Shown piece after piece: positions 1 to 52,146 of a DNA stretch of 52,146 nucleotides. The translations under genes were made by a program, and so were the position numbers. The stretch comes from Bacteroidales bacterium (GTDB taxonomy: Bacteria; Bacteroidota; Bacteroidia; Bacteroidales; UBA932). The stretch spans positions 1 through 52,146 of the forward strand of contig JAAYDZ010000073.1 of the NCBI GenBank assembly GCA_012728975.1. Reading direction: 5' to 3'. Every line of letters begins with the position of its first letter. Within the stretch, counting starts at the first letter, position 1. A model generated the notes under the pieces. It made no database searches and was not told where the DNA came from. It worked only from the letters and a program-made list of their open reading frames with translations.

Positions 1-41
1 CACCTGACCAAAGAACGGAGTAACACAAAAAATTTAGCTTT

Positions 42-239
42 ATGGAAGAAAAACGATTGAAAGCACTGGGATTGAGGGAAATGACTTCCATTGAACTCCA
101 GTCGGCAGGCGGGGCAACTGTGAGTGCCGTCACATTATTCGAAAAAGTAAGAGCCATCATCAATTTTATAGGTGACTATCTGCCAAAACTCCTAAGAGGA
201 ATTATTGACGGATGGAATAGTATCAAAGGGAAAAAATGA
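42..239 (+). CDS. Double-glycine-leader secreted peptide 1 (putative bacteriocin component)
   Basis: 65-residue precursor. The leader runs to Gly23-Gly24-Ala25. With cleavage after Gly24-Ala25, the residues M-12, E-8, L-7 and A-4 fit the LSxxELxxIxG(G/A) pattern of leaders removed by peptidase-containing ABC transporters (family knowledge). The predicted mature part (about 40 residues) is amphipathic, net about +4, has a GIIDG (GxxxG) motif and ends in KGKK. The next gene encodes a second peptide of the same design, and the GLR triplet sits at -16 to -14 in both leaders if this one is cut after GA. A TolC-type channel and an adaptor follow. A two-peptide bacteriocin is the favoured reading; a signalling peptide is the alternative. 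No modification enzyme is visible. Function is inferred, not recognised by homology. Confidence 0.7.
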   Translation: MEEKRLKALGLREMTSIELQSAGGATVSAVTLFEKVRAIINFIGDYLPKLLRGIIDGWNSIKGKK

Positions 240-240
240 T

Positions 241-247
241 GGAGGGG
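241..247 (+). promoter_or_regulatory. Purine-rich Shine-Dalgarno-like site of peptide 2
   Basis: GGAGGGG begins two bases after the stop of peptide 1 and ends seven bases before the ATG at 255. Strong Shine-Dalgarno sites are uncommon in Bacteroidota, so this one stands out and supports the chosen start. Confidence 0.5.
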
Positions 248-254
248 TCTGACT

Positions 255-446
255 ATGATAGAAAATTTCACGGTACCGGGACTCAGACCTATTGAGGTAC
301 GCGAGTCGGTTTGCATCGTTGGAGGCCTTGATAAAAAGGCCCAGGATGCACTTTACTACATCGGTTATGTTATCGGGCTTGTAGCGCAGTATATCTGCAC
401 TTTCTTTAAAAAATTAAAAAGCCTTACCGGAGGAAAGAAAGTATAA
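255..446 (+). CDS. Double-glycine-leader secreted peptide 2 (putative bacteriocin partner)
   Basis: 63-residue precursor with a 24-residue leader ending CIVGG; E-8 and I-4 fit the double-glycine leader pattern. The predicted mature peptide is 39 residues, net about +5, with one cysteine, a hydrophobic centre holding GYVIG (GxxxG), and a Lys-rich end (GGKKV) like that of peptide 1. It starts 15 bases after peptide 1, so the two are very likely co-transcribed. Paired genes with one GxxxG each are the hallmark of class IIb bacteriocins (established for Gram-positive bacteria); applying this to a Bacteroidota pair is inference. No immunity protein follows; the next gene encodes the export channel. 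It could also be a quorum peptide. Confidence 0.7.
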   Translation: MIENFTVPGLRPIEVRESVCIVGGLDKKAQDALYYIGYVIGLVAQYICTFFKKLKSLTGGKKV

Positions 447-458
447 CCGTCCAATAGC

Positions 459-493
459 GGGAATTCCGGGTGCTCGCGGCACCCGGGAATCCC
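459..493 (+). terminator. GC-rich hairpin between peptide genes and export genes (attenuator candidate)
   Basis: Bases 459-473 pair with 479-493 around a 5-base loop: 13 Watson-Crick pairs, one G-T wobble and one A-A mismatch. The tail (ATTTATT) is only weakly T-rich, so termination would be partial. The position, right after the second peptide stop and 20 bases before the channel gene, suits an attenuator that keeps peptide mRNA in excess over transporter mRNA. Confidence 0.6.
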
Positions 494-512
494 ATTTATT
501 ACAACTCTGGAT

Positions 513-1802
513 ATGAAAAGAAATACAAAGTGCCTTACGCTGACAACCGTCCTGCTGCTTGCAGGTACACTCTTCTTATCGGGGCAAAGCTGGACTCTGG
601 AGCAATGCATCATTCACGCAATGGAGCATAACCACGATATCAAAAGTGCCCAGGCCTCACTCAAAGAGAGCGAAAGTGCACTGAAGGAGCTCTCCTGGAG
701 TCTTATTCCGCATATAGGAGGAGAAATTGGGCATGATTTCAACTGGGAGCGTCTCTCGCCATACAAACTCAAGGGAACACAAGGCACCAATGCCTCGATA
801 GGAGGCAGCGTAACACTATTCGAGGGGCTCAAGGGCTACTTCAGTATCAAAGAAGCCGGTTACTCACTCAAACAGGCAGCCGGATCTCTCGAAGGGATGC
901 GTGATGCGGTTAAAGTCAGTGTTATCCGAAGCTGCCTCCAAATGGTACTGGCGAAAGAACTGCACTCCATAGCGGAATATAACTGTGAGAGCATCATCAG
1001 ACAAATGGAGAAATGTCGTAAGATGGTGCTGGCGGGGCTGCGTCCCTTGAGCAGCCTGATGGAACTCGAGGCCCAGGTAGCCCAGGAGCAGTACACTATA
1101 ACCGCCTCCGCCGCAGAGATCGATAATAGCCGCATTGCACTCATGCAGCTGATTAATCTCCCGTATGACAGCCGATTTGACGTAGAGGTTCCGGCTATGG
1201 ATACGCTGCCTACGGAGGAAATTTTGGAGATATCGGCATACAAGATAGCTGATGCGCATCCCTCCACGAGGGCTGCAAAAGCTGCCCTGGAGGCAGATAG
1301 AGCTGCCATAGGGGTAGCAGCAAGTGCACTCTCTCCAATCATAACACTCTCAACAGGTTATGGGACTTACTACAACAATGCGGTTGATAAAAAATTCAAA
1401 GAGCAGTTCAAAGAGCATTGGACTCCTTTTGTGGGATTTACACTTAAACTGCCTATTACGGGATCCATTGCCACAGTTCACAGGATTAAAAGAGCAAAAA
1501 GCGCCCTTTCCAGAAGCAGCATCGCTTTGGAAAAAGTTCGTCGGAAAATTGCTGATGAGATCGAGCTGGCCATAGCAGAGTGCCGCAGTTGCCGCAGTCG
1601 CTGCATTGCTGCAGAAAAGAGCCGCAAAGCCTCCGAAGAGCTTTTACGCATGAACGAATTTAAGCTAGAAGTGGGGGAAATCTCAGCCACCGATTACATC
1701 ATTTCCAAGAACCTTTGCCTAAAAGCCACTTCAGAGCATGTTCAGGCCTATTTCCAGTATTTATTCCAGCGGATGATCGTAGAGCACTACTTAGGCAAAT
1801 AG
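513..1802 (+). CDS. TolC-family outer membrane efflux/secretion channel
   Basis: 429 residues, normal for the outer membrane factor family. An N-terminal signal peptide (Lys/Arg start, Leu-rich core, about 25 residues) is followed by WTLEQCIIHAMEHNHDI, the usual opening of mature TolC-like proteins. Two long alpha-helical repeats (Ala, Glu and Lys rich) and a strand-forming region around residue 280 (STGYGTYY) match a trimeric barrel plus periplasmic tunnel. It would carry substrate from a periplasmic adaptor across the outer membrane. The adaptor gene follows after 23 bases. Its place behind the two leader peptides suggests they are substrates, although a general drug-efflux role cannot be excluded. 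The ATG at 513 is the only start that keeps the signal peptide. Confidence 0.88.
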   Translation: MKRNTKCLTLTTVLLLAGTLFLSGQSWTLEQCIIHAMEHNHDIKSAQASLKESESALKELSWSLIPHIGGEIGHDFNWERLSPYKLKGTQGTNASIGGSVTLFEGLKGYFSIKEAGYSLKQAAGSLEGMRDAVKVSVIRSCLQMVLAKELHSIAEYNCESIIRQMEKCRKMVLAGLRPLSSLMELEAQVAQEQYTITASAAEIDNSRIALMQLINLPYDSRFDVEVPAMDTLPTEEILEISAYKIADAHPSTRAAKAALEADRAAIGVAASALSPIITLSTGYGTYYNNAVDKKFKEQFKEHWTPFVGFTLKLPITGSIATVHRIKRAKSALSRSSIALEKVRRKIADEIELAIAECRSCRSRCIAAEKSRKASEELLRMNEFKLEVGEISATDYIISKNLCLKATSEHVQAYFQYLFQRMIVEHYLGK

Positions 1803-1825
1803 AGGACTATTGAAATTTTTTAGAT

Positions 1826-3019
1826 ATGAAATTGAGGAAAATTAAATTGAAAAAATGGCATATAGTAATGCTCATCGTCGCTGTGGTACTAATCGTGATA
1901 CTTATAGCGTCAGGAGGTGGAAACGTAACAGAAGTACGTTTGTTTACTATAGAAAAAAAGGATCTGGTGGAAAGTATTCCCGCCAACGGCAAAGTAAGAC
2001 CGGTAATCGAAGTCTCCATCACTCCGGATGTCTCAGGTGAAATCGTGGAACTCAATTGTCGCGAGGGAGATAATGTCAGCAAAGGAGATGTACTTGTAAA
2101 AATCCGCCAGGATGTCTATATTTCTATGGTAGAAAGAGCGGAAGCTGTACTCAATGCGGCCAGAAGCGACTATCTGCAACAAAAAGCCCAGTTTAAACAA
2201 GCAGAAGTCAATTTCAAGCGCAATAAGATTCTTTATAAGGAGAACGTAATCTCAGCAGCCGAATATGAGACATCACAACTAAACTTTGAAATAGCCAAAG
2301 AACAACTCACAGCAGCACAATATGGTGTTAGTAGTGGCAGGGCCGCTCTGAAAGAGGCAACGGAAAATCTCACCAAGACTGTAATCTGCGCCCCGATGGA
2401 TGGAACCATCTCAATGATTGCCGTAAAAACAGGCGAGCGGGTTGTTGGCACAAGTCAGATGGCAGGTACTGAAATCATGCGGATAGCTGACCTTAGCGAC
2501 ATGGAAGTAGTGGTGGATGTCAACGAAAATGATATTCTCAAACTTAACCCTGGAAATAGCGCAAAAATAGATATTGATGCCTGTCCCGGGCAATTATTTG
2601 AGGGAATTGTAACACAAATTGCAAATTCGGCCACAAATTTGTACTCAAACTTTGAACAAGTTACTACCTTTGAGGTCAGGATTGGCATACAGTGTGATAC
2701 AACAGCAGGTGTAACTTCCCCTACTACACTCCCTTTTAGACCGGGAATGTCAGCCAGGGTTACAATAGTGACAGGACATAGGGCAGATATAATGACGGTC
2801 CCCATTGAGGCGGTTTTCATTAGAAACGGGATTGAGTGCGTATGGAGAGTGGATGAGAAAAATACCGTGCATGCGACACCTGTAATGTCAGGTATTCAGG
2901 ATTTTAGCTCCATAGAGATAATATCGGGACTGGAGCCTGGAAGTAGAATAGTTGCCGGTCCCTACTCAGCTATAAGTAAAGAGTTGGAAGAGGGAATGAA
3001 AGTCCGTGGGACAATGTGA
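1826..3019 (+). CDS. HlyD/MacA-type periplasmic adaptor (membrane fusion protein)
   Basis: 397 residues. One N-terminal membrane segment (about residues 12-28), then a first biotinyl-lipoyl half (about 50-90), an alpha-helical hairpin (about 95-180), a second lipoyl half containing APMDGTI, a beta-barrel and a membrane-proximal domain ending near VAGPYSAI. The family links an inner-membrane ABC or RND pump to a TolC channel. No pump gene lies in the window: upstream are only the peptide genes and the window edge, downstream is tsaB. MacA-like adaptors usually pair with MacB, and peptide exporters with a peptidase-ABC protein; which applies here cannot be decided from the window. Confidence 0.87.
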   Translation: MKLRKIKLKKWHIVMLIVAVVLIVILIASGGGNVTEVRLFTIEKKDLVESIPANGKVRPVIEVSITPDVSGEIVELNCREGDNVSKGDVLVKIRQDVYISMVERAEAVLNAARSDYLQQKAQFKQAEVNFKRNKILYKENVISAAEYETSQLNFEIAKEQLTAAQYGVSSGRAALKEATENLTKTVICAPMDGTISMIAVKTGERVVGTSQMAGTEIMRIADLSDMEVVVDVNENDILKLNPGNSAKIDIDACPGQLFEGIVTQIANSATNLYSNFEQVTTFEVRIGIQCDTTAGVTSPTTLPFRPGMSARVTIVTGHRADIMTVPIEAVFIRNGIECVWRVDEKNTVHATPVMSGIQDFSSIEIISGLEPGSRIVAGPYSAISKELEEGMKVRGTM

Positions 3020-3035
3020 AGAACAATTATTTGAT

Positions 3036-3716
3036 ATGAAAGACACCGTTTTTCTCCTGCTGGAGACCAGCACAGAGATTTGTACCACAGTTTTAACGAA
3101 AGGGGGCGAAGTGATTGCTTCCAGATACTGTGACCGGCCTAAAAGTCACGCATCAAGACTTGCAGTGCAAATAAGTGAAGTATTTGCCGAAAGCGGTATG
3201 ACTATCGCAGAGTGCGATGCTGTAGCGGTAAGTGAAGGTCCCGGCTCATACACCGGTCTGAGAGTTGGAGTTTCCACTGCCAAAGGTCTTTGTTTTGGTT
3301 CTGGCAAACCACTTATAAGCGTTCCAACTCCGCAAATTCTGGCAATGGCGGCAGTTGACAGGGCGGACAAGATTGTTGCCCTTATAGATGCACGCAGGAT
3401 GGAGGCATATTGTGCCGTTTTTGACCGCAACGGCACTCCTCTGGTGGAAGTTGAACCTATTATCTTTGACAAAGATAGTTTTAGAGATCTTTTGGATGAG
3501 GATAGCGTTATTTTTGTAGGAAATGCCGCCTCCAAATTACAAGGTGTAATCAGCCATCCCAACGCTATTTTCGAGCAGTGTAATCCTTTGGCACAGCATA
3601 TGATCATCCCGGCCACTAAGGCATTTACAAAAAAAGAGTTCAAAGATATTGCCTACTTTGAACCCTTCTATCTTAAGGACTTTGTTGCCGGTATCAGCAA
3701 GAAAAAGCTGCTCTAG
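3036..3716 (+). CDS. tsaB: tRNA threonylcarbamoyladenosine biosynthesis protein TsaB
   Basis: 226 residues from the ATG at 3036; an upstream in-frame GTG at 3006 would overlap the adaptor gene and add nonconserved residues. The N-terminus is an ASKHA-fold start (LLLETSTEICTT), and GPGSYTGLRVG at about residues 68-78 is the TsaB signature. TsaB is the inactive paralogue that scaffolds TsaD/TsaE during synthesis of t6A37 on ANN-decoding tRNAs in the cytoplasm. It follows the adaptor gene by 16 bases, probably read from the same transcript. Its TAG stop overlaps the TAG of the convergent lipoprotein gene within a CTAG palindrome at 3713-3716. Confidence 0.93.
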   Translation: MKDTVFLLLETSTEICTTVLTKGGEVIASRYCDRPKSHASRLAVQISEVFAESGMTIAECDAVAVSEGPGSYTGLRVGVSTAKGLCFGSGKPLISVPTPQILAMAAVDRADKIVALIDARRMEAYCAVFDRNGTPLVEVEPIIFDKDSFRDLLDEDSVIFVGNAASKLQGVISHPNAIFEQCNPLAQHMIIPATKAFTKKEFKDIAYFEPFYLKDFVAGISKKKLL

Positions 3717-4831
3717 ATCTGCGCTTTAATTACTTTTTCCAGCTCATCCTTTTCAAACAGATCCTTGCCAACGATCGAGCCGTCGCGCCCTATGACGAAA
3801 AATGTCGGTATCTGTGTTATGTTGTATGCAGTCATTGAGGGCGAGTTGATACCGTTACCATCGTTTACGCAGGTCCAGGGGAGTTGCTGTGACCTTACAA
3901 TAGATGCCCACGAGGCCTTATCTATATCGAGAGAAATCTGGTAAACCTCAAGTCCCTTTGAATTATATTTCTGATAGAGTTCTATAAGATCGTTGTTGAA
4001 CATCTTGTGTGCATCCTGCGCAACGCTCCAGAAAGAGAGGATAATTACCTTACCGGTCAAATCAGAAAGACGTTTCATCTCACCTTTATCATCTGGCATT
4101 TCGAGATCCGGGAAGAGAGCCTCCTGGACATTGGAGAGTTTATGACTCAACTCAAATGCTCTCTCTCTGGCTGTTATCTCATCTCTGAGCGCAATCACAT
4201 ACTCAGACTGAGGATATACAGTCTGAAGGGAGTCATACACCTGCCTGAAAATGAACAGATCACTAATTTCACCGAATACGGGAAGATTTTCATTAAAACG
4301 CTGGAAAAGCGTTGTGGCTGCCGTGATCGAGTGGGGATTTCCTAAAACATGTTTTAGAGCGGTTTTGCGGTACTCTATATAAGTCCTTCCCATATCCAGC
4401 CCTACATCTTCACCCTCAGCACTTCTGGCTGCCAAATCTGAGAGCTGAGCGGAGGTTTTGAGAAACTCCTTGTCAATGGCCTGAAGCAAGAGAGATTCTT
4501 CGCTACCCTCTACTGTAAAGTTACCATTGAGGTCAGCCTTGATAGTAACCCTGTCTTTGGGGAGAAGTACCATTGATGCCAGCTTAGTTCCTTCATAATA
4601 TAGATAGTAGAATCCTGGGGAAGCGCTGGAAAGCTTCACTTTATAATTGAAGTTGCCGTCAGGTGTGGTCTTAATGGTGTCAATCACCTGTATTTTGCTG
4701 AAATTGAGCTTTTGGAGCACAATAGGTGTCTCTTCTGCACCCTCAATAGAGCCCTTTATCACAGCCGTCGGCTTCTGAGAGCAGGCTGCGAAAATAAAAA
4801 GTGCGCAGACAAATGAAAAAAATCTCTTCAT
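3713..4831 (-). CDS. Thioredoxin-fold lipoprotein lacking the CxxC motif
   Basis: 372 residues. A lipoprotein signal (lipobox ending AAC, Cys17) is followed by a DUF4369-like beta-rich N-terminal domain (about 20-110), a helical middle, and a C-terminal TlpA/AhpC-like thioredoxin fold (about 235-372). The segment that normally reads WASWCGPC reads WSVAQDAH, so both redox cysteines are replaced (Gln272, His275), whereas the cis-proline loop (IPTFFVIG, Pro342) is kept. It is therefore probably redox-inactive, with a binding or scaffolding role in the envelope. The HIT gene lies 3 bases upstream, so the two are likely an operon with greA. Confidence 0.85.
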   Translation of the reverse strand: MKRFFSFVCALFIFAACSQKPTAVIKGSIEGAEETPIVLQKLNFSKIQVIDTIKTTPDGNFNYKVKLSSASPGFYYLYYEGTKLASMVLLPKDRVTIKADLNGNFTVEGSEESLLLQAIDKEFLKTSAQLSDLAARSAEGEDVGLDMGRTYIEYRKTALKHVLGNPHSITAATTLFQRFNENLPVFGEISDLFIFRQVYDSLQTVYPQSEYVIALRDEITARERAFELSHKLSNVQEALFPDLEMPDDKGEMKRLSDLTGKVIILSFWSVAQDAHKMFNNDLIELYQKYNSKGLEVYQISLDIDKASWASIVRSQQLPWTCVNDGNGINSPSMTAYNITQIPTFFVIGRDGSIVGKDLFEKDELEKVIKAQI

Positions 4832-4834
4832 TGT

Positions 4835-5236
4835 TTAAATCTTATTGAAAGCATTGGAAATCAGGTAGGCAATCTCCTTAAATCGTTCCGGTGTCAGAGA
4901 GATTTTTTCCTTTCGGAAATCAAGATCGCCTTCACTATGGAGGGGCACAAGGTGGATGTGCGTATGGGGAACCTCCATTCCAAGCACGGCCATGCCGATC
5001 CTTTTGCAGGGAATTACACTCTTTTGGGCAATAGCCACCTTTCGGGCAAATGCAAAAAGAGACTGGTAGGTCTCCTGATCCAGATCAAAAATGTAGTCAA
5101 CCTCAACTTTAGGAATAACGAGAGTGTGACCCTCTGCCAGAGGGTTGATGTCTAGAAATGCGTAGAACCTATCGTCCTCCGCGACTTTGTAAGATGGAAT
5201 CTCACCATTTACAATCCTTGTAAAAATTGATGCCAT
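4835..5236 (-). CDS. HIT-family nucleotide hydrolase/transferase
   Basis: 133 residues, typical of the Hint/HinT branch. The histidine triad HTHIHLVPLH lies at about residues 91-100, with His93 the expected nucleophile. The N-terminal FTRIVNGEIPSYKV is characteristic. Family members hydrolyse AMP-lysine or other phosphoramidates; the true substrate here is unknown. It lies 8 bases after greA and 3 bases before the lipoprotein gene, suggesting one transcript. Confidence 0.93.
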   Translation of the reverse strand: MASIFTRIVNGEIPSYKVAEDDRFYAFLDINPLAEGHTLVIPKVEVDYIFDLDQETYQSLFAFARKVAIAQKSVIPCKRIGMAVLGMEVPHTHIHLVPLHSEGDLDFRKEKISLTPERFKEIAYLISNAFNKI

Positions 5237-5244
5237 ATCTGTGA

Positions 5245-5718
5245 CTATATTGAAATATCAAGAATTTCGAACCTTATAATACCGGAAGGTACTGTCGCTT
5301 CAACAATGTCGCCCTTGCGATGACCGATAAGGGCCTTGCCGATGGGAGTGGTAGCAGCGAGTTTGCCCTCTTTGAAATTTGCCTCACTCTCACCCACAAG
5401 TGTGTATTCCGCCACGGAGTTGGTGTGTAGATTTTTGATCTTTACCTTGTTGAGCATCTGTACCTCATTGGTATTGATCTTCGACTCATCGATAACTTTT
5501 GCGTTTGCAATGAGACTTTCAAGTTTGGATATCTTTAACTCAAGAAGGCCCTGTGCATCTTTAGCTGCATCATATTCAGCGTTTTCAGAAAGGTCGCCTT
5601 TATCCCTGGCATCAGCAATCTGTCTTGAAATAACAGGCCTCTGAGCAAATAATTGCGCTAATTCTTCACGAAGTTTTTTAAGACCTTCCTGTGTAATGTA
5701 ATTTATATTAGTTGACAT
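5245..5718 (-). CDS. greA: Transcription elongation factor GreA
   Basis: 157 residues, full length. The N-terminal coiled coil carries the acidic tip in DKGDLSENAEYDAA (Asp42, Glu45), which enters the RNA polymerase secondary channel and stimulates cleavage of backtracked RNA. The C-terminal FKBP-like domain ends PSGIIRFEILDI. It is first in a minus-strand unit greA-HIT-lipoprotein and is separated from the upstream gene by a terminator at 5735-5771. Confidence 0.95.
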   Translation of the reverse strand: MSTNINYITQEGLKKLREELAQLFAQRPVISRQIADARDKGDLSENAEYDAAKDAQGLLELKISKLESLIANAKVIDESKINTNEVQMLNKVKIKNLHTNSVAEYTLVGESEANFKEGKLAATTPIGKALIGHRKGDIVEATVPSGIIRFEILDISI

Positions 5719-5734
5719 TTCTATATAATAATAT

Positions 5735-5771
5735 AAAAAAATCGAAAGGAATCCCGATTGGGGATCCTTTC
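5735..5771 (-). terminator. Rho-independent terminator of the ribF-side transcript
   Basis: On the minus strand an 11-bp stem with a single bulged base (GAAAGGATCCC against GGGATTCCTTTC) and a short loop is followed by seven Ts (A-run at 5735-5741 on the plus strand). It lies between the stop of the 146-residue gene and the start of greA, ending the long glycogen/ribF unit. Confidence 0.85.
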
Positions 5772-5805
5772 ATTCGTTAATCAGCCACAAAAATAGTCAA
5801 AAAAA

Positions 5806-6246
5806 TCAATATTCCTCCCATTTGGGGCGCATAATCTCTGAATAAATGATGAGATAGCGCGGGTCTATATTGACTTTTACCCCCTTTGCAACCTTATTTT
5901 GTTTTTCTAAATAATACTTCTCATCCTTAACGGCAGCAGTACTCCTGATACCTTCCTCAGCACCAATTTTTAACTGTTGTGAATCCATAGGTTCAAGCTC
6001 CATATAGTTCTCAATCCCTTGCTCCGGCTGTAATGAGTATTTCTCCGCTTCGGCAAGAGCTCTTTTTACCTCTTCTAGAACATCAGAGGGAATATCATCT
6101 CTTCCATGACGTGAAGGAGTTGGGGTAGGGATTGGTCTGGCAGGGTGACCTTTTTTGTGGTCCTGCTGTTTCTTGCTTTTGGCAACAGTTACTACAATCG
6201 CAGTAAAAATCGCCAACACCATTACAAAAATATCAAAGCCTTCCAT
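5806..6246 (-). CDS. Membrane-anchored protein of unknown function
   Basis: 146 residues. One N-terminal transmembrane helix (about 5-22), a basic and proline-rich linker (KKGHPARPIPTPTPS), an acidic helical region, and a C-terminal segment DPRYLIIYSEIMRPKWEEY. Small Bacteroidota membrane proteins ending in a similar (A/L)(V/I)IYSEI-type tail are common next to housekeeping genes (from memory, not searched). The topology suggests a cytoplasmic tail behind a single membrane anchor. It follows ribF by 21 bases in the same direction and is terminated at 5771. I cannot assign a function. Confidence 0.75.
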   Translation of the reverse strand: MEGFDIFVMVLAIFTAIVVTVAKSKKQQDHKKGHPARPIPTPTPSRHGRDDIPSDVLEEVKRALAEAEKYSLQPEQGIENYMELEPMDSQQLKIGAEEGIRSTAAVKDEKYYLEKQNKVAKGVKVNIDPRYLIIYSEIMRPKWEEY

Positions 6247-6267
6247 AACTCAGGGATTTGCACGAAG

Positions 6268-7149
6268 TTACAATATTTTTTTAATACAGCACTCTTTGTC
6301 AAGCAGAAGTTGCCGATGTAACTCTTCCAGCGAACCGAAACGACGTTCGTCACGAAGTCTCTCAATAAATGAAATCTTGATATCCAACCCATATATCTCT
6401 TCATCAAAATCCAGAATATGAGTCTCTATCTTGCGGCTACTGTCGTTGGACACAGTAGGGCGCGTACCTATATTGCAGATGCCCTTGTAAGTACCACCCG
6501 TAACCTCGACGCTGACAAAATAGACTCCGTTTGCAGGAATAAGCTTGAGAGGTTCGTAGAGCTGCATATTGGCTGTTGGAAAACCTATGGTTCGACCAAG
6601 TCGGTTCCCGGAAATAACCACTCCATGAAGAGAATAACGATAACCGAGCCATTCATTGGCACTAGAAATATCCCCCTCGAGCAAACGGTTGCGAATAGCT
6701 GTAGAACTAATCACTCTCTCCCCTACCTGAAATTGATCTACACGAACAGCACGAATGCCACAAGAGGTGGCAATCTCCATTATATCCCTCTCATCTTTCC
6801 CATGTCCCAAACGGTGATCATATCCTATAACCAGTGTTGAAACATTATATTTATCCACTAGATATTGTCGAAAAAATTCCTCTGTGTTGAGTTGACTGAA
6901 CTCTTTGTCAAAACAGATTACTTCAAATCTGTCAATCCCTAAAGAGAAGCACAATTCGCGCTTCTCTTCAAGAGTTGTCAGTAGTCTGAGTTTATAGGCC
7001 TCCTGTTGAAGAACAGTTCTCGGATGGGGCCAGAAAGAGATTATCATGCTCTGCCCTTGCTGCTCCTCTGCGATGGAGATGAGCTTATCCAAGACTTTTC
7101 TGTGACCAAGATGAAGTCCGTCAAAAAAACCCGTAGTTGCTACAACCAT
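6268..7149 (-). CDS. ribF: Bifunctional riboflavin kinase/FAD synthetase
   Basis: 293 residues. The N-terminal FMN adenylyltransferase domain has the nucleotidyltransferase motif GFFDGLHLGH (residues 7-16) and STAIRNRL; the C-terminal flavokinase domain has GRTIGFPTANM and GICNIGTRPT. It makes FMN and FAD from riboflavin. The start overlaps the end of the glycogen fusion gene by 10 bases, implying translational coupling. The protein begins a few residues shorter than many RibF proteins because no upstream ATG is available without deeper overlap. Confidence 0.95.
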   Translation of the reverse strand: MVVATTGFFDGLHLGHRKVLDKLISIAEEQQGQSMIISFWPHPRTVLQQEAYKLRLLTTLEEKRELCFSLGIDRFEVICFDKEFSQLNTEEFFRQYLVDKYNVSTLVIGYDHRLGHGKDERDIMEIATSCGIRAVRVDQFQVGERVISSTAIRNRLLEGDISSANEWLGYRYSLHGVVISGNRLGRTIGFPTANMQLYEPLKLIPANGVYFVSVEVTGGTYKGICNIGTRPTVSNDSSRKIETHILDFDEEIYGLDIKISFIERLRDERRFGSLEELHRQLLLDKECCIKKIL

Positions 7150-10100
7150 TTCACAAGTTCAAAATCCTGCCTGTGAGGCATTTTGTCATTTTTAGCGTAA
7201 ATGCGCATTGCTATATGAAACGAACCTGCCATACCGGGAACCACATTGGCACTATAGGTAGCCACGCCATTTTCGAATGAAGTAGTCTTAAATTCAAAAC
7301 TATTGCGGATCCTTAATTCGCCTTTTTGGTTCTTAGTGGCCACAACAAGTTCTACTCCCAGATCCTTGGGGTTGAGTTCTCCAATAGCGATGACCAGTTC
7401 TGCATTAAATTTTTTTCCGAGAATAAGAGAACCCTTCGCATCATCCGGCTTGGAAAGTGAAATAACCTCAAGATGAGGCCACTCTCTACGGAGACGTTTC
7501 TTCCAGAATGCCATTTCCCTTGCCCTTGCAAAATCTGAAGCAACCATTTCTCTCTGGCGTTTCGCCAGAGGGATATAATATTTTTCCAGATAATCACTCA
7601 TCATTCTGTTGGTGGTAAAATTACTAGCCACTTGAGAGACTGTATTCTTTATGATTTCAATCCAATCATCAGAAATACCATTCTCATCTTTGTCATAGAA
7701 TATAGGCGCTATTTCGTTTTCTATGATGGTGTATATAGTAGCAGAGTCAAGATCATTCTGAAAGTTTTGATCATCGTAAGTGCGTTCCATAGGAAGAGCC
7801 CAGCCTGCGCCCGGTTTGTAGCCCTCCACCCACCATCCGTCAAGTACGGAGAAGTGCATAACTCCATTCATAACAGCCTTTTCACCGCTGGTGCCGGAAG
7901 CCTCCAAAGGACGCGTAGGATTGTTCATCCACACATCGACGCCCGGTATCAGAAGTTTAGCTATAGAAATATCATAATTAGGTATGAATACAATCTTACC
8001 AATAAATTGAGGCATCTTGGAGATGTCGATGATTCTCTTAATCAGATCCTGGCCTGCCTTATCTGCAGGGTGTGCTTTTCCTGCAAAGAGGAATTGTACC
8101 GGACGATCAGGGTTATTGATTATATCATTGAGCCTTTCCAGGTCGCTGAAGAGTAGAGTAGCTCTCTTGTAAGTTGCGAAGCGGCGTGCAAATCCTATAG
8201 TAAGAATATCATCACGCAGAGTCTTTTTAATCTTTACTATCTGCTGTGGTGAGTAGTGATTGGTGGCAGAGGTATCGCTCATGTATTCTTTCACGGCTTC
8301 GATGAGTTTATGGCGCAAATGCTCTCTTACACTCCAGATCCTATCGTTAGAGACTTTGTAAATGCCATCAAAACAGCTCTTGTCGTAGTGGTGTGTATTA
8401 AACTCCTCACCAAATACCTCCGCATGAATCTCTTTCCACTCAGGGGCGGTCCAGGTGGGGTAGTGAACTCCGTTGGTGACATGGCTCACATGTAGTTCCT
8501 CCGGCAGATAACCGGGCCACATTCCGGAGAAAATCTTCTGAGAAACCACTCCATGGAGCCAACTGACACCATTGACCTCCTGGGAAAGGGTTGCAGCCAG
8601 AAAGCTCATCGAAAATTTCTCTGAAGGATCGTTGACATTAATCTTTCCAAGCTCCATAAAGGTCTTCCAGTCAATTTTTAGCTTAGAAGGATAGTGCGAC
8701 ATATATGCCCTGAGCATATCTTCCGTAAATGCATCATGACCCGCAGGCACAGGAGTATGTGTGGTAAAAAGGGATGAAGACCTTACCACTTCCATTGCCT
8801 CCGGGAAAGAAAGGTTATCTTGTGATATATATTCATAGAGACGCTCCAAACCAATAAATGCGGCGTGACCCTCATTGCAATGATATACCTCCGCATCTTT
8901 GCCAAGAGCCCTGAGAGCCCTGATACCGCCCACACCCAGAAGAAACTCCTGTTTTAGACGGTTTTCCCAGTCACCTCCATAAAGTTGGTACGTAATTTGT
9001 CTGTCTTCCGGCCAATTATCCTCAAAATCAGTATCCAGCAGATAAAGTTCCGTTCGACCCACATCGACTCTCCAGACTCTTGCATAGAGATTACGTCCTG
9101 GGAATGCTATGGTAACTGTTACCCAATTATTTGCGGCATCTCTTACAGGGGTTGCAGGAATTTTCATAAAATCCTGTGGCTCGTATGTGGAAATCTGGTC
9201 TCCCATCGCGGAAAGATGCTGGGTAAAATAACCATATCGATAGAGCAGACCCACAGCTGTCATATTTACCTGCATATCACTCGCCTCCTTGAGGTAATCG
9301 CCAGCAAGAATACCCAGACCACCGGAGTATATTTTGAGTGAGGTGTCCAAACCATATTCCATGCAGAAATAAGCCACTTTCGGACCCTTACGATCCTTTT
9401 TCCCCTTCATATAGGTACAGAAATCGGCATATACAGCATCGAGACGCTCCAAAAAGGCTGCATCCTTTTCAAGTTCCTTGTATCTTTTGAGGTCAATCTT
9501 ATCCAGTAACGCCAAGGGATTGCCCTTACACTTTTTCCAGAGTGTTGCATCAATTGAGCTGAAAAGGTCAATTGCGTTCTGATTCCAACACCACCAGAGA
9601 TTTCTTGCCAAGGTGTCGAGATGATTGAGACTCTCCGGCATCTCCCTGTTGACAAGCACATTGGTCCAGGAAGGCTCATTGGTAGTCAGTTTATTATATG
9701 ACTGTGGCTTGTCATCCACGACGCCGAGGAATTCTCCTTTTGCAACCACTACCTTTGAGATAGCAGCGGAGAATGCCTTCTTGTAGTATTGAATATTATT
9801 TTCCCAAAGGGCAATTTCAGAAACCTCCTTTGCATTCTCCTTATATGATTGCTTCTCCTTGGGAGAAAGGGCTGCAATTTCACGAATACGGTTGACTACA
9901 TCATTTACAACCTGATCATAGTTGGAATCTGTGCGGGTAATTATGGCGATTGATTCACGACTCTTGTCAGTGGGGTAATGCTCCTGCACCCAAAGACCAA
10001 ATCCTGCAAGAGAGGTAGTGGTAGTGGGCACTTTGAATGCGAGCGACTCGAGTGGTGTATAGCCCCACGGCTCGTAATATGAGGGGAAAACAGTTAGATC

Positions 10101-11375
10101 CATACCAACGAGCAAATCGTAATAGCTCATATCGAAGATACCGTCGCTACCATTAAGATAAGTGGGGATAAAAAACACATTAACCTTGTCGCCTACACCA
10201 TTGTTAAGATTTAGCGTCTTAAGGCGATTAGTTACCGCATCATAATCGTCACTCAAAAGATGTGACACATTTGTAGTATATTTTGTATCAGCTCCATTGA
10301 GTTTAGACACAAGCTCCTTGTCGGGACCATTATGACCTGATGGCACCATTATAAAGGCCAAGACTTTCTTTCCTTTATATCCGCCACTATTCAGACGACT
10401 TAGCGCGTCAATAAAGATATCTATACCCTTGTTGCTGTACTCATAGCGGCCGCTGATGCATACCAGCAGCGAATCCTCATCATAATGCTCTCCTGACATA
10501 CAAGATGCCACCTCTATGAGCTTCTTCCTGGCCCTGGCCTCATACTCGGGGAATTGCTCTTCAGGAGGAGTTATGCTGTTTTCAAAACCATTAGGGGTGA
10601 TGAAATCCACCTCTCTGCCCAGGAATTGTTTGCACTCTACTGCTGTAATCTGGCTCACTGTGGTGAACACATCGGAGTTAATTGCAGCAGCCTTCTCAAG
10701 TGAGTGGCGCGACACCACTCCGAACTCTCTCGCTAGATCATCTGCATTGAGATTATAAATCTGATCGTATAAAGGAAGATCTTTACCGGCCACGCAACGC
10801 CCAATAACAGTAGCATGGGTGGTAAAAATAGTACCTATAGGGAGATCACTCTCCTTAAGGTAGAGCAAGCCGGCTCCCGTCATCCACTCGTGAAACTGTG
10901 CCACTACATGGTTATGAGGAGTGACATTGAAACGTACGAAGTGATCAATAACATTACCTGCAGCATAGCCGAAGAGTGCAGACTCAATATAATCCCAATT
11001 GCCATTCAGAGAATCGACTCCAAACTTTTTCCAGAAGTTGGTAAGGATCTCGTCCTTTTTAGAGATAAATTGAGTAAAGTCCACCAGGATAGCAATGGGA
11101 TTGCCGGTAACATTCCAGCGGCCGACCCTCACACGCAGACCCTCGTTGAGAGCCGCTTCACGCCAGGAACGGAAGAGCATAGGATCTTCGGTAAATTCGG
11201 GATTCTGAGCGGTCTCCCTCCATACGTCAGGACCGATGTGAATATGATTTTTCTTAAATTCTTTTCCTAAAAATAGTGATTTAGTGGCAATGACAGTGTG
11301 TATACCGCCTACCTTGTTACAAACTTCCCAACTTATTTCAAACAGGTAGTCGGGCATAATCGAATTTTGTTTCAT
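7140..11375 (-). CDS. Fused GT3 glycogen synthase and GT35 alpha-glucan phosphorylase
   Basis: 1411 residues. Residues about 8-545 form a eukaryote-type GT3 glycogen synthase: a KVGG nucleotide-sugar loop at 21-24 (CNKVGGIHTVI) and a C-terminal EPWGYTPLE motif near residue 430. From about 570 to the end lies a short-type GT35 phosphorylase starting near ARNLWWCWNQ (about 592). Its pyridoxal-phosphate site is GTSGEKAVMNG with Lys1166. One chain thus carries an elongating and a phosphorolytic activity on the same glucan. GT3 enzymes normally use UDP-glucose; no ADP-glucose pyrophosphorylase gene is present here. Such long alpha-glucan phosphorylase proteins are known annotations in Bacteroidota. 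It sits between the GH57 gene (22-base gap) and ribF (overlap). Confidence 0.92.
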   Translation of the reverse strand: MKQNSIMPDYLFEISWEVCNKVGGIHTVIATKSLFLGKEFKKNHIHIGPDVWRETAQNPEFTEDPMLFRSWREAALNEGLRVRVGRWNVTGNPIAILVDFTQFISKKDEILTNFWKKFGVDSLNGNWDYIESALFGYAAGNVIDHFVRFNVTPHNHVVAQFHEWMTGAGLLYLKESDLPIGTIFTTHATVIGRCVAGKDLPLYDQIYNLNADDLAREFGVVSRHSLEKAAAINSDVFTTVSQITAVECKQFLGREVDFITPNGFENSITPPEEQFPEYEARARKKLIEVASCMSGEHYDEDSLLVCISGRYEYSNKGIDIFIDALSRLNSGGYKGKKVLAFIMVPSGHNGPDKELVSKLNGADTKYTTNVSHLLSDDYDAVTNRLKTLNLNNGVGDKVNVFFIPTYLNGSDGIFDMSYYDLLVGMDLTVFPSYYEPWGYTPLESLAFKVPTTTTSLAGFGLWVQEHYPTDKSRESIAIITRTDSNYDQVVNDVVNRIREIAALSPKEKQSYKENAKEVSEIALWENNIQYYKKAFSAAISKVVVAKGEFLGVVDDKPQSYNKLTTNEPSWTNVLVNREMPESLNHLDTLARNLWWCWNQNAIDLFSSIDATLWKKCKGNPLALLDKIDLKRYKELEKDAAFLERLDAVYADFCTYMKGKKDRKGPKVAYFCMEYGLDTSLKIYSGGLGILAGDYLKEASDMQVNMTAVGLLYRYGYFTQHLSAMGDQISTYEPQDFMKIPATPVRDAANNWVTVTIAFPGRNLYARVWRVDVGRTELYLLDTDFEDNWPEDRQITYQLYGGDWENRLKQEFLLGVGGIRALRALGKDAEVYHCNEGHAAFIGLERLYEYISQDNLSFPEAMEVVRSSSLFTTHTPVPAGHDAFTEDMLRAYMSHYPSKLKIDWKTFMELGKINVNDPSEKFSMSFLAATLSQEVNGVSWLHGVVSQKIFSGMWPGYLPEELHVSHVTNGVHYPTWTAPEWKEIHAEVFGEEFNTHHYDKSCFDGIYKVSNDRIWSVREHLRHKLIEAVKEYMSDTSATNHYSPQQIVKIKKTLRDDILTIGFARRFATYKRATLLFSDLERLNDIINNPDRPVQFLFAGKAHPADKAGQDLIKRIIDISKMPQFIGKIVFIPNYDISIAKLLIPGVDVWMNNPTRPLEASGTSGEKAVMNGVMHFSVLDGWWVEGYKPGAGWALPMERTYDDQNFQNDLDSATIYTIIENEIAPIFYDKDENGISDDWIEIIKNTVSQVASNFTTNRMMSDYLEKYYIPLAKRQREMVASDFARAREMAFWKKRLRREWPHLEVISLSKPDDAKGSLILGKKFNAELVIAIGELNPKDLGVELVVATKNQKGELRIRNSFEFKTTSFENGVATYSANVVPGMAGSFHIAMRIYAKNDKMPHRQDFELVKWL

Positions 11376-11397
11376 AAACGTATTATAGTGGTTCTAG

Positions 11398-12609
11398 TTA
11401 TTTCTTTTCCCCTTTCAAAGAGTTGATCTTTTCTTTAACTCTGATTTCGAAATCGCTGAATACATTCATATAGTTGATGAATGCCTCATAGGGGGTATTA
11501 TAAGGGTTGAAGTAATTATGTACGGATCCGTCGGAGAAAAATTTGGTGCACATATAATAGAAGTGGTCACTTTCCTGGAGTTTTCTGTATATGTTGAGAA
11601 GTTTCTCGTCTTTCGCTTTAAGCACATCAGCCTCAAGAGCTGCTATCTTATTGAAAGCTTCGTTCTGGAGTTCGTTACCAAGCCAGGCACTGGTGTCCCT
11701 CTCCTCGTCAGCCCAGGAAATGGGATATGGCACATGTAGCGGTGCTACGGGTTGATGGCAAGAAATTGCCTCCGGAACACTCCTGAAGCGTATATCACCC
11801 TTAGCAAGAATAGCTTCAGGGAGAGCCTTCAGGAATTCGAAGATACCTGTGTATTCTTTCTGGTGTTCACCGAATGTCTCATAATCCATAAAAAGATTGA
11901 TAATATCCTCGCCTGAAACGGCATCTGAAAGCCAAGCTGCATATTTATCTGCGGTTAGAGGCCACCCCTCCCAGTTCTTGTCAGAGAATCTGAATGCAAT
12001 ATCATCACTCAAGCTGGAGTTTCTAAGTAAAAGTTTCTGACGGGGGTTTATAGCGTTTGTATAGACAAAATTGGGGCTCTTCCATCCGAGAATATGCTTT
12101 GCACCCTCGGTGAGCATGACATTATAGCCCAAGTCGGCTACTGCATCTCCTATGGCATCGGAGTAGATAAGCTCGGTGTTTCGGAATGCTGTGGGCTTTA
12201 CGCCAAACACTCGTTTAATCATATCTGCATGCTGTTTCACCTGTTTCTTGAATTCGATAGGCGAAGAGAGAGAAGCCAGGGTATGAGAATATGTCTCTGC
12301 AAGAAAATCCACACAACCGGTAGCAGCGAGGGCCTTAAAGCTCTCTATCACCTCAGGCGCGTACATTAGAAATTGCTCTACAGCCACACCGGTGATGGAA
12401 AATGTCACTTTGAAATCTTTGCCGTGTTTTGCAATGAGGTCAAGTAGGATGCTATTGGTCGGGAGATAGCACTTTTCTGCAACTCTCCTGAGTATGGTGC
12501 GATTAGCAAATTCATCGAAATAATGAAAATCGTTGCCGATATCAAAAAAGCGAAATTGCCTCAGTCTATCCGGTTGATGTACCTGAAAGTATAAACAAAT
12601 TGACTTCAT
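11398..12609 (-). CDS. GH57 alpha-amylase-type glycoside hydrolase
   Basis: 403 residues, cytoplasmic (no signal peptide). GH57 conserved regions are visible in order: FQVHQPDRL near the N-terminus, FLAETYSHTL (about 102-111), FRNTELIYSD with the expected nucleophile Glu146, and LFMDYETFGEH with the expected acid/base Asp242. It would act on alpha-1,4 linkages of glycogen or maltodextrins; whether it is hydrolytic or mainly transferring is unclear because many family members are poorly characterised. It lies between the GT4 gene (11 bases upstream) and the synthase/phosphorylase fusion, which supports an intracellular glycogen role. Confidence 0.9.
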   Translation of the reverse strand: MKSICLYFQVHQPDRLRQFRFFDIGNDFHYFDEFANRTILRRVAEKCYLPTNSILLDLIAKHGKDFKVTFSITGVAVEQFLMYAPEVIESFKALAATGCVDFLAETYSHTLASLSSPIEFKKQVKQHADMIKRVFGVKPTAFRNTELIYSDAIGDAVADLGYNVMLTEGAKHILGWKSPNFVYTNAINPRQKLLLRNSSLSDDIAFRFSDKNWEGWPLTADKYAAWLSDAVSGEDIINLFMDYETFGEHQKEYTGIFEFLKALPEAILAKGDIRFRSVPEAISCHQPVAPLHVPYPISWADEERDTSAWLGNELQNEAFNKIAALEADVLKAKDEKLLNIYRKLQESDHFYYMCTKFFSDGSVHNYFNPYNTPYEAFINYMNVFSDFEIRVKEKINSLKGEKK

Positions 12610-12620
12610 ATCTGTAATTT

Positions 12621-13910
12621 TTATTTTTTCTCATTTATTGCTGCCTCGTAAACCTTCTTAACCTTAGCTGCAGCATAGTCCCATTTCAATGAATTGACCT
12701 CTTCAAGGCCGCTCTCAATCGCCATTTTTGAAAGTGCGGGATAATTGAGCAAGCCATATATCGCATCCGCAAGTGCATCAATGTCCCAGAAATCGACCTT
12801 GATCGCATATCTGAGCACCTCTGCCACGCCTGACTGTTTGGAAATAATAGTAGGCACACTGGATATCATCGCCTCAAGAGGTGATATACCGAAAGGTTCG
12901 GAAACCGAAGGCATCACGTAGACGTCAGAATATTCAAACATACGCTGCACATCCTGTCCTCTCAGGAAGCCCGTAAGGTGGAATCTATCCGAGATCCCCA
13001 ATTGTGCTACACGTTTAATGGAGCGGTTCATTAAATCACCGCTTCCGGCCATCACAAAACGCACATTAGGGTACATTTTGAGCACCTTGTTTGCAGCCTC
13101 GATAAAATATTCGGGGCCTTTTTGGAAGGTGATGCGGCCGAGAAAAGTGACGATTTTCTCTTGTACGCCTCTCTGTACACCTAAATCACTTCTACCTGAA
13201 AAATCCACTGCGTTGTGGACGGTGATAACCTTAGAAGGATCGATTCCATATTTGTTGATTACAATGTTACGTGTAAGATTGCTTACGGTGATAACTTTGT
13301 CAGCTTCGCGCATACCGGTCTGCTCAAGACGGAAAACTTCGGGGTTGACATTCTCGCCGGTGCGGTCAAATTCAGTAGCGTGAACGTGAATTACAAGCGG
13401 TTTACAGGAAATCCTCTTGGCAGCGATACCGGCCAAATTGGTAAGCCAGTCATGCGCATGGATTACATCAAACTCATGTTGTTGTGCAATAGCACCGGCA
13501 ACCATTGCATAACGGGCCACCTCTTCCATAAGGTTTGCCCCATATTTGCCTGAAAACTTATATTTCTCCTTAAAATAACCTTTGAACTCTTCGGTCTGAT
13601 ATTTCTGCTCCTCTGTTACAAGTTCGGCAAATGAGACCGGATCAATATAGGGTCTGAGGTTGGAACCTACACGGAGAAAATCAACCTTGCCCAAAAACTC
13701 ATCAATATTCCTGCAAGTGTCATATACAGCCACATCGCTGGCATTGATGATTCTGACAGCACTTTGGTCTTCATCTCCGGAGGCAGAAGGCATCACGAAA
13801 AGTACTTCCACATTGTGGTGAGCAAGCCCTTTTGTCAGCCCGTAACAGGCAGTACCCAGACCGCCTGCAATATGAGGAGGAAACTCCCATCCGAACATCA
13901 ATACTCTCAT
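12621..13910 (-). CDS. GT4/GT5-like glycosyltransferase of the glycogen locus
   Basis: 429 residues, GT-B fold. The N-terminal domain begins MRVLMFGWEFPPHIAGGLG, the acceptor/phosphate loop shared with glycogen synthases, followed by HAHDWLT; the C-terminal domain has GRITFQKGPEYFIEA and SEPFGISPLEAM. The likely product is an alpha-glucan or a primer for it. The family also holds maltose-1-phosphate-forming and lipid-linked sugar transferases, so the donor and acceptor are not settled. It overlaps the debranching gene by 4 bases (ATGA type), implying coupled translation, and precedes the GH57 gene. Confidence 0.85.
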   Translation of the reverse strand: MRVLMFGWEFPPHIAGGLGTACYGLTKGLAHHNVEVLFVMPSASGDEDQSAVRIINASDVAVYDTCRNIDEFLGKVDFLRVGSNLRPYIDPVSFAELVTEEQKYQTEEFKGYFKEKYKFSGKYGANLMEEVARYAMVAGAIAQQHEFDVIHAHDWLTNLAGIAAKRISCKPLVIHVHATEFDRTGENVNPEVFRLEQTGMREADKVITVSNLTRNIVINKYGIDPSKVITVHNAVDFSGRSDLGVQRGVQEKIVTFLGRITFQKGPEYFIEAANKVLKMYPNVRFVMAGSGDLMNRSIKRVAQLGISDRFHLTGFLRGQDVQRMFEYSDVYVMPSVSEPFGISPLEAMISSVPTIISKQSGVAEVLRYAIKVDFWDIDALADAIYGLLNYPALSKMAIESGLEEVNSLKWDYAAAKVKKVYEAAINEKK

Positions 13911-15847
13911 GATTGGTCCTCCAATTTATATTTATTTACAAGATATTTGACACGGATGATCTCGGCGGTAGCTGATGCCGAAAGTATGGCTCCATGAGGG
14001 TGATGTGGAGGATCTCCGTCATAGATCTCGGCCACCATGCCGATTCCGTGAATATTCATATCCTCCTCGAAACCGCTAACCAATGCCTGTGATGTGCGCA
14101 AGTAGGAAGCTCCATATAGTTTGAGGCAGGAAGCGATATAGGCACCGAGAAGCCAGGGCCTTGTGCTTCCATTATGGGTAGCAAGGTCACGCTCTATCTG
14201 GTTGCCCTCATAGACCCCTTTGTATAGGGAATTTTTGGGTGAGAGGGTCCTGACGCCACGTGTCGTTATGAGTTCCTGGTTGATAGTGCGCAGAATCTCA
14301 TCTTGTACGGCTTCAGTGACTGGACTATAGTCAAGGGAGCAGGCGTATAACTGATTGGGTCGTGTAAAGATGTTCTGACCGAAACCATCGACATAGTCGG
14401 CCAGATGACCTCTTGATTCAACCCAAAACATATTGTAGAAATTCTCTTCTATTTTCTTGATAATAGCATCGCACTCTCTGGTAAAATCATTTTCCCTCGC
14501 AAAACTCTTCTCCATCGCAGAGGCAAAGCAAAGAGCATTGTACCAGAAACAGTTGGTCTCAACCTGATAGCCGGCACGCTCCGTTACCGGACGACCTTCA
14601 GCATAAGCATCCATCCAGGTGAGAGCTACACCGGATTTCTGTGCCCAGAGCAGACCGTTATTATGGAGAATCACCTCAGGACGTCCCTGGATAAATGAAT
14701 TGATTATATCTTTCAGGATTTTACCATATTTTGACCATACTTTGGCCGTCTCTTTTGTATAGGAGATTAGATGCTGTACCAACTCGGTCAGACGCAGAGG
14801 TGCCTCAACCTGATTACAACCTTTGAGAATAGCCTCCCGATGGGTAGAAATTGTATCATCAAGAATTCGTCTGAAGAGTTTCACATCACCGTTGTTGTAA
14901 AGAGTCAAGCCTGGAAGCGTAACGCAGGTTTCTCTCAAAAGGCCCGACCCAAGCCAAGAGTATCCGGTACAAATTTCAGTCTTGTTGTTGCGGACTGTTA
15001 TAAGTTGCCTTGCAGCATCCCTGAGACAACCCTCATAACTCACCAAAGGATCACGTAGATTGAGTTCCCTTGTAAATTTGGCTTTCAGGGTATTTGGAGC
15101 ACATTCACTGGTGGAAGCAGAGAAGATTATGGTCTCGCCTTTTTTAATCGGCATCTCAAAATAGCCGGGAACGAATAGATCTTCGGTACAATCAAATCCA
15201 CGACGATACTCCTCCCTGTAAACAATGTCGTAATACCAGTCAGGAGAGGCAACATAGTCGCAAGGTTTTGAAACCTGGAGATTGAGGTCGGGAAAACCCT
15301 GATACATACTGAATGCAACTCCGTTTTCAATGGTTCTATAACGGGTGTCTGCATCGCTGTTGGCCCTTGTCAGGGAGTGAATGTTGCGAAATGCAAGGAA
15401 TGGCCTGAGCCTTAAAATAGTGTTGCTGTGTGCATCCACAAGGGTATATTTGATCAGCAACTGGTCTTCATTCTTACCGGATAAGATAATGCTTTTGCGG
15501 AAGATCATGCCGCCAACGCGATATGTAATTACAGGCACGGGATCCATTTCGAAGTCAATGATGTACTTGTGACCTTTAGGCTCGAATACGGAGCCATAGT
15601 TATGGATACCGAGATTGAAAGGTCGCCCATGCTGAATAAGCGTCTCATCGAGAGACGACAACAGGATGTGCTTGCTCCCACCAAAATTGTCAATGGGAAC
15701 AACGAGCATGCCATGGTATTTTCTCGTATTGCAACATACAATGGTCGTATTGGTATAGCCTCCGGCCATATTTGTTGAAATCAACTCCCGTTTGAGGGAG
15801 TATTCGAGATTCACCAGTTCCGCTTTATTGAATTTCAAGTAAGCCAT
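13907..15847 (-). CDS. Glycogen debranching enzyme (amylo-alpha-1,6-glucosidase type)
   Basis: 646 residues. An N-terminal beta-rich domain (NMAGGYTNTTIVCCNTRKYHG region, about 20-230) is followed by an (alpha/alpha)6 catalytic domain (about 290-640) with LTWMDAYAEGRPVTERAG and NQLYACSL, matching the GDE_C/amylo-alpha-1,6-glucosidase family. It would remove alpha-1,6 branch stubs so the phosphorylase can continue. It is cytoplasmic. The gene is separated from glgB by 98 bases that contain a good promoter candidate, so it can start its own transcript with the GT4, GH57 and fusion genes. Confidence 0.92.
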   Translation of the reverse strand: MAYLKFNKAELVNLEYSLKRELISTNMAGGYTNTTIVCCNTRKYHGMLVVPIDNFGGSKHILLSSLDETLIQHGRPFNLGIHNYGSVFEPKGHKYIIDFEMDPVPVITYRVGGMIFRKSIILSGKNEDQLLIKYTLVDAHSNTILRLRPFLAFRNIHSLTRANSDADTRYRTIENGVAFSMYQGFPDLNLQVSKPCDYVASPDWYYDIVYREEYRRGFDCTEDLFVPGYFEMPIKKGETIIFSASTSECAPNTLKAKFTRELNLRDPLVSYEGCLRDAARQLITVRNNKTEICTGYSWLGSGLLRETCVTLPGLTLYNNGDVKLFRRILDDTISTHREAILKGCNQVEAPLRLTELVQHLISYTKETAKVWSKYGKILKDIINSFIQGRPEVILHNNGLLWAQKSGVALTWMDAYAEGRPVTERAGYQVETNCFWYNALCFASAMEKSFARENDFTRECDAIIKKIEENFYNMFWVESRGHLADYVDGFGQNIFTRPNQLYACSLDYSPVTEAVQDEILRTINQELITTRGVRTLSPKNSLYKGVYEGNQIERDLATHNGSTRPWLLGAYIASCLKLYGASYLRTSQALVSGFEEDMNIHGIGMVAEIYDGDPPHHPHGAILSASATAEIIRVKYLVNKYKLEDQS

Positions 15848-15905
15848 AAAATTATGTTGTAATTACCAGGTTGTTTGCACCTATTTTAACCTTGTTTTGA
15901 ACTTG

Positions 15906-15937
15906 CAAAATTAGACATAAAATTTCAATATTTCAAT
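15906..15937 (-). promoter_or_regulatory. Bacteroidota-type promoter of the debranching/GT4/GH57 unit
   Basis: On the minus strand TAATTTTG (15906-15913) fits the TAnnTTTG -7 box and ATTG (15934-15937) lies 20 bases upstream, the spacing expected for the -33 TTTG element. The predicted RNA start is about 50 bases before the debranching ATG. Confidence 0.55.
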
Positions 15938-15945
15938 TATGTAAC

Positions 15946-17919
15946 CTAATCGTCACATCTCAAAACGAGAGCACTACGACAAGGTATGTAGAGAGAAAGC
16001 AAATTTCGCCCCTCCTTATATTGAGTAAAGTGCTCTACATCAACTGCATTTCTGCCAAAGCCACCAAATTGTGAAGCATCGCTGTCAAGGACGGGAACCC
16101 ATTTGCCCGCAGGGGCCTCAAAACAGTAATTTTCGAAAGATTGTTCCGGATTGAAACTAAAAACGAACATAAAAGCACCTCTGGCAAAGATCAGAATCTT
16201 CTTTTCCTCATCCTGGCGAAGTGATATAATCTTGTATTTCAGTATCTTATTGTCTGCAAAAAGATTCACCATCGCAATATCAAAATCCAATAACGATTTA
16301 TAACGGAGATAATCGGCATCGGCCAATGACCACTGCCTACGCGCATAGAAATAGGACCATGAATTTCCCTCCCTGGGAAAATCAATCCACTCCGGATGCC
16401 CAAATTCATTGCCCATAAAGTTCAGATAGCCGTCACCAGCGGTAGCTATAGTCACCAGGCGTATCATCTTATGGAGAGCAATTCCCCTATCGACAATGAT
16501 ACTCTCCGATTCTTTATTCATCGAAGAATACATCTCCTTGTCCATGAGACGGAATATGATGGTCTTATCACCCACCAGAGCCTGGTCATGACATTCAGCA
16601 TAGCTAATAGTCCTCTCATCAGCACGCTTGTTGGTAAGTTGATAAAAGATCTCTCCCATGCTCCACTCCCAATCGGACAACTCTTTGATCCATTTAATCC
16701 AATGATCGGCAATACCCATACTCATCCTGAAGTCAAATCCGAAACCGCCCTTTTTTATAGGAGCCGCCAGCCCTGGCATCCCGGACATATCCTCGGCAAT
16801 AGTGAAGGCGGTGGGCTTTAATTCCTTGACAAGAATATTGGCCAGAGCCAGATAGACCAGCGCATCCTCATCCTGTCCACCATCGAAATAACATTCGTAT
16901 CCTATAAAATCGCGCTCCAGGCCATGGTCATAATAGAGCATGCTGGTAACTCCGTCAAAACGGAATCCATCGAGATTATATTCCTCCAACCAGTATTTGC
17001 AGTTGGAAAGCAGGAAATAGAGTGTCTCATTTTTACCGTAATCAAAGCAACGCGAATGCCAGGTGGGATGCTCTCCTCTTGCCCCTTCGTGGAAATAGGT
17101 AGTATATGAGCCGTCGAAACGGCTGAGACCCTCCACCTCATTTTTGACCGCATGCGAATGAACAATATCCATAATCACTGCAATGCCTAGCCGGTGCGCC
17201 TCGTCCACCAACTCCTTGAACTCCTCAGGAGTACCGAATCTGCTGCTGAGCGCAAAAAAGTTGGAAACCTGATACCCGAATGAGCCGTAGTAAGGATGTT
17301 CCTGAAGGGCCATTATCTGTATGGTATTATAACCTCCTGCTGCAATTCTGGGAAGAACATTGCGTCTAAATTCACTAAATCCGGCCACTTTCTCCTCTTC
17401 GGAACTCATGCCTATGTGGGTTTCATAGATCAGGGGGTTGGCAACCTTACGACGAAACTTTCTTTTCCATTTATAGGGTGTTGAAGGAGCCCACACCTGG
17501 GCTGAAAAGATCTTCGTGTACTCATCCTGCACACAACGGGTAGCATAGGCAGGCAGACGTTCTCCACCACCACCGGGCCACTCTACATACCAACGGTAGA
17601 GAGTCCCGTGAGATATAATTTCAGAAGGAACTATCAGTTCCCAGTTGCCTCCGCCGATCGGTGTGAAAGCATACCGATCCTCCCTTTTCCAGCCATTGAA
17701 ATCACCGATAAGAAAAATTCTGGTAGCATTTGGAGCCCATTCCCGGAATACCCAGCCACGGGAATCCCGATGGAGCACATAATAGAGATGGTTGTTTACT
17801 GCATCTGACAGGAGGCCCTCTCCGGCCATTTCCCTTTTTTTCTGCAGCACCAACGCATTACGGCGCTCTATAATATCCTTGTACGGTGCAAGGTATTTAT
17901 CTTTTTTATATATCTTCAT
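15946..17919 (-). CDS. glgB: 1,4-alpha-glucan branching enzyme
   Basis: 657 residues from the ATG at 17919; an in-frame GTG at 17931 adds four residues and is less likely in this lineage. An N-terminal CBM48 domain (REWAPNATRIFLIGDFNGW) precedes a GH13 barrel with DIVHSH, GFRFDGVTS (nucleophile near Asp322), IAEDMSGMPG (acid/base Glu near 376) and AECHDQALVGDKT, plus a C-terminal all-beta domain. It resembles the eukaryote-type GH13_8 branching enzymes. It introduces alpha-1,6 branches into glycogen. The start overlaps the end of xseB by 14 bases. Confidence 0.94.
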   Translation of the reverse strand: MKIYKKDKYLAPYKDIIERRNALVLQKKREMAGEGLLSDAVNNHLYYVLHRDSRGWVFREWAPNATRIFLIGDFNGWKREDRYAFTPIGGGNWELIVPSEIISHGTLYRWYVEWPGGGGERLPAYATRCVQDEYTKIFSAQVWAPSTPYKWKRKFRRKVANPLIYETHIGMSSEEEKVAGFSEFRRNVLPRIAAGGYNTIQIMALQEHPYYGSFGYQVSNFFALSSRFGTPEEFKELVDEAHRLGIAVIMDIVHSHAVKNEVEGLSRFDGSYTTYFHEGARGEHPTWHSRCFDYGKNETLYFLLSNCKYWLEEYNLDGFRFDGVTSMLYYDHGLERDFIGYECYFDGGQDEDALVYLALANILVKELKPTAFTIAEDMSGMPGLAAPIKKGGFGFDFRMSMGIADHWIKWIKELSDWEWSMGEIFYQLTNKRADERTISYAECHDQALVGDKTIIFRLMDKEMYSSMNKESESIIVDRGIALHKMIRLVTIATAGDGYLNFMGNEFGHPEWIDFPREGNSWSYFYARRQWSLADADYLRYKSLLDFDIAMVNLFADNKILKYKIISLRQDEEKKILIFARGAFMFVFSFNPEQSFENYCFEAPAGKWVPVLDSDASQFGGFGRNAVDVEHFTQYKEGRNLLSLYIPCRSALVLRCDD

Positions 17920-18118
17920 TATCGTCGTCACTCTTATTTATGATCGCTTCAATCTTCTCCTGCTCTCCCTTTATAGTGTCCCTACAATATTTTATCAATT
18001 CCATAGCTCTTTTTACATCGTTTTCGATGCCGGAAAGGTCTCTTTCGGGATCTTCTATGCCTGTGACGAGCTGTTCCAGCTCAGTAAAGGCCTCTTCATA
18101 GCTCATTTTCTCTTTCAT
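17906..18118 (-). CDS. xseB: Exodeoxyribonuclease VII small subunit
   Basis: 70 residues, typical length. MSYEEAFTELEQLVTGIEDPERDLSGIE is the conserved helical XseB core, and the tail is acidic. It binds several copies to XseA to form the exonuclease that trims single-stranded DNA. It overlaps the xseA end by 23 bases and the glgB start by 14 bases. A second in-frame ATG four codons downstream (18106) is also possible. Confidence 0.92.
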   Translation of the reverse strand: MKEKMSYEEAFTELEQLVTGIEDPERDLSGIENDVKRAMELIKYCRDTIKGEQEKIEAIINKSDDDNEDI

Positions 18119-19313
18119 ATGTCATTGTTTTTATTTCGCTTGAAATTACCTCGCATTCAACTACTGCATCGCTGAACATTACCTTAAGGTGCTGACCGGG
18201 TATAAGATCCGCACCGGAGGCAATCCTGCGACCATCTTTGAGCACCACCAGATAACCCTTTGCAATCAGAGTCCGGGGATCTGCAGCCATTAGGCGTGCC
18301 TGCAAAAGATCTACTTTACGCAAAGCATCTGAAGTTTTGATTGAGATTGCACTCCTGATCCGTACCTTCATATTATCAAAAAGAGCCAGTTCTCGTTGAC
18401 TTTTACTCTTGAGGGCCAGTTTGAGACGGGTGATGAGAGAGTAAACCGCCTGTTCTTCGTGAGAGAAAAGCTCTATAAAAAAATCAGCTAGTGCTGTAGG
18501 TGTTTTGAGATTATGCCACGCAACCATATCTATGACATGGTAATCCTTATCGTGACCGATACCGGTAAGTACAGGAATAGGAAACTGAGCTACATTAAGT
18601 GCCAGATCATAGTCATCAAAACAGACCAAATCCATTACCGAACCACCTCCCCTGAGTATCAGCACGGCATCAAACTCCTCAATATGGTGTGCAATAGCAT
18701 CCAAGGCTGCAATAATACCCGCAGGCGCCTCCGCACCCTGCATCGGTGCCGGAAACAGTGTGGTAATAAAACCAAAACCATATAAGTTACCGTGAAGATG
18801 TTGAATAAAATCTCGGTAACCTGCTGCATTTTCAGCCGATATCACCGCCAGACGACGAGGAAGCGAAGGAAGTTTGAGAGAAGAATTTAGCTCCATCATC
18901 CCCTGCTCCGAGAGCTGTGCAATAGTCCTCTGGCGTTCTAACTCCAAATTACCAACCGTAAAGGAGGGGTCGATATCCCGCACATTTAGCGAAAGACCGT
19001 AGAGCTCACTGTAGTTTACCTGCACCTTAAGCAACACAGTCATTCCGGCTACTATATCGCTACCGGTGACGCTCCGAAAGTGTGCAGATAGGATGCGATA
19101 GGTTTGTGCCCAAATGACTGCAGAGCATTTTGCGAGCAACCTGCCACTCTTCTCTTCCTTTTCCACGAGAGTGAGATAGCAGTGTCCGGAACGGTTTACA
19201 CTACATTCGCTCACCTCCGCTCTCACCCAAAGCGAATCGGTAAAAGCTTCAGCCAGAACCTCGGAGATATCACTCTGCAGTTGATAGAGTGTATAGAGTT
19301 TTCTGTCATCCAT
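18096..19313 (-). CDS. xseA: Exodeoxyribonuclease VII large subunit
   Basis: 405 residues from the ATG at 19313; an in-frame TTG at 19343 adds ten residues and is unlikely. An N-terminal OB-fold (SLWVRAEVSECSVNRSGHCYLTL, about 35-55) is followed by the exonuclease domain with SAENAAGYRDF, ILRGGGSVMDL, GIGHDKDYHVID and TPTALADF, all XseA signatures. It degrades single-stranded DNA from both ends with XseB. A -7-like box ends only 8 bases before this start (see findings). Confidence 0.95.
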   Translation of the reverse strand: MDDRKLYTLYQLQSDISEVLAEAFTDSLWVRAEVSECSVNRSGHCYLTLVEKEEKSGRLLAKCSAVIWAQTYRILSAHFRSVTGSDIVAGMTVLLKVQVNYSELYGLSLNVRDIDPSFTVGNLELERQRTIAQLSEQGMMELNSSLKLPSLPRRLAVISAENAAGYRDFIQHLHGNLYGFGFITTLFPAPMQGAEAPAGIIAALDAIAHHIEEFDAVLILRGGGSVMDLVCFDDYDLALNVAQFPIPVLTGIGHDKDYHVIDMVAWHNLKTPTALADFFIELFSHEEQAVYSLITRLKLALKSKSQRELALFDNMKVRIRSAISIKTSDALRKVDLLQARLMAADPRTLIAKGYLVVLKDGRRIASGADLIPGQHLKVMFSDAVVECEVISSEIKTMTYERENEL

Positions 19314-19372
19314 AACAAGACAAAGATAGTGATTATTGGGCAAATATATTTCTATAATTCAAGTTACTTGCG

Positions 19373-19380
19373 TACATTTG
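19373..19380 (+). promoter_or_regulatory. -7 promoter box for engB
   Basis: TACATTTG fits TAnnTTTG and lies 22 bases before the engB ATG in the divergent xseA/engB interval. No clear TTTG -33 element is seen. Confidence 0.4.
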
Positions 19381-19401
19381 CAGAACAAAGAATTCTAAGT
19401 G

Positions 19402-20001
19402 ATGATTATCAAAAAGGCCATTTTTGCGGGCAGTAGCGAAAGAGTTGACCAGAAACCGAAAGCGCTCTATCCGGAGTTTGCTTTTATCGGCAGGTCAAAT
19501 GTGGGCAAATCATCACTCATCAACTGCTTATGTCAGAACAAAAAGCTTGCACACACCTCTTCCACACCTGGCAAGACACAGCTTATCAACCATTTTCTGA
19601 TCAATGACAGCTGGTATCTTGTTGACCTTCCCGGATACGGCTATGCTAAAATGAGCAAAACGGGCAGGGCAAAGCTTTCGAGAATAATCAATGGGTACAT
19701 AGACCGCTCGCAAGAAATGATGCTGCTATTTGTGTTACTGGATTCCCGTCACGACATTCAACAGATTGATCTCAATTTTTTGATTTCTCTCGGAGAGAAA
19801 GGTATTCCCTTCTCAATCATCTTTACCAAATGCGACAAATCCTCACAGAGTGTTCTGGAAAAACAGATTGAGAAGAACCGCAATCACCTGCTCGAATACT
19901 GGGAAGAACTTCCTCAAGTATTTCTCTCCTCTTCCGAGACAGGAATGGGCCGTGAAGAAATTCTTTCGTATATTGAAACAATACTTAATACTTTGACATA
20001 A
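19402..20001 (+). CDS. engB: Ribosome-biogenesis GTPase EngB/YsxC
   Basis: 199 residues from the ATG at 19402 (a GTG lies directly before it). G1 is GRSNVGKSS (about 30-38), G2/switch I the TSSTPGKTQ region, G3 DLPGYGYAK, and G4 TKCD. The TrmE-Era-EngA-like family member YsxC/EngB is needed for assembly of the large ribosomal subunit. It is divergent from xseA. A gap of 148 bases with heptanucleotide repeats separates it from prs. Confidence 0.95.
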   Translation: MIIKKAIFAGSSERVDQKPKALYPEFAFIGRSNVGKSSLINCLCQNKKLAHTSSTPGKTQLINHFLINDSWYLVDLPGYGYAKMSKTGRAKLSRIINGYIDRSQEMMLLFVLLDSRHDIQQIDLNFLISLGEKGIPFSIIFTKCDKSSQSVLEKQIEKNRNHLLEYWEELPQVFLSSSETGMGREEILSYIETILNTLT

Positions 20002-20110
20002 TACCAGAAAATCAACACCTGACACTAAAGACTCAACACTAACAATTTGACACTATATACGTAATGCCCACTCTACTAATAAGATATTTTTAGACGAATA
20101 CCACACTAGT

Positions 20111-20145
20111 AACTCAGAACTCAATACTCAAAACTCAAAACTTAA
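20111..20145 (+). repeat. Heptanucleotide tandem array upstream of prs
   Basis: Five consecutive 7-base units of consensus AACTCAR (one TACTCAA, one AACTTAA) end four bases before the prs ATG. A looser 7-base periodicity built on GACAC/CAACAC continues upstream through about 20013-20053. The same unit, on the coding strand, forms an array inside dnaX at 23463-23571. The rest of the engB-prs gap (20002-20149) shows no gene. Confidence 0.8.
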
Positions 20146-20149
20146 CTCT

Positions 20150-21103
20150 ATGGGACCCAACGACCACCAATTCAAAATCTTTTCTTGCAGAAACTCACGT
20201 TATCTGGCTGAAAAAATTGCCAAAAGCCTGAATACAGAACTTGGCAAGTCTGAAGTAACCGTATTCAGTGATGGTGAATTTCAACCGGCATTTCTGGAAA
20301 GCGTACGCGGAGCCACAGTATTCATTGTACAGTCTACATTCCCTCCAACAGAGAACCTTTTCGAACTTCTACTTATGATTGATGCCGCCAGAAGGGCATC
20401 AGCCTACAAAGTAATTGCCGTAATACCCTATTTTGGCTGGGCAAGACAAGACCGAAAAGATCGTCCGAGAGTCTCCATAGGCGCAAAACTGGTGGCCAAT
20501 CTTCTACATGCTGCAGGTTGCGACAGGGTGATGACCGCTGATCTTCACGCCGATCAGATTCAGGGATTTTTTGACTTCCCCGTTGACCACATCTACGCCA
20601 GCAATCTTTTTCTCGCCTACATCAAAAAGCTGAAACTGGAAAATCTCTCTATAGCCTCCCCGGATATGGGTGGTGCCAAAAGGGCGAATGCCTATTCAAG
20701 AATTCTCAGTGTACCGATGATCATTTGCCATAAATCACGTGAAAAAGCTAATGTAGTAGGAACTATGACTGCTATCGGCGATGTAAAGGACAGAAATATT
20801 GTAATTGTTGACGATATCGTAGACACCGCTGGGACCATCACCAAATGTGCCGATATGTTGTTAGATAAAGGCGCTATCAGCGTCAGGGCAGTCTGCACAC
20901 ACGCCGTACTTTCCGGTAACGCCTTCGCTCGCGTAGCCAAATCCGGTATCAAAGAGTTTATTGTTACCGACACTATTCCAATGAAACAGGAGCCTGAGAT
21001 TGACACATCCAAGTTTACAGTACTTTCCGTAGCCGAAACTTTCGCAGATGTTATCGAAAAGGTCTACAAGTTCAAGTCCATCAGCGATACATTTATCTTC
21101 TAG
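20150..21103 (+). CDS. prs: Ribose-phosphate pyrophosphokinase
   Basis: 317 residues. FSDGEFQP near the N-terminus, the flexible-loop region YFGWARQDRKDRPR, the HADQIQGFFD segment, and the PRPP-binding motif DDIVDTAGT (about 221-229) are all present. It converts ribose 5-phosphate and ATP to PRPP for nucleotide, His, Trp and NAD synthesis. nadE follows after 15 bases, so PRPP and NAD supply may be co-expressed. The ATG directly follows the heptamer array, so the 5' untranslated RNA would contain the repeat. Confidence 0.96.
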   Translation: MGPNDHQFKIFSCRNSRYLAEKIAKSLNTELGKSEVTVFSDGEFQPAFLESVRGATVFIVQSTFPPTENLFELLLMIDAARRASAYKVIAVIPYFGWARQDRKDRPRVSIGAKLVANLLHAAGCDRVMTADLHADQIQGFFDFPVDHIYASNLFLAYIKKLKLENLSIASPDMGGAKRANAYSRILSVPMIICHKSREKANVVGTMTAIGDVKDRNIVIVDDIVDTAGTITKCADMLLDKGAISVRAVCTHAVLSGNAFARVAKSGIKEFIVTDTIPMKQEPEIDTSKFTVLSVAETFADVIEKVYKFKSISDTFIF

Positions 21104-21118
21104 AAGCCTTTTATTAGT

Positions 21119-21961
21119 ATGATACTCAATAACAACATCCCTATCGAGGTAGCTTATGAAACAATAGTCAACAAAATGCGTGATTATTTCCGTAGTGCCG
21201 GCATGAAAAAGGCCGTCCTGGGACTCTCCGGTGGTATCGATTCGGCTGTTGTGATGGCAATTGCCTGTGAAGCGCTTGGCCGGGAAAATGTTCACGGCCT
21301 CCTCATGCCCTCTCAGTTTTCCACGTTACATTCTGTTTCAGATGCGGTAGATCTTGCCAACAATCTCAAGGTCAAATATACGGTGGTCCCAATCGAAAAA
21401 ATCTACAACCGCTTCATGAGAGAGCTCTTCTCATTTTTCGAGATAGGAAAATGGAGCATTGCACAGGAAAATCTTCAAGCACGCATCCGAGGCACAATAC
21501 TGATGACTTATTCCAATCGCTTTAACTCCCTGCTGCTCAACACATCCAATAAAAGCGAAATATTTGTCGGTTATGGTACCCTCTACGGTGACCTTTGCGG
21601 CGCAATAATGGTAATTGCCGACCTTTATAAACTTCAGGTTTATGAGATGGCCGGTTACATTAACTCTTCGTTAGGCAATGTCATTCCAGCCTCCACCATA
21701 CATAAGTCACCTTCGGCAGAACTCAGGCCCGGACAGAAGGACAGCGATTCTTTCCCTCCTTATGATATTCTTGACCCTATCATATACAGTCTCCACGAAG
21801 AGGCCAAAAGTGCGGAAGAGGTAATTGCCGGAGGAGCAGACAGAGCAGTAGTAGAACGCATTATAGCACTTAATAGCGCATACTCATTCAAAATAGCACA
21901 GATACCTCCTGTAATTACTGTCACAGACAAGCCGGTAGTTCCTGAATACAAATGCATCTGA
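21119..21961 (+). CDS. nadE: NH3-dependent NAD+ synthetase
   Basis: 280 residues, the short ammonia-dependent form without a glutaminase domain. The ATP-pyrophosphatase P-loop is SGGIDS (37-42); NTSNKSEIFVGYGTLYGD and PSAELRPGQKDSD are conserved NadE segments. It amidates nicotinate adenine dinucleotide to NAD+. It sits between prs and a 1-base-spaced small membrane protein gene. Confidence 0.95.
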   Translation: MILNNNIPIEVAYETIVNKMRDYFRSAGMKKAVLGLSGGIDSAVVMAIACEALGRENVHGLLMPSQFSTLHSVSDAVDLANNLKVKYTVVPIEKIYNRFMRELFSFFEIGKWSIAQENLQARIRGTILMTYSNRFNSLLLNTSNKSEIFVGYGTLYGDLCGAIMVIADLYKLQVYEMAGYINSSLGNVIPASTIHKSPSAELRPGQKDSDSFPPYDILDPIIYSLHEEAKSAEEVIAGGADRAVVERIIALNSAYSFKIAQIPPVITVTDKPVVPEYKCI

Positions 21962-21962
21962 T

Positions 21963-22238
21963 ATGAAAGTCTTAATAGCCGCAATAATTATAGTAGGATT
22001 CAGCTTCCTTGCAATGAGCGTTACAATCATTTTCAAAAAGGGCGGAAAATTCCCTGATGGAGAGATTTCACGCAACAAACATCTTCGCGAGAAGGGCATC
22101 GTTTGTGCTAAAGATGAGGAACTGAGGATTTGGGGACGTAAAAATAAATGTGATGATGATGCGGAATGTTCGGAGAGTGGGTGTGAAACCTGCGCATTCA
22201 ACACATTTCACAATCCAAAACAGACCCCAGCGAAATAA
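21963..22238 (+). CDS. Small Cys-rich membrane protein of unknown function
   Basis: 91 residues. One N-terminal transmembrane segment (about 3-24), a basic stretch (FKKGGKFPDGEISRNKHLREKG), then a Cys-rich tail with five cysteines (one in GIVC, one in NKC, one in AEC, two in GCETC). The spacing could ligate a metal or an Fe-S centre, but no family is recognised with certainty; similar membrane-or-secreted proteins occur in Bacteroidota. It starts 1 base after nadE and ends directly against the convergent lptB stop. Confidence 0.75.
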   Translation: MKVLIAAIIIVGFSFLAMSVTIIFKKGGKFPDGEISRNKHLREKGIVCAKDEELRIWGRKNKCDDDAECSESGCETCAFNTFHNPKQTPAK

Positions 22239-22982
22239 TTACTTTTCGTGAAGTACCGCTTTACGAAGTTCAAAATTCTGCCCCAAATATTTCTTGCGAA
22301 CTTCAGGATTATTGGCCAGCTGTTCGGCCGTACCGCTTTCCAGAATTGTTCCCTCATAAAGAAGATAAGCCCGGTCTGTAATGGCCAGGGTTTCGTGAAC
22401 ATTATGGTCTGTTATAATTATACCTATGTTCTTGGTTTTGAGTTTTGCAATTATGTGTTGGATATCTTCTACAGCAATAGGGTCTACACCGGCAAAAGGT
22501 TCATCAAGAAGAATGAATTTGGGATCTATAGCCAGCGCTCTTGCAATCTCGCAACGACGTCTTTCTCCACCGGAAAGCTGTATTCCCTGGTTTTTGCGCA
22601 CTTTGTGAAGACCAAACTCCTCTATAAGTGACTCCAGACGTTCGTGGCGCTCTTCTTTGGAATAACCCGCCATTTCCATCACGGATAGAAGATTGTCTTC
22701 GACATTGAGCGTACGGAACACAGAGGCCTCCTGAGCAAGATAGCCCAAACCTTTCTGTGCTCTTTTGTACATTGGAAGTTTTGTTATCTCCTCTTCATCC
22801 AGGAAAATTTTACCGTCATTGGGCTTGATCAATCCGGTAATCATATAGAATGTGGTGGTCTTGCCGGCTCCGTTGGGGCCTAGCAATCCCACGATTTCAC
22901 CCTGTTCAACTTCAATAGAGACACCTTTTACAACGGTTCTCTTACCATATTTCTTTACCAGATTTGTACAAAAAAGCTTCAT
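22239..22982 (-). CDS. lptB: LPS export ABC transporter ATPase LptB
   Basis: 247 residues. Walker [10 protein letters not shown] (35-43), Q-loop in [12 protein letters not shown], signature LSGGE (136-140), Walker B ILLDEP and switch His193. The AQEASVFR and [13 protein letters not shown] segments are typical of LptB rather than other ABC ATPases. It powers LptFG extraction of LPS from the inner membrane. Its gene lies 18 bases after dnaX on the same strand; lptF/lptG are not in the window. Confidence 0.94.
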
Positions 22983-23000
22983 ATAGGATATTTCGGTGTT

Positions 23001-24785
23001 CTAAATGGTATCAAGCCCGAGATTTTTCTTCAGTTCACGGTACTCTTCGGATGTCTTCTGCAAATAGTTTGCCTTATCGGAAGGCATATACAATTTTTGA
23101 TTATTATCTTGATCAGAAACCTCTTCCAAGGCCACTTTAAGACGAAGTGAAGGGAGATCAATACGTTCCTTCAGAAATGATTCAAGGCGCTTAAGGAAAT
23201 GACGGTCGATATACTCCTTCTGTGTTATATTGCTAACAGAAAAGATAACAACAGAGCCTGATTCATCAATCTGCGGATTACCCTTAGCCAGTGCTGCGGA
23301 GAGGTTGGGAGAACGGGATTCGCTTACAATCAACTCTTCCCAGACGCTCTTAAGATTCTCTTCATCAAGAGGAACTTTGACTATCTCCTGAGCAAACTCC
23401 ATCTTTTTTGAGGAAGATCCGGACTTGACCTCCTGCATTACATTTTTGATTGAGAGAGATGTTTTTGGAGTCTGTAGTTTGGAGTCTGTAGTTTGGAGTT
23501 GTGGGTTCTGAGTTCCGGGGTCCGGGGTGCGGGGTTCTGAGTTCTGAGTTCCGAGTTCTGAGTTTTGAGTTACCGTTGGAGCAGTCTGAGAAGCCGCAGG
23601 TTTGGCCGTAGAGGAGGTTTGTACAGCAAATGGTTGAGCTACAGTGGGTTGCACTGCCTGTACCGTGGCGGTTGGTTGTGCAACAGCCGATGCTGCATTT
23701 ATACGGGAAATCTTGAGCAAAGCAAACTCTATCAGTAGTCTCGGATTACCACTCTGACGGTAGGAAGCCTCGCAGTCAGTAGTGGCTGCAAGTGCCTCAT
23801 AGAGAAAGTCAACGGGGCATTTTGCAGAGAGCTCCCGATATTTCTGTGCTATCGAAGGAGCAAGTTCGAGGAGGGAGTGTGATGCATCGTTTTTGCACAC
23901 AAGCAGATCACGAAAGTGGTTGCTCAGACCCGAGATGAAGTGGAGTGCATTGAACCCTTTGGAGAGTATTTCATCAAAAGTGAGAAATGCTGCCGCATAG
24001 TCACCTTCGAGGAAATCTTCGGTAAGTTTAAAGTAATATTCGTAGTCGAGAACATTGAGATTGTGGATAACCTGCTCGTAACTCACTTCATGCCCGCAAA
24101 AGGCCACGGTCTGGTCAAAGAGTGTGAGAGCATCACGCATCGCACCATCCGCTTTCTGAGCAATGATATGAAGGGTGTCATCCCCTATGGTTACCTGCTC
24201 CTTGAAAGCGATATCCTTCAGATTGCGCACTATGTTCTCTACTGATATACGGTTAAAGTCATAGGTCTGACATCTGGAGAGTATGGTGGGGAGTATCTTA
24301 TGCTTTTCAGTGGTACAGAGTATGAATATCGCATAGGAAGGCGGTTCCTCAAGAGTTTTGAGGAAAGCATTGAATGCCTGTTGCGAAAGCATGTGCACCT
24401 CATCTATGATGTAGACGCTGTATTTTCCTATCTGGGGTGGAATGCGAACCTTATCGGTAAGGTTGCGGATATCATCGACTGAATTATTGGAAGCGGCATC
24501 CAGTTCGTGGATGCTGTATGAGCGCCCTTCTGCAAATGAGAGACAGGATTCACAAGCTCCGCAAGGCACCAAGTTATCCTGAATACTGGAACAGTTGATG
24601 GTTTTGGCAAAGATCCTCGCAGCGCTGGTTTTACCCACACCACGCGGGCCACAGAACAGGTATGCATGCGCCAATTGGTTTCTCAGAATGGAATTCTTTA
24701 GAGTCCTCGCGATATTCTCCTGCCCAATCAGCGAATCGAAATCATTCGGTCGGTATTTTCGTGCAGATACTATGAACTGTCCCAT
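23001..24785 (-). CDS. dnaX: DNA polymerase III subunit gamma/tau
   Basis: 594 residues. AAA+ clamp-loader domain with Walker A GPRGVGKTS (46-54), a four-Cys zinc module (Cys65, 75, 78, 81), Walker B VYIIDEVHML and the sensor region TTEKHKILPTILSRCQ. Domain III ends near 370. A linker (about 375-445) is rich in Ala, Pro, Thr and Gln; its second half (about 403-441) is encoded by heptanucleotide repeats. A polymerase-binding tau-like C-terminal region follows. No slippery frameshift signal was noticed. It is divergent from the M16 gene. Confidence 0.95.
   Translation of the reverse strand: MGQFIVSARKYRPNDFDSLIGQENIARTLKNSILRNQLAHAYLFCGPRGVGKTSAARIFAKTINCSSIQDNLVPCGACESCLSFAEGRSYSIHELDAASNNSVDDIRNLTDKVRIPPQIGKYSVYIIDEVHMLSQQAFNAFLKTLEEPPSYAIFILCTTEKHKILPTILSRCQTYDFNRISVENIVRNLKDIAFKEQVTIGDDTLHIIAQKADGAMRDALTLFDQTVAFCGHEVSYEQVIHNLNVLDYEYYFKLTEDFLEGDYAAAFLTFDEILSKGFNALHFISGLSNHFRDLLVCKNDASHSLLELAPSIAQKYRELSAKCPVDFLYEALAATTDCEASYRQSGNPRLLIEFALLKISRINAASAVAQPTATVQAVQPTVAQPFAVQTSSTAKPAASQTAPTVTQNSELGTQNSEPRTPDPGTQNPQLQTTDSKLQTPKTSLSIKNVMQEVKSGSSSKKMEFAQEIVKVPLDEENLKSVWEELIVSESRSPNLSAALAKGNPQIDESGSVVIFSVSNITQKEYIDRHFLKRLESFLKERIDLPSLRLKVALEEVSDQDNNQKLYMPSDKANYLQKTSEEYRELKKNLGLDTI
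23463..23571 (-). repeat. In-frame heptanucleotide array inside dnaX
   Basis: On the coding strand, 23537-23571 is five perfect-phase heptamers (AACTCAA, AACTCAG, AACTCGG, AACTCAG, AACTCAG). The adjoining stretch has decayed 7-base units (CCGGGGT-type) and a perfect 14-base tandem duplication at 23471-23484 and 23485-23498. Seven bases times three gives a seven-residue peptide period (TQNSELG, TQNSEPR). Confidence 0.85.
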
Positions 24786-24818
24786 ATTATGTCTATACGA
24801 TAGATTTTTGTGATTTTA

Positions 24819-24826
24819 CAAAAATA
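24819..24826 (-). promoter_or_regulatory. -7 promoter box for dnaX
   Basis: Minus-strand TATTTTTG fits TAnnTTTG and ends 33 bases before the dnaX ATG. No TTTG is seen at the expected -33 spacing. Confidence 0.4.
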
Positions 24827-24837
24827 GGAATAATTTA

Positions 24838-24845
24838 TAACTTTG
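24838..24845 (+). promoter_or_regulatory. -7 promoter box for the M16 peptidase unit
   Basis: TAACTTTG fits TAnnTTTG and ends 22 bases before the ATG at 24868. The nearest TTTG (24807-24810) is 27 bases upstream, longer than usual. Confidence 0.45.
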
Positions 24846-24867
24846 CGCCACCCAAGAGAGAAAATAG

Positions 24868-26130
24868 ATGGACAATTCTTCGCAAAACATTTATATACAA
24901 ACACTTCCCTGCGGCGTCAAATTCGCCTTTAAACGAGCTCCTTCACCGGTAGCATATTGTGCACTAAGTATCCATTCCGGTACGCGTCACGAACCGGAAG
25001 AGCTTCCCGGTACGGCCCATTTTACGGAACATATGCTCTTCAAAGGCACGTCGAAGCATTGCCAGCGCGAAATCAACAATCGCCTGGAACGCTTGGGAGG
25101 CGAACTAAACGCATTTACCACTAAAGAGGAGACTGTGGTTCATTCCACTACTCTCAAAGAGGATATAAGCAAATCGGCAGATCTGCTCTTCGAAATTGTA
25201 CTTAGTTCTACTTTTCCGGAGAAGGAACTTGTCAAAGAACGCTCGGTAATCCTGGATGAAATAAATATGTACAAGGACTCCCCGGCCGAGAGGATATATG
25301 ACGAGTTCGAAGAGTTGCTTTTCGGCAGCCACCCCCTCTCAAGACCCATTCTGGGTAATGCTAAAAGCCTTAAAAAGATCTCGACAGAAGACCTTCGGAG
25401 CTATGCTGAATCGAGGTTTATTCCTCACTCTCTTTGCTTCACCGCAGTAGCAGACATGGCTCCTGACATTGTTGTAAATATGGTCGAAAAGGCCTTTTTA
25501 CGTCACTACAACGGAAGAAAAGAGATTGAATCCCCGCTACAGGCCATATCGGGCAAAGAATCATCCCTTGATAAAGGGGCCCTATTTCATAAGGAAGTTT
25601 CGCGCAAAAATCATCAGGCCCATTGTGTAATAGGAACGAGTGCCTACTCGCTCTACGACAAGAGTCGTCTCACACTGCTGTTGTTATGCAATATGCTAGG
25701 TGGCCCCTCCTCCAACTCACGCCTCAATCAAAGGCTTAGAGAGCGTTCCGCACTTGTCTATACGGTGGAATCCTCATACACCCAGTACTCCGATACAGGT
25801 ACCTTCGCTATTTATTTCGGCTGTGACAAGGGAGATGTAGAAAAATGTCTATCTTTGACAGAGAAAGAGATAGGGTATTTCCGCGACGGCCGAATGACTG
25901 AAGCGCAGCTCAAATCGGCTAAAAAGCAGCTCCTTGGACAGCATGCAATCTCCTCGGACAACGGTGAAGTACAAGCACTTTCAATGGGCAAAAGTCTTCT
26001 CTCCTACGGCAACGTAATGCCTGATAGCGAAATCCGTCGCCTGATAGAAGAGATCTCCGCTGAAGAGATTCGTCGTGTGGCTTGCGAGGTACTAGCTCCT
26101 GAGCGGTTCTCGACTCTCATTTACAGATAA
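24868..26130 (+). CDS. M16 family zinc peptidase (processing-peptidase type)
   Basis: 420 residues, single-chain form. The inverted zinc motif HFTEH lies at residues 51-55 (His51, Glu54, His55), with the downstream Glu in ILDEINMYKDSP as third ligand. The C-terminal inactive half contains LNQRLRERSALVYTVES, the usual R/Y substrate-binding segment. No signal peptide is seen, so it is probably cytoplasmic. Family members degrade or process peptides; the substrate is unknown. It is first in a plus-strand unit with the O-methyltransferase gene 6 bases downstream. Confidence 0.92.
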   Translation: MDNSSQNIYIQTLPCGVKFAFKRAPSPVAYCALSIHSGTRHEPEELPGTAHFTEHMLFKGTSKHCQREINNRLERLGGELNAFTTKEETVVHSTTLKEDISKSADLLFEIVLSSTFPEKELVKERSVILDEINMYKDSPAERIYDEFEELLFGSHPLSRPILGNAKSLKKISTEDLRSYAESRFIPHSLCFTAVADMAPDIVVNMVEKAFLRHYNGRKEIESPLQAISGKESSLDKGALFHKEVSRKNHQAHCVIGTSAYSLYDKSRLTLLLLCNMLGGPSSNSRLNQRLRERSALVYTVESSYTQYSDTGTFAIYFGCDKGDVEKCLSLTEKEIGYFRDGRMTEAQLKSAKKQLLGQHAISSDNGEVQALSMGKSLLSYGNVMPDSEIRRLIEEISAEEIRRVACEVLAPERFSTLIYR

Positions 26131-26136
26131 TCTGAA

Positions 26137-26766
26137 ATGGACCATTTGGACAGATATCTTATAACACATTCCACCTCTCAGGGACAAGAACTTGAGTGGC
26201 TCACGCGACAGACACATCTTCGCACCAACCGTGGCAGAATGCTCTCCGGCCCCATCCTAGGCAAATTTCTGGAAATGGTCACCAAAATGATATCACCCTC
26301 GAGAGTCCTTGAAATAGGCACCTTTACAGGCTATTCTACCATAGCTATTTCACGCGGACTTGCTCCCGGTGGCACAATTGATACCATAGAAATCAACGAT
26401 GAACTCGAAGATCTAATTCGTGAAGGCTATGCAAAAGCGGGCATCACTGATAAAGTACGACTAATCTTCGGAGATGTGCTTCAGGTGCTTCCTACACTTG
26501 AAGAGGGTTACGACCTGATATATTTGGATGCCAACAAGCGCGAATATCCACATTATTTTGAAGCTGCTTTAGGGCTGCTCCGCAGCGGAGGCTTCATTCT
26601 AGCGGACAATGTGCTTTGGGACGGTAAGGTATATGAAGAATCCCCATCAACGGATGCCCAGACATCTGGTATCCGTGAATTCAACCGAATCGTAACAGAG
26701 GATCCCCGCGTAGAAAATGTTATCATCCCTCTGCGTGACGGTATAAATATCATCAGAAAACTTTAA
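26137..26766 (+). CDS. Class I SAM-dependent O-methyltransferase (CCoAMT-like)
   Basis: 209 residues. VLEIGTFTGYST (about 57-68) is the SAM-binding motif I, IDTIEIND the acidic loop, and LIYLDANKREYPHYFE the metal/catalytic region of the caffeoyl-CoA/catechol O-methyltransferase family. Divalent-metal dependence is expected from the family. The natural substrate in Bacteroidota is not established. It follows the M16 gene by 6 bases and precedes mscL by 34. Confidence 0.9.
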   Translation: MDHLDRYLITHSTSQGQELEWLTRQTHLRTNRGRMLSGPILGKFLEMVTKMISPSRVLEIGTFTGYSTIAISRGLAPGGTIDTIEINDELEDLIREGYAKAGITDKVRLIFGDVLQVLPTLEEGYDLIYLDANKREYPHYFEAALGLLRSGGFILADNVLWDGKVYEESPSTDAQTSGIREFNRIVTEDPRVENVIIPLRDGINIIRKL

Positions 26767-26800
26767 ATCAACAATACAAACTCTACAAAACTCATCAGTT

Positions 26801-27268
26801 ATGTCTAAATTACTCAAAGAATTCAAAGAATTCGCAATGAAAGGCAACGTAATGGATATGGCCATCGGTGTTATCATCGGTGCCGCATTCGGAGCCATCG
26901 TAACCTCACTTGTCGGTGACCTTATAATGCCTCTCATCAGCTGGGCTACCGGTGGAATAGATTTCACTGAATGGCAAATAACACTGCGCGCTGCTGTTGA
27001 GGCGACCGAGACCACTGAGGCAGTGGACGGCCTCTACATTAAGTACGGAAAGTTTCTCAATGTGCTGTTTGACTTCATCATCATCGCATTCTCCATTTTC
27101 CTTGTAATTAAAGGCATCAACAAGATGTCCAGGAAATTGGAATCCGAGAAGGCTAAAAAGGCAAAAGAAGAGGCCGAGGCCGAAGCAAAAGCAGCTGCTG
27201 AAGTTCCTGCTCCCGAAAGTGAAGAGGTAAAAATTCTCAAAGAGATCCGTGATGCACTTAAGAAGTGA
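26801..27268 (+). CDS. mscL: Large-conductance mechanosensitive channel MscL
   Basis: 155 residues. The N-terminal amphipathic helix and TM1 (KEFAMKGNVMDMAIGVIIGAAFG, split as KEFAMKGNV then MDMAIGVIIGAAFG), a periplasmic loop, TM2 (about 84-106) and a charged C-terminal helix rich in Lys, Glu and Ala are all present. It is a homopentamer that opens on membrane tension during osmotic downshock. The transcript probably ends at the terminator at 27321-27372, which lies inside the convergent M23 gene. Confidence 0.95.
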   Translation: MSKLLKEFKEFAMKGNVMDMAIGVIIGAAFGAIVTSLVGDLIMPLISWATGGIDFTEWQITLRAAVEATETTEAVDGLYIKYGKFLNVLFDFIIIAFSIFLVIKGINKMSRKLESEKAKKAKEEAEAEAKAAAEVPAPESEEVKILKEIRDALKK

Positions 27269-27274
27269 TGTTGA

Positions 27275-28573
27275 TCATAGTAGATCCAGTACATAATCGC
27301 GGTAATACTTTCTTACGACAAAATTCGAGGCAAGGTGGCGAAGCGAGTCGCGACTTGCCTCGAATTTTTCTTTGTGTGCCTCTTTGATTGGCTCAGCAGG
27401 AGGAGATTCCATTTTAAGCGGATTGATAGGTGTGCCATTTTTCCATACTCTAAAATCAAGATGGGGACCGGTAGACATTCCGGTGCTGCCAACATAACCG
27501 ATAACCTGGCCTTGAGAAACTCTGGAGCCCACTTTAAGACCGGAGGCATACCGTGACAAGTGAAGATAGGCTGTCGTGTAAACGGAATTGTGGCGAATCT
27601 TTACGGTATTACCCCCACCCCCTTTGTAACCCTTTTCTATTACCACTCCGTCACCAATGGTAAGTACCGGAGTACCGGTTGGTGCAGCGTAATCTACACC
27701 TGTGTGAGGTCTGACTACCCGGGTAATTGGATGCCTTCTGGCATAGGTAAATCCCGAACTTATCCTCGAAAAGTATTTTAGCGGAGATTTGAGAAAAGAT
27801 TTTCTCATACTCTCCCCTTCAGCGTTCCAGTATCGGTTGGAGGTGCCTTCTTCCTCAAAATAGAGACATTCTATGCTCTTGCCACCACTTGTGAAAGTCG
27901 AATACCAAACTTCGCCAATATCAGTTGGCTCTCCTTCACATAAATGTTCATTGTAGAGCACCTCGAAGACATCACCCTTCTGCAATCCGAAAAAATCGAC
28001 ACTCCAGGCATATATTTCAGAGAGCTTTATAGCCAGCAACGGTGAAGCACCTGCATCCTGAATATCATTCCACAAAGAAGAAGCGATAGTCACTTCAACA
28101 TATTTCTGCTCCACATCCACCTGTTTATTAACAAGTGAAACAGCAAGCGTATCCCGCAAATCGAAGACTACGGCAGTTATATTATCCTTTTGATAGACAA
28201 AATAATCGGGAGCCTCCCCTTCTGCAGGAAGATACACATAATAGGAGTGCCCGGTTTTGAAAGTGTTTGCATCAAAGAATCCACGTGATTTACTCACAAG
28301 ATTATGAACCTGGTTATGAGGCACTCCAAAGCTATTTAACACGGTAGAAAAATAATCGTTAGTGCCCACCTTGCCTTCCACTACCGTATATTCTCCCCTC
28401 GGGATACCGAAGCGGTCCGTCACAACCTCCTTAGCAAGTCCCTGCATCTCCTCCGAAATATCATCAGCTGCAGCATTTTCTCTGCACGCTACCAGCAAAG
28501 CTGTAAAAATTATCAATGTCGCCAACTTTGACAACAATCTTGCAAATATTCGTTCATTAGTGTTTCTACGCAT
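27275..28573 (-). CDS. M23-family murein peptidase lipoprotein
   Basis: 432 residues. A lipoprotein signal ends LLVAC (Cys30). A long N-terminal region with a LysM/OapA-like fold (about 60-250) precedes the M23 LytM domain (about 265-400). The first metal motif is HTGVDYAAP (His290, Asp294). The second, usually HLHF, reads GPHLDF (His371, Asp373), so a metal-binding His is an Asp; catalytic competence is open. It probably trims peptidoglycan crosslinks or regulates such an enzyme at the outer membrane. It faces mscL convergently with a 6-base gap and is divergent from the mraZ cluster. Confidence 0.9.
   Translation of the reverse strand: MRRNTNERIFARLLSKLATLIIFTALLVACRENAAADDISEEMQGLAKEVVTDRFGIPRGEYTVVEGKVGTNDYFSTVLNSFGVPHNQVHNLVSKSRGFFDANTFKTGHSYYVYLPAEGEAPDYFVYQKDNITAVVFDLRDTLAVSLVNKQVDVEQKYVEVTIASSLWNDIQDAGASPLLAIKLSEIYAWSVDFFGLQKGDVFEVLYNEHLCEGEPTDIGEVWYSTFTSGGKSIECLYFEEEGTSNRYWNAEGESMRKSFLKSPLKYFSRISSGFTYARRHPITRVVRPHTGVDYAAPTGTPVLTIGDGVVIEKGYKGGGGNTVKIRHNSVYTTAYLHLSRYASGLKVGSRVSQGQVIGYVGSTGMSTGPHLDFRVWKNGTPINPLKMESPPAEPIKEAHKEKFEASRDSLRHLASNFVVRKYYRDYVLDLL
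27321..27372 (+). terminator. mscL terminator embedded in the M23 coding sequence
   Basis: A perfect 14-bp stem (27321-27334 with 27354-27367), further partial pairing in the loop, then a T-rich tract on the plus strand (TTTCTTT). It lies about 50 bases after the mscL stop, within the last 35 codons of the convergent M23 gene, where it encodes the FEASRDSLRHLASNF region. Confidence 0.8.
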
Positions 28574-28630
28574 GTTTTCCCTCTAAATTTTTCCGCAAGT
28601 TAGCCATTTTTCAACACTCTGTTGATATTT

Positions 28631-28670
28631 TTGTGGAAAAATTTGTAAAAATTTGTAAAAAAGTGGAAAA
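28631..28670 (+). promoter_or_regulatory. Four tandem decamers upstream of mraZ, candidate MraZ operator
   Basis: Blocks at 28631, 28641, 28651 and 28661 all fit WWKTGKAAAA in exact 10-base register. Known MraZ operators are short GTG-containing repeats (TGGGA in E. coli, AAAGTGK in Mycoplasma) at 10-base period. The array overlaps the -33 region of the mraZ promoter, as expected for autorepression. Confidence 0.65.
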
Positions 28671-28677
28671 CTATTAT

Positions 28678-28685
28678 TACTTTTG
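28678..28685 (+). promoter_or_regulatory. -7 box of the mraZ/dcw promoter
   Basis: TACTTTTG fits TAnnTTTG. A TTTG at 28652-28655 lies 22 bases upstream as a possible -33 element, inside the third decamer. RNA would start about 35-40 bases before the mraZ ATG. Confidence 0.55.
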
Positions 28686-28727
28686 CAAAACACATCATAT
28701 AAAACAAACATACAATCACATTTGAGA

Positions 28728-29174
28728 ATGGCAAAGTTCATCGGCGAATATAAAGCAAAAGTTGACGACAAGGGGAGGTTAATCTTCCCCTCTGCCTTCA
28801 AATCCGCTATGGGTAGCGGAGCCGATCTTCGCTTTGTCATAAAAAAATCCCTGTTTTCCGAGTGTCTCGAAATGTACACCTATGCCGAATGGGAGAAGGA
28901 GTCCGACCAGGTGAGAAGCCGTCTCAACTTCTTCAACCGCGACCACGCTGAATTTTGGAGAGAATATATGCGTGGCAGCCATATAGTGGAGCCCGACGAG
29001 AAACTCGGCAGGATGTCCGTCCCAAAGGATAAGCTTGACTCTATCGGCGTCCTGAAGGATGTGATATTCTTCGGCAACAATCACAAAATCGAGATCTGGG
29101 CCAAGGAGAAATTCGAAGCCCAGCAGCTCGATAGTGATGCCTATGTTGCACTTGCTGAAAAGATTCTTGGCTAG
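28728..29174 (+). CDS. mraZ: Transcriptional regulator MraZ
   Basis: 148 residues from the ATG at 28728; the open frame extends back to a TTG at 28683, but family members begin at the MAKFIGEYKAKVDDKGRL segment. Two SpoVT/AbrB-like swapped-hairpin domains form a ring-shaped DNA-binding oligomer. In E. coli MraZ represses its own operon; the decamer array directly upstream fits such control here. It is the first gene of the dcw cluster. Confidence 0.94.
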   Translation: MAKFIGEYKAKVDDKGRLIFPSAFKSAMGSGADLRFVIKKSLFSECLEMYTYAEWEKESDQVRSRLNFFNRDHAEFWREYMRGSHIVEPDEKLGRMSVPKDKLDSIGVLKDVIFFGNNHKIEIWAKEKFEAQQLDSDAYVALAEKILG

Positions 29175-29179
29175 AAAAG

Positions 29180-29188
29180 AAGGAGGTG
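29180..29188 (+). promoter_or_regulatory. Near-perfect Shine-Dalgarno of rsmH
   Basis: AAGGAGGTG ends four bases before the rsmH ATG at 29193. This is unusually complementary to the 16S rRNA end for Bacteroidota. Confidence 0.6.
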
Positions 29189-29192
29189 AGAG

Positions 29193-30095
29193 ATGTCGGC
29201 CTACCATATACCCGTATTGCTTGAGGAGAGCGTTTCCGCTCTTGCAATAAAAGAAAACGGAGTCTATGTTGATGCTACTTTCGGAGGCGGAGGCCACAGC
29301 AAGGCTATTCTCCAACGTCTCGGCAGAAAAGGTCGACTGATGGTATTTGACAAGGACTATGAGGCACTGGTTAATCTGCCAGATGATGAGAGGGTAATTG
29401 CGGTCAACAATAACTTTCGGTTCATCCACAACTATGTGAGATACCATGGTTTTGAGAAGGTGGACGGCATTATTGCAGACCTTGGGGTTTCATCCCACCA
29501 ATTTGATACGAGTGAGCGGGGCTTTTCCTTTAGATTTGATGCTCCGCTGGATATGAGAATGAACCTGGAAGCGCGTAAAAGCGCAAAAGATATTGTAAAT
29601 AGTTATACATCTGAAGAGCTGGAGAGGATATTCAGGATCTACGGGGAGGTGGATGACAGCAGGAAGGTTGCAGATCTTGTATGCAGGGAAAGGGAGATTT
29701 CTCCCATAGAGACAACCGGAGATTTGGGCAGAGCCTTGGAAAGCGTTCTGCCCAAATTTTCAGAACACAAATTCCTCGCAAAAGTCTACCAGGCGCTAAG
29801 AATAGAAACCAATGATGAAATGCGTGACCTGGAGGGTCTGATGAAAGGTGCAATACGCTCACTTAAGAGTGGCGGGATCGTTTCGGTTATCAGCTACCAT
29901 TCTCTCGAGGATAGGATTGTTAAGAATTTTTTCAAGTCCGGCAATATGACCGGCAGGATTGAAAAAGATCTGATGGGACACGGCTCATCGCCTTTCGAGT
30001 TGGTCAACAAAAAGCCAATCATTCCGGGTAAAGATGAAATTGCCGGTAACTCCCGCGCAAGAAGCGCAAAACTCAGAGTGGCTAAAAGGAGGTAG
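29193..30095 (+). CDS. rsmH: 16S rRNA (cytosine1402-N4)-methyltransferase
   Basis: 300 residues. DATFGGGGHSKAIL (about 27-40) is the SAM-binding motif I; IADLGVSSHQFD, ERGFSFRFDAPLDMRM and SYHSLEDRIVK are RsmH signatures. It N4-methylates C1402 in the ribosomal P site. It follows mraZ by 18 bases with a strong Shine-Dalgarno, and its own stop region carries the site for ftsL. Confidence 0.96.
   Translation: MSAYHIPVLLEESVSALAIKENGVYVDATFGGGGHSKAILQRLGRKGRLMVFDKDYEALVNLPDDERVIAVNNNFRFIHNYVRYHGFEKVDGIIADLGVSSHQFDTSERGFSFRFDAPLDMRMNLEARKSAKDIVNSYTSEELERIFRIYGEVDDSRKVADLVCREREISPIETTGDLGRALESVLPKFSEHKFLAKVYQALRIETNDEMRDLEGLMKGAIRSLKSGGIVSVISYHSLEDRIVKNFFKSGNMTGRIEKDLMGHGSSPFELVNKKPIIPGKDEIAGNSRARSAKLRVAKRR
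30086..30093 (+). promoter_or_regulatory. Strong Shine-Dalgarno of ftsL within the rsmH end
   Basis: AAGGAGGT spans the last codons of rsmH and ends four bases before the ATG at 30098. It is the second near-consensus site in this cluster. Confidence 0.6.
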
Positions 30096-30097
30096 AA

Positions 30098-30430
30098 ATG
30101 GGACTTAAAAGAAAGATTTTAGATAAGACCACCTCATTTTTTAGTGGGTCTTTTATACTGAAAAGAAGACTTGACAGATTTCTTTGGTTCTTCATATATC
30201 TGTTTGTACTGATTGTGCTCTTTATCAGCTGGAATCTCTATATCGAGAGCAGGCTGGTTAAAATCGAAAAGAACTCGGCTATCATCAAGGATCTCGAGAT
30301 CAACCGCCAGCAACGCGCACTGGAGCTTGTGAGCCTTGACTACAATATAAAAGTAGAAAAAATGTTACAAGATTTCGGTTCAAAGCTCCATGCTCCGACC
30401 GACCAGCACATAAGAGTAAAAGGAGAGTAA
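30098..30430 (+). CDS. ftsL: FtsL-like division protein
   Basis: 110 residues: a basic cytoplasmic N-terminus, one transmembrane helix (about 28-46), and a periplasmic coiled coil (SRLVKIEKNSAIIKDLEI region). Sequence identity to proteobacterial FtsL is low, as usual; the assignment rests on size, topology and position between rsmH and ftsI. FtsL joins FtsB and FtsQ to activate FtsWI at the septum. It lies 2 bases after rsmH and 3 before ftsI. Confidence 0.82.
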   Translation: MGLKRKILDKTTSFFSGSFILKRRLDRFLWFFIYLFVLIVLFISWNLYIESRLVKIEKNSAIIKDLEINRQQRALELVSLDYNIKVEKMLQDFGSKLHAPTDQHIRVKGE

Positions 30431-30433
30431 AAA

Positions 30434-32461
30434 ATGAAAGTCAACATCGGAAAAGTGGGCATGGCATATGTCATTTTCATCCTCATAGCATTAGCTGCGG
30501 TGGTGAAGATCGTCTATACCCAGTTTTTCCATACCCCCGAAAAGTCCGAAGTTGCAAGTGCGATTACCGATACGTATGATATCAAAGGTCGCAGAGGGAG
30601 CATCCTTTCTGATGATGGACGTTATCTGGCCTTTTCCATCCCGGAATACCAACTCTATATGGACCTAAGCAGCAAGGTGATCTCTGACACTCTTTTTGAC
30701 AATCATGTGAAAGCCCTGTCAATAGAGTTGGCAAATCTTTATAAGGATCGCAACGCAGCAGGATATGAAAGGCTTTTGCGTACAGCACGCAAAGAGCAAA
30801 AAAGATATCTCTGCATCAATAAAAAATTGCTCACTTACCAGGAAATGAAGCGTGCGAAGACCTTCCCTATTTTCGACCAGGGACAAAGGAGGGGCGGACT
30901 GATAATAGAAGTAGTGGATGATCACCGCGAGTATCCCTACGATTACCTCGCCTACCGCACTCTGGGCCATCTCAAGAGCGATACTGCTCAGATAAGAGTG
31001 GGTATTGAAGGGAGTTGCGATTCCATACTTAGAGGCAAAGCGGGCCAACGACCAATGAAAAAAACAGAGGGTAATGAGTGGATTCCCGATTATGACAGAG
31101 CCATTATTCCTCCGGTAAATGGTACCGACATCAAGACCACTCTCAATATCGATATCCAAAGCATAGCTGAAAGAGCGCTACGCAACAGGCTTTCAAAGAG
31201 CGAAGAGCTTCAGGCCGGCGCAGTGATAGTGATGGAGGTTGCCACAGGCGAGATAAAGGCTATGGTGAATCTTGAAAAGTATAACGGCAGATATGTGGAG
31301 AGATACAATTACGCTATAGGTCGAAAAGGTGAACCGGGATCGGTATTCAAGCTAACCTCGCTGGCTATTCTCCTTGAGACCGGAAAAGTCAAATTGGAGG
31401 ATGAAATGAAGGCAGAAGTCTATTACAGTGTACCGGGGAAAAAATATGAAGACAAGTATCTTCGAGGATACGATAAAATAAGTGTCCAAAGAGGATTTGA
31501 GATCTCCTCAAATAATGTCTTCATAAAGCAGGTGTGGGAAAATTTTGGCTACAACAAATCTACACAACAACAATATACTGATCTGCTTAAAGCGATGAAT
31601 ATCCACTATGATCATGACATTGAGATAAATGGTCTCGCTAAAGCAACAATCCCTTCACCCTCGGATAAGGTCAGACCTTGGAAAGATATAGACCTTGCCT
31701 CTCTTGCCTTTGGATATGCAGCAGAACTGACTCCACTCCATACTGTGACCTTCTATAACGCCATCGCCAACAATGGAGTAATGGTCAGACCTCACCTGAT
31801 AAGCGAATTTATCAAAGATGGAGAGACAATTAAAAAGATTGAGCCGGTAGAGATCTCAACTGTTTGCTCAGAATCTACTATAAAGGAGCTTCATAAGGCT
31901 CTTAGAGCCGTAGTCGAGAATGGAACGGGAAAGGAGCCCTTCAGAGGCTGCAAGGTGGAAGTTGCAGGAAAAACAGGTACTGCGAAAGTAGTTATTCCCT
32001 CTACCGGAACTTATACTGACCGTCAGGGCAGAAAAGTTCACCAGGGCTCATTTGTAGGTTTTTTCCCCTACGAAAACCCAAAATATACCGCAATTGCCGT
32101 AATCTTTTCGGGACCGACATACAAAGACTACTATGGCGGCACCTGGGCAGCCCCTGTAGTTAGGGAGATTGCCGAATACATCTATACATCATCGCCCGAA
32201 TGGAATGGGCAATTGACTGCTTCTGCACAACTTCCAGCATATAAGGAGTACCCCAACCATGCAATCAATGATACGATGTCGGGAGTACCCAACGTGATCG
32301 GAATGGGACTTAAAAGCAGTATTAACACCCTTGAGAGCAGAGATTATAGAGTCTCTTTTTCGGGACACGGCAATGTAATAAAACAGGAACCCGCTCCCGG
32401 CACGAAGAGCACAAACAGAAAAGTCAAAATTTATCTTGCTGAAAAACATGAAACTGAATGA
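30434..32461 (+). CDS. ftsI: Septal penicillin-binding protein (FtsI/PBP3-like) with PASTA domain
   Basis: 675 residues. One N-terminal membrane helix (about 8-27), a pedestal domain (about 45-220), and a transpeptidase domain with SVFK (catalytic Ser303, Lys306), SSN (358-360) and KTGT (513-516). The C-terminal PASTA-like domain (about 612-670) includes PNVIGMGL and QEPAPGTKS. It crosslinks septal peptidoglycan together with FtsW. The end overlaps the murE start by 14 bases. Confidence 0.94.
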   Translation: MKVNIGKVGMAYVIFILIALAAVVKIVYTQFFHTPEKSEVASAITDTYDIKGRRGSILSDDGRYLAFSIPEYQLYMDLSSKVISDTLFDNHVKALSIELANLYKDRNAAGYERLLRTARKEQKRYLCINKKLLTYQEMKRAKTFPIFDQGQRRGGLIIEVVDDHREYPYDYLAYRTLGHLKSDTAQIRVGIEGSCDSILRGKAGQRPMKKTEGNEWIPDYDRAIIPPVNGTDIKTTLNIDIQSIAERALRNRLSKSEELQAGAVIVMEVATGEIKAMVNLEKYNGRYVERYNYAIGRKGEPGSVFKLTSLAILLETGKVKLEDEMKAEVYYSVPGKKYEDKYLRGYDKISVQRGFEISSNNVFIKQVWENFGYNKSTQQQYTDLLKAMNIHYDHDIEINGLAKATIPSPSDKVRPWKDIDLASLAFGYAAELTPLHTVTFYNAIANNGVMVRPHLISEFIKDGETIKKIEPVEISTVCSESTIKELHKALRAVVENGTGKEPFRGCKVEVAGKTGTAKVVIPSTGTYTDRQGRKVHQGSFVGFFPYENPKYTAIAVIFSGPTYKDYYGGTWAAPVVREIAEYIYTSSPEWNGQLTASAQLPAYKEYPNHAINDTMSGVPNVIGMGLKSSINTLESRDYRVSFSGHGNVIKQEPAPGTKSTNRKVKIYLAEKHETE

Positions 32462-33896
32462 GATAGTAAAGGGACTTGAAATCCTGGACATAAAAGGCAG
32501 CAAATCCATAGAGATAAGCGACATCACTCTTGACTCCCGCAAATGTAGTGCTGGCTCGCTTTTCATAGCAGCTGTCGGCACCAAGGCTGACGGACACGAT
32601 TATATCGAAAGTGCCGTCAAAGCAGGTGCATCAGCAATAATCTACCAGGAAGGAGCATATAGCGGTGGAGAAGCAACATATATAAAGGTACCCGACAGCA
32701 GAAGGGCTGCGGGTCTTGCCGCATCCAATTTTTACGGCAATCCATCCTCTAAATTCAATCTGATAGGTGTAACCGGCACCAACGGCAAGACCACCACTGC
32801 TACACTGCTTTACCATCTTTTTACCTCGCTCGGCTATTACTGTGGACTGATTTCCACCATTGCCAACTATATCGGTGAAGAGAAATTCGAAACTGAATAT
32901 ACCACTCCCGATGCTATTGCCCTGAACAAACTAATGGCTCTTATGGCCGAAAGGGGTTGCGAATATTGCTTTATGGAGGTGAGTTCCCATGCTTTAGACC
33001 AGGAACGTGTCTATGGTTTGCAATTCAGGGGAGCCATTTTCTCCAATCTGACCCACGACCATCTCGATTATCACAATACATTTCTCGAATATCTTCATAG
33101 CAAGAAGCGTCTTTTCGACAATCTGCCGAAAAAAGCTTTCGCCCTCATCAATATAGATGATAAAAACGGCGAAGTGATGGTGCAAAATTGTCGAGCAACT
33201 ATAAAAAGATATTCCTGTCGCACACTTGCCGACTTCAATTGCAAAATCGTGGAAGAGAGTCTGGAAGGAATGATGCTCGCTATCGGAAACAATCGTTTCT
33301 GGACACAGTTTATAGGGGCACATAATGCATATAACCTGCTGGCAGTCTATGCTACGGCAATCCTTCTGGGAGCCGACAAAGATGAAGTACTGGTAAAAAT
33401 GAGTTTGTTGAAGGCTGTCGCAGGACGTCTCGAATATATTCGCGGAGGCAATGAAATCACTGCAGTTGTGGATTACGCCCACACTCCCGACGCTCTTGAA
33501 AATGTTCTCAAAACGCTACGCTCAACAGCCAGAGACCGCCAGCTGATATGCGTATTCGGTTGCGGAGGAAATAGAGATAAGAGCAAACGCCCCGAAATGG
33601 GTGTGATTGCTACAAAATATGCTGACAAAGTCATTGTAACATCAGACAACCCCCGTTTCGAAGATCCCGATGCTATTATAAATGATATTCGTAACGGCCT
33701 CAACGCTGCAGGAAAGGCCAAGTCACTCTTTATTACCGACCGCAAAGAGGCCATCCGCACAGCCATAATGATGGCTAACAAAGGCGCTGTAATACTTGTG
33801 GCAGGTAAAGGACACGAAAATTATCAGATTGTCGGCGGGGAAAAACACCATTTTGACGATAAGGAGATTATCTCCGAAACATTTGAACAACTATAA
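32448..33896 (+). CDS. murE: UDP-MurNAc-tripeptide synthetase (meso-DAP adding)
   Basis: 482 residues from the ATG at 32448; a TTG at 32436 is the frame's other start. P-loop GVTGTNGKTTTA with Lys114, the MEVSSHALDQERV segment, and DNPR at 400-403, the motif associated with meso-diaminopimelate rather than lysine. It adds the third residue to UDP-MurNAc-Ala-Glu in the cytoplasm. It overlaps ftsI and precedes mraY by 19 bases. Confidence 0.95.
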   Translation: MKLNEIVKGLEILDIKGSKSIEISDITLDSRKCSAGSLFIAAVGTKADGHDYIESAVKAGASAIIYQEGAYSGGEATYIKVPDSRRAAGLAASNFYGNPSSKFNLIGVTGTNGKTTTATLLYHLFTSLGYYCGLISTIANYIGEEKFETEYTTPDAIALNKLMALMAERGCEYCFMEVSSHALDQERVYGLQFRGAIFSNLTHDHLDYHNTFLEYLHSKKRLFDNLPKKAFALINIDDKNGEVMVQNCRATIKRYSCRTLADFNCKIVEESLEGMMLAIGNNRFWTQFIGAHNAYNLLAVYATAILLGADKDEVLVKMSLLKAVAGRLEYIRGGNEITAVVDYAHTPDALENVLKTLRSTARDRQLICVFGCGGNRDKSKRPEMGVIATKYADKVIVTSDNPRFEDPDAIINDIRNGLNAAGKAKSLFITDRKEAIRTAIMMANKGAVILVAGKGHENYQIVGGEKHHFDDKEIISETFEQL

Positions 33897-33915
33897 CCGG
33901 AAAAAACCTCTACCT

Positions 33916-35214
33916 ATGCTGTACCACCTTTTTGAATATTTTGAGAGAGCGAACATCGACTTTGCAGGTTCAGGACTGATGAAATACATCTCATTCAGGT
34001 CCTTCGGAGCCAGCATCGTCGCCATCTTGATAGCACTGATTGTCGGGCACAAACTAATTGTCTGGCTGCAGAAAAAGCAAATCGGCGAAACAATTCGCGA
34101 TCTTGGGCTGGAAGGTCAACTGCAGAAAAAAGGGACTCCCACTATGGGCGGTATCATTATCATCATATCTATACTGGTGCCGGTACTGCTATTCTGCGAC
34201 CTGACCAACATCAATATCCTGATCTTGATCCTTACCACAGTGTGGTTTGGCACCATAGGATTTCTGGATGACTACATCAAAGTGTTCAAGAAAAATAAGG
34301 AGGGCCTAAACGGCTGGTACAAGATAGCATCTCAAGTTCTTCTGGGCCTGATTGTCGGTCTGATAATGTGTTTCAGCAATGAGGCAGGATTCAGAGAACA
34401 AAGAAAGGTTACACCTGTGGCTGAGGTCACAAGTGAAATTACTGCTGTTGAAGCTACAATTCCGGCCGGAACTGTGACTGTTGATGCCGGCTTGTTGGAA
34501 AACAGCACTAAAACCACACTTCCTTTTGTGAAGAACAATGAGTTTGACTACGGATGGCTCTCTCCTTTCGGAGGATGCTTCGGAGAATATTTCAAATGGT
34601 TCATATATATATGTTTTATCATTTTGGTAATAACTGCCTGTTCCAATAGTTGTAACGTCACGGATGGGCTTGACGGCCTGGCAACCGGGGTAACAGCTAT
34701 CGTTGGGGCAACTCTAGGGATTTTCGCTTACCTCTCCGGCAATGTCATTTACGCTGAGTATCTCAACATAATGTATATCCCGAGTAGTGCGGAGATTACT
34801 GTATTCTTTTCATCGATGGTGGGTGCCCTGCTGGGATTTATGTGGTACAACTCCTACCCTGCCCAGGTCTTTATGGGCGATACGGGCAGTTTGACTCTCG
34901 GGGGCATAATAGGCGTATGCGCCATTCTTGTCAGGAAAGAATTGCTCCTTCCCTTACTGTGCGGGATATTCTTTCTTGAGAGTCTGTCGGTTGTAATACA
35001 GAGATTTTATTTCAGATACACAAAGAAAAAAACCGGCACCGGTGTAAGAGTATTTAAAATGACACCTCTCCACCACCATTTCCAAAAGGAGAATCCGGAT
35101 GCCATAATCCAGTGGCCGGGAAAAGTTTATCCCGAACAGAAAGTGGTAGCGAGATTCATTATTGTATCGATAATATTAGCAGTATTGACAGTAGTAACAT
35201 TAAAGATAAGGTAG
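33916..35214 (+). CDS. mraY: Phospho-MurNAc-pentapeptide transferase MraY
   Basis: 432 residues from the ATG at 33916; the open frame extends upstream into murE without conserved sequence. About ten membrane helices, with KKGTPTMGG, FLDDYIKVFKKNKEGL, NVTDGLDGLATG, FMGDTGSL and the HHHFQ loop, all MraY active-site motifs. It forms lipid I on undecaprenyl phosphate. A hydrophilic stretch (about 155-210) after the fourth or fifth helix is longer than in proteobacterial MraY; extended loops here are common in Bacteroidota. Confidence 0.95.
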   Translation: MLYHLFEYFERANIDFAGSGLMKYISFRSFGASIVAILIALIVGHKLIVWLQKKQIGETIRDLGLEGQLQKKGTPTMGGIIIIISILVPVLLFCDLTNINILILILTTVWFGTIGFLDDYIKVFKKNKEGLNGWYKIASQVLLGLIVGLIMCFSNEAGFREQRKVTPVAEVTSEITAVEATIPAGTVTVDAGLLENSTKTTLPFVKNNEFDYGWLSPFGGCFGEYFKWFIYICFIILVITACSNSCNVTDGLDGLATGVTAIVGATLGIFAYLSGNVIYAEYLNIMYIPSSAEITVFFSSMVGALLGFMWYNSYPAQVFMGDTGSLTLGGIIGVCAILVRKELLLPLLCGIFFLESLSVVIQRFYFRYTKKKTGTGVRVFKMTPLHHHFQKENPDAIIQWPGKVYPEQKVVARFIIVSIILAVLTVVTLKIR

Positions 35215-35220
35215 TAAGTT

Positions 35221-36555
35221 ATGAAACGAATCGTTGTATTGGGTGGTGGAGAGAGCGGCACCGGAGCCGCAGTCCTTGCGAAGGTCAAAGGGTTTGATGT
35301 CTTTCTCTCAGACAACGGAAAACTCAAGGAGGAACACGCCGCACGTCTTAAAGAGTACGGTATTCCCTTTGAAGAGGGAGGACATTCCATTGAGAAGATA
35401 TGTATTGCCGATGAAGTGATCAAAAGTCCCGGCATTCCGGATACTGCCCCATTGATTATCGGACTCATTGCCCGTGGCGTATCCGTGATTTCGGAAATAG
35501 AGTTCGCGGGCAGATATGACAACTCCAGGAAGATCTGCGTCACCGGCAGCAACGGCAAAACCACTACTACTTCACTTATATACTATTTGCTCAAAAATGC
35601 CGGCCTTAATGTGGGCATGGCCGGTAATATAGGCCAAAGCTATGCCTACCAGGTAGCCACAGAGGAGCACGATATCTATGTGCTTGAAATAAGCAGCTTC
35701 CAGCTTGATGGAATGTATGAATTCAAAGCGGATATCGCCGTATTGCTCAATATCACCCCTGACCACCTCGACAGATACGGCAATCAGATGCAGAACTATA
35801 TCAATTCCAAATTCCGGATTACCAGGAATATGGCAAAGGAGGACTGCTTCATTTTCTGTTCGGACGATGAAATAACAATAGAGCATCTTAACCGTATCGT
35901 TATTCAGGCACAGAAACTTCCGTTCAGCCAAAACTCAGTCGTGGAGCAGGGAGCCTATGTAGAGGGAGATACGATGTATGTCAGATACAGAGACAGCGGT
36001 TACGAAATGTTCCTTCATGAGCTTGCGCTTCAGGGGAAACACAACATATATAATTCGATGGCTGCAGCCATCACGGGCAAAATAATGAACATCACTAACA
36101 GTACCATCAGGGAAGCTCTTACAACATTCACCGGAGTAGAGCATAGAATGGAAAAAGTACTCTCTGTTGGAGGTGTGATGTACATCAACGATTCCAAGGC
36201 AACCAATGTCAACTCCACCTGGTATGCGCTGGAAAGTATCAAAACTCCTATTGTATTGATACTCGGAGGGACCGATAAGGGCAACGACTACTCCCCTATT
36301 GCGGATCTTGTGAAGGAAAAGGTAAAAGCTATAGTCTGTCTCGGTGTCGATAATAAAAAAATCCACGGTTTTTTTGGCGACAAGGTGACGGAAATTTACG
36401 ACACACTCTCAGCAGAAGAGGCCGTAAAGTTGGCTGCATCCATCGCAAAAAGTGGTGACACCGTACTTCTTTCGCCCAGTTGTGCGAGTTTTGACTTGTT
36501 TGAAAATTATGAGGACAGAGGCAGAAAGTTCAAGGCTGCCGTAAGAAATCTTTAA
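35221..36555 (+). CDS. murD: UDP-MurNAc-L-Ala D-glutamate ligase
   Basis: 444 residues. An N-terminal Rossmann domain (VVLGGGESGTGAA), the ATP loop GSNGKTTT (109-116, Lys113), EISSFQLDGM, and the C-terminal LLSPSCASFDLFENYEDRG signature are present. It adds D-Glu to UDP-MurNAc-L-Ala in the cytoplasm. It sits 6 bases after mraY and 6 before ftsW. Confidence 0.96.
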   Translation: MKRIVVLGGGESGTGAAVLAKVKGFDVFLSDNGKLKEEHAARLKEYGIPFEEGGHSIEKICIADEVIKSPGIPDTAPLIIGLIARGVSVISEIEFAGRYDNSRKICVTGSNGKTTTTSLIYYLLKNAGLNVGMAGNIGQSYAYQVATEEHDIYVLEISSFQLDGMYEFKADIAVLLNITPDHLDRYGNQMQNYINSKFRITRNMAKEDCFIFCSDDEITIEHLNRIVIQAQKLPFSQNSVVEQGAYVEGDTMYVRYRDSGYEMFLHELALQGKHNIYNSMAAAITGKIMNITNSTIREALTTFTGVEHRMEKVLSVGGVMYINDSKATNVNSTWYALESIKTPIVLILGGTDKGNDYSPIADLVKEKVKAIVCLGVDNKKIHGFFGDKVTEIYDTLSAEEAVKLAASIAKSGDTVLLSPSCASFDLFENYEDRGRKFKAAVRNL

Positions 36556-36561
36556 GAGAAG

Positions 36562-37863
36562 ATGGGTAGATTGAAAATAAGGCTCAAAGGAGACAAGATC
36601 ATTTGGATGATTGTACTTTGTCTGGCAATTATTTCGCTGCTGGCGGTATTTTCTTCCAGTACTTTTTTGGCCAATAAAGCGGGTGTGAGTAAGTTTTTTA
36701 TACTTCGGGAGCAGCTCATATCAGTATCCATCGGATTTGCCGCTCTTTTGATCTGCTACATGATCCCGATGAGGTTTTACAGATTTTTGGCGTTTCCGGT
36801 TTTTGGAATAACGATTGTGATGCTTATACTGCTTTTCATCATACCCGATACACGTAACGAAGCAGCCAGAGGTATCCGGCTCTTCGGCAGGACAATACAG
36901 GTGTTTGAATTCGCAAAAGTGGGACTTATACTCTATATTGCAAAGGCGCTGGAGTACTGGGAGAACTCCTTGACCACTTACAAAGACTTTCTGATCAAGA
37001 TATTGCTGCCAATAGCAGTAGTATGCATGATGGTCATGGTCAACAGCTTTTCGTCAGCTCTGTTATTTGGTGTAATCAGCATATTGTTACTCTTCTTCAT
37101 GAATGTCAACGGTAAGCATCTAAGCATTACTGTAGGGATCGGAATACTGGTATTGGCATTACTGTTTGGCACCTACCTGCTCTTTTATAAAGATAAACAA
37201 TACGCTGAAGGCGAAGAGCCCGCTCTTGTTGGCAAGTTCTTCAATCGCTTTGAGACTGCCACCAGCCGTATCGTCAACTTTGTTGAGGCAAAGAAGGAGG
37301 TGGACAAGGATGCTGAAGCCACTATGACAGAAGCAGAAAGACTAAGAGAGCAGGACAGCAAGCGACAGGCTGAAAATGCCAGGATTGCGATACATGAAGG
37401 TGGGATTTTCGGAAAGGGTCCGGGCAAGAGTACTCAGAGGTATTCCTTGTCAATGGCCTTTTCTGACTTCATATATGCCTTCATTGTAGAAGAATATGGA
37501 TTAGTGGGAGGTATTTTCGTTATACTGATTTATCTGATATTCCTCTTCAGGTGCATCACTATAGCAAACCGATGTGAAACAATATTTCCTGCGGCACTAG
37601 TCTTGGGGTTGGCATTTCTGATTGCTACCCAGGCATTTCTACATATAATGGTTAATGTAGGATTGATGCCGGTCACGGGACATACCTTGCCTCTGATAAG
37701 TCATGGAGGTACGGCTTATATGGTATTGAGTGGCGCATTCGGCATCATCCTCTCCATAAGCAAGCAGCTGGATAAACAGGATGAAATCAAACGCAAAGAA
37801 CTGGAAGAAGAGGCTAAGCAAAAAGAAGATGAAATAATGTATTCGGAGAATTACCTGCTATGA
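36562..37863 (+). CDS. ftsW: Septal glycosyltransferase FtsW (SEDS family)
   Basis: 433 residues with about ten membrane helices. Conserved SEDS segments include FEFAKVGLILYIA, the large periplasmic loop with GGIFGKGPGKS, DFIYAFIVEEYGL and TGHTLPLISHGGTA near the C-terminus. The periplasmic loop (about 205-290) carries a charged Glu/Lys/Ala-rich insertion. It polymerises septal glycan with FtsI. Position between murD and murG favours FtsW over RodA. It overlaps murG by an ATGA. Confidence 0.93.
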   Translation: MGRLKIRLKGDKIIWMIVLCLAIISLLAVFSSSTFLANKAGVSKFFILREQLISVSIGFAALLICYMIPMRFYRFLAFPVFGITIVMLILLFIIPDTRNEAARGIRLFGRTIQVFEFAKVGLILYIAKALEYWENSLTTYKDFLIKILLPIAVVCMMVMVNSFSSALLFGVISILLLFFMNVNGKHLSITVGIGILVLALLFGTYLLFYKDKQYAEGEEPALVGKFFNRFETATSRIVNFVEAKKEVDKDAEATMTEAERLREQDSKRQAENARIAIHEGGIFGKGPGKSTQRYSLSMAFSDFIYAFIVEEYGLVGGIFVILIYLIFLFRCITIANRCETIFPAALVLGLAFLIATQAFLHIMVNVGLMPVTGHTLPLISHGGTAYMVLSGAFGIILSISKQLDKQDEIKRKELEEEAKQKEDEIMYSENYLL

Positions 37864-38972
37864 GTAAAATAAAACCAAGAATCATCATCAGCGGAGGAGG
37901 TACGGGAGGGCACATATTCCCGGCTCTCTCCATAGCTGGAGCTATAAGGGAGATCGTCCCTGAGACCGAAATACTTTTTGTGGGTGCTGAAGGAAGAATG
38001 GAAATGGAGAGAGTGCCACAGGCTGGATATCAAATTAAAGGTCTGCCGGTAGCCGGCCTGCAGCGAAAACTCTCACTGGCAAATTTTACACTACCCTTCA
38101 AAATACTAAAAAGCCTCTCAATGGCAAAGAAGATCATAAAGGAATTCAAACCAGATGTGGCGGTTGGAGTTGGAGGTTATGCAAGTGCACCGTTGCTCTG
38201 GAGCGCCTCGAGAATGAGAATTCCCTGCCTCATACAGGAACAAAACTCATATGCAGGATTGACCAACAGGATTCTCTCAAAAAAAGTGGATAAAATCTGC
38301 GTCGCTTACGGAGGTATGGAAAAGTTTTTTCCTGCTGAGAAGATTATTCTCACAGGAAATCCCATCAGAAAGGAGATAATGCCACCTACGGAGGCTGAAA
38401 AGAGAGAAGGGTATGATTTCTACGGACTCAATCCAAATAAAAAGACCATCTTTGTAGTTGGTGGCAGCCTTGGTAGCGGAACTCTCAACAAGGCAATGAA
38501 AAAGTGGGTGGCTGAAAAGGGGATAAATGCTGATTACCAGATTATATGGCAGAACGGTAAGTATTATAGCAACGATATTGCTGAATATATGAAAGAGCGT
38601 GAACTTCACAACGTAAAGCATTTTGATTTCATCCGAAGGATGGATCTTGCTTATGCCGTAGCGGATGTAGTTATTTCCCGCGCAGGAGCAGGAACAATCT
38701 CCGAACTCTGCGTTGCCGGCAAGGCAACCATCTTTGTTCCGTCGCCAAACGTGACAGAGGATCACCAAACGCACAATGCTATGGCTTTAGTGGAAAAAGA
38801 AGCAGCGCTGATGGTAAGGGATGATATGGCGGAAGAAATACTAATGGATACTGCAGAAGAGCTGCTCTCCGACAGTGCACGCATCCTTACGTTGGAAAAA
38901 AATGTGCTCAAACTGGGACGAAGGGGGGCAGCAGAAGAGATTGCTGAAGAAGTACTCTCTCTCATCAGATAA
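37860..38972 (+). CDS. murG: UDP-GlcNAc transferase MurG
   Basis: 370 residues. GGGTGGHIFPALS (about 12-24) is the lipid I/diphosphate loop, GVGGYASAP and QEQNSYAGLTNR follow, and the C-terminal domain has GGSLGSG and ISRAGAGTISEL. It converts lipid I to lipid II at the inner face of the membrane. It is translationally coupled to ftsW (4-base overlap) and followed by murC after 7 bases. Confidence 0.96.
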   Translation: MSKIKPRIIISGGGTGGHIFPALSIAGAIREIVPETEILFVGAEGRMEMERVPQAGYQIKGLPVAGLQRKLSLANFTLPFKILKSLSMAKKIIKEFKPDVAVGVGGYASAPLLWSASRMRIPCLIQEQNSYAGLTNRILSKKVDKICVAYGGMEKFFPAEKIILTGNPIRKEIMPPTEAEKREGYDFYGLNPNKKTIFVVGGSLGSGTLNKAMKKWVAEKGINADYQIIWQNGKYYSNDIAEYMKERELHNVKHFDFIRRMDLAYAVADVVISRAGAGTISELCVAGKATIFVPSPNVTEDHQTHNAMALVEKEAALMVRDDMAEEILMDTAEELLSDSARILTLEKNVLKLGRRGAAEEIAEEVLSLIR

Positions 38973-38979
38973 GAAAGAG

Positions 38980-40350
38980 ATGGAAAAAAGATACAAATAT
39001 TACTACTTCATAGGGATCGGCGGCATCGGAATGAGTGCCATTGCCCGCTATTTTAATAGTGCGGGATACAGCGTCTCCGGATACGACAGAACACCCTCTG
39101 CACTCACCGCAAGGCTTGAAGAAGAGGGGATTTCCGTACACTATGAGGATGATGTCAGCGCTATTCCCAAAGACAAGGAGAATACTTTTGTCATCTATAC
39201 CCCGGCCGTTCCGGCTGATATGGGTGAGCTGCGGTATGTAATGGAGCAGGGATATAACGTATGCAAAAGGTCACGTGCTCTGGGAGAGATTGCTCGCGGG
39301 AAGAAGTGTCTGGCGGTAGCCGGAACACATGGTAAAACCACTACAAGCACGCTATTGGCTCACTTGTTCACGCACTCCGGCGAGGGCTGCAATGCCTTTT
39401 TAGGTGGTATTTCACGTAATTATGACTCTAATCTTCTGCTAAGTTCCAACCCGGTGCTGGTGGCTGAAGCTGATGAGTTTGACAGGTCATTCCTGCAATT
39501 ATACCCCGATATTGCAATTATCACCTCCGCTGATGCCGATCATCTGGATATCTATTTGGATCACAGCCATCTTAAAGATGCATTTGCTGAATTTGCATCG
39601 CAAGTTAAGGGGGATGGATTCCTTGTTTTGAGAAAAGGCGTAAAGATCTCTTTGGAAAAAGTGAGTGCCAGGATTTTGACCTATTCTTACGATACTCCGG
39701 CTGACTTTTACGCATCGGATATAGTGGCTCTTGATGGAGGTTATTTTGATTTTACACTCAACACGCCTGAAGGGAGAATAGAGAAATGCACGCTGGGCAT
39801 ACCCGGGTGGATCAATGTTGAAAATGCTGTGGCTGCATCTGCGGCTGCTCTACTGCATGGCATTACTCCGGAGAAACTTAAAAGCGGCTTAGCCAGTTTC
39901 AGAGGAGTAGCAAGAAGATTTGATATACGCCTCAACACCCCGCAATACGCTTATGTTGACGATTATGCGCACCACCCTAATGAACTGCGTCATGCAATCA
40001 GTTCGATGAGAGGTATTTTTAAGGAAAAACGGCTTTGCGGCATATTTCAACCTCATCTCTATTCGCGTACGAGGGATTTTGCTGAGGAATTTGCAGATGC
40101 ATTGAGCGGACTTGACGAACTGATATTACTCCACATCTATCCTGCAAGAGAACTTCCGATAGAAGGGGTAACATCAAGGATCATTTTTGACAAGGTAAAA
40201 CTTGAAAACAAGATACTCATAAGTAAAGAAGAATTGATGGATATAATCCGTCAAAGGGATTTCGAATGTTTAATTACCTTCGGGGCCGGAGATATTGACA
40301 GGTTTATATCACCTATAGAAGAAGAACTAAAAGCCAGAATAGAAAAATGA
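38980..40350 (+). CDS. murC: UDP-MurNAc L-alanine ligase
   Basis: 456 residues from the ATG at 38980; the open frame runs back into murG but only this start gives the conserved YYFIGIGGIGMSA N-terminus. ATP loop GTHGKTTT (115-122), EADEFDRSFL, DDYAHHPNEL and FQPHLYSRT are MurC motifs. It adds the first L-Ala to UDP-MurNAc. The stop overlaps ftsQ by ATGA. Confidence 0.96.
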   Translation: MEKRYKYYYFIGIGGIGMSAIARYFNSAGYSVSGYDRTPSALTARLEEEGISVHYEDDVSAIPKDKENTFVIYTPAVPADMGELRYVMEQGYNVCKRSRALGEIARGKKCLAVAGTHGKTTTSTLLAHLFTHSGEGCNAFLGGISRNYDSNLLLSSNPVLVAEADEFDRSFLQLYPDIAIITSADADHLDIYLDHSHLKDAFAEFASQVKGDGFLVLRKGVKISLEKVSARILTYSYDTPADFYASDIVALDGGYFDFTLNTPEGRIEKCTLGIPGWINVENAVAASAAALLHGITPEKLKSGLASFRGVARRFDIRLNTPQYAYVDDYAHHPNELRHAISSMRGIFKEKRLCGIFQPHLYSRTRDFAEEFADALSGLDELILLHIYPARELPIEGVTSRIIFDKVKLENKILISKEELMDIIRQRDFECLITFGAGDIDRFISPIEEELKARIEK

Positions 40351-41120
40351 GAGTAAAAAAGATACTGCTGATAGTATTTATATCCATCCTCTTTATTGGA
40401 GTGACAGTGGCGTACTTCTATTTTGTGTCTGAAATGGAAACAGAAACCATTACAGAAACGGTTTGCAGCGGTATCAATGTCAATTTTAAGGACTCACTAA
40501 AGGTCAATCTCATCAGTCGCGAGCAAATTATTTCCTTAGTGGATCAGTCAGAAAAGGTGACAGGCACAAAGTGTAACAAAATTAACCTTACCAGGATCGA
40601 AAAGTTGCTTGACAGCAGAGGCGAGATCCTCAAATCCGAAGTCTATTTTTCCTCTCCTACGATTTTGAGCATAGATGTGGTCCAGAGAAAGCCGGTTGTG
40701 AGATTTGAAAATGAGACCGAAGGTTATTATGCAGATGAGAGCGGATTTCTTTTCCCGTTGCTCAATACCTACAATGTACCGATTGTTACGGGCGATATTC
40801 CGCTACGTCTGGGAAGAGAATATATGGGTATTCCCGAAGGGAAAGATGGAGAATGGATAAAGGGCATTCTCCGCCTGACCAACTATATCAGCAACAATGA
40901 ATACTGGAACAAAAACATTGAACAGATATATATTGAAGATGGCGAAATTTGCCTTGTTTCACGCATAAGCCATCACAAAATCATATTCGGGAATTACCGG
41001 GATATTGATGCGAAATTTAAGAAATTAGCGACATTCTATACAACAATTGCTCCTGCAAAGGGGTGGAATAGCTACAAGGTCGTCAATCTCAAATACAACA
41101 AACAGATTATTTGCAAATAG
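40347..41120 (+). CDS. ftsQ: Cell division protein FtsQ
   Basis: 257 residues: a short basic cytoplasmic N-terminus, one membrane helix (about 7-25), a POTRA-like domain (about 40-110) and a beta domain with EIYFSSPTILSIDVVQRKP-like strand order (here SEVYFSSPTILSIDVVQRK). Low sequence identity to E. coli FtsQ is normal; topology and position between murC and ftsA support the call. It recruits FtsB/FtsL to the divisome. It ends 7 bases before ftsA. Confidence 0.88.
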   Translation: MRVKKILLIVFISILFIGVTVAYFYFVSEMETETITETVCSGINVNFKDSLKVNLISREQIISLVDQSEKVTGTKCNKINLTRIEKLLDSRGEILKSEVYFSSPTILSIDVVQRKPVVRFENETEGYYADESGFLFPLLNTYNVPIVTGDIPLRLGREYMGIPEGKDGEWIKGILRLTNYISNNEYWNKNIEQIYIEDGEICLVSRISHHKIIFGNYRDIDAKFKKLATFYTTIAPAKGWNSYKVVNLKYNKQIICK

Positions 41121-41127
41121 AAAATAT

Positions 41128-42471
41128 ATGAGCGATTTTATTACAGCGATAGATTTCGGATCATCTAAAGTGGCCGTAGCAGTCGGAATTGAGACTACTG
41201 ACGGCATAAAGGTGGTTTCATTTCACAGTTCTCCAGTTCCAAACGGCATAAAAAACGGAGAGATAGTCAACGAGGGCAGAGTAATTGAAGCCCTTAAAGA
41301 GGCACTTGGGGCTGCATCATCCGATATTGGAGAAAAGATCAGCAAGGCAGTGATCAATATAAGCGGAAAATTTCTCTTCTGCGATGAGATAGAAAGTACA
41401 ATCATCAGAAATATAAGCAGCCAATATGTAACCGAGGAAGAATTGGAAAGGTACCGGCGGGAGCGCTACAAATTTTCCGTAGATGAGTCCAATATTATTT
41501 ACGCGGTTATACCTCAGAAATATGACATCGATGATTTGACGGGATACCAGCAGCATGAGATCATCGGGACATCCGGTAAACATCTAAAGGCCTATTATAA
41601 AATCTTCCACGGCAAGGCAACATTGCTATCCAGATGCAAAAAGGTACTCTCTGCATGTAGTGTGGAAATCTCTAAAATCGTGCTCTCTCCCATCGCTTCT
41701 GCAAGAGCGGTACTCACAGAAGCGGAGATGGAGAATGGAGTGATGCTGGTGGATATAGGACGTGGCCTGACACATATTGCTGTTGTCAGAAAAGGTATCG
41801 TCACTGATGTGCGCATGATCCCCTTTGGAGGAGAATCCATTACTGTCGACATCCAGACTGTGACCTCGATAAGTGCAAAGTGGGCGGAATTGATCAAGCT
41901 AAAACACGGCTGCTGTGTCGAAGAGTTTACTCCCGAGGACAAAAAACTGATTCTAAGGGGCAATGATGGTATTATCGAAGATGAAGTCTCGCTTCCTAAA
42001 CTCACACGAATTATAGAAGCGCGTACAAGCGAGATTCTCGAAGCGATCAAATATGTCAAAGAGGAGAACGAGTTACAAGGGAAACTTCCTGCCGGAGTCG
42101 TAATAACCGGTGGAACCTGCTATCTGGAGGGTTTTCTGGATCTGGCAAAGGTATTCCTGGGCCACAGAACACGTCTTGCTGCACCCAGAGGCTGCATCAC
42201 GATAGATTCTCACGAGAAAGCTCAGGATACATTTTCTTCTACAGTCGTAGGCCTTCTGCTGGAGGGTTTTTCCAGTAAACTCTCCTTTACAGAGGCAGAC
42301 AGAGTAAAAGTGAGTGCAACCGAAACTGACATGGAAACAGACAAAAAAGAAGTTAAAGGGAAAAAGGAATCCGGTGGCAGGAAAGGAGGATCTAATAAAG
42401 ATAAAGATCAGAAACGTGGATGGGGTACTTTATTCGAAGGGATTTTTAGTGAAAACAATGACAATTGTTGA
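41128..42471 (+). CDS. ftsA: Cell division protein FtsA
   Basis: 447 residues from the ATG at 41128; upstream in-frame sequence overlaps ftsQ. Actin-fold protein: AIDFGSSKVAVAVG (phosphate 1), GVMLVDIGRGLTHIAV (phosphate 2) and GVVITGGTCYLEGF (adenosine). A Lys/Glu/Gly-rich linker leads to the C-terminal amphipathic helix GWGTLFEGIF, the membrane anchor. FtsA tethers FtsZ to the membrane. ftsZ follows after 6 bases. Confidence 0.95.
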   Translation: MSDFITAIDFGSSKVAVAVGIETTDGIKVVSFHSSPVPNGIKNGEIVNEGRVIEALKEALGAASSDIGEKISKAVINISGKFLFCDEIESTIIRNISSQYVTEEELERYRRERYKFSVDESNIIYAVIPQKYDIDDLTGYQQHEIIGTSGKHLKAYYKIFHGKATLLSRCKKVLSACSVEISKIVLSPIASARAVLTEAEMENGVMLVDIGRGLTHIAVVRKGIVTDVRMIPFGGESITVDIQTVTSISAKWAELIKLKHGCCVEEFTPEDKKLILRGNDGIIEDEVSLPKLTRIIEARTSEILEAIKYVKEENELQGKLPAGVVITGGTCYLEGFLDLAKVFLGHRTRLAAPRGCITIDSHEKAQDTFSSTVVGLLLEGFSSKLSFTEADRVKVSATETDMETDKKEVKGKKESGGRKGGSNKDKDQKRGWGTLFEGIFSENNDNC

Positions 42472-42477
42472 TTAATT

Positions 42478-43707
42478 ATGGAAGAGACATTAATACCGAA
42501 AAACTGGCCCAGGGGCTCAAACAACATTCTAAAAGTAATAGGTGTTGGGGGCGGCGGCAGCAATGCCGTGCAATATATGTATTCACAACAGATAGAGCAG
42601 GTGGATTTTGTGGTATGCAATACTGACAGGCAGGCTCTGGACGGAAGCACAGTACCGGTCAAACTTCAGATAGGAGGAATATTGACCAAAGGTCTTGGCG
42701 CCGGACAAGATGCAACCATCGGCAGAAAATCTGCTCTTGAGTCCAGAGATGCGATTGAAGAACATCTTGGAGGCAATACACAGATGCTCTTTATTGCCGC
42801 CGGGATGGGTGGAGGCACAGGCACGGGAGCATCACCCGTCATAGCTGAAATCGCCAGATCCAAAGGCATTCTGACAGTCGGAGTGGTGACTCTTCCGGCA
42901 CGTTTTCTCGGCAACGAAGTACTATTCAGAGCTATTGAAGGAGTAAGGGAACTCTTCAGACATGTAGATAGTCTTCTTATCATTGATAATGAAAAACTCT
43001 TTGATATATATGCCGATCTGGATATTCTTACACTCCTTCCCAAAGCCGATGAAGTGTTGGCCACCGCAGTAAGGAGTATCGCCGAAATTATAACAGTCCG
43101 GGGCAAAATAAATATGGACTTTGCTGATGTGAAGAAAATAATGCAAAACAGCAATGTCTCCCTAATGGGAATAGGTATTGCTTCCGGTAAAGACCGGGTC
43201 AGCAAGGCTGTTGAAATGGCCCTCACATCTCCCCTGCTCAACCAGCTAGACCTAAGAACTGCAAAAAGAGCTCTGGTCAATATAACAACATCCAGTGGAG
43301 AACATGTCATACACGGAAATGAAGTGACTGCCCTTATGGAATATATAAAGGAACTCACCAACCCCGAACTCAGTTCCAAGATGGGTCTTGTCCAGAATGA
43401 CGAAATGGGAGAGAACATCGGAGTAACAATCATCGCTACCGGATTTGAGATGACCCAACTACCCATAATCAGCGAAGATGCCCTGAAAAACAACAGAATC
43501 GAAGTCAAATATGATTTGACAAATAATAAAAGAGGCGTACCTTTGTGCCCCGATATCGAATCTCAAATAACCAAAAAGGAAATGGTAACAGGCATACCGG
43601 CGCTGATCACTGATGATCCACAGACTATCAGTGAACTTGAATCGGAGCCCGCACTGACCAGACGAGAAATGATGTTGCAGAATCAGAAACTAAAACAGAG
43701 TGACTAA
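42478..43707 (+). CDS. ftsZ: Cell division GTPase FtsZ
   Basis: 409 residues. The tubulin signature GGGTGTG is at 111-117, with VGGGGSNAV (T1) and NTDRQAL upstream and the T7 loop INMDFADVKKIM. The core ends near 325. The tail is about 85 residues and ends EPALTRREMMLQNQKLKQSD; the expected D/E-I-P-x-x-L-R tail peptide is recognisable only loosely as EPALTRR. It forms the division ring. Its TAA shares an A with the gltX ATG. Confidence 0.96.
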   Translation: MEETLIPKNWPRGSNNILKVIGVGGGGSNAVQYMYSQQIEQVDFVVCNTDRQALDGSTVPVKLQIGGILTKGLGAGQDATIGRKSALESRDAIEEHLGGNTQMLFIAAGMGGGTGTGASPVIAEIARSKGILTVGVVTLPARFLGNEVLFRAIEGVRELFRHVDSLLIIDNEKLFDIYADLDILTLLPKADEVLATAVRSIAEIITVRGKINMDFADVKKIMQNSNVSLMGIGIASGKDRVSKAVEMALTSPLLNQLDLRTAKRALVNITTSSGEHVIHGNEVTALMEYIKELTNPELSSKMGLVQNDEMGENIGVTIIATGFEMTQLPIISEDALKNNRIEVKYDLTNNKRGVPLCPDIESQITKKEMVTGIPALITDDPQTISELESEPALTRREMMLQNQKLKQSD

Positions 43708-45257
43708 TGAAACAGAGGAGAGTACGCTTCGCACCGAGTCCTACGGGACCGCTCCATATGGGCGGTTTAAGGACTGCGTTATACAACTATTTGTACGCTA
43801 AACAGGCGGGAGGGAAATTTATACTGAGAATAGAAGACACTGACTCTCAAAGGTTCGTTCTGGGCTCTGAAGAGTATGTGATTGAGTCACTCCGGTGGTG
43901 CGGCATTATGCCGGACGAAGGTGTAGACAAAGAGGGAAAGATTGTGGAGCTCCCTTGTGCAGAACATCCTCACGCACCTTACAGGCAGTCACAGCGAAAG
44001 CACATCTATCGTAAATATGCGGAACAACTCGTAGCAACAGGAAATGCCTATTACGCGTTTGATACCCATGAAGAACTTGAAGCACTCAGAAAAGAGGCAG
44101 AGGCCCAAAAGAGCAGTTTTACATACAACTACCACACTCGTACTTCCCTTACAAATTCGCTTACCCTCCCTGCGGAAGAGGTAGAACGTCGTCTGCAAGA
44201 AGAGACTGGATGGACAATCAGATTCAAAATTTCTGAAAATAGAGTGGTGAAGATGAAGGATCTTATCAGAGGCGACATTGAGGTAAACACCTCTACTCTG
44301 GATGACAAGGTGCTCTGGAAGAGAGCCGATGAACTTCCCACTTACCACCTTGCCAACATTGTTGACGATCATCTGATGGAGATTACAGAGGTGATCCGAG
44401 GCGAAGAGTGGCTCCCTTCACTTCCTCTACATTATCTGCTCTATGAAGCGTTCGGATGGAATGATAGCCAACCACAATTTGCTCACCTCTCATTGCTGCT
44501 CAAGCCCGACGGCAAAGGTAAACTCAGTAAAAGAGATGGAGACAAACTGGGATTTCCAGTATTTCCACTACAGTGGATCAACGAGGATGGAGAAATTTCG
44601 CATGGCTATCGTGAAGATGGCTATTTCCCAGAGGCATTTGTCAATTTATTGGCGTTTCTGGGATGGAATCCCGGTACGGAGCAAGAGATATTTACACTGG
44701 AAGAATTAATAGAGGCATTCTCACTCGAAAGAGTAGTTAAATCCGGTGCCAGATTCAACCACGACAAGGCCAAATGGTACAATCAGGCATATCTCCGCAG
44801 AAAGAGCACACAGGAGCTTGTAGAGGCTTTTAGAGCACTTGAGGGAGAGCGTCTTGCCGCATTTGACGACAACTATGTCGGTGCAGCAGTGGAACTCATC
44901 AGGGAGAGAGCTTATTTTGTACATGAGTTTTGGAATTTATGTGGTTTCCTCTTCGAGGCACCAAAGGAATATGATCCTACAGGAGTAAATAAGTTCTGGA
45001 AAGATGATATCCAGGAGATTATTCTGCAAGTTGCGCAGTTTTTAGAGAATCTGGAGACATTCTCCGAGAGTATAATCGAGGAGCAACTGGAAAATTTGAT
45101 TCGCACACATGGTTGGGGTATGGGTAAGGTTATGAATACCCTCCGCCTTTTCCTTGTAGGTCGCAGTTCCGGGCCAGGAGTAGCGAATATTATGGAGATC
45201 TTGGGCAAGAAAGAAGTCTTGCGACGAATCTGCAATGCAATCACCCGTTTGGGTTGA
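43707..45257 (+). CDS. gltX: Glutamyl-tRNA synthetase
   Basis: 516 residues, class I synthetase. The HIGH-type motif is PSPTGPLHMGG (HMGG at 17-20) and the KMSKS-type motif is KLSKR (272-276). The discriminating region HLSLLLKPDGKGKLSKRDGDKLGFP matches bacterial GluRS (in two parts HLSLLLKPDGKG and KLSKRDGDKLGFP). It charges tRNA-Glu. Its 1-base overlap with ftsZ means the divisome transcript probably continues into this gene. Confidence 0.95.
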   Translation: MKQRRVRFAPSPTGPLHMGGLRTALYNYLYAKQAGGKFILRIEDTDSQRFVLGSEEYVIESLRWCGIMPDEGVDKEGKIVELPCAEHPHAPYRQSQRKHIYRKYAEQLVATGNAYYAFDTHEELEALRKEAEAQKSSFTYNYHTRTSLTNSLTLPAEEVERRLQEETGWTIRFKISENRVVKMKDLIRGDIEVNTSTLDDKVLWKRADELPTYHLANIVDDHLMEITEVIRGEEWLPSLPLHYLLYEAFGWNDSQPQFAHLSLLLKPDGKGKLSKRDGDKLGFPVFPLQWINEDGEISHGYREDGYFPEAFVNLLAFLGWNPGTEQEIFTLEELIEAFSLERVVKSGARFNHDKAKWYNQAYLRRKSTQELVEAFRALEGERLAAFDDNYVGAAVELIRERAYFVHEFWNLCGFLFEAPKEYDPTGVNKFWKDDIQEIILQVAQFLENLETFSESIIEEQLENLIRTHGWGMGKVMNTLRLFLVGRSSGPGVANIMEILGKKEVLRRICNAITRLG

Positions 45258-45272
45258 CAAAATTATAGAATT

Positions 45273-45710
45273 ATGACAACTATTGGAATGGCGTCTGACC
45301 ACGCCGGATTTGAACTCAAGGAGTTCCTTAAACCCTATCTCAAATCAATGAGGTACGAAATTATCGATTTCGGCACCCATTCTACCGATAGTATGGACTA
45401 TCCCGATACTGCCCATCGTCTCGCAAAGGCTCTGGAAGAAGGGAAAGTGGAGTGTGGTATCGCTATATGCGGCTCCGGCAACGGCATTGCAATGACACTC
45501 AACAAACATCAAGGAGTACGTGCGGCTCTTTGCTGGAATCCCGAACTCGGTGCCCTTGCACGTCAACATAATGATGCAAATATCCTTTCTCTTCCCGCAA
45601 GATTTATTTCGCAGGAGTTGGCCTTGGAGATTGTCAAAAGTTTTTTATTCGCAGAATTCGAGGGCGGAAGACATCAGCGCAGAGTGGATAAAATTGCAGT
45701 GAGCAAATAG
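45273..45710 (+). CDS. rpiB: Ribose-5-phosphate isomerase B
   Basis: 145 residues, full length. ASDHAGFELK with His10 and AICGSGNGIAM with the catalytic Cys66 are the RpiB/LacAB signatures. It interconverts ribose 5-phosphate and ribulose 5-phosphate in the pentose phosphate pathway. It lies 15 bases after gltX and 2 before truB. Confidence 0.95.
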   Translation: MTTIGMASDHAGFELKEFLKPYLKSMRYEIIDFGTHSTDSMDYPDTAHRLAKALEEGKVECGIAICGSGNGIAMTLNKHQGVRAALCWNPELGALARQHNDANILSLPARFISQELALEIVKSFLFAEFEGGRHQRRVDKIAVSK

Positions 45711-45712
45711 AT

Positions 45713-46540
45713 ATGGGGTTTTTCATACTGGAAGGATGCAATGTTGAAAACGAGTCGCTCGCCGAATTTTTCGAGGAGCATCTAGCAATCTCTATAGATG
45801 AATATCCCGAAGGGATTGTAATCCCCATTGATAAACCCTACCGGTGGACTTCAGCCGATGTGGTTAGAAAAATAAAATTCCAAATCCAGAAACATTTCAA
45901 ACAGAAAAAAATCAAGGTAGGCCATGCAGGCACACTCGATCCTTTAGCAACAGGTCTGCTTATCGTTTGTGTGGGCAAAGCCACCAAACTGGCCGAAATA
46001 CTGCAATCTCACGAAAAAGAGTATATGGCCACGATAGAGTTCGGTGCGACCACTCCCTCTTTTGACCTTGAGCAGGAAATTGATTGCTATTATCCCTTTG
46101 AGCATATTACTGAAGAAATGGTAGGCAAAGCACTGAAAGAGTTTATTGGCGAACAATTTCAGGTGCCGCCTCTCTTTTCCGCTAAGGTAATAGATGGTTT
46201 ACGTGCCTACGAATATGCACGTGTCGGGGAGGAGGTAAAGCTGCGCAAGTCCCTAATTAATATCACAGAAATCGAACTGATCTCATTTGATGAGGCATCG
46301 GCAGGGACTCCTAGATCTGAAACCAACTCTCGTGAAGCATCTCCTAGCGGAAAACATTTCTATCAACACTCCAGCGCTAAGAGTGACGGAACACGTCCAA
46401 GTGCCACTATCAGAGTGCGTTGCAGCAAAGGAACTTATATCCGTTCTCTCGCACGAGATCTTGGTTGCGCCCTCGGCAGCGGTGGCTATCTGATAGCCCT
46501 TCGCCGAACCGCATCAGGATTTTTTTCGCTAAATAATTGA
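45713..46540 (+). CDS. truB: tRNA pseudouridine-55 synthase TruB with internal insertion
   Basis: 275 residues. Catalytic motif GHAGTLDPLATGLL with Asp76, then VPPLFSAKVIDGLRAYEYAR and RCSKGTYIRSLARDLG are TruB signatures. Two oddities: an N-terminal extension of about 30 residues (Glu-rich) before the usual PIDKP start, and an insertion at about 194-229 rich in Ser, Thr, Gly and Pro just before the strand leading into RCSKGTY. It makes pseudouridine 55 in the T-loop of tRNAs. It is 2 bases after rpiB. Confidence 0.93.
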   Translation: MGFFILEGCNVENESLAEFFEEHLAISIDEYPEGIVIPIDKPYRWTSADVVRKIKFQIQKHFKQKKIKVGHAGTLDPLATGLLIVCVGKATKLAEILQSHEKEYMATIEFGATTPSFDLEQEIDCYYPFEHITEEMVGKALKEFIGEQFQVPPLFSAKVIDGLRAYEYARVGEEVKLRKSLINITEIELISFDEASAGTPRSETNSREASPSGKHFYQHSSAKSDGTRPSATIRVRCSKGTYIRSLARDLGCALGSGGYLIALRRTASGFFSLNN

Positions 46541-46605
46541 CTTTATGAAACTTTTTGCATTTTTTTTCGTATAAGAGAGTGCGTTTTGTACATTTTTCCT
46601 AAACA

Positions 46606-47655
46606 ATGAAATTATCACAATTTTACTTTGAACTTCCTGAAGAATATATTGCCAAATATCCGGCAACTTTCCGGGACGAATCGCGTCTTATGGTACTCCA
46701 CAAAGATACCGGAGAGATTGAGCACAAGATCTTCAAGGATATTATCGATTACTGCAAACCTCACGACCTTTTTGTGTTTAACGACGCCAAGGTCTTCCCT
46801 GCACGTCTCTACGGCAACAAGGAGAAAACCGGTGCAGAAATAGAGGTATTCCTTCTCAGAGAACTTAATAAAGACCAGCGTTTATGGGATGTGCTGGTAG
46901 ATCCCGCCAGGAAAATTCGTATCGGAAATAAGCTCTATTTTGGCGAAAATGACTCCCTCGTAGCTGAAGTCATAGACAACACAACATCCAGAGGCCGTAC
47001 TTTGAGATTCCTGTTTGACGGCACCTACGAAGAGTTCAAACAGACACTCTTACAGCTCGGGGAGTTACCTATTCCCAAATGGATACGCACAAGAGCTGAA
47101 GAGTGCGACACCGAACGCTTCCAGACCATCTACGCCAAGAATGAAGGTGCTGTTGCCTGCCCTGCAGCCGGTCTTCATTTCAGCAAAATCCTCTTCAAAA
47201 GAATGGAACTCAAGGATGTCGACACCACTTTCCTTACACTCTATATGAGTAATGCCCACTTCCACAATGTGGATGTGGAGGACCTCTCTAAGCACAAAAT
47301 GGACTCTGAGAAGGTGGTCATATCTGAAGAAACCGCTACCAAAGTCAACAAGGCAAAGGCCAACGGCCATAGGGTGTTTGCAGTAGGTATCACTACTGTA
47401 CGCGCACTTGAGACCTATGTCACTACACAAAACGAAATCAAGGAGCTTGACACGTGGACAAACAGATTTATCTTTCCACCCTACAAATTCTCTATTCCTG
47501 ATGCCGTAATCACTAATTTCCATCTCCCCTCATCCACAATGCTAATGAATGCAGCTGCATTTGGAGGTTATGACAATGTAATGAATGCCTATAAGGTTGC
47601 TATGGAAGAGGGCTATCGCTTTGGCACATATGGAGATGCAATTTTAATTATATAA
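46606..47655 (+). CDS. queA: tRNA preQ1 ribosyltransferase-isomerase QueA
   Basis: 349 residues, full length. [24 protein letters not shown], the [10 protein letters not shown] segment and [19 protein letters not shown] near the end are QueA signatures. It transfers the ribosyl part of SAM to preQ1-modified tRNA, forming epoxyqueuosine. No other queuosine gene is in the window. A 65-base gap after truB may hold its own promoter, but I cannot assign clear boxes. Confidence 0.96.
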
Positions 47656-47714
47656 CATAGGGAAATTATTTACTCATTCTCTGCTTAAAATTGTCTTTTA
47701 AGCATCCAAAATAG

Positions 47715-47763
47715 AATCATACTCCATAATTTAGCGACAAAAAAGCTGTTATGGAGTATGATT
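47715..47763 (+). repeat. Perfect 15-bp inverted repeat over the dprA start codon
   Basis: Bases 47715-47729 are the exact reverse complement of 47749-47763, with a 19-base spacer. The right arm contains the dprA ATG (47751). As RNA this would form a stable stem hiding the start codon; as DNA it could be an operator palindrome. A separate 8-bp AT-rich hairpin lies just upstream (47683-47703). Otherwise the 95-base queA-dprA gap holds no gene. Confidence 0.8.
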
Positions 47764-48857
47764 TTTACATTTACGCCGCTGCCTTAAGTAAACTATTCGC
47801 CTATAAACCTGCAGTCGCGCTCCAACTCATAGAAAGGTTGGGCAATATTGGCGAATTATTCAAACTCAATAAAGAAGAACTCAGTGAGATGCTACCGTTC
47901 AACAAGGAGATAGTCAAGGCTCTCACTGATCCGGCACTACTGGACTGGGCACAGAAAGAGATAGACTGGGCGCGAGCAAACAAAGTACAGACACTCTATA
48001 TCACCGATCAGCACTACCCCTATCGGCTTAGGGAGTGTTACGATGCCCCTATCCTACTCTATTACAAGGGGAAGGCTGACCTCAACGCTCGCAGGGTAAT
48101 CTCAGTAGTCGGCACACGTAAAGCCTCTTACTATGGCAAGAACAGCTGTCGCAAGGTAATAGAAGAGCTCGCCTCATCCAGCAAACCTTTGGTGATAAGC
48201 GGACTTGCATATGGTATAGATGCAACTGCGCACCGCGCCGCAATGGAGTATGGACTCCCTACAGTTGGTGTCATGGCTACCGGCATTGACATCATATATC
48301 CACAACAACACCGGAGTCTGGCTGAAGAGATGTTGGAAAAGGGTGGCATCATCACCGACTTTTACCGTGGCTGCGAGGCAATAAGGGTCAATTTCATAAA
48401 GAGAAACAGGATTATTGCAGGTATGGCGGACGCAGTACTTCTTGTAGAGTCATACTCAAAAGGAGGCGGTCTGATCACCACCTCACTCGCATCCTCTTAC
48501 TCACGCGAAATCTATGCAATCCCGGGCCGAATTGGAGATGACTCCTTTGAAGGCTGCAATACCCTTATCGAGCGGGAATCCGCCAGAATAGTCACAAATC
48601 CCGGCACCATCAGCGCATCTATGGGCTGGAGGGAGAGAAGAAAACGAACAAAGATCTCTCAGGATCTCTTCGACGGCATTACCAGCAACAATGCACGTGC
48701 AATACTCAGTACCCTAAAGGATAGAGACTCACTGACAGCGGAGCAGATTGAAGGACGTACAGGCATTCCTCTAAGAGATCTCTCAACGGAACTACTCCAA
48801 CTCGAAATTTCAGGAAAAATAGTGCAAATTATGGGAGACAAGTATTCTATTGCTTGA
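47751..48857 (+). CDS. dprA: DNA-processing protein DprA
   Basis: 368 residues. An N-terminal helix-hairpin-helix/SAM-like part (about 1-85), the Rossmann-type DprA core with VVGTRKASYYG (120-130) and SGLAYGIDATAH (150-161), and a C-terminal winged-helix (about 305-368). DprA loads RecA on incoming single-stranded DNA during transformation; it is also widespread in bacteria not known to be competent. The start codon is within a perfect inverted repeat. tatD follows after 24 bases. Confidence 0.94.
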   Translation: MEYDFYIYAAALSKLFAYKPAVALQLIERLGNIGELFKLNKEELSEMLPFNKEIVKALTDPALLDWAQKEIDWARANKVQTLYITDQHYPYRLRECYDAPILLYYKGKADLNARRVISVVGTRKASYYGKNSCRKVIEELASSSKPLVISGLAYGIDATAHRAAMEYGLPTVGVMATGIDIIYPQQHRSLAEEMLEKGGIITDFYRGCEAIRVNFIKRNRIIAGMADAVLLVESYSKGGGLITTSLASSYSREIYAIPGRIGDDSFEGCNTLIERESARIVTNPGTISASMGWRERRKRTKISQDLFDGITSNNARAILSTLKDRDSLTAEQIEGRTGIPLRDLSTELLQLEISGKIVQIMGDKYSIA

Positions 48858-48881
48858 TTATTTTCCATAACTTTGTAGTTT

Positions 48882-49655
48882 ATGATGGAATTCATAGACA
48901 CCCACGCACACCTGTACGACAAAGCTTTCAGCGAAGACATACCACAAGTGATTCAACGGATGGAAGATGCCGGTGTGAGCCATTGTATACTCCCCGGTAT
49001 CGACATTTCCGCATACGAGGCAATGATCGCTCTTGCGGATAATCGTCCTGACCTCTTCTCCCCCTGCATCGGACTGCATCCTACCTCCGTTGGCGAAGAT
49101 TGGGAGAGGGAACTTGCATTTGTAAAAGAGCATGCTCGTGACCGCCATTTTGCCGCCATCGGAGAAATCGGTATTGACAAATATTGGTCGACAAATTATC
49201 TTATTCAACAAACAAAGGTATTTGCAGAACAGTTGGAGCTCGCCGCCGACCTTGGCCTCCCCGTAATCATACATTTGAGAAATTCCACCGAAGATATATT
49301 CAAAGTCTTCTTGGATGTGCGAGGAATCCCCCTCAGAGGTGTATTCCATGCCTTTTCAGGAAGCTACGAGACTTATAGGCAGATTCTACGGTATGGAGAC
49401 TTCAAAATTGGTATAGGTGGCGTTTCCACCTACAAAAATGCAGGAGTCGCTGCTACATTGGAAAAGGTTTCACTCAATGATATTGTGCTTGAAACCGATT
49501 CTCCATGGCTCACTCCGGTCCCTTTCCGCGGTAAACGCAACGAAAGCTCCTATCTAGTCCATATTGCTGATAAGATTGCCAGGATCAAGGGTGTTCCTGT
49601 TGAAACTGTTGCAACAATCACCACAAATAACGCAAGAAAACTTTTTTCACTATGA
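48882..49655 (+). CDS. tatD: TatD-family metal-dependent DNase
   Basis: 257 residues. The TIM-barrel metal motif DTHAHLYD (His8, His10), GEIGIDKYW, PVIIHLRN, GVFHAFSGS and LETDSPWL are the ordered metal-ligand segments of the TatD family. It acts on DNA or in RNA quality control. A second ATG directly follows the first (48885). A TAACTTTG box at 48868-48875 ends only 6 bases before the ATG, so a very short or absent leader is possible. It overlaps ansA by ATGA. Confidence 0.93.
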   Translation: MMEFIDTHAHLYDKAFSEDIPQVIQRMEDAGVSHCILPGIDISAYEAMIALADNRPDLFSPCIGLHPTSVGEDWERELAFVKEHARDRHFAAIGEIGIDKYWSTNYLIQQTKVFAEQLELAADLGLPVIIHLRNSTEDIFKVFLDVRGIPLRGVFHAFSGSYETYRQILRYGDFKIGIGGVSTYKNAGVAATLEKVSLNDIVLETDSPWLTPVPFRGKRNESSYLVHIADKIARIKGVPVETVATITTNNARKLFSL

Positions 49656-50686
49656 GCCAATCGATACTTTTGATCTATACCGGAGGCACAATCGGAATGA
49701 AACAGGACCCTGAATCTCTGCTTCTGAAACCCTTCAACTTCGAACAAATTACCGAAGAGGTGCCTGAACTCAAAAAGTTCGGCTACCATATTGATTCACA
49801 CTCCTTTGACCCGGTCATAGATTCATCTGATGTCAGCGTCGGTTTCTGGCAGGAGCTAGCTACTCTGATATATAACAACTACGACAAATATGACGGGTTT
49901 GTGGTACTCCATGGTACCGACACTATGGCATTCTCTGCATCGGCACTGAGTTTTATGCTCGACCGGCTTGACAAGCCTGTGGTCTTTACCGGAAGTCAGT
50001 TGCCAATAGGAATGCTGCGAACAGATGGCAAGGAGAATCTTATCTCATCAATTGAGCTTGCTGCTGCTATGGACAGCGATGGTCACGCTTTGGTGCCTGA
50101 GGTATGCATCTATTTTGACAATTACCTTTATCGCGGCAACCGTACCACAAAATACAATGCGGAAAACTTTGAAGCATTCCGCTCCGCCAATTATCCGGTA
50201 CTTGCAGAAGCTGGTATCCATATCAAATATTACCGTGAATATGTTCACTACCCTAAAAAATGGGGTGAAGGTATTCGGCTCTATACTGAAATGGACACCA
50301 ATGTGGCAATCCTTAAGATTTTTCCCGGTATCACACCCGCTTATGTGGAGGCAGTACTTGGCACAAAGGGACTCAGGGCGGTAGTACTTGAGAGTTTCGG
50401 TAGCGGCAACGCTCCCTCTATGGAGTGGTTCGGACGCATGCTATCAGAAAGTGTCGATAAAGGTGTTATTATTGTAAATGTCACCCAGTGTCATGCCGGT
50501 AGTGTTGATATGTCGGCTTATGCCAACGGGGCATTTCTTATGGATTGTGGTCTTATCAGCGGCTATGACATGACAACTGAGTCGGCAGTGACCAAACTCT
50601 TCCATCTGTTGGGTAGATTCTCAGATAATGAGGAGGTAAAATTACAAATGAAAAGAGCATTAAAGGGAGAAATTTCAAATAAATGA
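49652..50686 (+). CDS. ansA: Type I (cytoplasmic) L-asparaginase
   Basis: 344 residues, no signal peptide. Catalytic region 1 is IYTGGTIGM (Thr12) and region 2 LHGTDTMAFSAS (Thr89, Asp90), with Lys127 in RTDGKEN. It hydrolyses asparagine to aspartate and ammonia. The lack of a signal peptide separates it from the periplasmic type II enzyme. It is translationally coupled to tatD. The following 99-base gap is AT-rich and precedes the exbB unit. Confidence 0.93.
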   Translation: MSQSILLIYTGGTIGMKQDPESLLLKPFNFEQITEEVPELKKFGYHIDSHSFDPVIDSSDVSVGFWQELATLIYNNYDKYDGFVVLHGTDTMAFSASALSFMLDRLDKPVVFTGSQLPIGMLRTDGKENLISSIELAAAMDSDGHALVPEVCIYFDNYLYRGNRTTKYNAENFEAFRSANYPVLAEAGIHIKYYREYVHYPKKWGEGIRLYTEMDTNVAILKIFPGITPAYVEAVLGTKGLRAVVLESFGSGNAPSMEWFGRMLSESVDKGVIIVNVTQCHAGSVDMSAYANGAFLMDCGLISGYDMTTESAVTKLFHLLGRFSDNEEVKLQMKRALKGEISNK

Positions 50687-50785
50687 ATCGTTATTAAAAA
50701 AAAATAACTAAATTGCGCGATATTCTACTACTAGAAGATAATAACTATTTAATACATCGTTTAATAATTAATTAAAACAAAACTT

Positions 50786-51589
50786 ATGAAAAAATTTTTC
50801 ATGTTTTTGGCAGTTCTCGGCCTAATGACCGTATCTGCACAATTTCAGGTAGCTAATGCACAGGAAGAAACTCCTGAAGCTATTTCAGAAGAAGTTCAAG
50901 AAGCTCCCGTAGTTGATGACGAAGAAATCGTTGACCCCTTTGCTGCAGGAAAGTCTGACCAGCCCTTGCACCAGGCCCTCAAGCAGAAATTCATTGAAGG
51001 TGGTGCCGAATTCATGGCAACAATATTGTTGTGCCTCATCTTCGGCCTAGCTATTGCTATTGAAAGAATTATCACACTGAGCCTTGCACAAACCGATACC
51101 AAGAAGCTTGTTGCAAAGGTAGAAAAAGCACTCAAAGAGGGTGGCATTGAAAAAGCAAAAGATGTATGCCGCAATACCCGTGGCCCAGTTGCCAGCATTT
51201 TCTATCAGGGTCTCCTCCGTGCTGACCAAGGCATTGAAGCAGTTGAGAAATCAGTTACCTCATACGGTTCCGTACAGATGGGGCAGCTTGAGAGCGGCCT
51301 TTCATGGATTACCCTCTTCATAGCTATTGCTCCGATGTTAGGTTTCATGGGTACCGTTATAGGTATGATTCAAGCATTTGACGCCATCGAGATTGCAGGC
51401 GACATCTCTCCGGCACTCGTAGCGGGAGGTATGAAAGTTGCTTTGATTACAACTGTGGGTGGTTTGATCGTTGCCATTATACTCCAATTGTTCTACAACT
51501 ATTTGATTGCTAAGGTTGAATCCATCGTAGTTCAGATGGAAGATGCTTCCATTTCGCTTGTTGACCTTCTGGTTAAATATCAGAAATAA
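50786..51589 (+). CDS. exbB: MotA/TolQ/ExbB proton-channel protein
   Basis: 267 residues. A cleavable signal-like N-terminus (about 1-25, ending VANAQ) and an acidic periplasmic segment precede three transmembrane helices (about 73-93, 165-190, 212-238). RGPVASIFYQGLL and GLSWITLFIAIAPMLGFMGTVIGMI are ExbB/TolQ signatures. It forms the stator that uses proton flow to energise TonB- or Tol-type systems. The N-terminal signal extension is typical of Bacteroidota. An exbD gene starts at 52069 after one intervening gene. Confidence 0.92.
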   Translation: MKKFFMFLAVLGLMTVSAQFQVANAQEETPEAISEEVQEAPVVDDEEIVDPFAAGKSDQPLHQALKQKFIEGGAEFMATILLCLIFGLAIAIERIITLSLAQTDTKKLVAKVEKALKEGGIEKAKDVCRNTRGPVASIFYQGLLRADQGIEAVEKSVTSYGSVQMGQLESGLSWITLFIAIAPMLGFMGTVIGMIQAFDAIEIAGDISPALVAGGMKVALITTVGGLIVAIILQLFYNYLIAKVESIVVQMEDASISLVDLLVKYQK

Positions 51590-51649
51590 ACCATACTCGG
51601 ACCAGTCAATAGTGTAAACAATTATTAACAACGAATTAATCATCCAATT

Positions 51650-52063
51650 ATGAAATATTCAAAGTATATCCAATACTTACTGTTTGCTGTATCAATAGTA
51701 TTGCTCGCAGTATTTTATCTGACCCATACCGGGTCCACGACAGACAAAATACTTGATGTCAATCTATTTTGGGCATACGCGCTTATAGGCATCGGAGCGG
51801 TTCTTGCATTGATTTTTCCGCTTGCAAAGGCCTTTAAGACTAAGAAGGGTATTATTACTATTCTTATTCTGATAGCAGGCGTAGTGGTGGTGATTGGAGG
51901 TTGCTACCTGCTCGCACCTGGTACTCCTATTGAGCTCAATCAAGAAGTTTCAGCAGCCACCTTCAAATTCACTGATACAGCACTGTATGTAACATATGTA
52001 TTTGTTGCGGCTTCAATTATAGCACTTCTCTGGAGTGCAATTCGTAATTCATTTAAAAGGTAA
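51650..52063 (+). CDS. Small multi-pass membrane protein between exbB and exbD
   Basis: 137 residues with four predicted membrane helices (about 9-25, 40-60, 67-88, 113-133) and a basic loop and C-terminus (KAFKTKKG, RNSFKR). The segment between helices 3 and 4 (PGTPIELNQEVSAATFKFTDT) is polar and probably periplasmic. No named family is recognised. It is 60 bases after exbB and 5 before exbD, so it likely belongs to that energy-transducing complex, possibly as an accessory subunit; that is inference from position. Confidence 0.75.
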   Translation: MKYSKYIQYLLFAVSIVLLAVFYLTHTGSTTDKILDVNLFWAYALIGIGAVLALIFPLAKAFKTKKGIITILILIAGVVVVIGGCYLLAPGTPIELNQEVSAATFKFTDTALYVTYVFVAASIIALLWSAIRNSFKR

Positions 52064-52068
52064 TCAAG

Positions 52069-52146
52069 ATGGGAGCACCCAAAAAGACACCAGAAGTTAG
52101 TGGCGGTTCTATGGCGGATATCTCCTTCTTGATGTTGATATTCTTC
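52069..52146 (+). CDS. exbD: ExbD/TolR-family protein (5' part, cut by the window end)
   Basis: The first 26 codons are present, reading MGAPKKTPEVSGGSMADIS then FLMLIFF. The small cytoplasmic N-terminus followed by MADISFLMLIFF is the standard ExbD opening, with the Asp just before the membrane helix. It would partner the ExbB encoded at 50786-51589. The rest of the gene is outside the window. Confidence 0.85.
   Translation, partial: MGAPKKTPEVSGGSMADISFLMLIFF

Follow-up and report, generated by a model that had tools for sequence, protein, structure and literature searches.

We propose that two small adjacent genes at the left end of the window belong, together with an upstream C39-peptidase ABC exporter, to a class IIb-like, helix-pairing, membrane-active two-peptide export cassette, a reading that we hold to be moderately probable. 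The window is the whole stretch of 52,146 nucleotides analysed here and corresponds to contig C66 of a genome of 1.83 Mb (76 contigs, 90.55% complete). The gene order, the leaders, the intact C39 residues, the co-conservation of the two peptides and the retention of their GxxxG motifs can be read directly from the DNA. Export and pairing of the two peptides are supported by these sequence features, and killing by the pair is something we infer from the analogy with class IIb bacteriocins. In the following, pep1 and pep2 denote peptide 1 and peptide 2, the cassette is the C39-ABC exporter with pep1 and pep2, and the labels g, G and L stand for genus, genome and locus, respectively, with g1 being the genus of the source genome.

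An earlier note on this DNA had described a candidate two-peptide bacteriocin or pair of secreted peptides encoded by adjacent genes of 65 and 63 codons. Both open reading frames are present, start with ATG and are separated by 15 nt, with pep1 at 42..239 and pep2 at 255..446, each on the plus strand. As was also claimed, each precursor carries a double-glycine leader: GG occupies residues 23-24 of both, giving leaders of 24 aa (42-113 and 255-326), which are moderately alike (profile comparison: probability 60%, E 8.7e-5). The proposed alignment of a GLR motif in the two leaders holds if pep1 is cut after Gly-Ala; however, the GG never varies among 33 aligned pep1 sequences and the residue after it does, so we rejected that cut and consider cleavage after GG more likely in both peptides. 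The mature parts would then be 41 aa (pep1) and 39 aa (pep2) long, instead of the 39-40 aa given before, with calculated masses of about 4546 and 4385 Da if unmodified. Each contains the single GxxxG motif described for it, GIIDG in pep1 and GYVIG in pep2, and they have no and one cysteine, respectively. Other proposed features are true of this pair rather than of its relatives. The mature peptides are cationic (+4 and +5), but among 69 distinct mature pairs the net charge averages +1.0 for pep1 (-5 to +5) and +2.2 for pep2 (-4 to +6), and the Gly-Lys-Lys tail is found in the source species and its closest kin but not in the wider family; neither charge nor Lys tail is conserved over the 69 pairs. 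As to amphipathicity, pep1 reaches a maximal helical moment of 0.66 (z 2.5 relative to shuffled sequences) and pep2 only 0.48 (z 1.6). For 20 hand-chosen members, the maximal helical moment has a mean z of 2.5 (pep1) and 1.9 (pep2), with values near zero in some pep2 members.

The C39-peptidase ABC gene that the earlier note expected near the locus lies directly upstream, on a second contig, C41. Positions 1..120 of the window (plus strand) are 100% identical to bases 1-120 of C41, read on its minus strand, and C41 supplies the upstream side, with a 694-aa exporter that ends just before pep1 and contains the domains PF03412 (peptidase C39), PF00664 (ABC membrane) and PF00005 (ABC ATPase). An ORF of 51 aa with one hydrophobic helix is also found on C41, upstream of the window. 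Across the break between C41 and C66, the gene order is unbroken in relatives. The break falls around the pep1 leader, with the 120-base identical overlap, and strain variation just 3' of this leader may have caused it. On the other side of the peptides, the plus strand codes for a 429-aa TolC/OEP outer-membrane channel (513..1802; PF02321, E 2.1e-42, with a TIGR01844 match under its cut-off) and for a 397-aa RND_mfp/MacA-like periplasmic adaptor or membrane fusion protein (1826..3019; TIGR01730, PF16576 and PF13437), which reaches 197.6 bits against TIGR01730 (cut-off 94.9) and matches the MacA model under its cut-off. The following PF00814 frame (3006..3716, plus strand), which from its size and family we take to be tsaB, just as the name ileS used below is our reading, forms a conserved right flank outside the system, and its position is shared by relatives wherever the contig extends that far. 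Pfam further supports a class I tRNA synthetase, CvpA, a thioredoxin-like protein, HIT, GreA and riboflavin kinase among the neighbours in the source genome. The thioredoxin-like gene (PF13905, AhpC-TSA; window 3713-4831, minus strand) lies past tsaB and is conserved there in most g1 loci with a stretch long enough to include it. CvpA ('colicin V production', PF02674; L003:2600-3082, minus strand) adjoins the exporter in most loci, a link that is probably positional, since CvpA is also present in the cassette-free loci L172, L173, L179 and L185.

Between pep2 and tolC, a GC-rich hairpin is found at 459..493 (plus strand). The region 440-520 folds with -29.9 kcal/mol (z -3.6), a value equalled by 1 of 200 shuffles, and the hairpin is not listed by the terminator scan. 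Many relatives have a GC-rich hairpin at this place, often T-tailed and differing in sequence, and others have none. It is possibly an attenuator or an mRNA end, where partial termination would favour an excess of the peptides.

Genus g1 holds "Candidatus Cacconaster" (GTDB Bact-11, family UBA932), and Cacconaster (GTDB Bact-11) and Equibacterium have both been placed in this family (PMC8957277). Peptide 1 was present in 34 of 61 relatives, all belonging to g1, of which the sample had 37 genomes. The exporter, pep1 and pep2 are consecutive on one contig in all 33 further g1 genomes chosen by a pep1 match; the spacing between the peptide ORFs is 3-19 nt in the 32 loci measured, and they are adjacent in the 33rd (G026) as well. 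Where the stretch extends far enough, ileS (opposite strand) and cvpA lie on one side and tolC, the adaptor gene and tsaB on the other, the exceptions being L078 and L083 without a cvpA match and L091 without ileS; the contigs of L077 and L079 stop before or within tolC. In the family-wide sample, the pep2 profile matches 37 of 40 g1 genomes, and an absence of pep2 cannot be claimed for the other three because the region is not assembled in them (G007 and G019 are without a tsaB match and the G012 contig begins inside tsaB). The pep2 alignment picked out 45 loci in named genomes, all 45 of which also have the exporter and pep1. By title, they come from Bacteroidales/Bacteroidia metagenome assemblies, many from rumen or horse gut, and include Candidatus Cacconaster, Bact_11 and Candidatus Equibacterium. 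The named loci L104-L148 overlap the G-labelled genomes (L104 and G005 share peptides), and the two sets are not independent. We examined the three findings that the earlier note had named as speaking against it and observed none of them: a peptidase-ABC gene is present at the related loci, both peptides stand beside the exporter in every locus read in detail, and the GG and GxxxG positions are conserved among homologues, both in the aligned g1 sets and in the 69 distinct pairs.

Invariant residues in the alignments are M1, E2, G10, S16, E18, L19, G23, G24, Y46, P48, G53 and G57 of pep1 (33 sequences) and G23, G24, D26, A29, Q30, G37, Y38 and G41 of pep2 (34 sequences). For diverged precursors we set the start codon manually, a choice that leaves the mature parts unaffected. 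Among five close species, dN/dS ranges from 0 to 0.38 for the full-length genes and up to 0.47 for the mature parts; the peptide genes are under purifying selection. All 70 of 70 exporter loci, a few of them representing one genome counted twice, have the Q, C, H and D of the C39 domain at the positions that we take to be those of the family. A strict GxxxG motif is found in pep1 of 68 of the 69 pairs, in pep2 of 63 and in both peptides of 62. It is missing in pep1 of G515 and in pep2 of G443 and of five members of one g219 subgroup, and inspection by eye showed that one Gly is replaced by Ala in each of these seven pairs; such a variant counts as GxxxG-like, a looser motif (PMC6957408). The mere presence of GxxxG means little, as 26% and 27% of shuffles of the two mature peptides of the source genome contain it. 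Its retention exceeds chance, since 17 of 19 hand-chosen pairs have the motif in both peptides compared with 0.75 expected from shuffles, a comparison that controls for composition but not for common descent.

By inspection, the cassette occurs in 11 genera (g1, g219, g211, g210, g208, g222, g28, g217, g216, g27 and g225). The profiles match neither peptide of g27 (G162) or g225 (G446), and we assigned these two by position, exporter and the presence of two GG frames. All 20 loci of other genera picked by a pep2 profile match contain the cassette. Among 18 genomes, drawn from 16 other UBA932 genera, whose tsaB region we inspected, six have the cassette (g28 twice, g217, g216, g27 and g225), and in four cvpA is directly followed by tsaB with the cassette absent there (g26 twice, g220 and g214). 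Four have tolC and the adaptor gene before tsaB with a C39-ABC not in view (g221, which is contig-limited, g218, g226 and g213), and in the last four (g215, g212, g223 and g224, some limited by contig ends) the exporter is absent beside tsaB. None of 13 genomes of other families, some with short contigs, has the cassette beside tsaB. The pep1 profile has matches in 37 of 119 family genomes, covering nine genera, which supports a common descent of most diverged pairs. In a plausible history, tolC and the adaptor gene were there first, the exporter and peptides entered between cvpA and this older pair, and some lineages lost the exporter and peptides again. Three of the genomes of other families (L194, L195 and L199) have tolC and the adaptor gene directly 5' of tsaB without exporter or peptides. 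In a g219 subgroup (L161, L164, L165, L168 and L169), the exporter and peptides are followed directly by tsaB with no tolC or adaptor gene at the locus, and AxxxG replaces GxxxG in pep2.

Within the family, 92 of 398 genomes were matched; since matches to roughly positions 17-47 of the model within frames longer than 320 aa were taken as chance, this number does not give a clean family-wide frequency. A profile search across the order gave matches in 3 of 393 genomes, one of them the source genome; the other two matches, located in frames 343 and 365 aa long, were dismissed as chance. A tblastn comparison gave no match to pep2 among 72,556 plasmid records and none to pep1 among 50,697 phage records. 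Over the 29 of 45 named loci in which all genes are present, the pairwise peptide distances correlate with those of the exporter (r 0.93) and of IleS (r 0.71); in this comparison, a TsaB distance of 1.00 suggests a misread frame. Judged by its neighbourhood and these distances, the cassette belongs to the core loci of a family of gut Bacteroidota and is passed on vertically.

The two-peptide arrangement is known mainly from lactic acid bacteria, and class IIb bacteriocins are unmodified, cationic peptides that kill when both are present in roughly equal amounts and whose clusters encode a dedicated membrane immunity protein. As in class IIb systems such as lactococcin G and the plantaricins, two different small peptides with GG leaders are encoded by adjacent genes and accompanied by a C39-ABC protein, and each peptide has a GxxxG or GxxxG-like motif, as described for class IIb peptides (PMC6957408). 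Unlike in these systems, the host is Gram-negative, an adaptor and TolC are present, the locus is a core chromosomal one, the charge is not conserved, and a recognised immunity gene is absent in most members. The description as paired secreted peptides is well supported, and the label class IIb-like is supported in the predicted anatomy. Based on known families, we propose that the two precursors, with their similar GG leaders, are made together, that each is cleaved after GG by the C39 domain of the ABC exporter encoded upstream, and that the peptides leave the cell via a tripartite channel of ABC protein, MacA-like adaptor and TolC. By analogy with class IIb peptides, the mature peptides would pair helix to helix via their conserved GxxxG faces and enter the membrane of susceptible cells as a unit, damaging it. 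Which cells would be targets, and how the producer would protect itself, we infer only.

A recognised immunity gene was not found in the loci of most members. A candidate by position is the ORF of about 51 aa found between cvpA and the exporter, which has a single hydrophobic helix at its C terminus; it is present in 31 of 34 g1 loci and missing in L070, L072 and L075. A similar small ORF lies at that place in g210 (3 of 3), g222 (1 of 1) and g216 (1 of 1); none was seen in nine named g219-type loci (L126, L129, L133, L138, L139, L140, L144, L145 and L148), in further g219 loci or in g211, g28, g217 and g225. The ORF of the source genome has no Pfam or NCBIfam match. In one g225 genome (G446), a CPBP/Abi protein is encoded between pep2 and tolC (PF02517, E 9.6e-15), and its translation shows the motifs EExxxR, FxxxH and HxxxD. 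Some immunity proteins of two-peptide bacteriocins belong to the Abi family (PMC6957408, citing Kjos et al. 2010), and this gene is the kind that the class IIb reading would predict, seen in one genome. As the G446 peptides are unmatched by either profile, the link is based on position and anatomy. Scanning six frames upstream of tolC in exporter-free lineages revealed no CPBP/Abi gene.

A core, vertical locus contrasts with the patchy distribution and linked immunity that one would expect for a bacteriocin, and with a conserved mature sequence it would be hard for the peptides to tell kin from rival, which speaks against the class IIb-like reading. The variable charge, the lack of a recognised immunity gene in most members, the seven pairs with one peptide short of strict GxxxG, the five g219 loci devoid of tolC and adaptor gene and the weak amphipathicity of some pep2 members count against it as well. 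In view of the core nature of the locus and its variable charge, we retain two further explanations. The peptides could be a conserved communication or developmental pair that is exported and sensed by kin, or acts on the own envelope, and does not kill. We regard this as rather unlikely, although vertical inheritance of the locus with distances that follow the exporter (r 0.93) and IleS (r 0.71), mature parts that are conserved within g1, the variable charge and the lack of a clear immunity gene would all suit it. However, no sensor kinase or transcription regulator was found in seven flanking frames of the source genome, save for a DksA/TraR-type zinc-finger frame beyond ileS, and a GxxxG motif in both peptides fits packing of membrane helices better than recognition by a receptor. 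The CPBP/Abi gene of G446 also argues against signalling. Nor did the scanned flanking frames of the source genome contain a modification enzyme.

Alternatively, the pair could be directed at the producing population itself and serve autolysis or cannibalism, similar to the double-glycine Nap peptides of gonococcal autolysis. Conservation as a core locus without an obvious dedicated immunity gene would agree with this, and for cationic GG peptides accompanied by a C39 peptidase, a role in autolysis but no killing of competitors has been reported (PMC11798529). Nevertheless, we think it improbable, as the Nap system is described as an island obtained by horizontal transfer that comprises four peptides together with a FapF-like channel and an immunity candidate resembling LagC (PMC11798529).

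Equally improbable, in our view, is a single-target toxin of the microcin or bacteroidetocin kind, to which the second peptide would be a helper or an independent toxin. The C39-ABC protein, the adaptor and TolC do resemble the colicin V exporter, and export of a GG-leader peptide by these three components is known for class II microcins of the colicin V type (PMC10352776). Two peptides are present here, however, the adaptor best fits RND_mfp/MacA, where the microcin exporters have one of the HlyD type, and tolC and the adaptor gene adjoin tsaB even in some lineages without exporter and peptides there. Bacteroidetocins share with our pair the occurrence in Bacteroidota, a GG leader, an ABC exporter with a double-glycine peptidase domain and a mature length of about 40 aa (PMC6671954). 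They are described as single peptides with at least two Cys residues and a leader of 15-16 aa, and their genes adjoin one for a five-helix protein and mostly one for a thiol oxidoreductase (PMC6671954). The thioredoxin-like gene on the other strand past tsaB may recall the latter. On the other hand, a mature peptide with two Cys residues is found in none of the 69 pairs, the peptides always occur together in the loci read, and 62 pairs have GxxxG in both members, all of which argues against a single toxin.

The Caulobacter CdzCD system also consists of two small proteins of a Gram-negative bacterium with type I export and GxxxG motifs (PMC5380434). Its extended GxxxGxxxG zippers, precursors of 84-86 aa, RTX-like N termini and surface aggregates, and a cluster that codes for the three-helix immunity protein CdzI and is described without a TolC gene (PMC5380434), set it apart; an extended zipper is absent from the pair studied here and found in 6 of the 69 pairs. 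We rejected a mobile bacteriocin island because of the constant neighbourhood in the g1 loci read, the lack of plasmid matches to pep2 and of phage matches to pep1 and the correlation with IleS distances, and a chance origin because it does not fit the synteny and the retention of GxxxG across genera.

Against NCBIfam, the pep1 and pep2 of the source genome match nothing at E <= 1, and against Pfam the only match is AMIN for pep1 (E 0.17), under its cut-off. For 25 members of A3 (NCBIfam) and of A4 (Pfam), there were scattered matches only, at E 0.011 or weaker. The best profile matches among PDB sequences, to a TetR regulator (E 0.0015) and a heptaprenyl diphosphate synthase (E 0.011), were taken as chance.

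Few bacteriocins are known from Bacteroidales (PMC10352776), and a limited literature survey brought up no characterised two-peptide system in Bacteroidota among the matches listed. An automated BAGEL/antiSMASH annotation of class IIb exists for Bacteroides dorei (PMC11944543), a GG-leader class II gene adjoining a radical SAM gene has been described in Bacteroides (PMC4573289), and the Hungate1000 survey lists 21 two-component clusters in a section that names no Bacteroidota (PMC13289728). The loci described here provide a large, alignable set of natural pairs from a Gram-negative rumen and hindgut group. They make it possible to test whether GxxxG-mediated pairing is the one feature that the peptides can scarcely do without, and what would turn a system of this kind into a core trait. 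Tentatively, and with more doubt than confidence, we speculate that the pair has been fixed since an ancestor of the uncultured family UBA932 as a core trait and not a mobile weapon, that its sequence drifts freely around the two conserved GxxxG helix contacts, and that its target is the own population or the rumen and hindgut Bacteroidota community as a whole. If true, Gram-negative bacteria would have in it a class IIb-like system of a 'housekeeping' kind.

In a genome of another Bacteroidales family (G049), two GG frames of 64 and 66 aa (L099:3108-3302 and 3344-3544), differing in sequence from pep1 and pep2, precede a frame judged by eye to be adaptor-like and a C39-ABC gene. Paired GG peptides may be more widespread in Bacteroidales.
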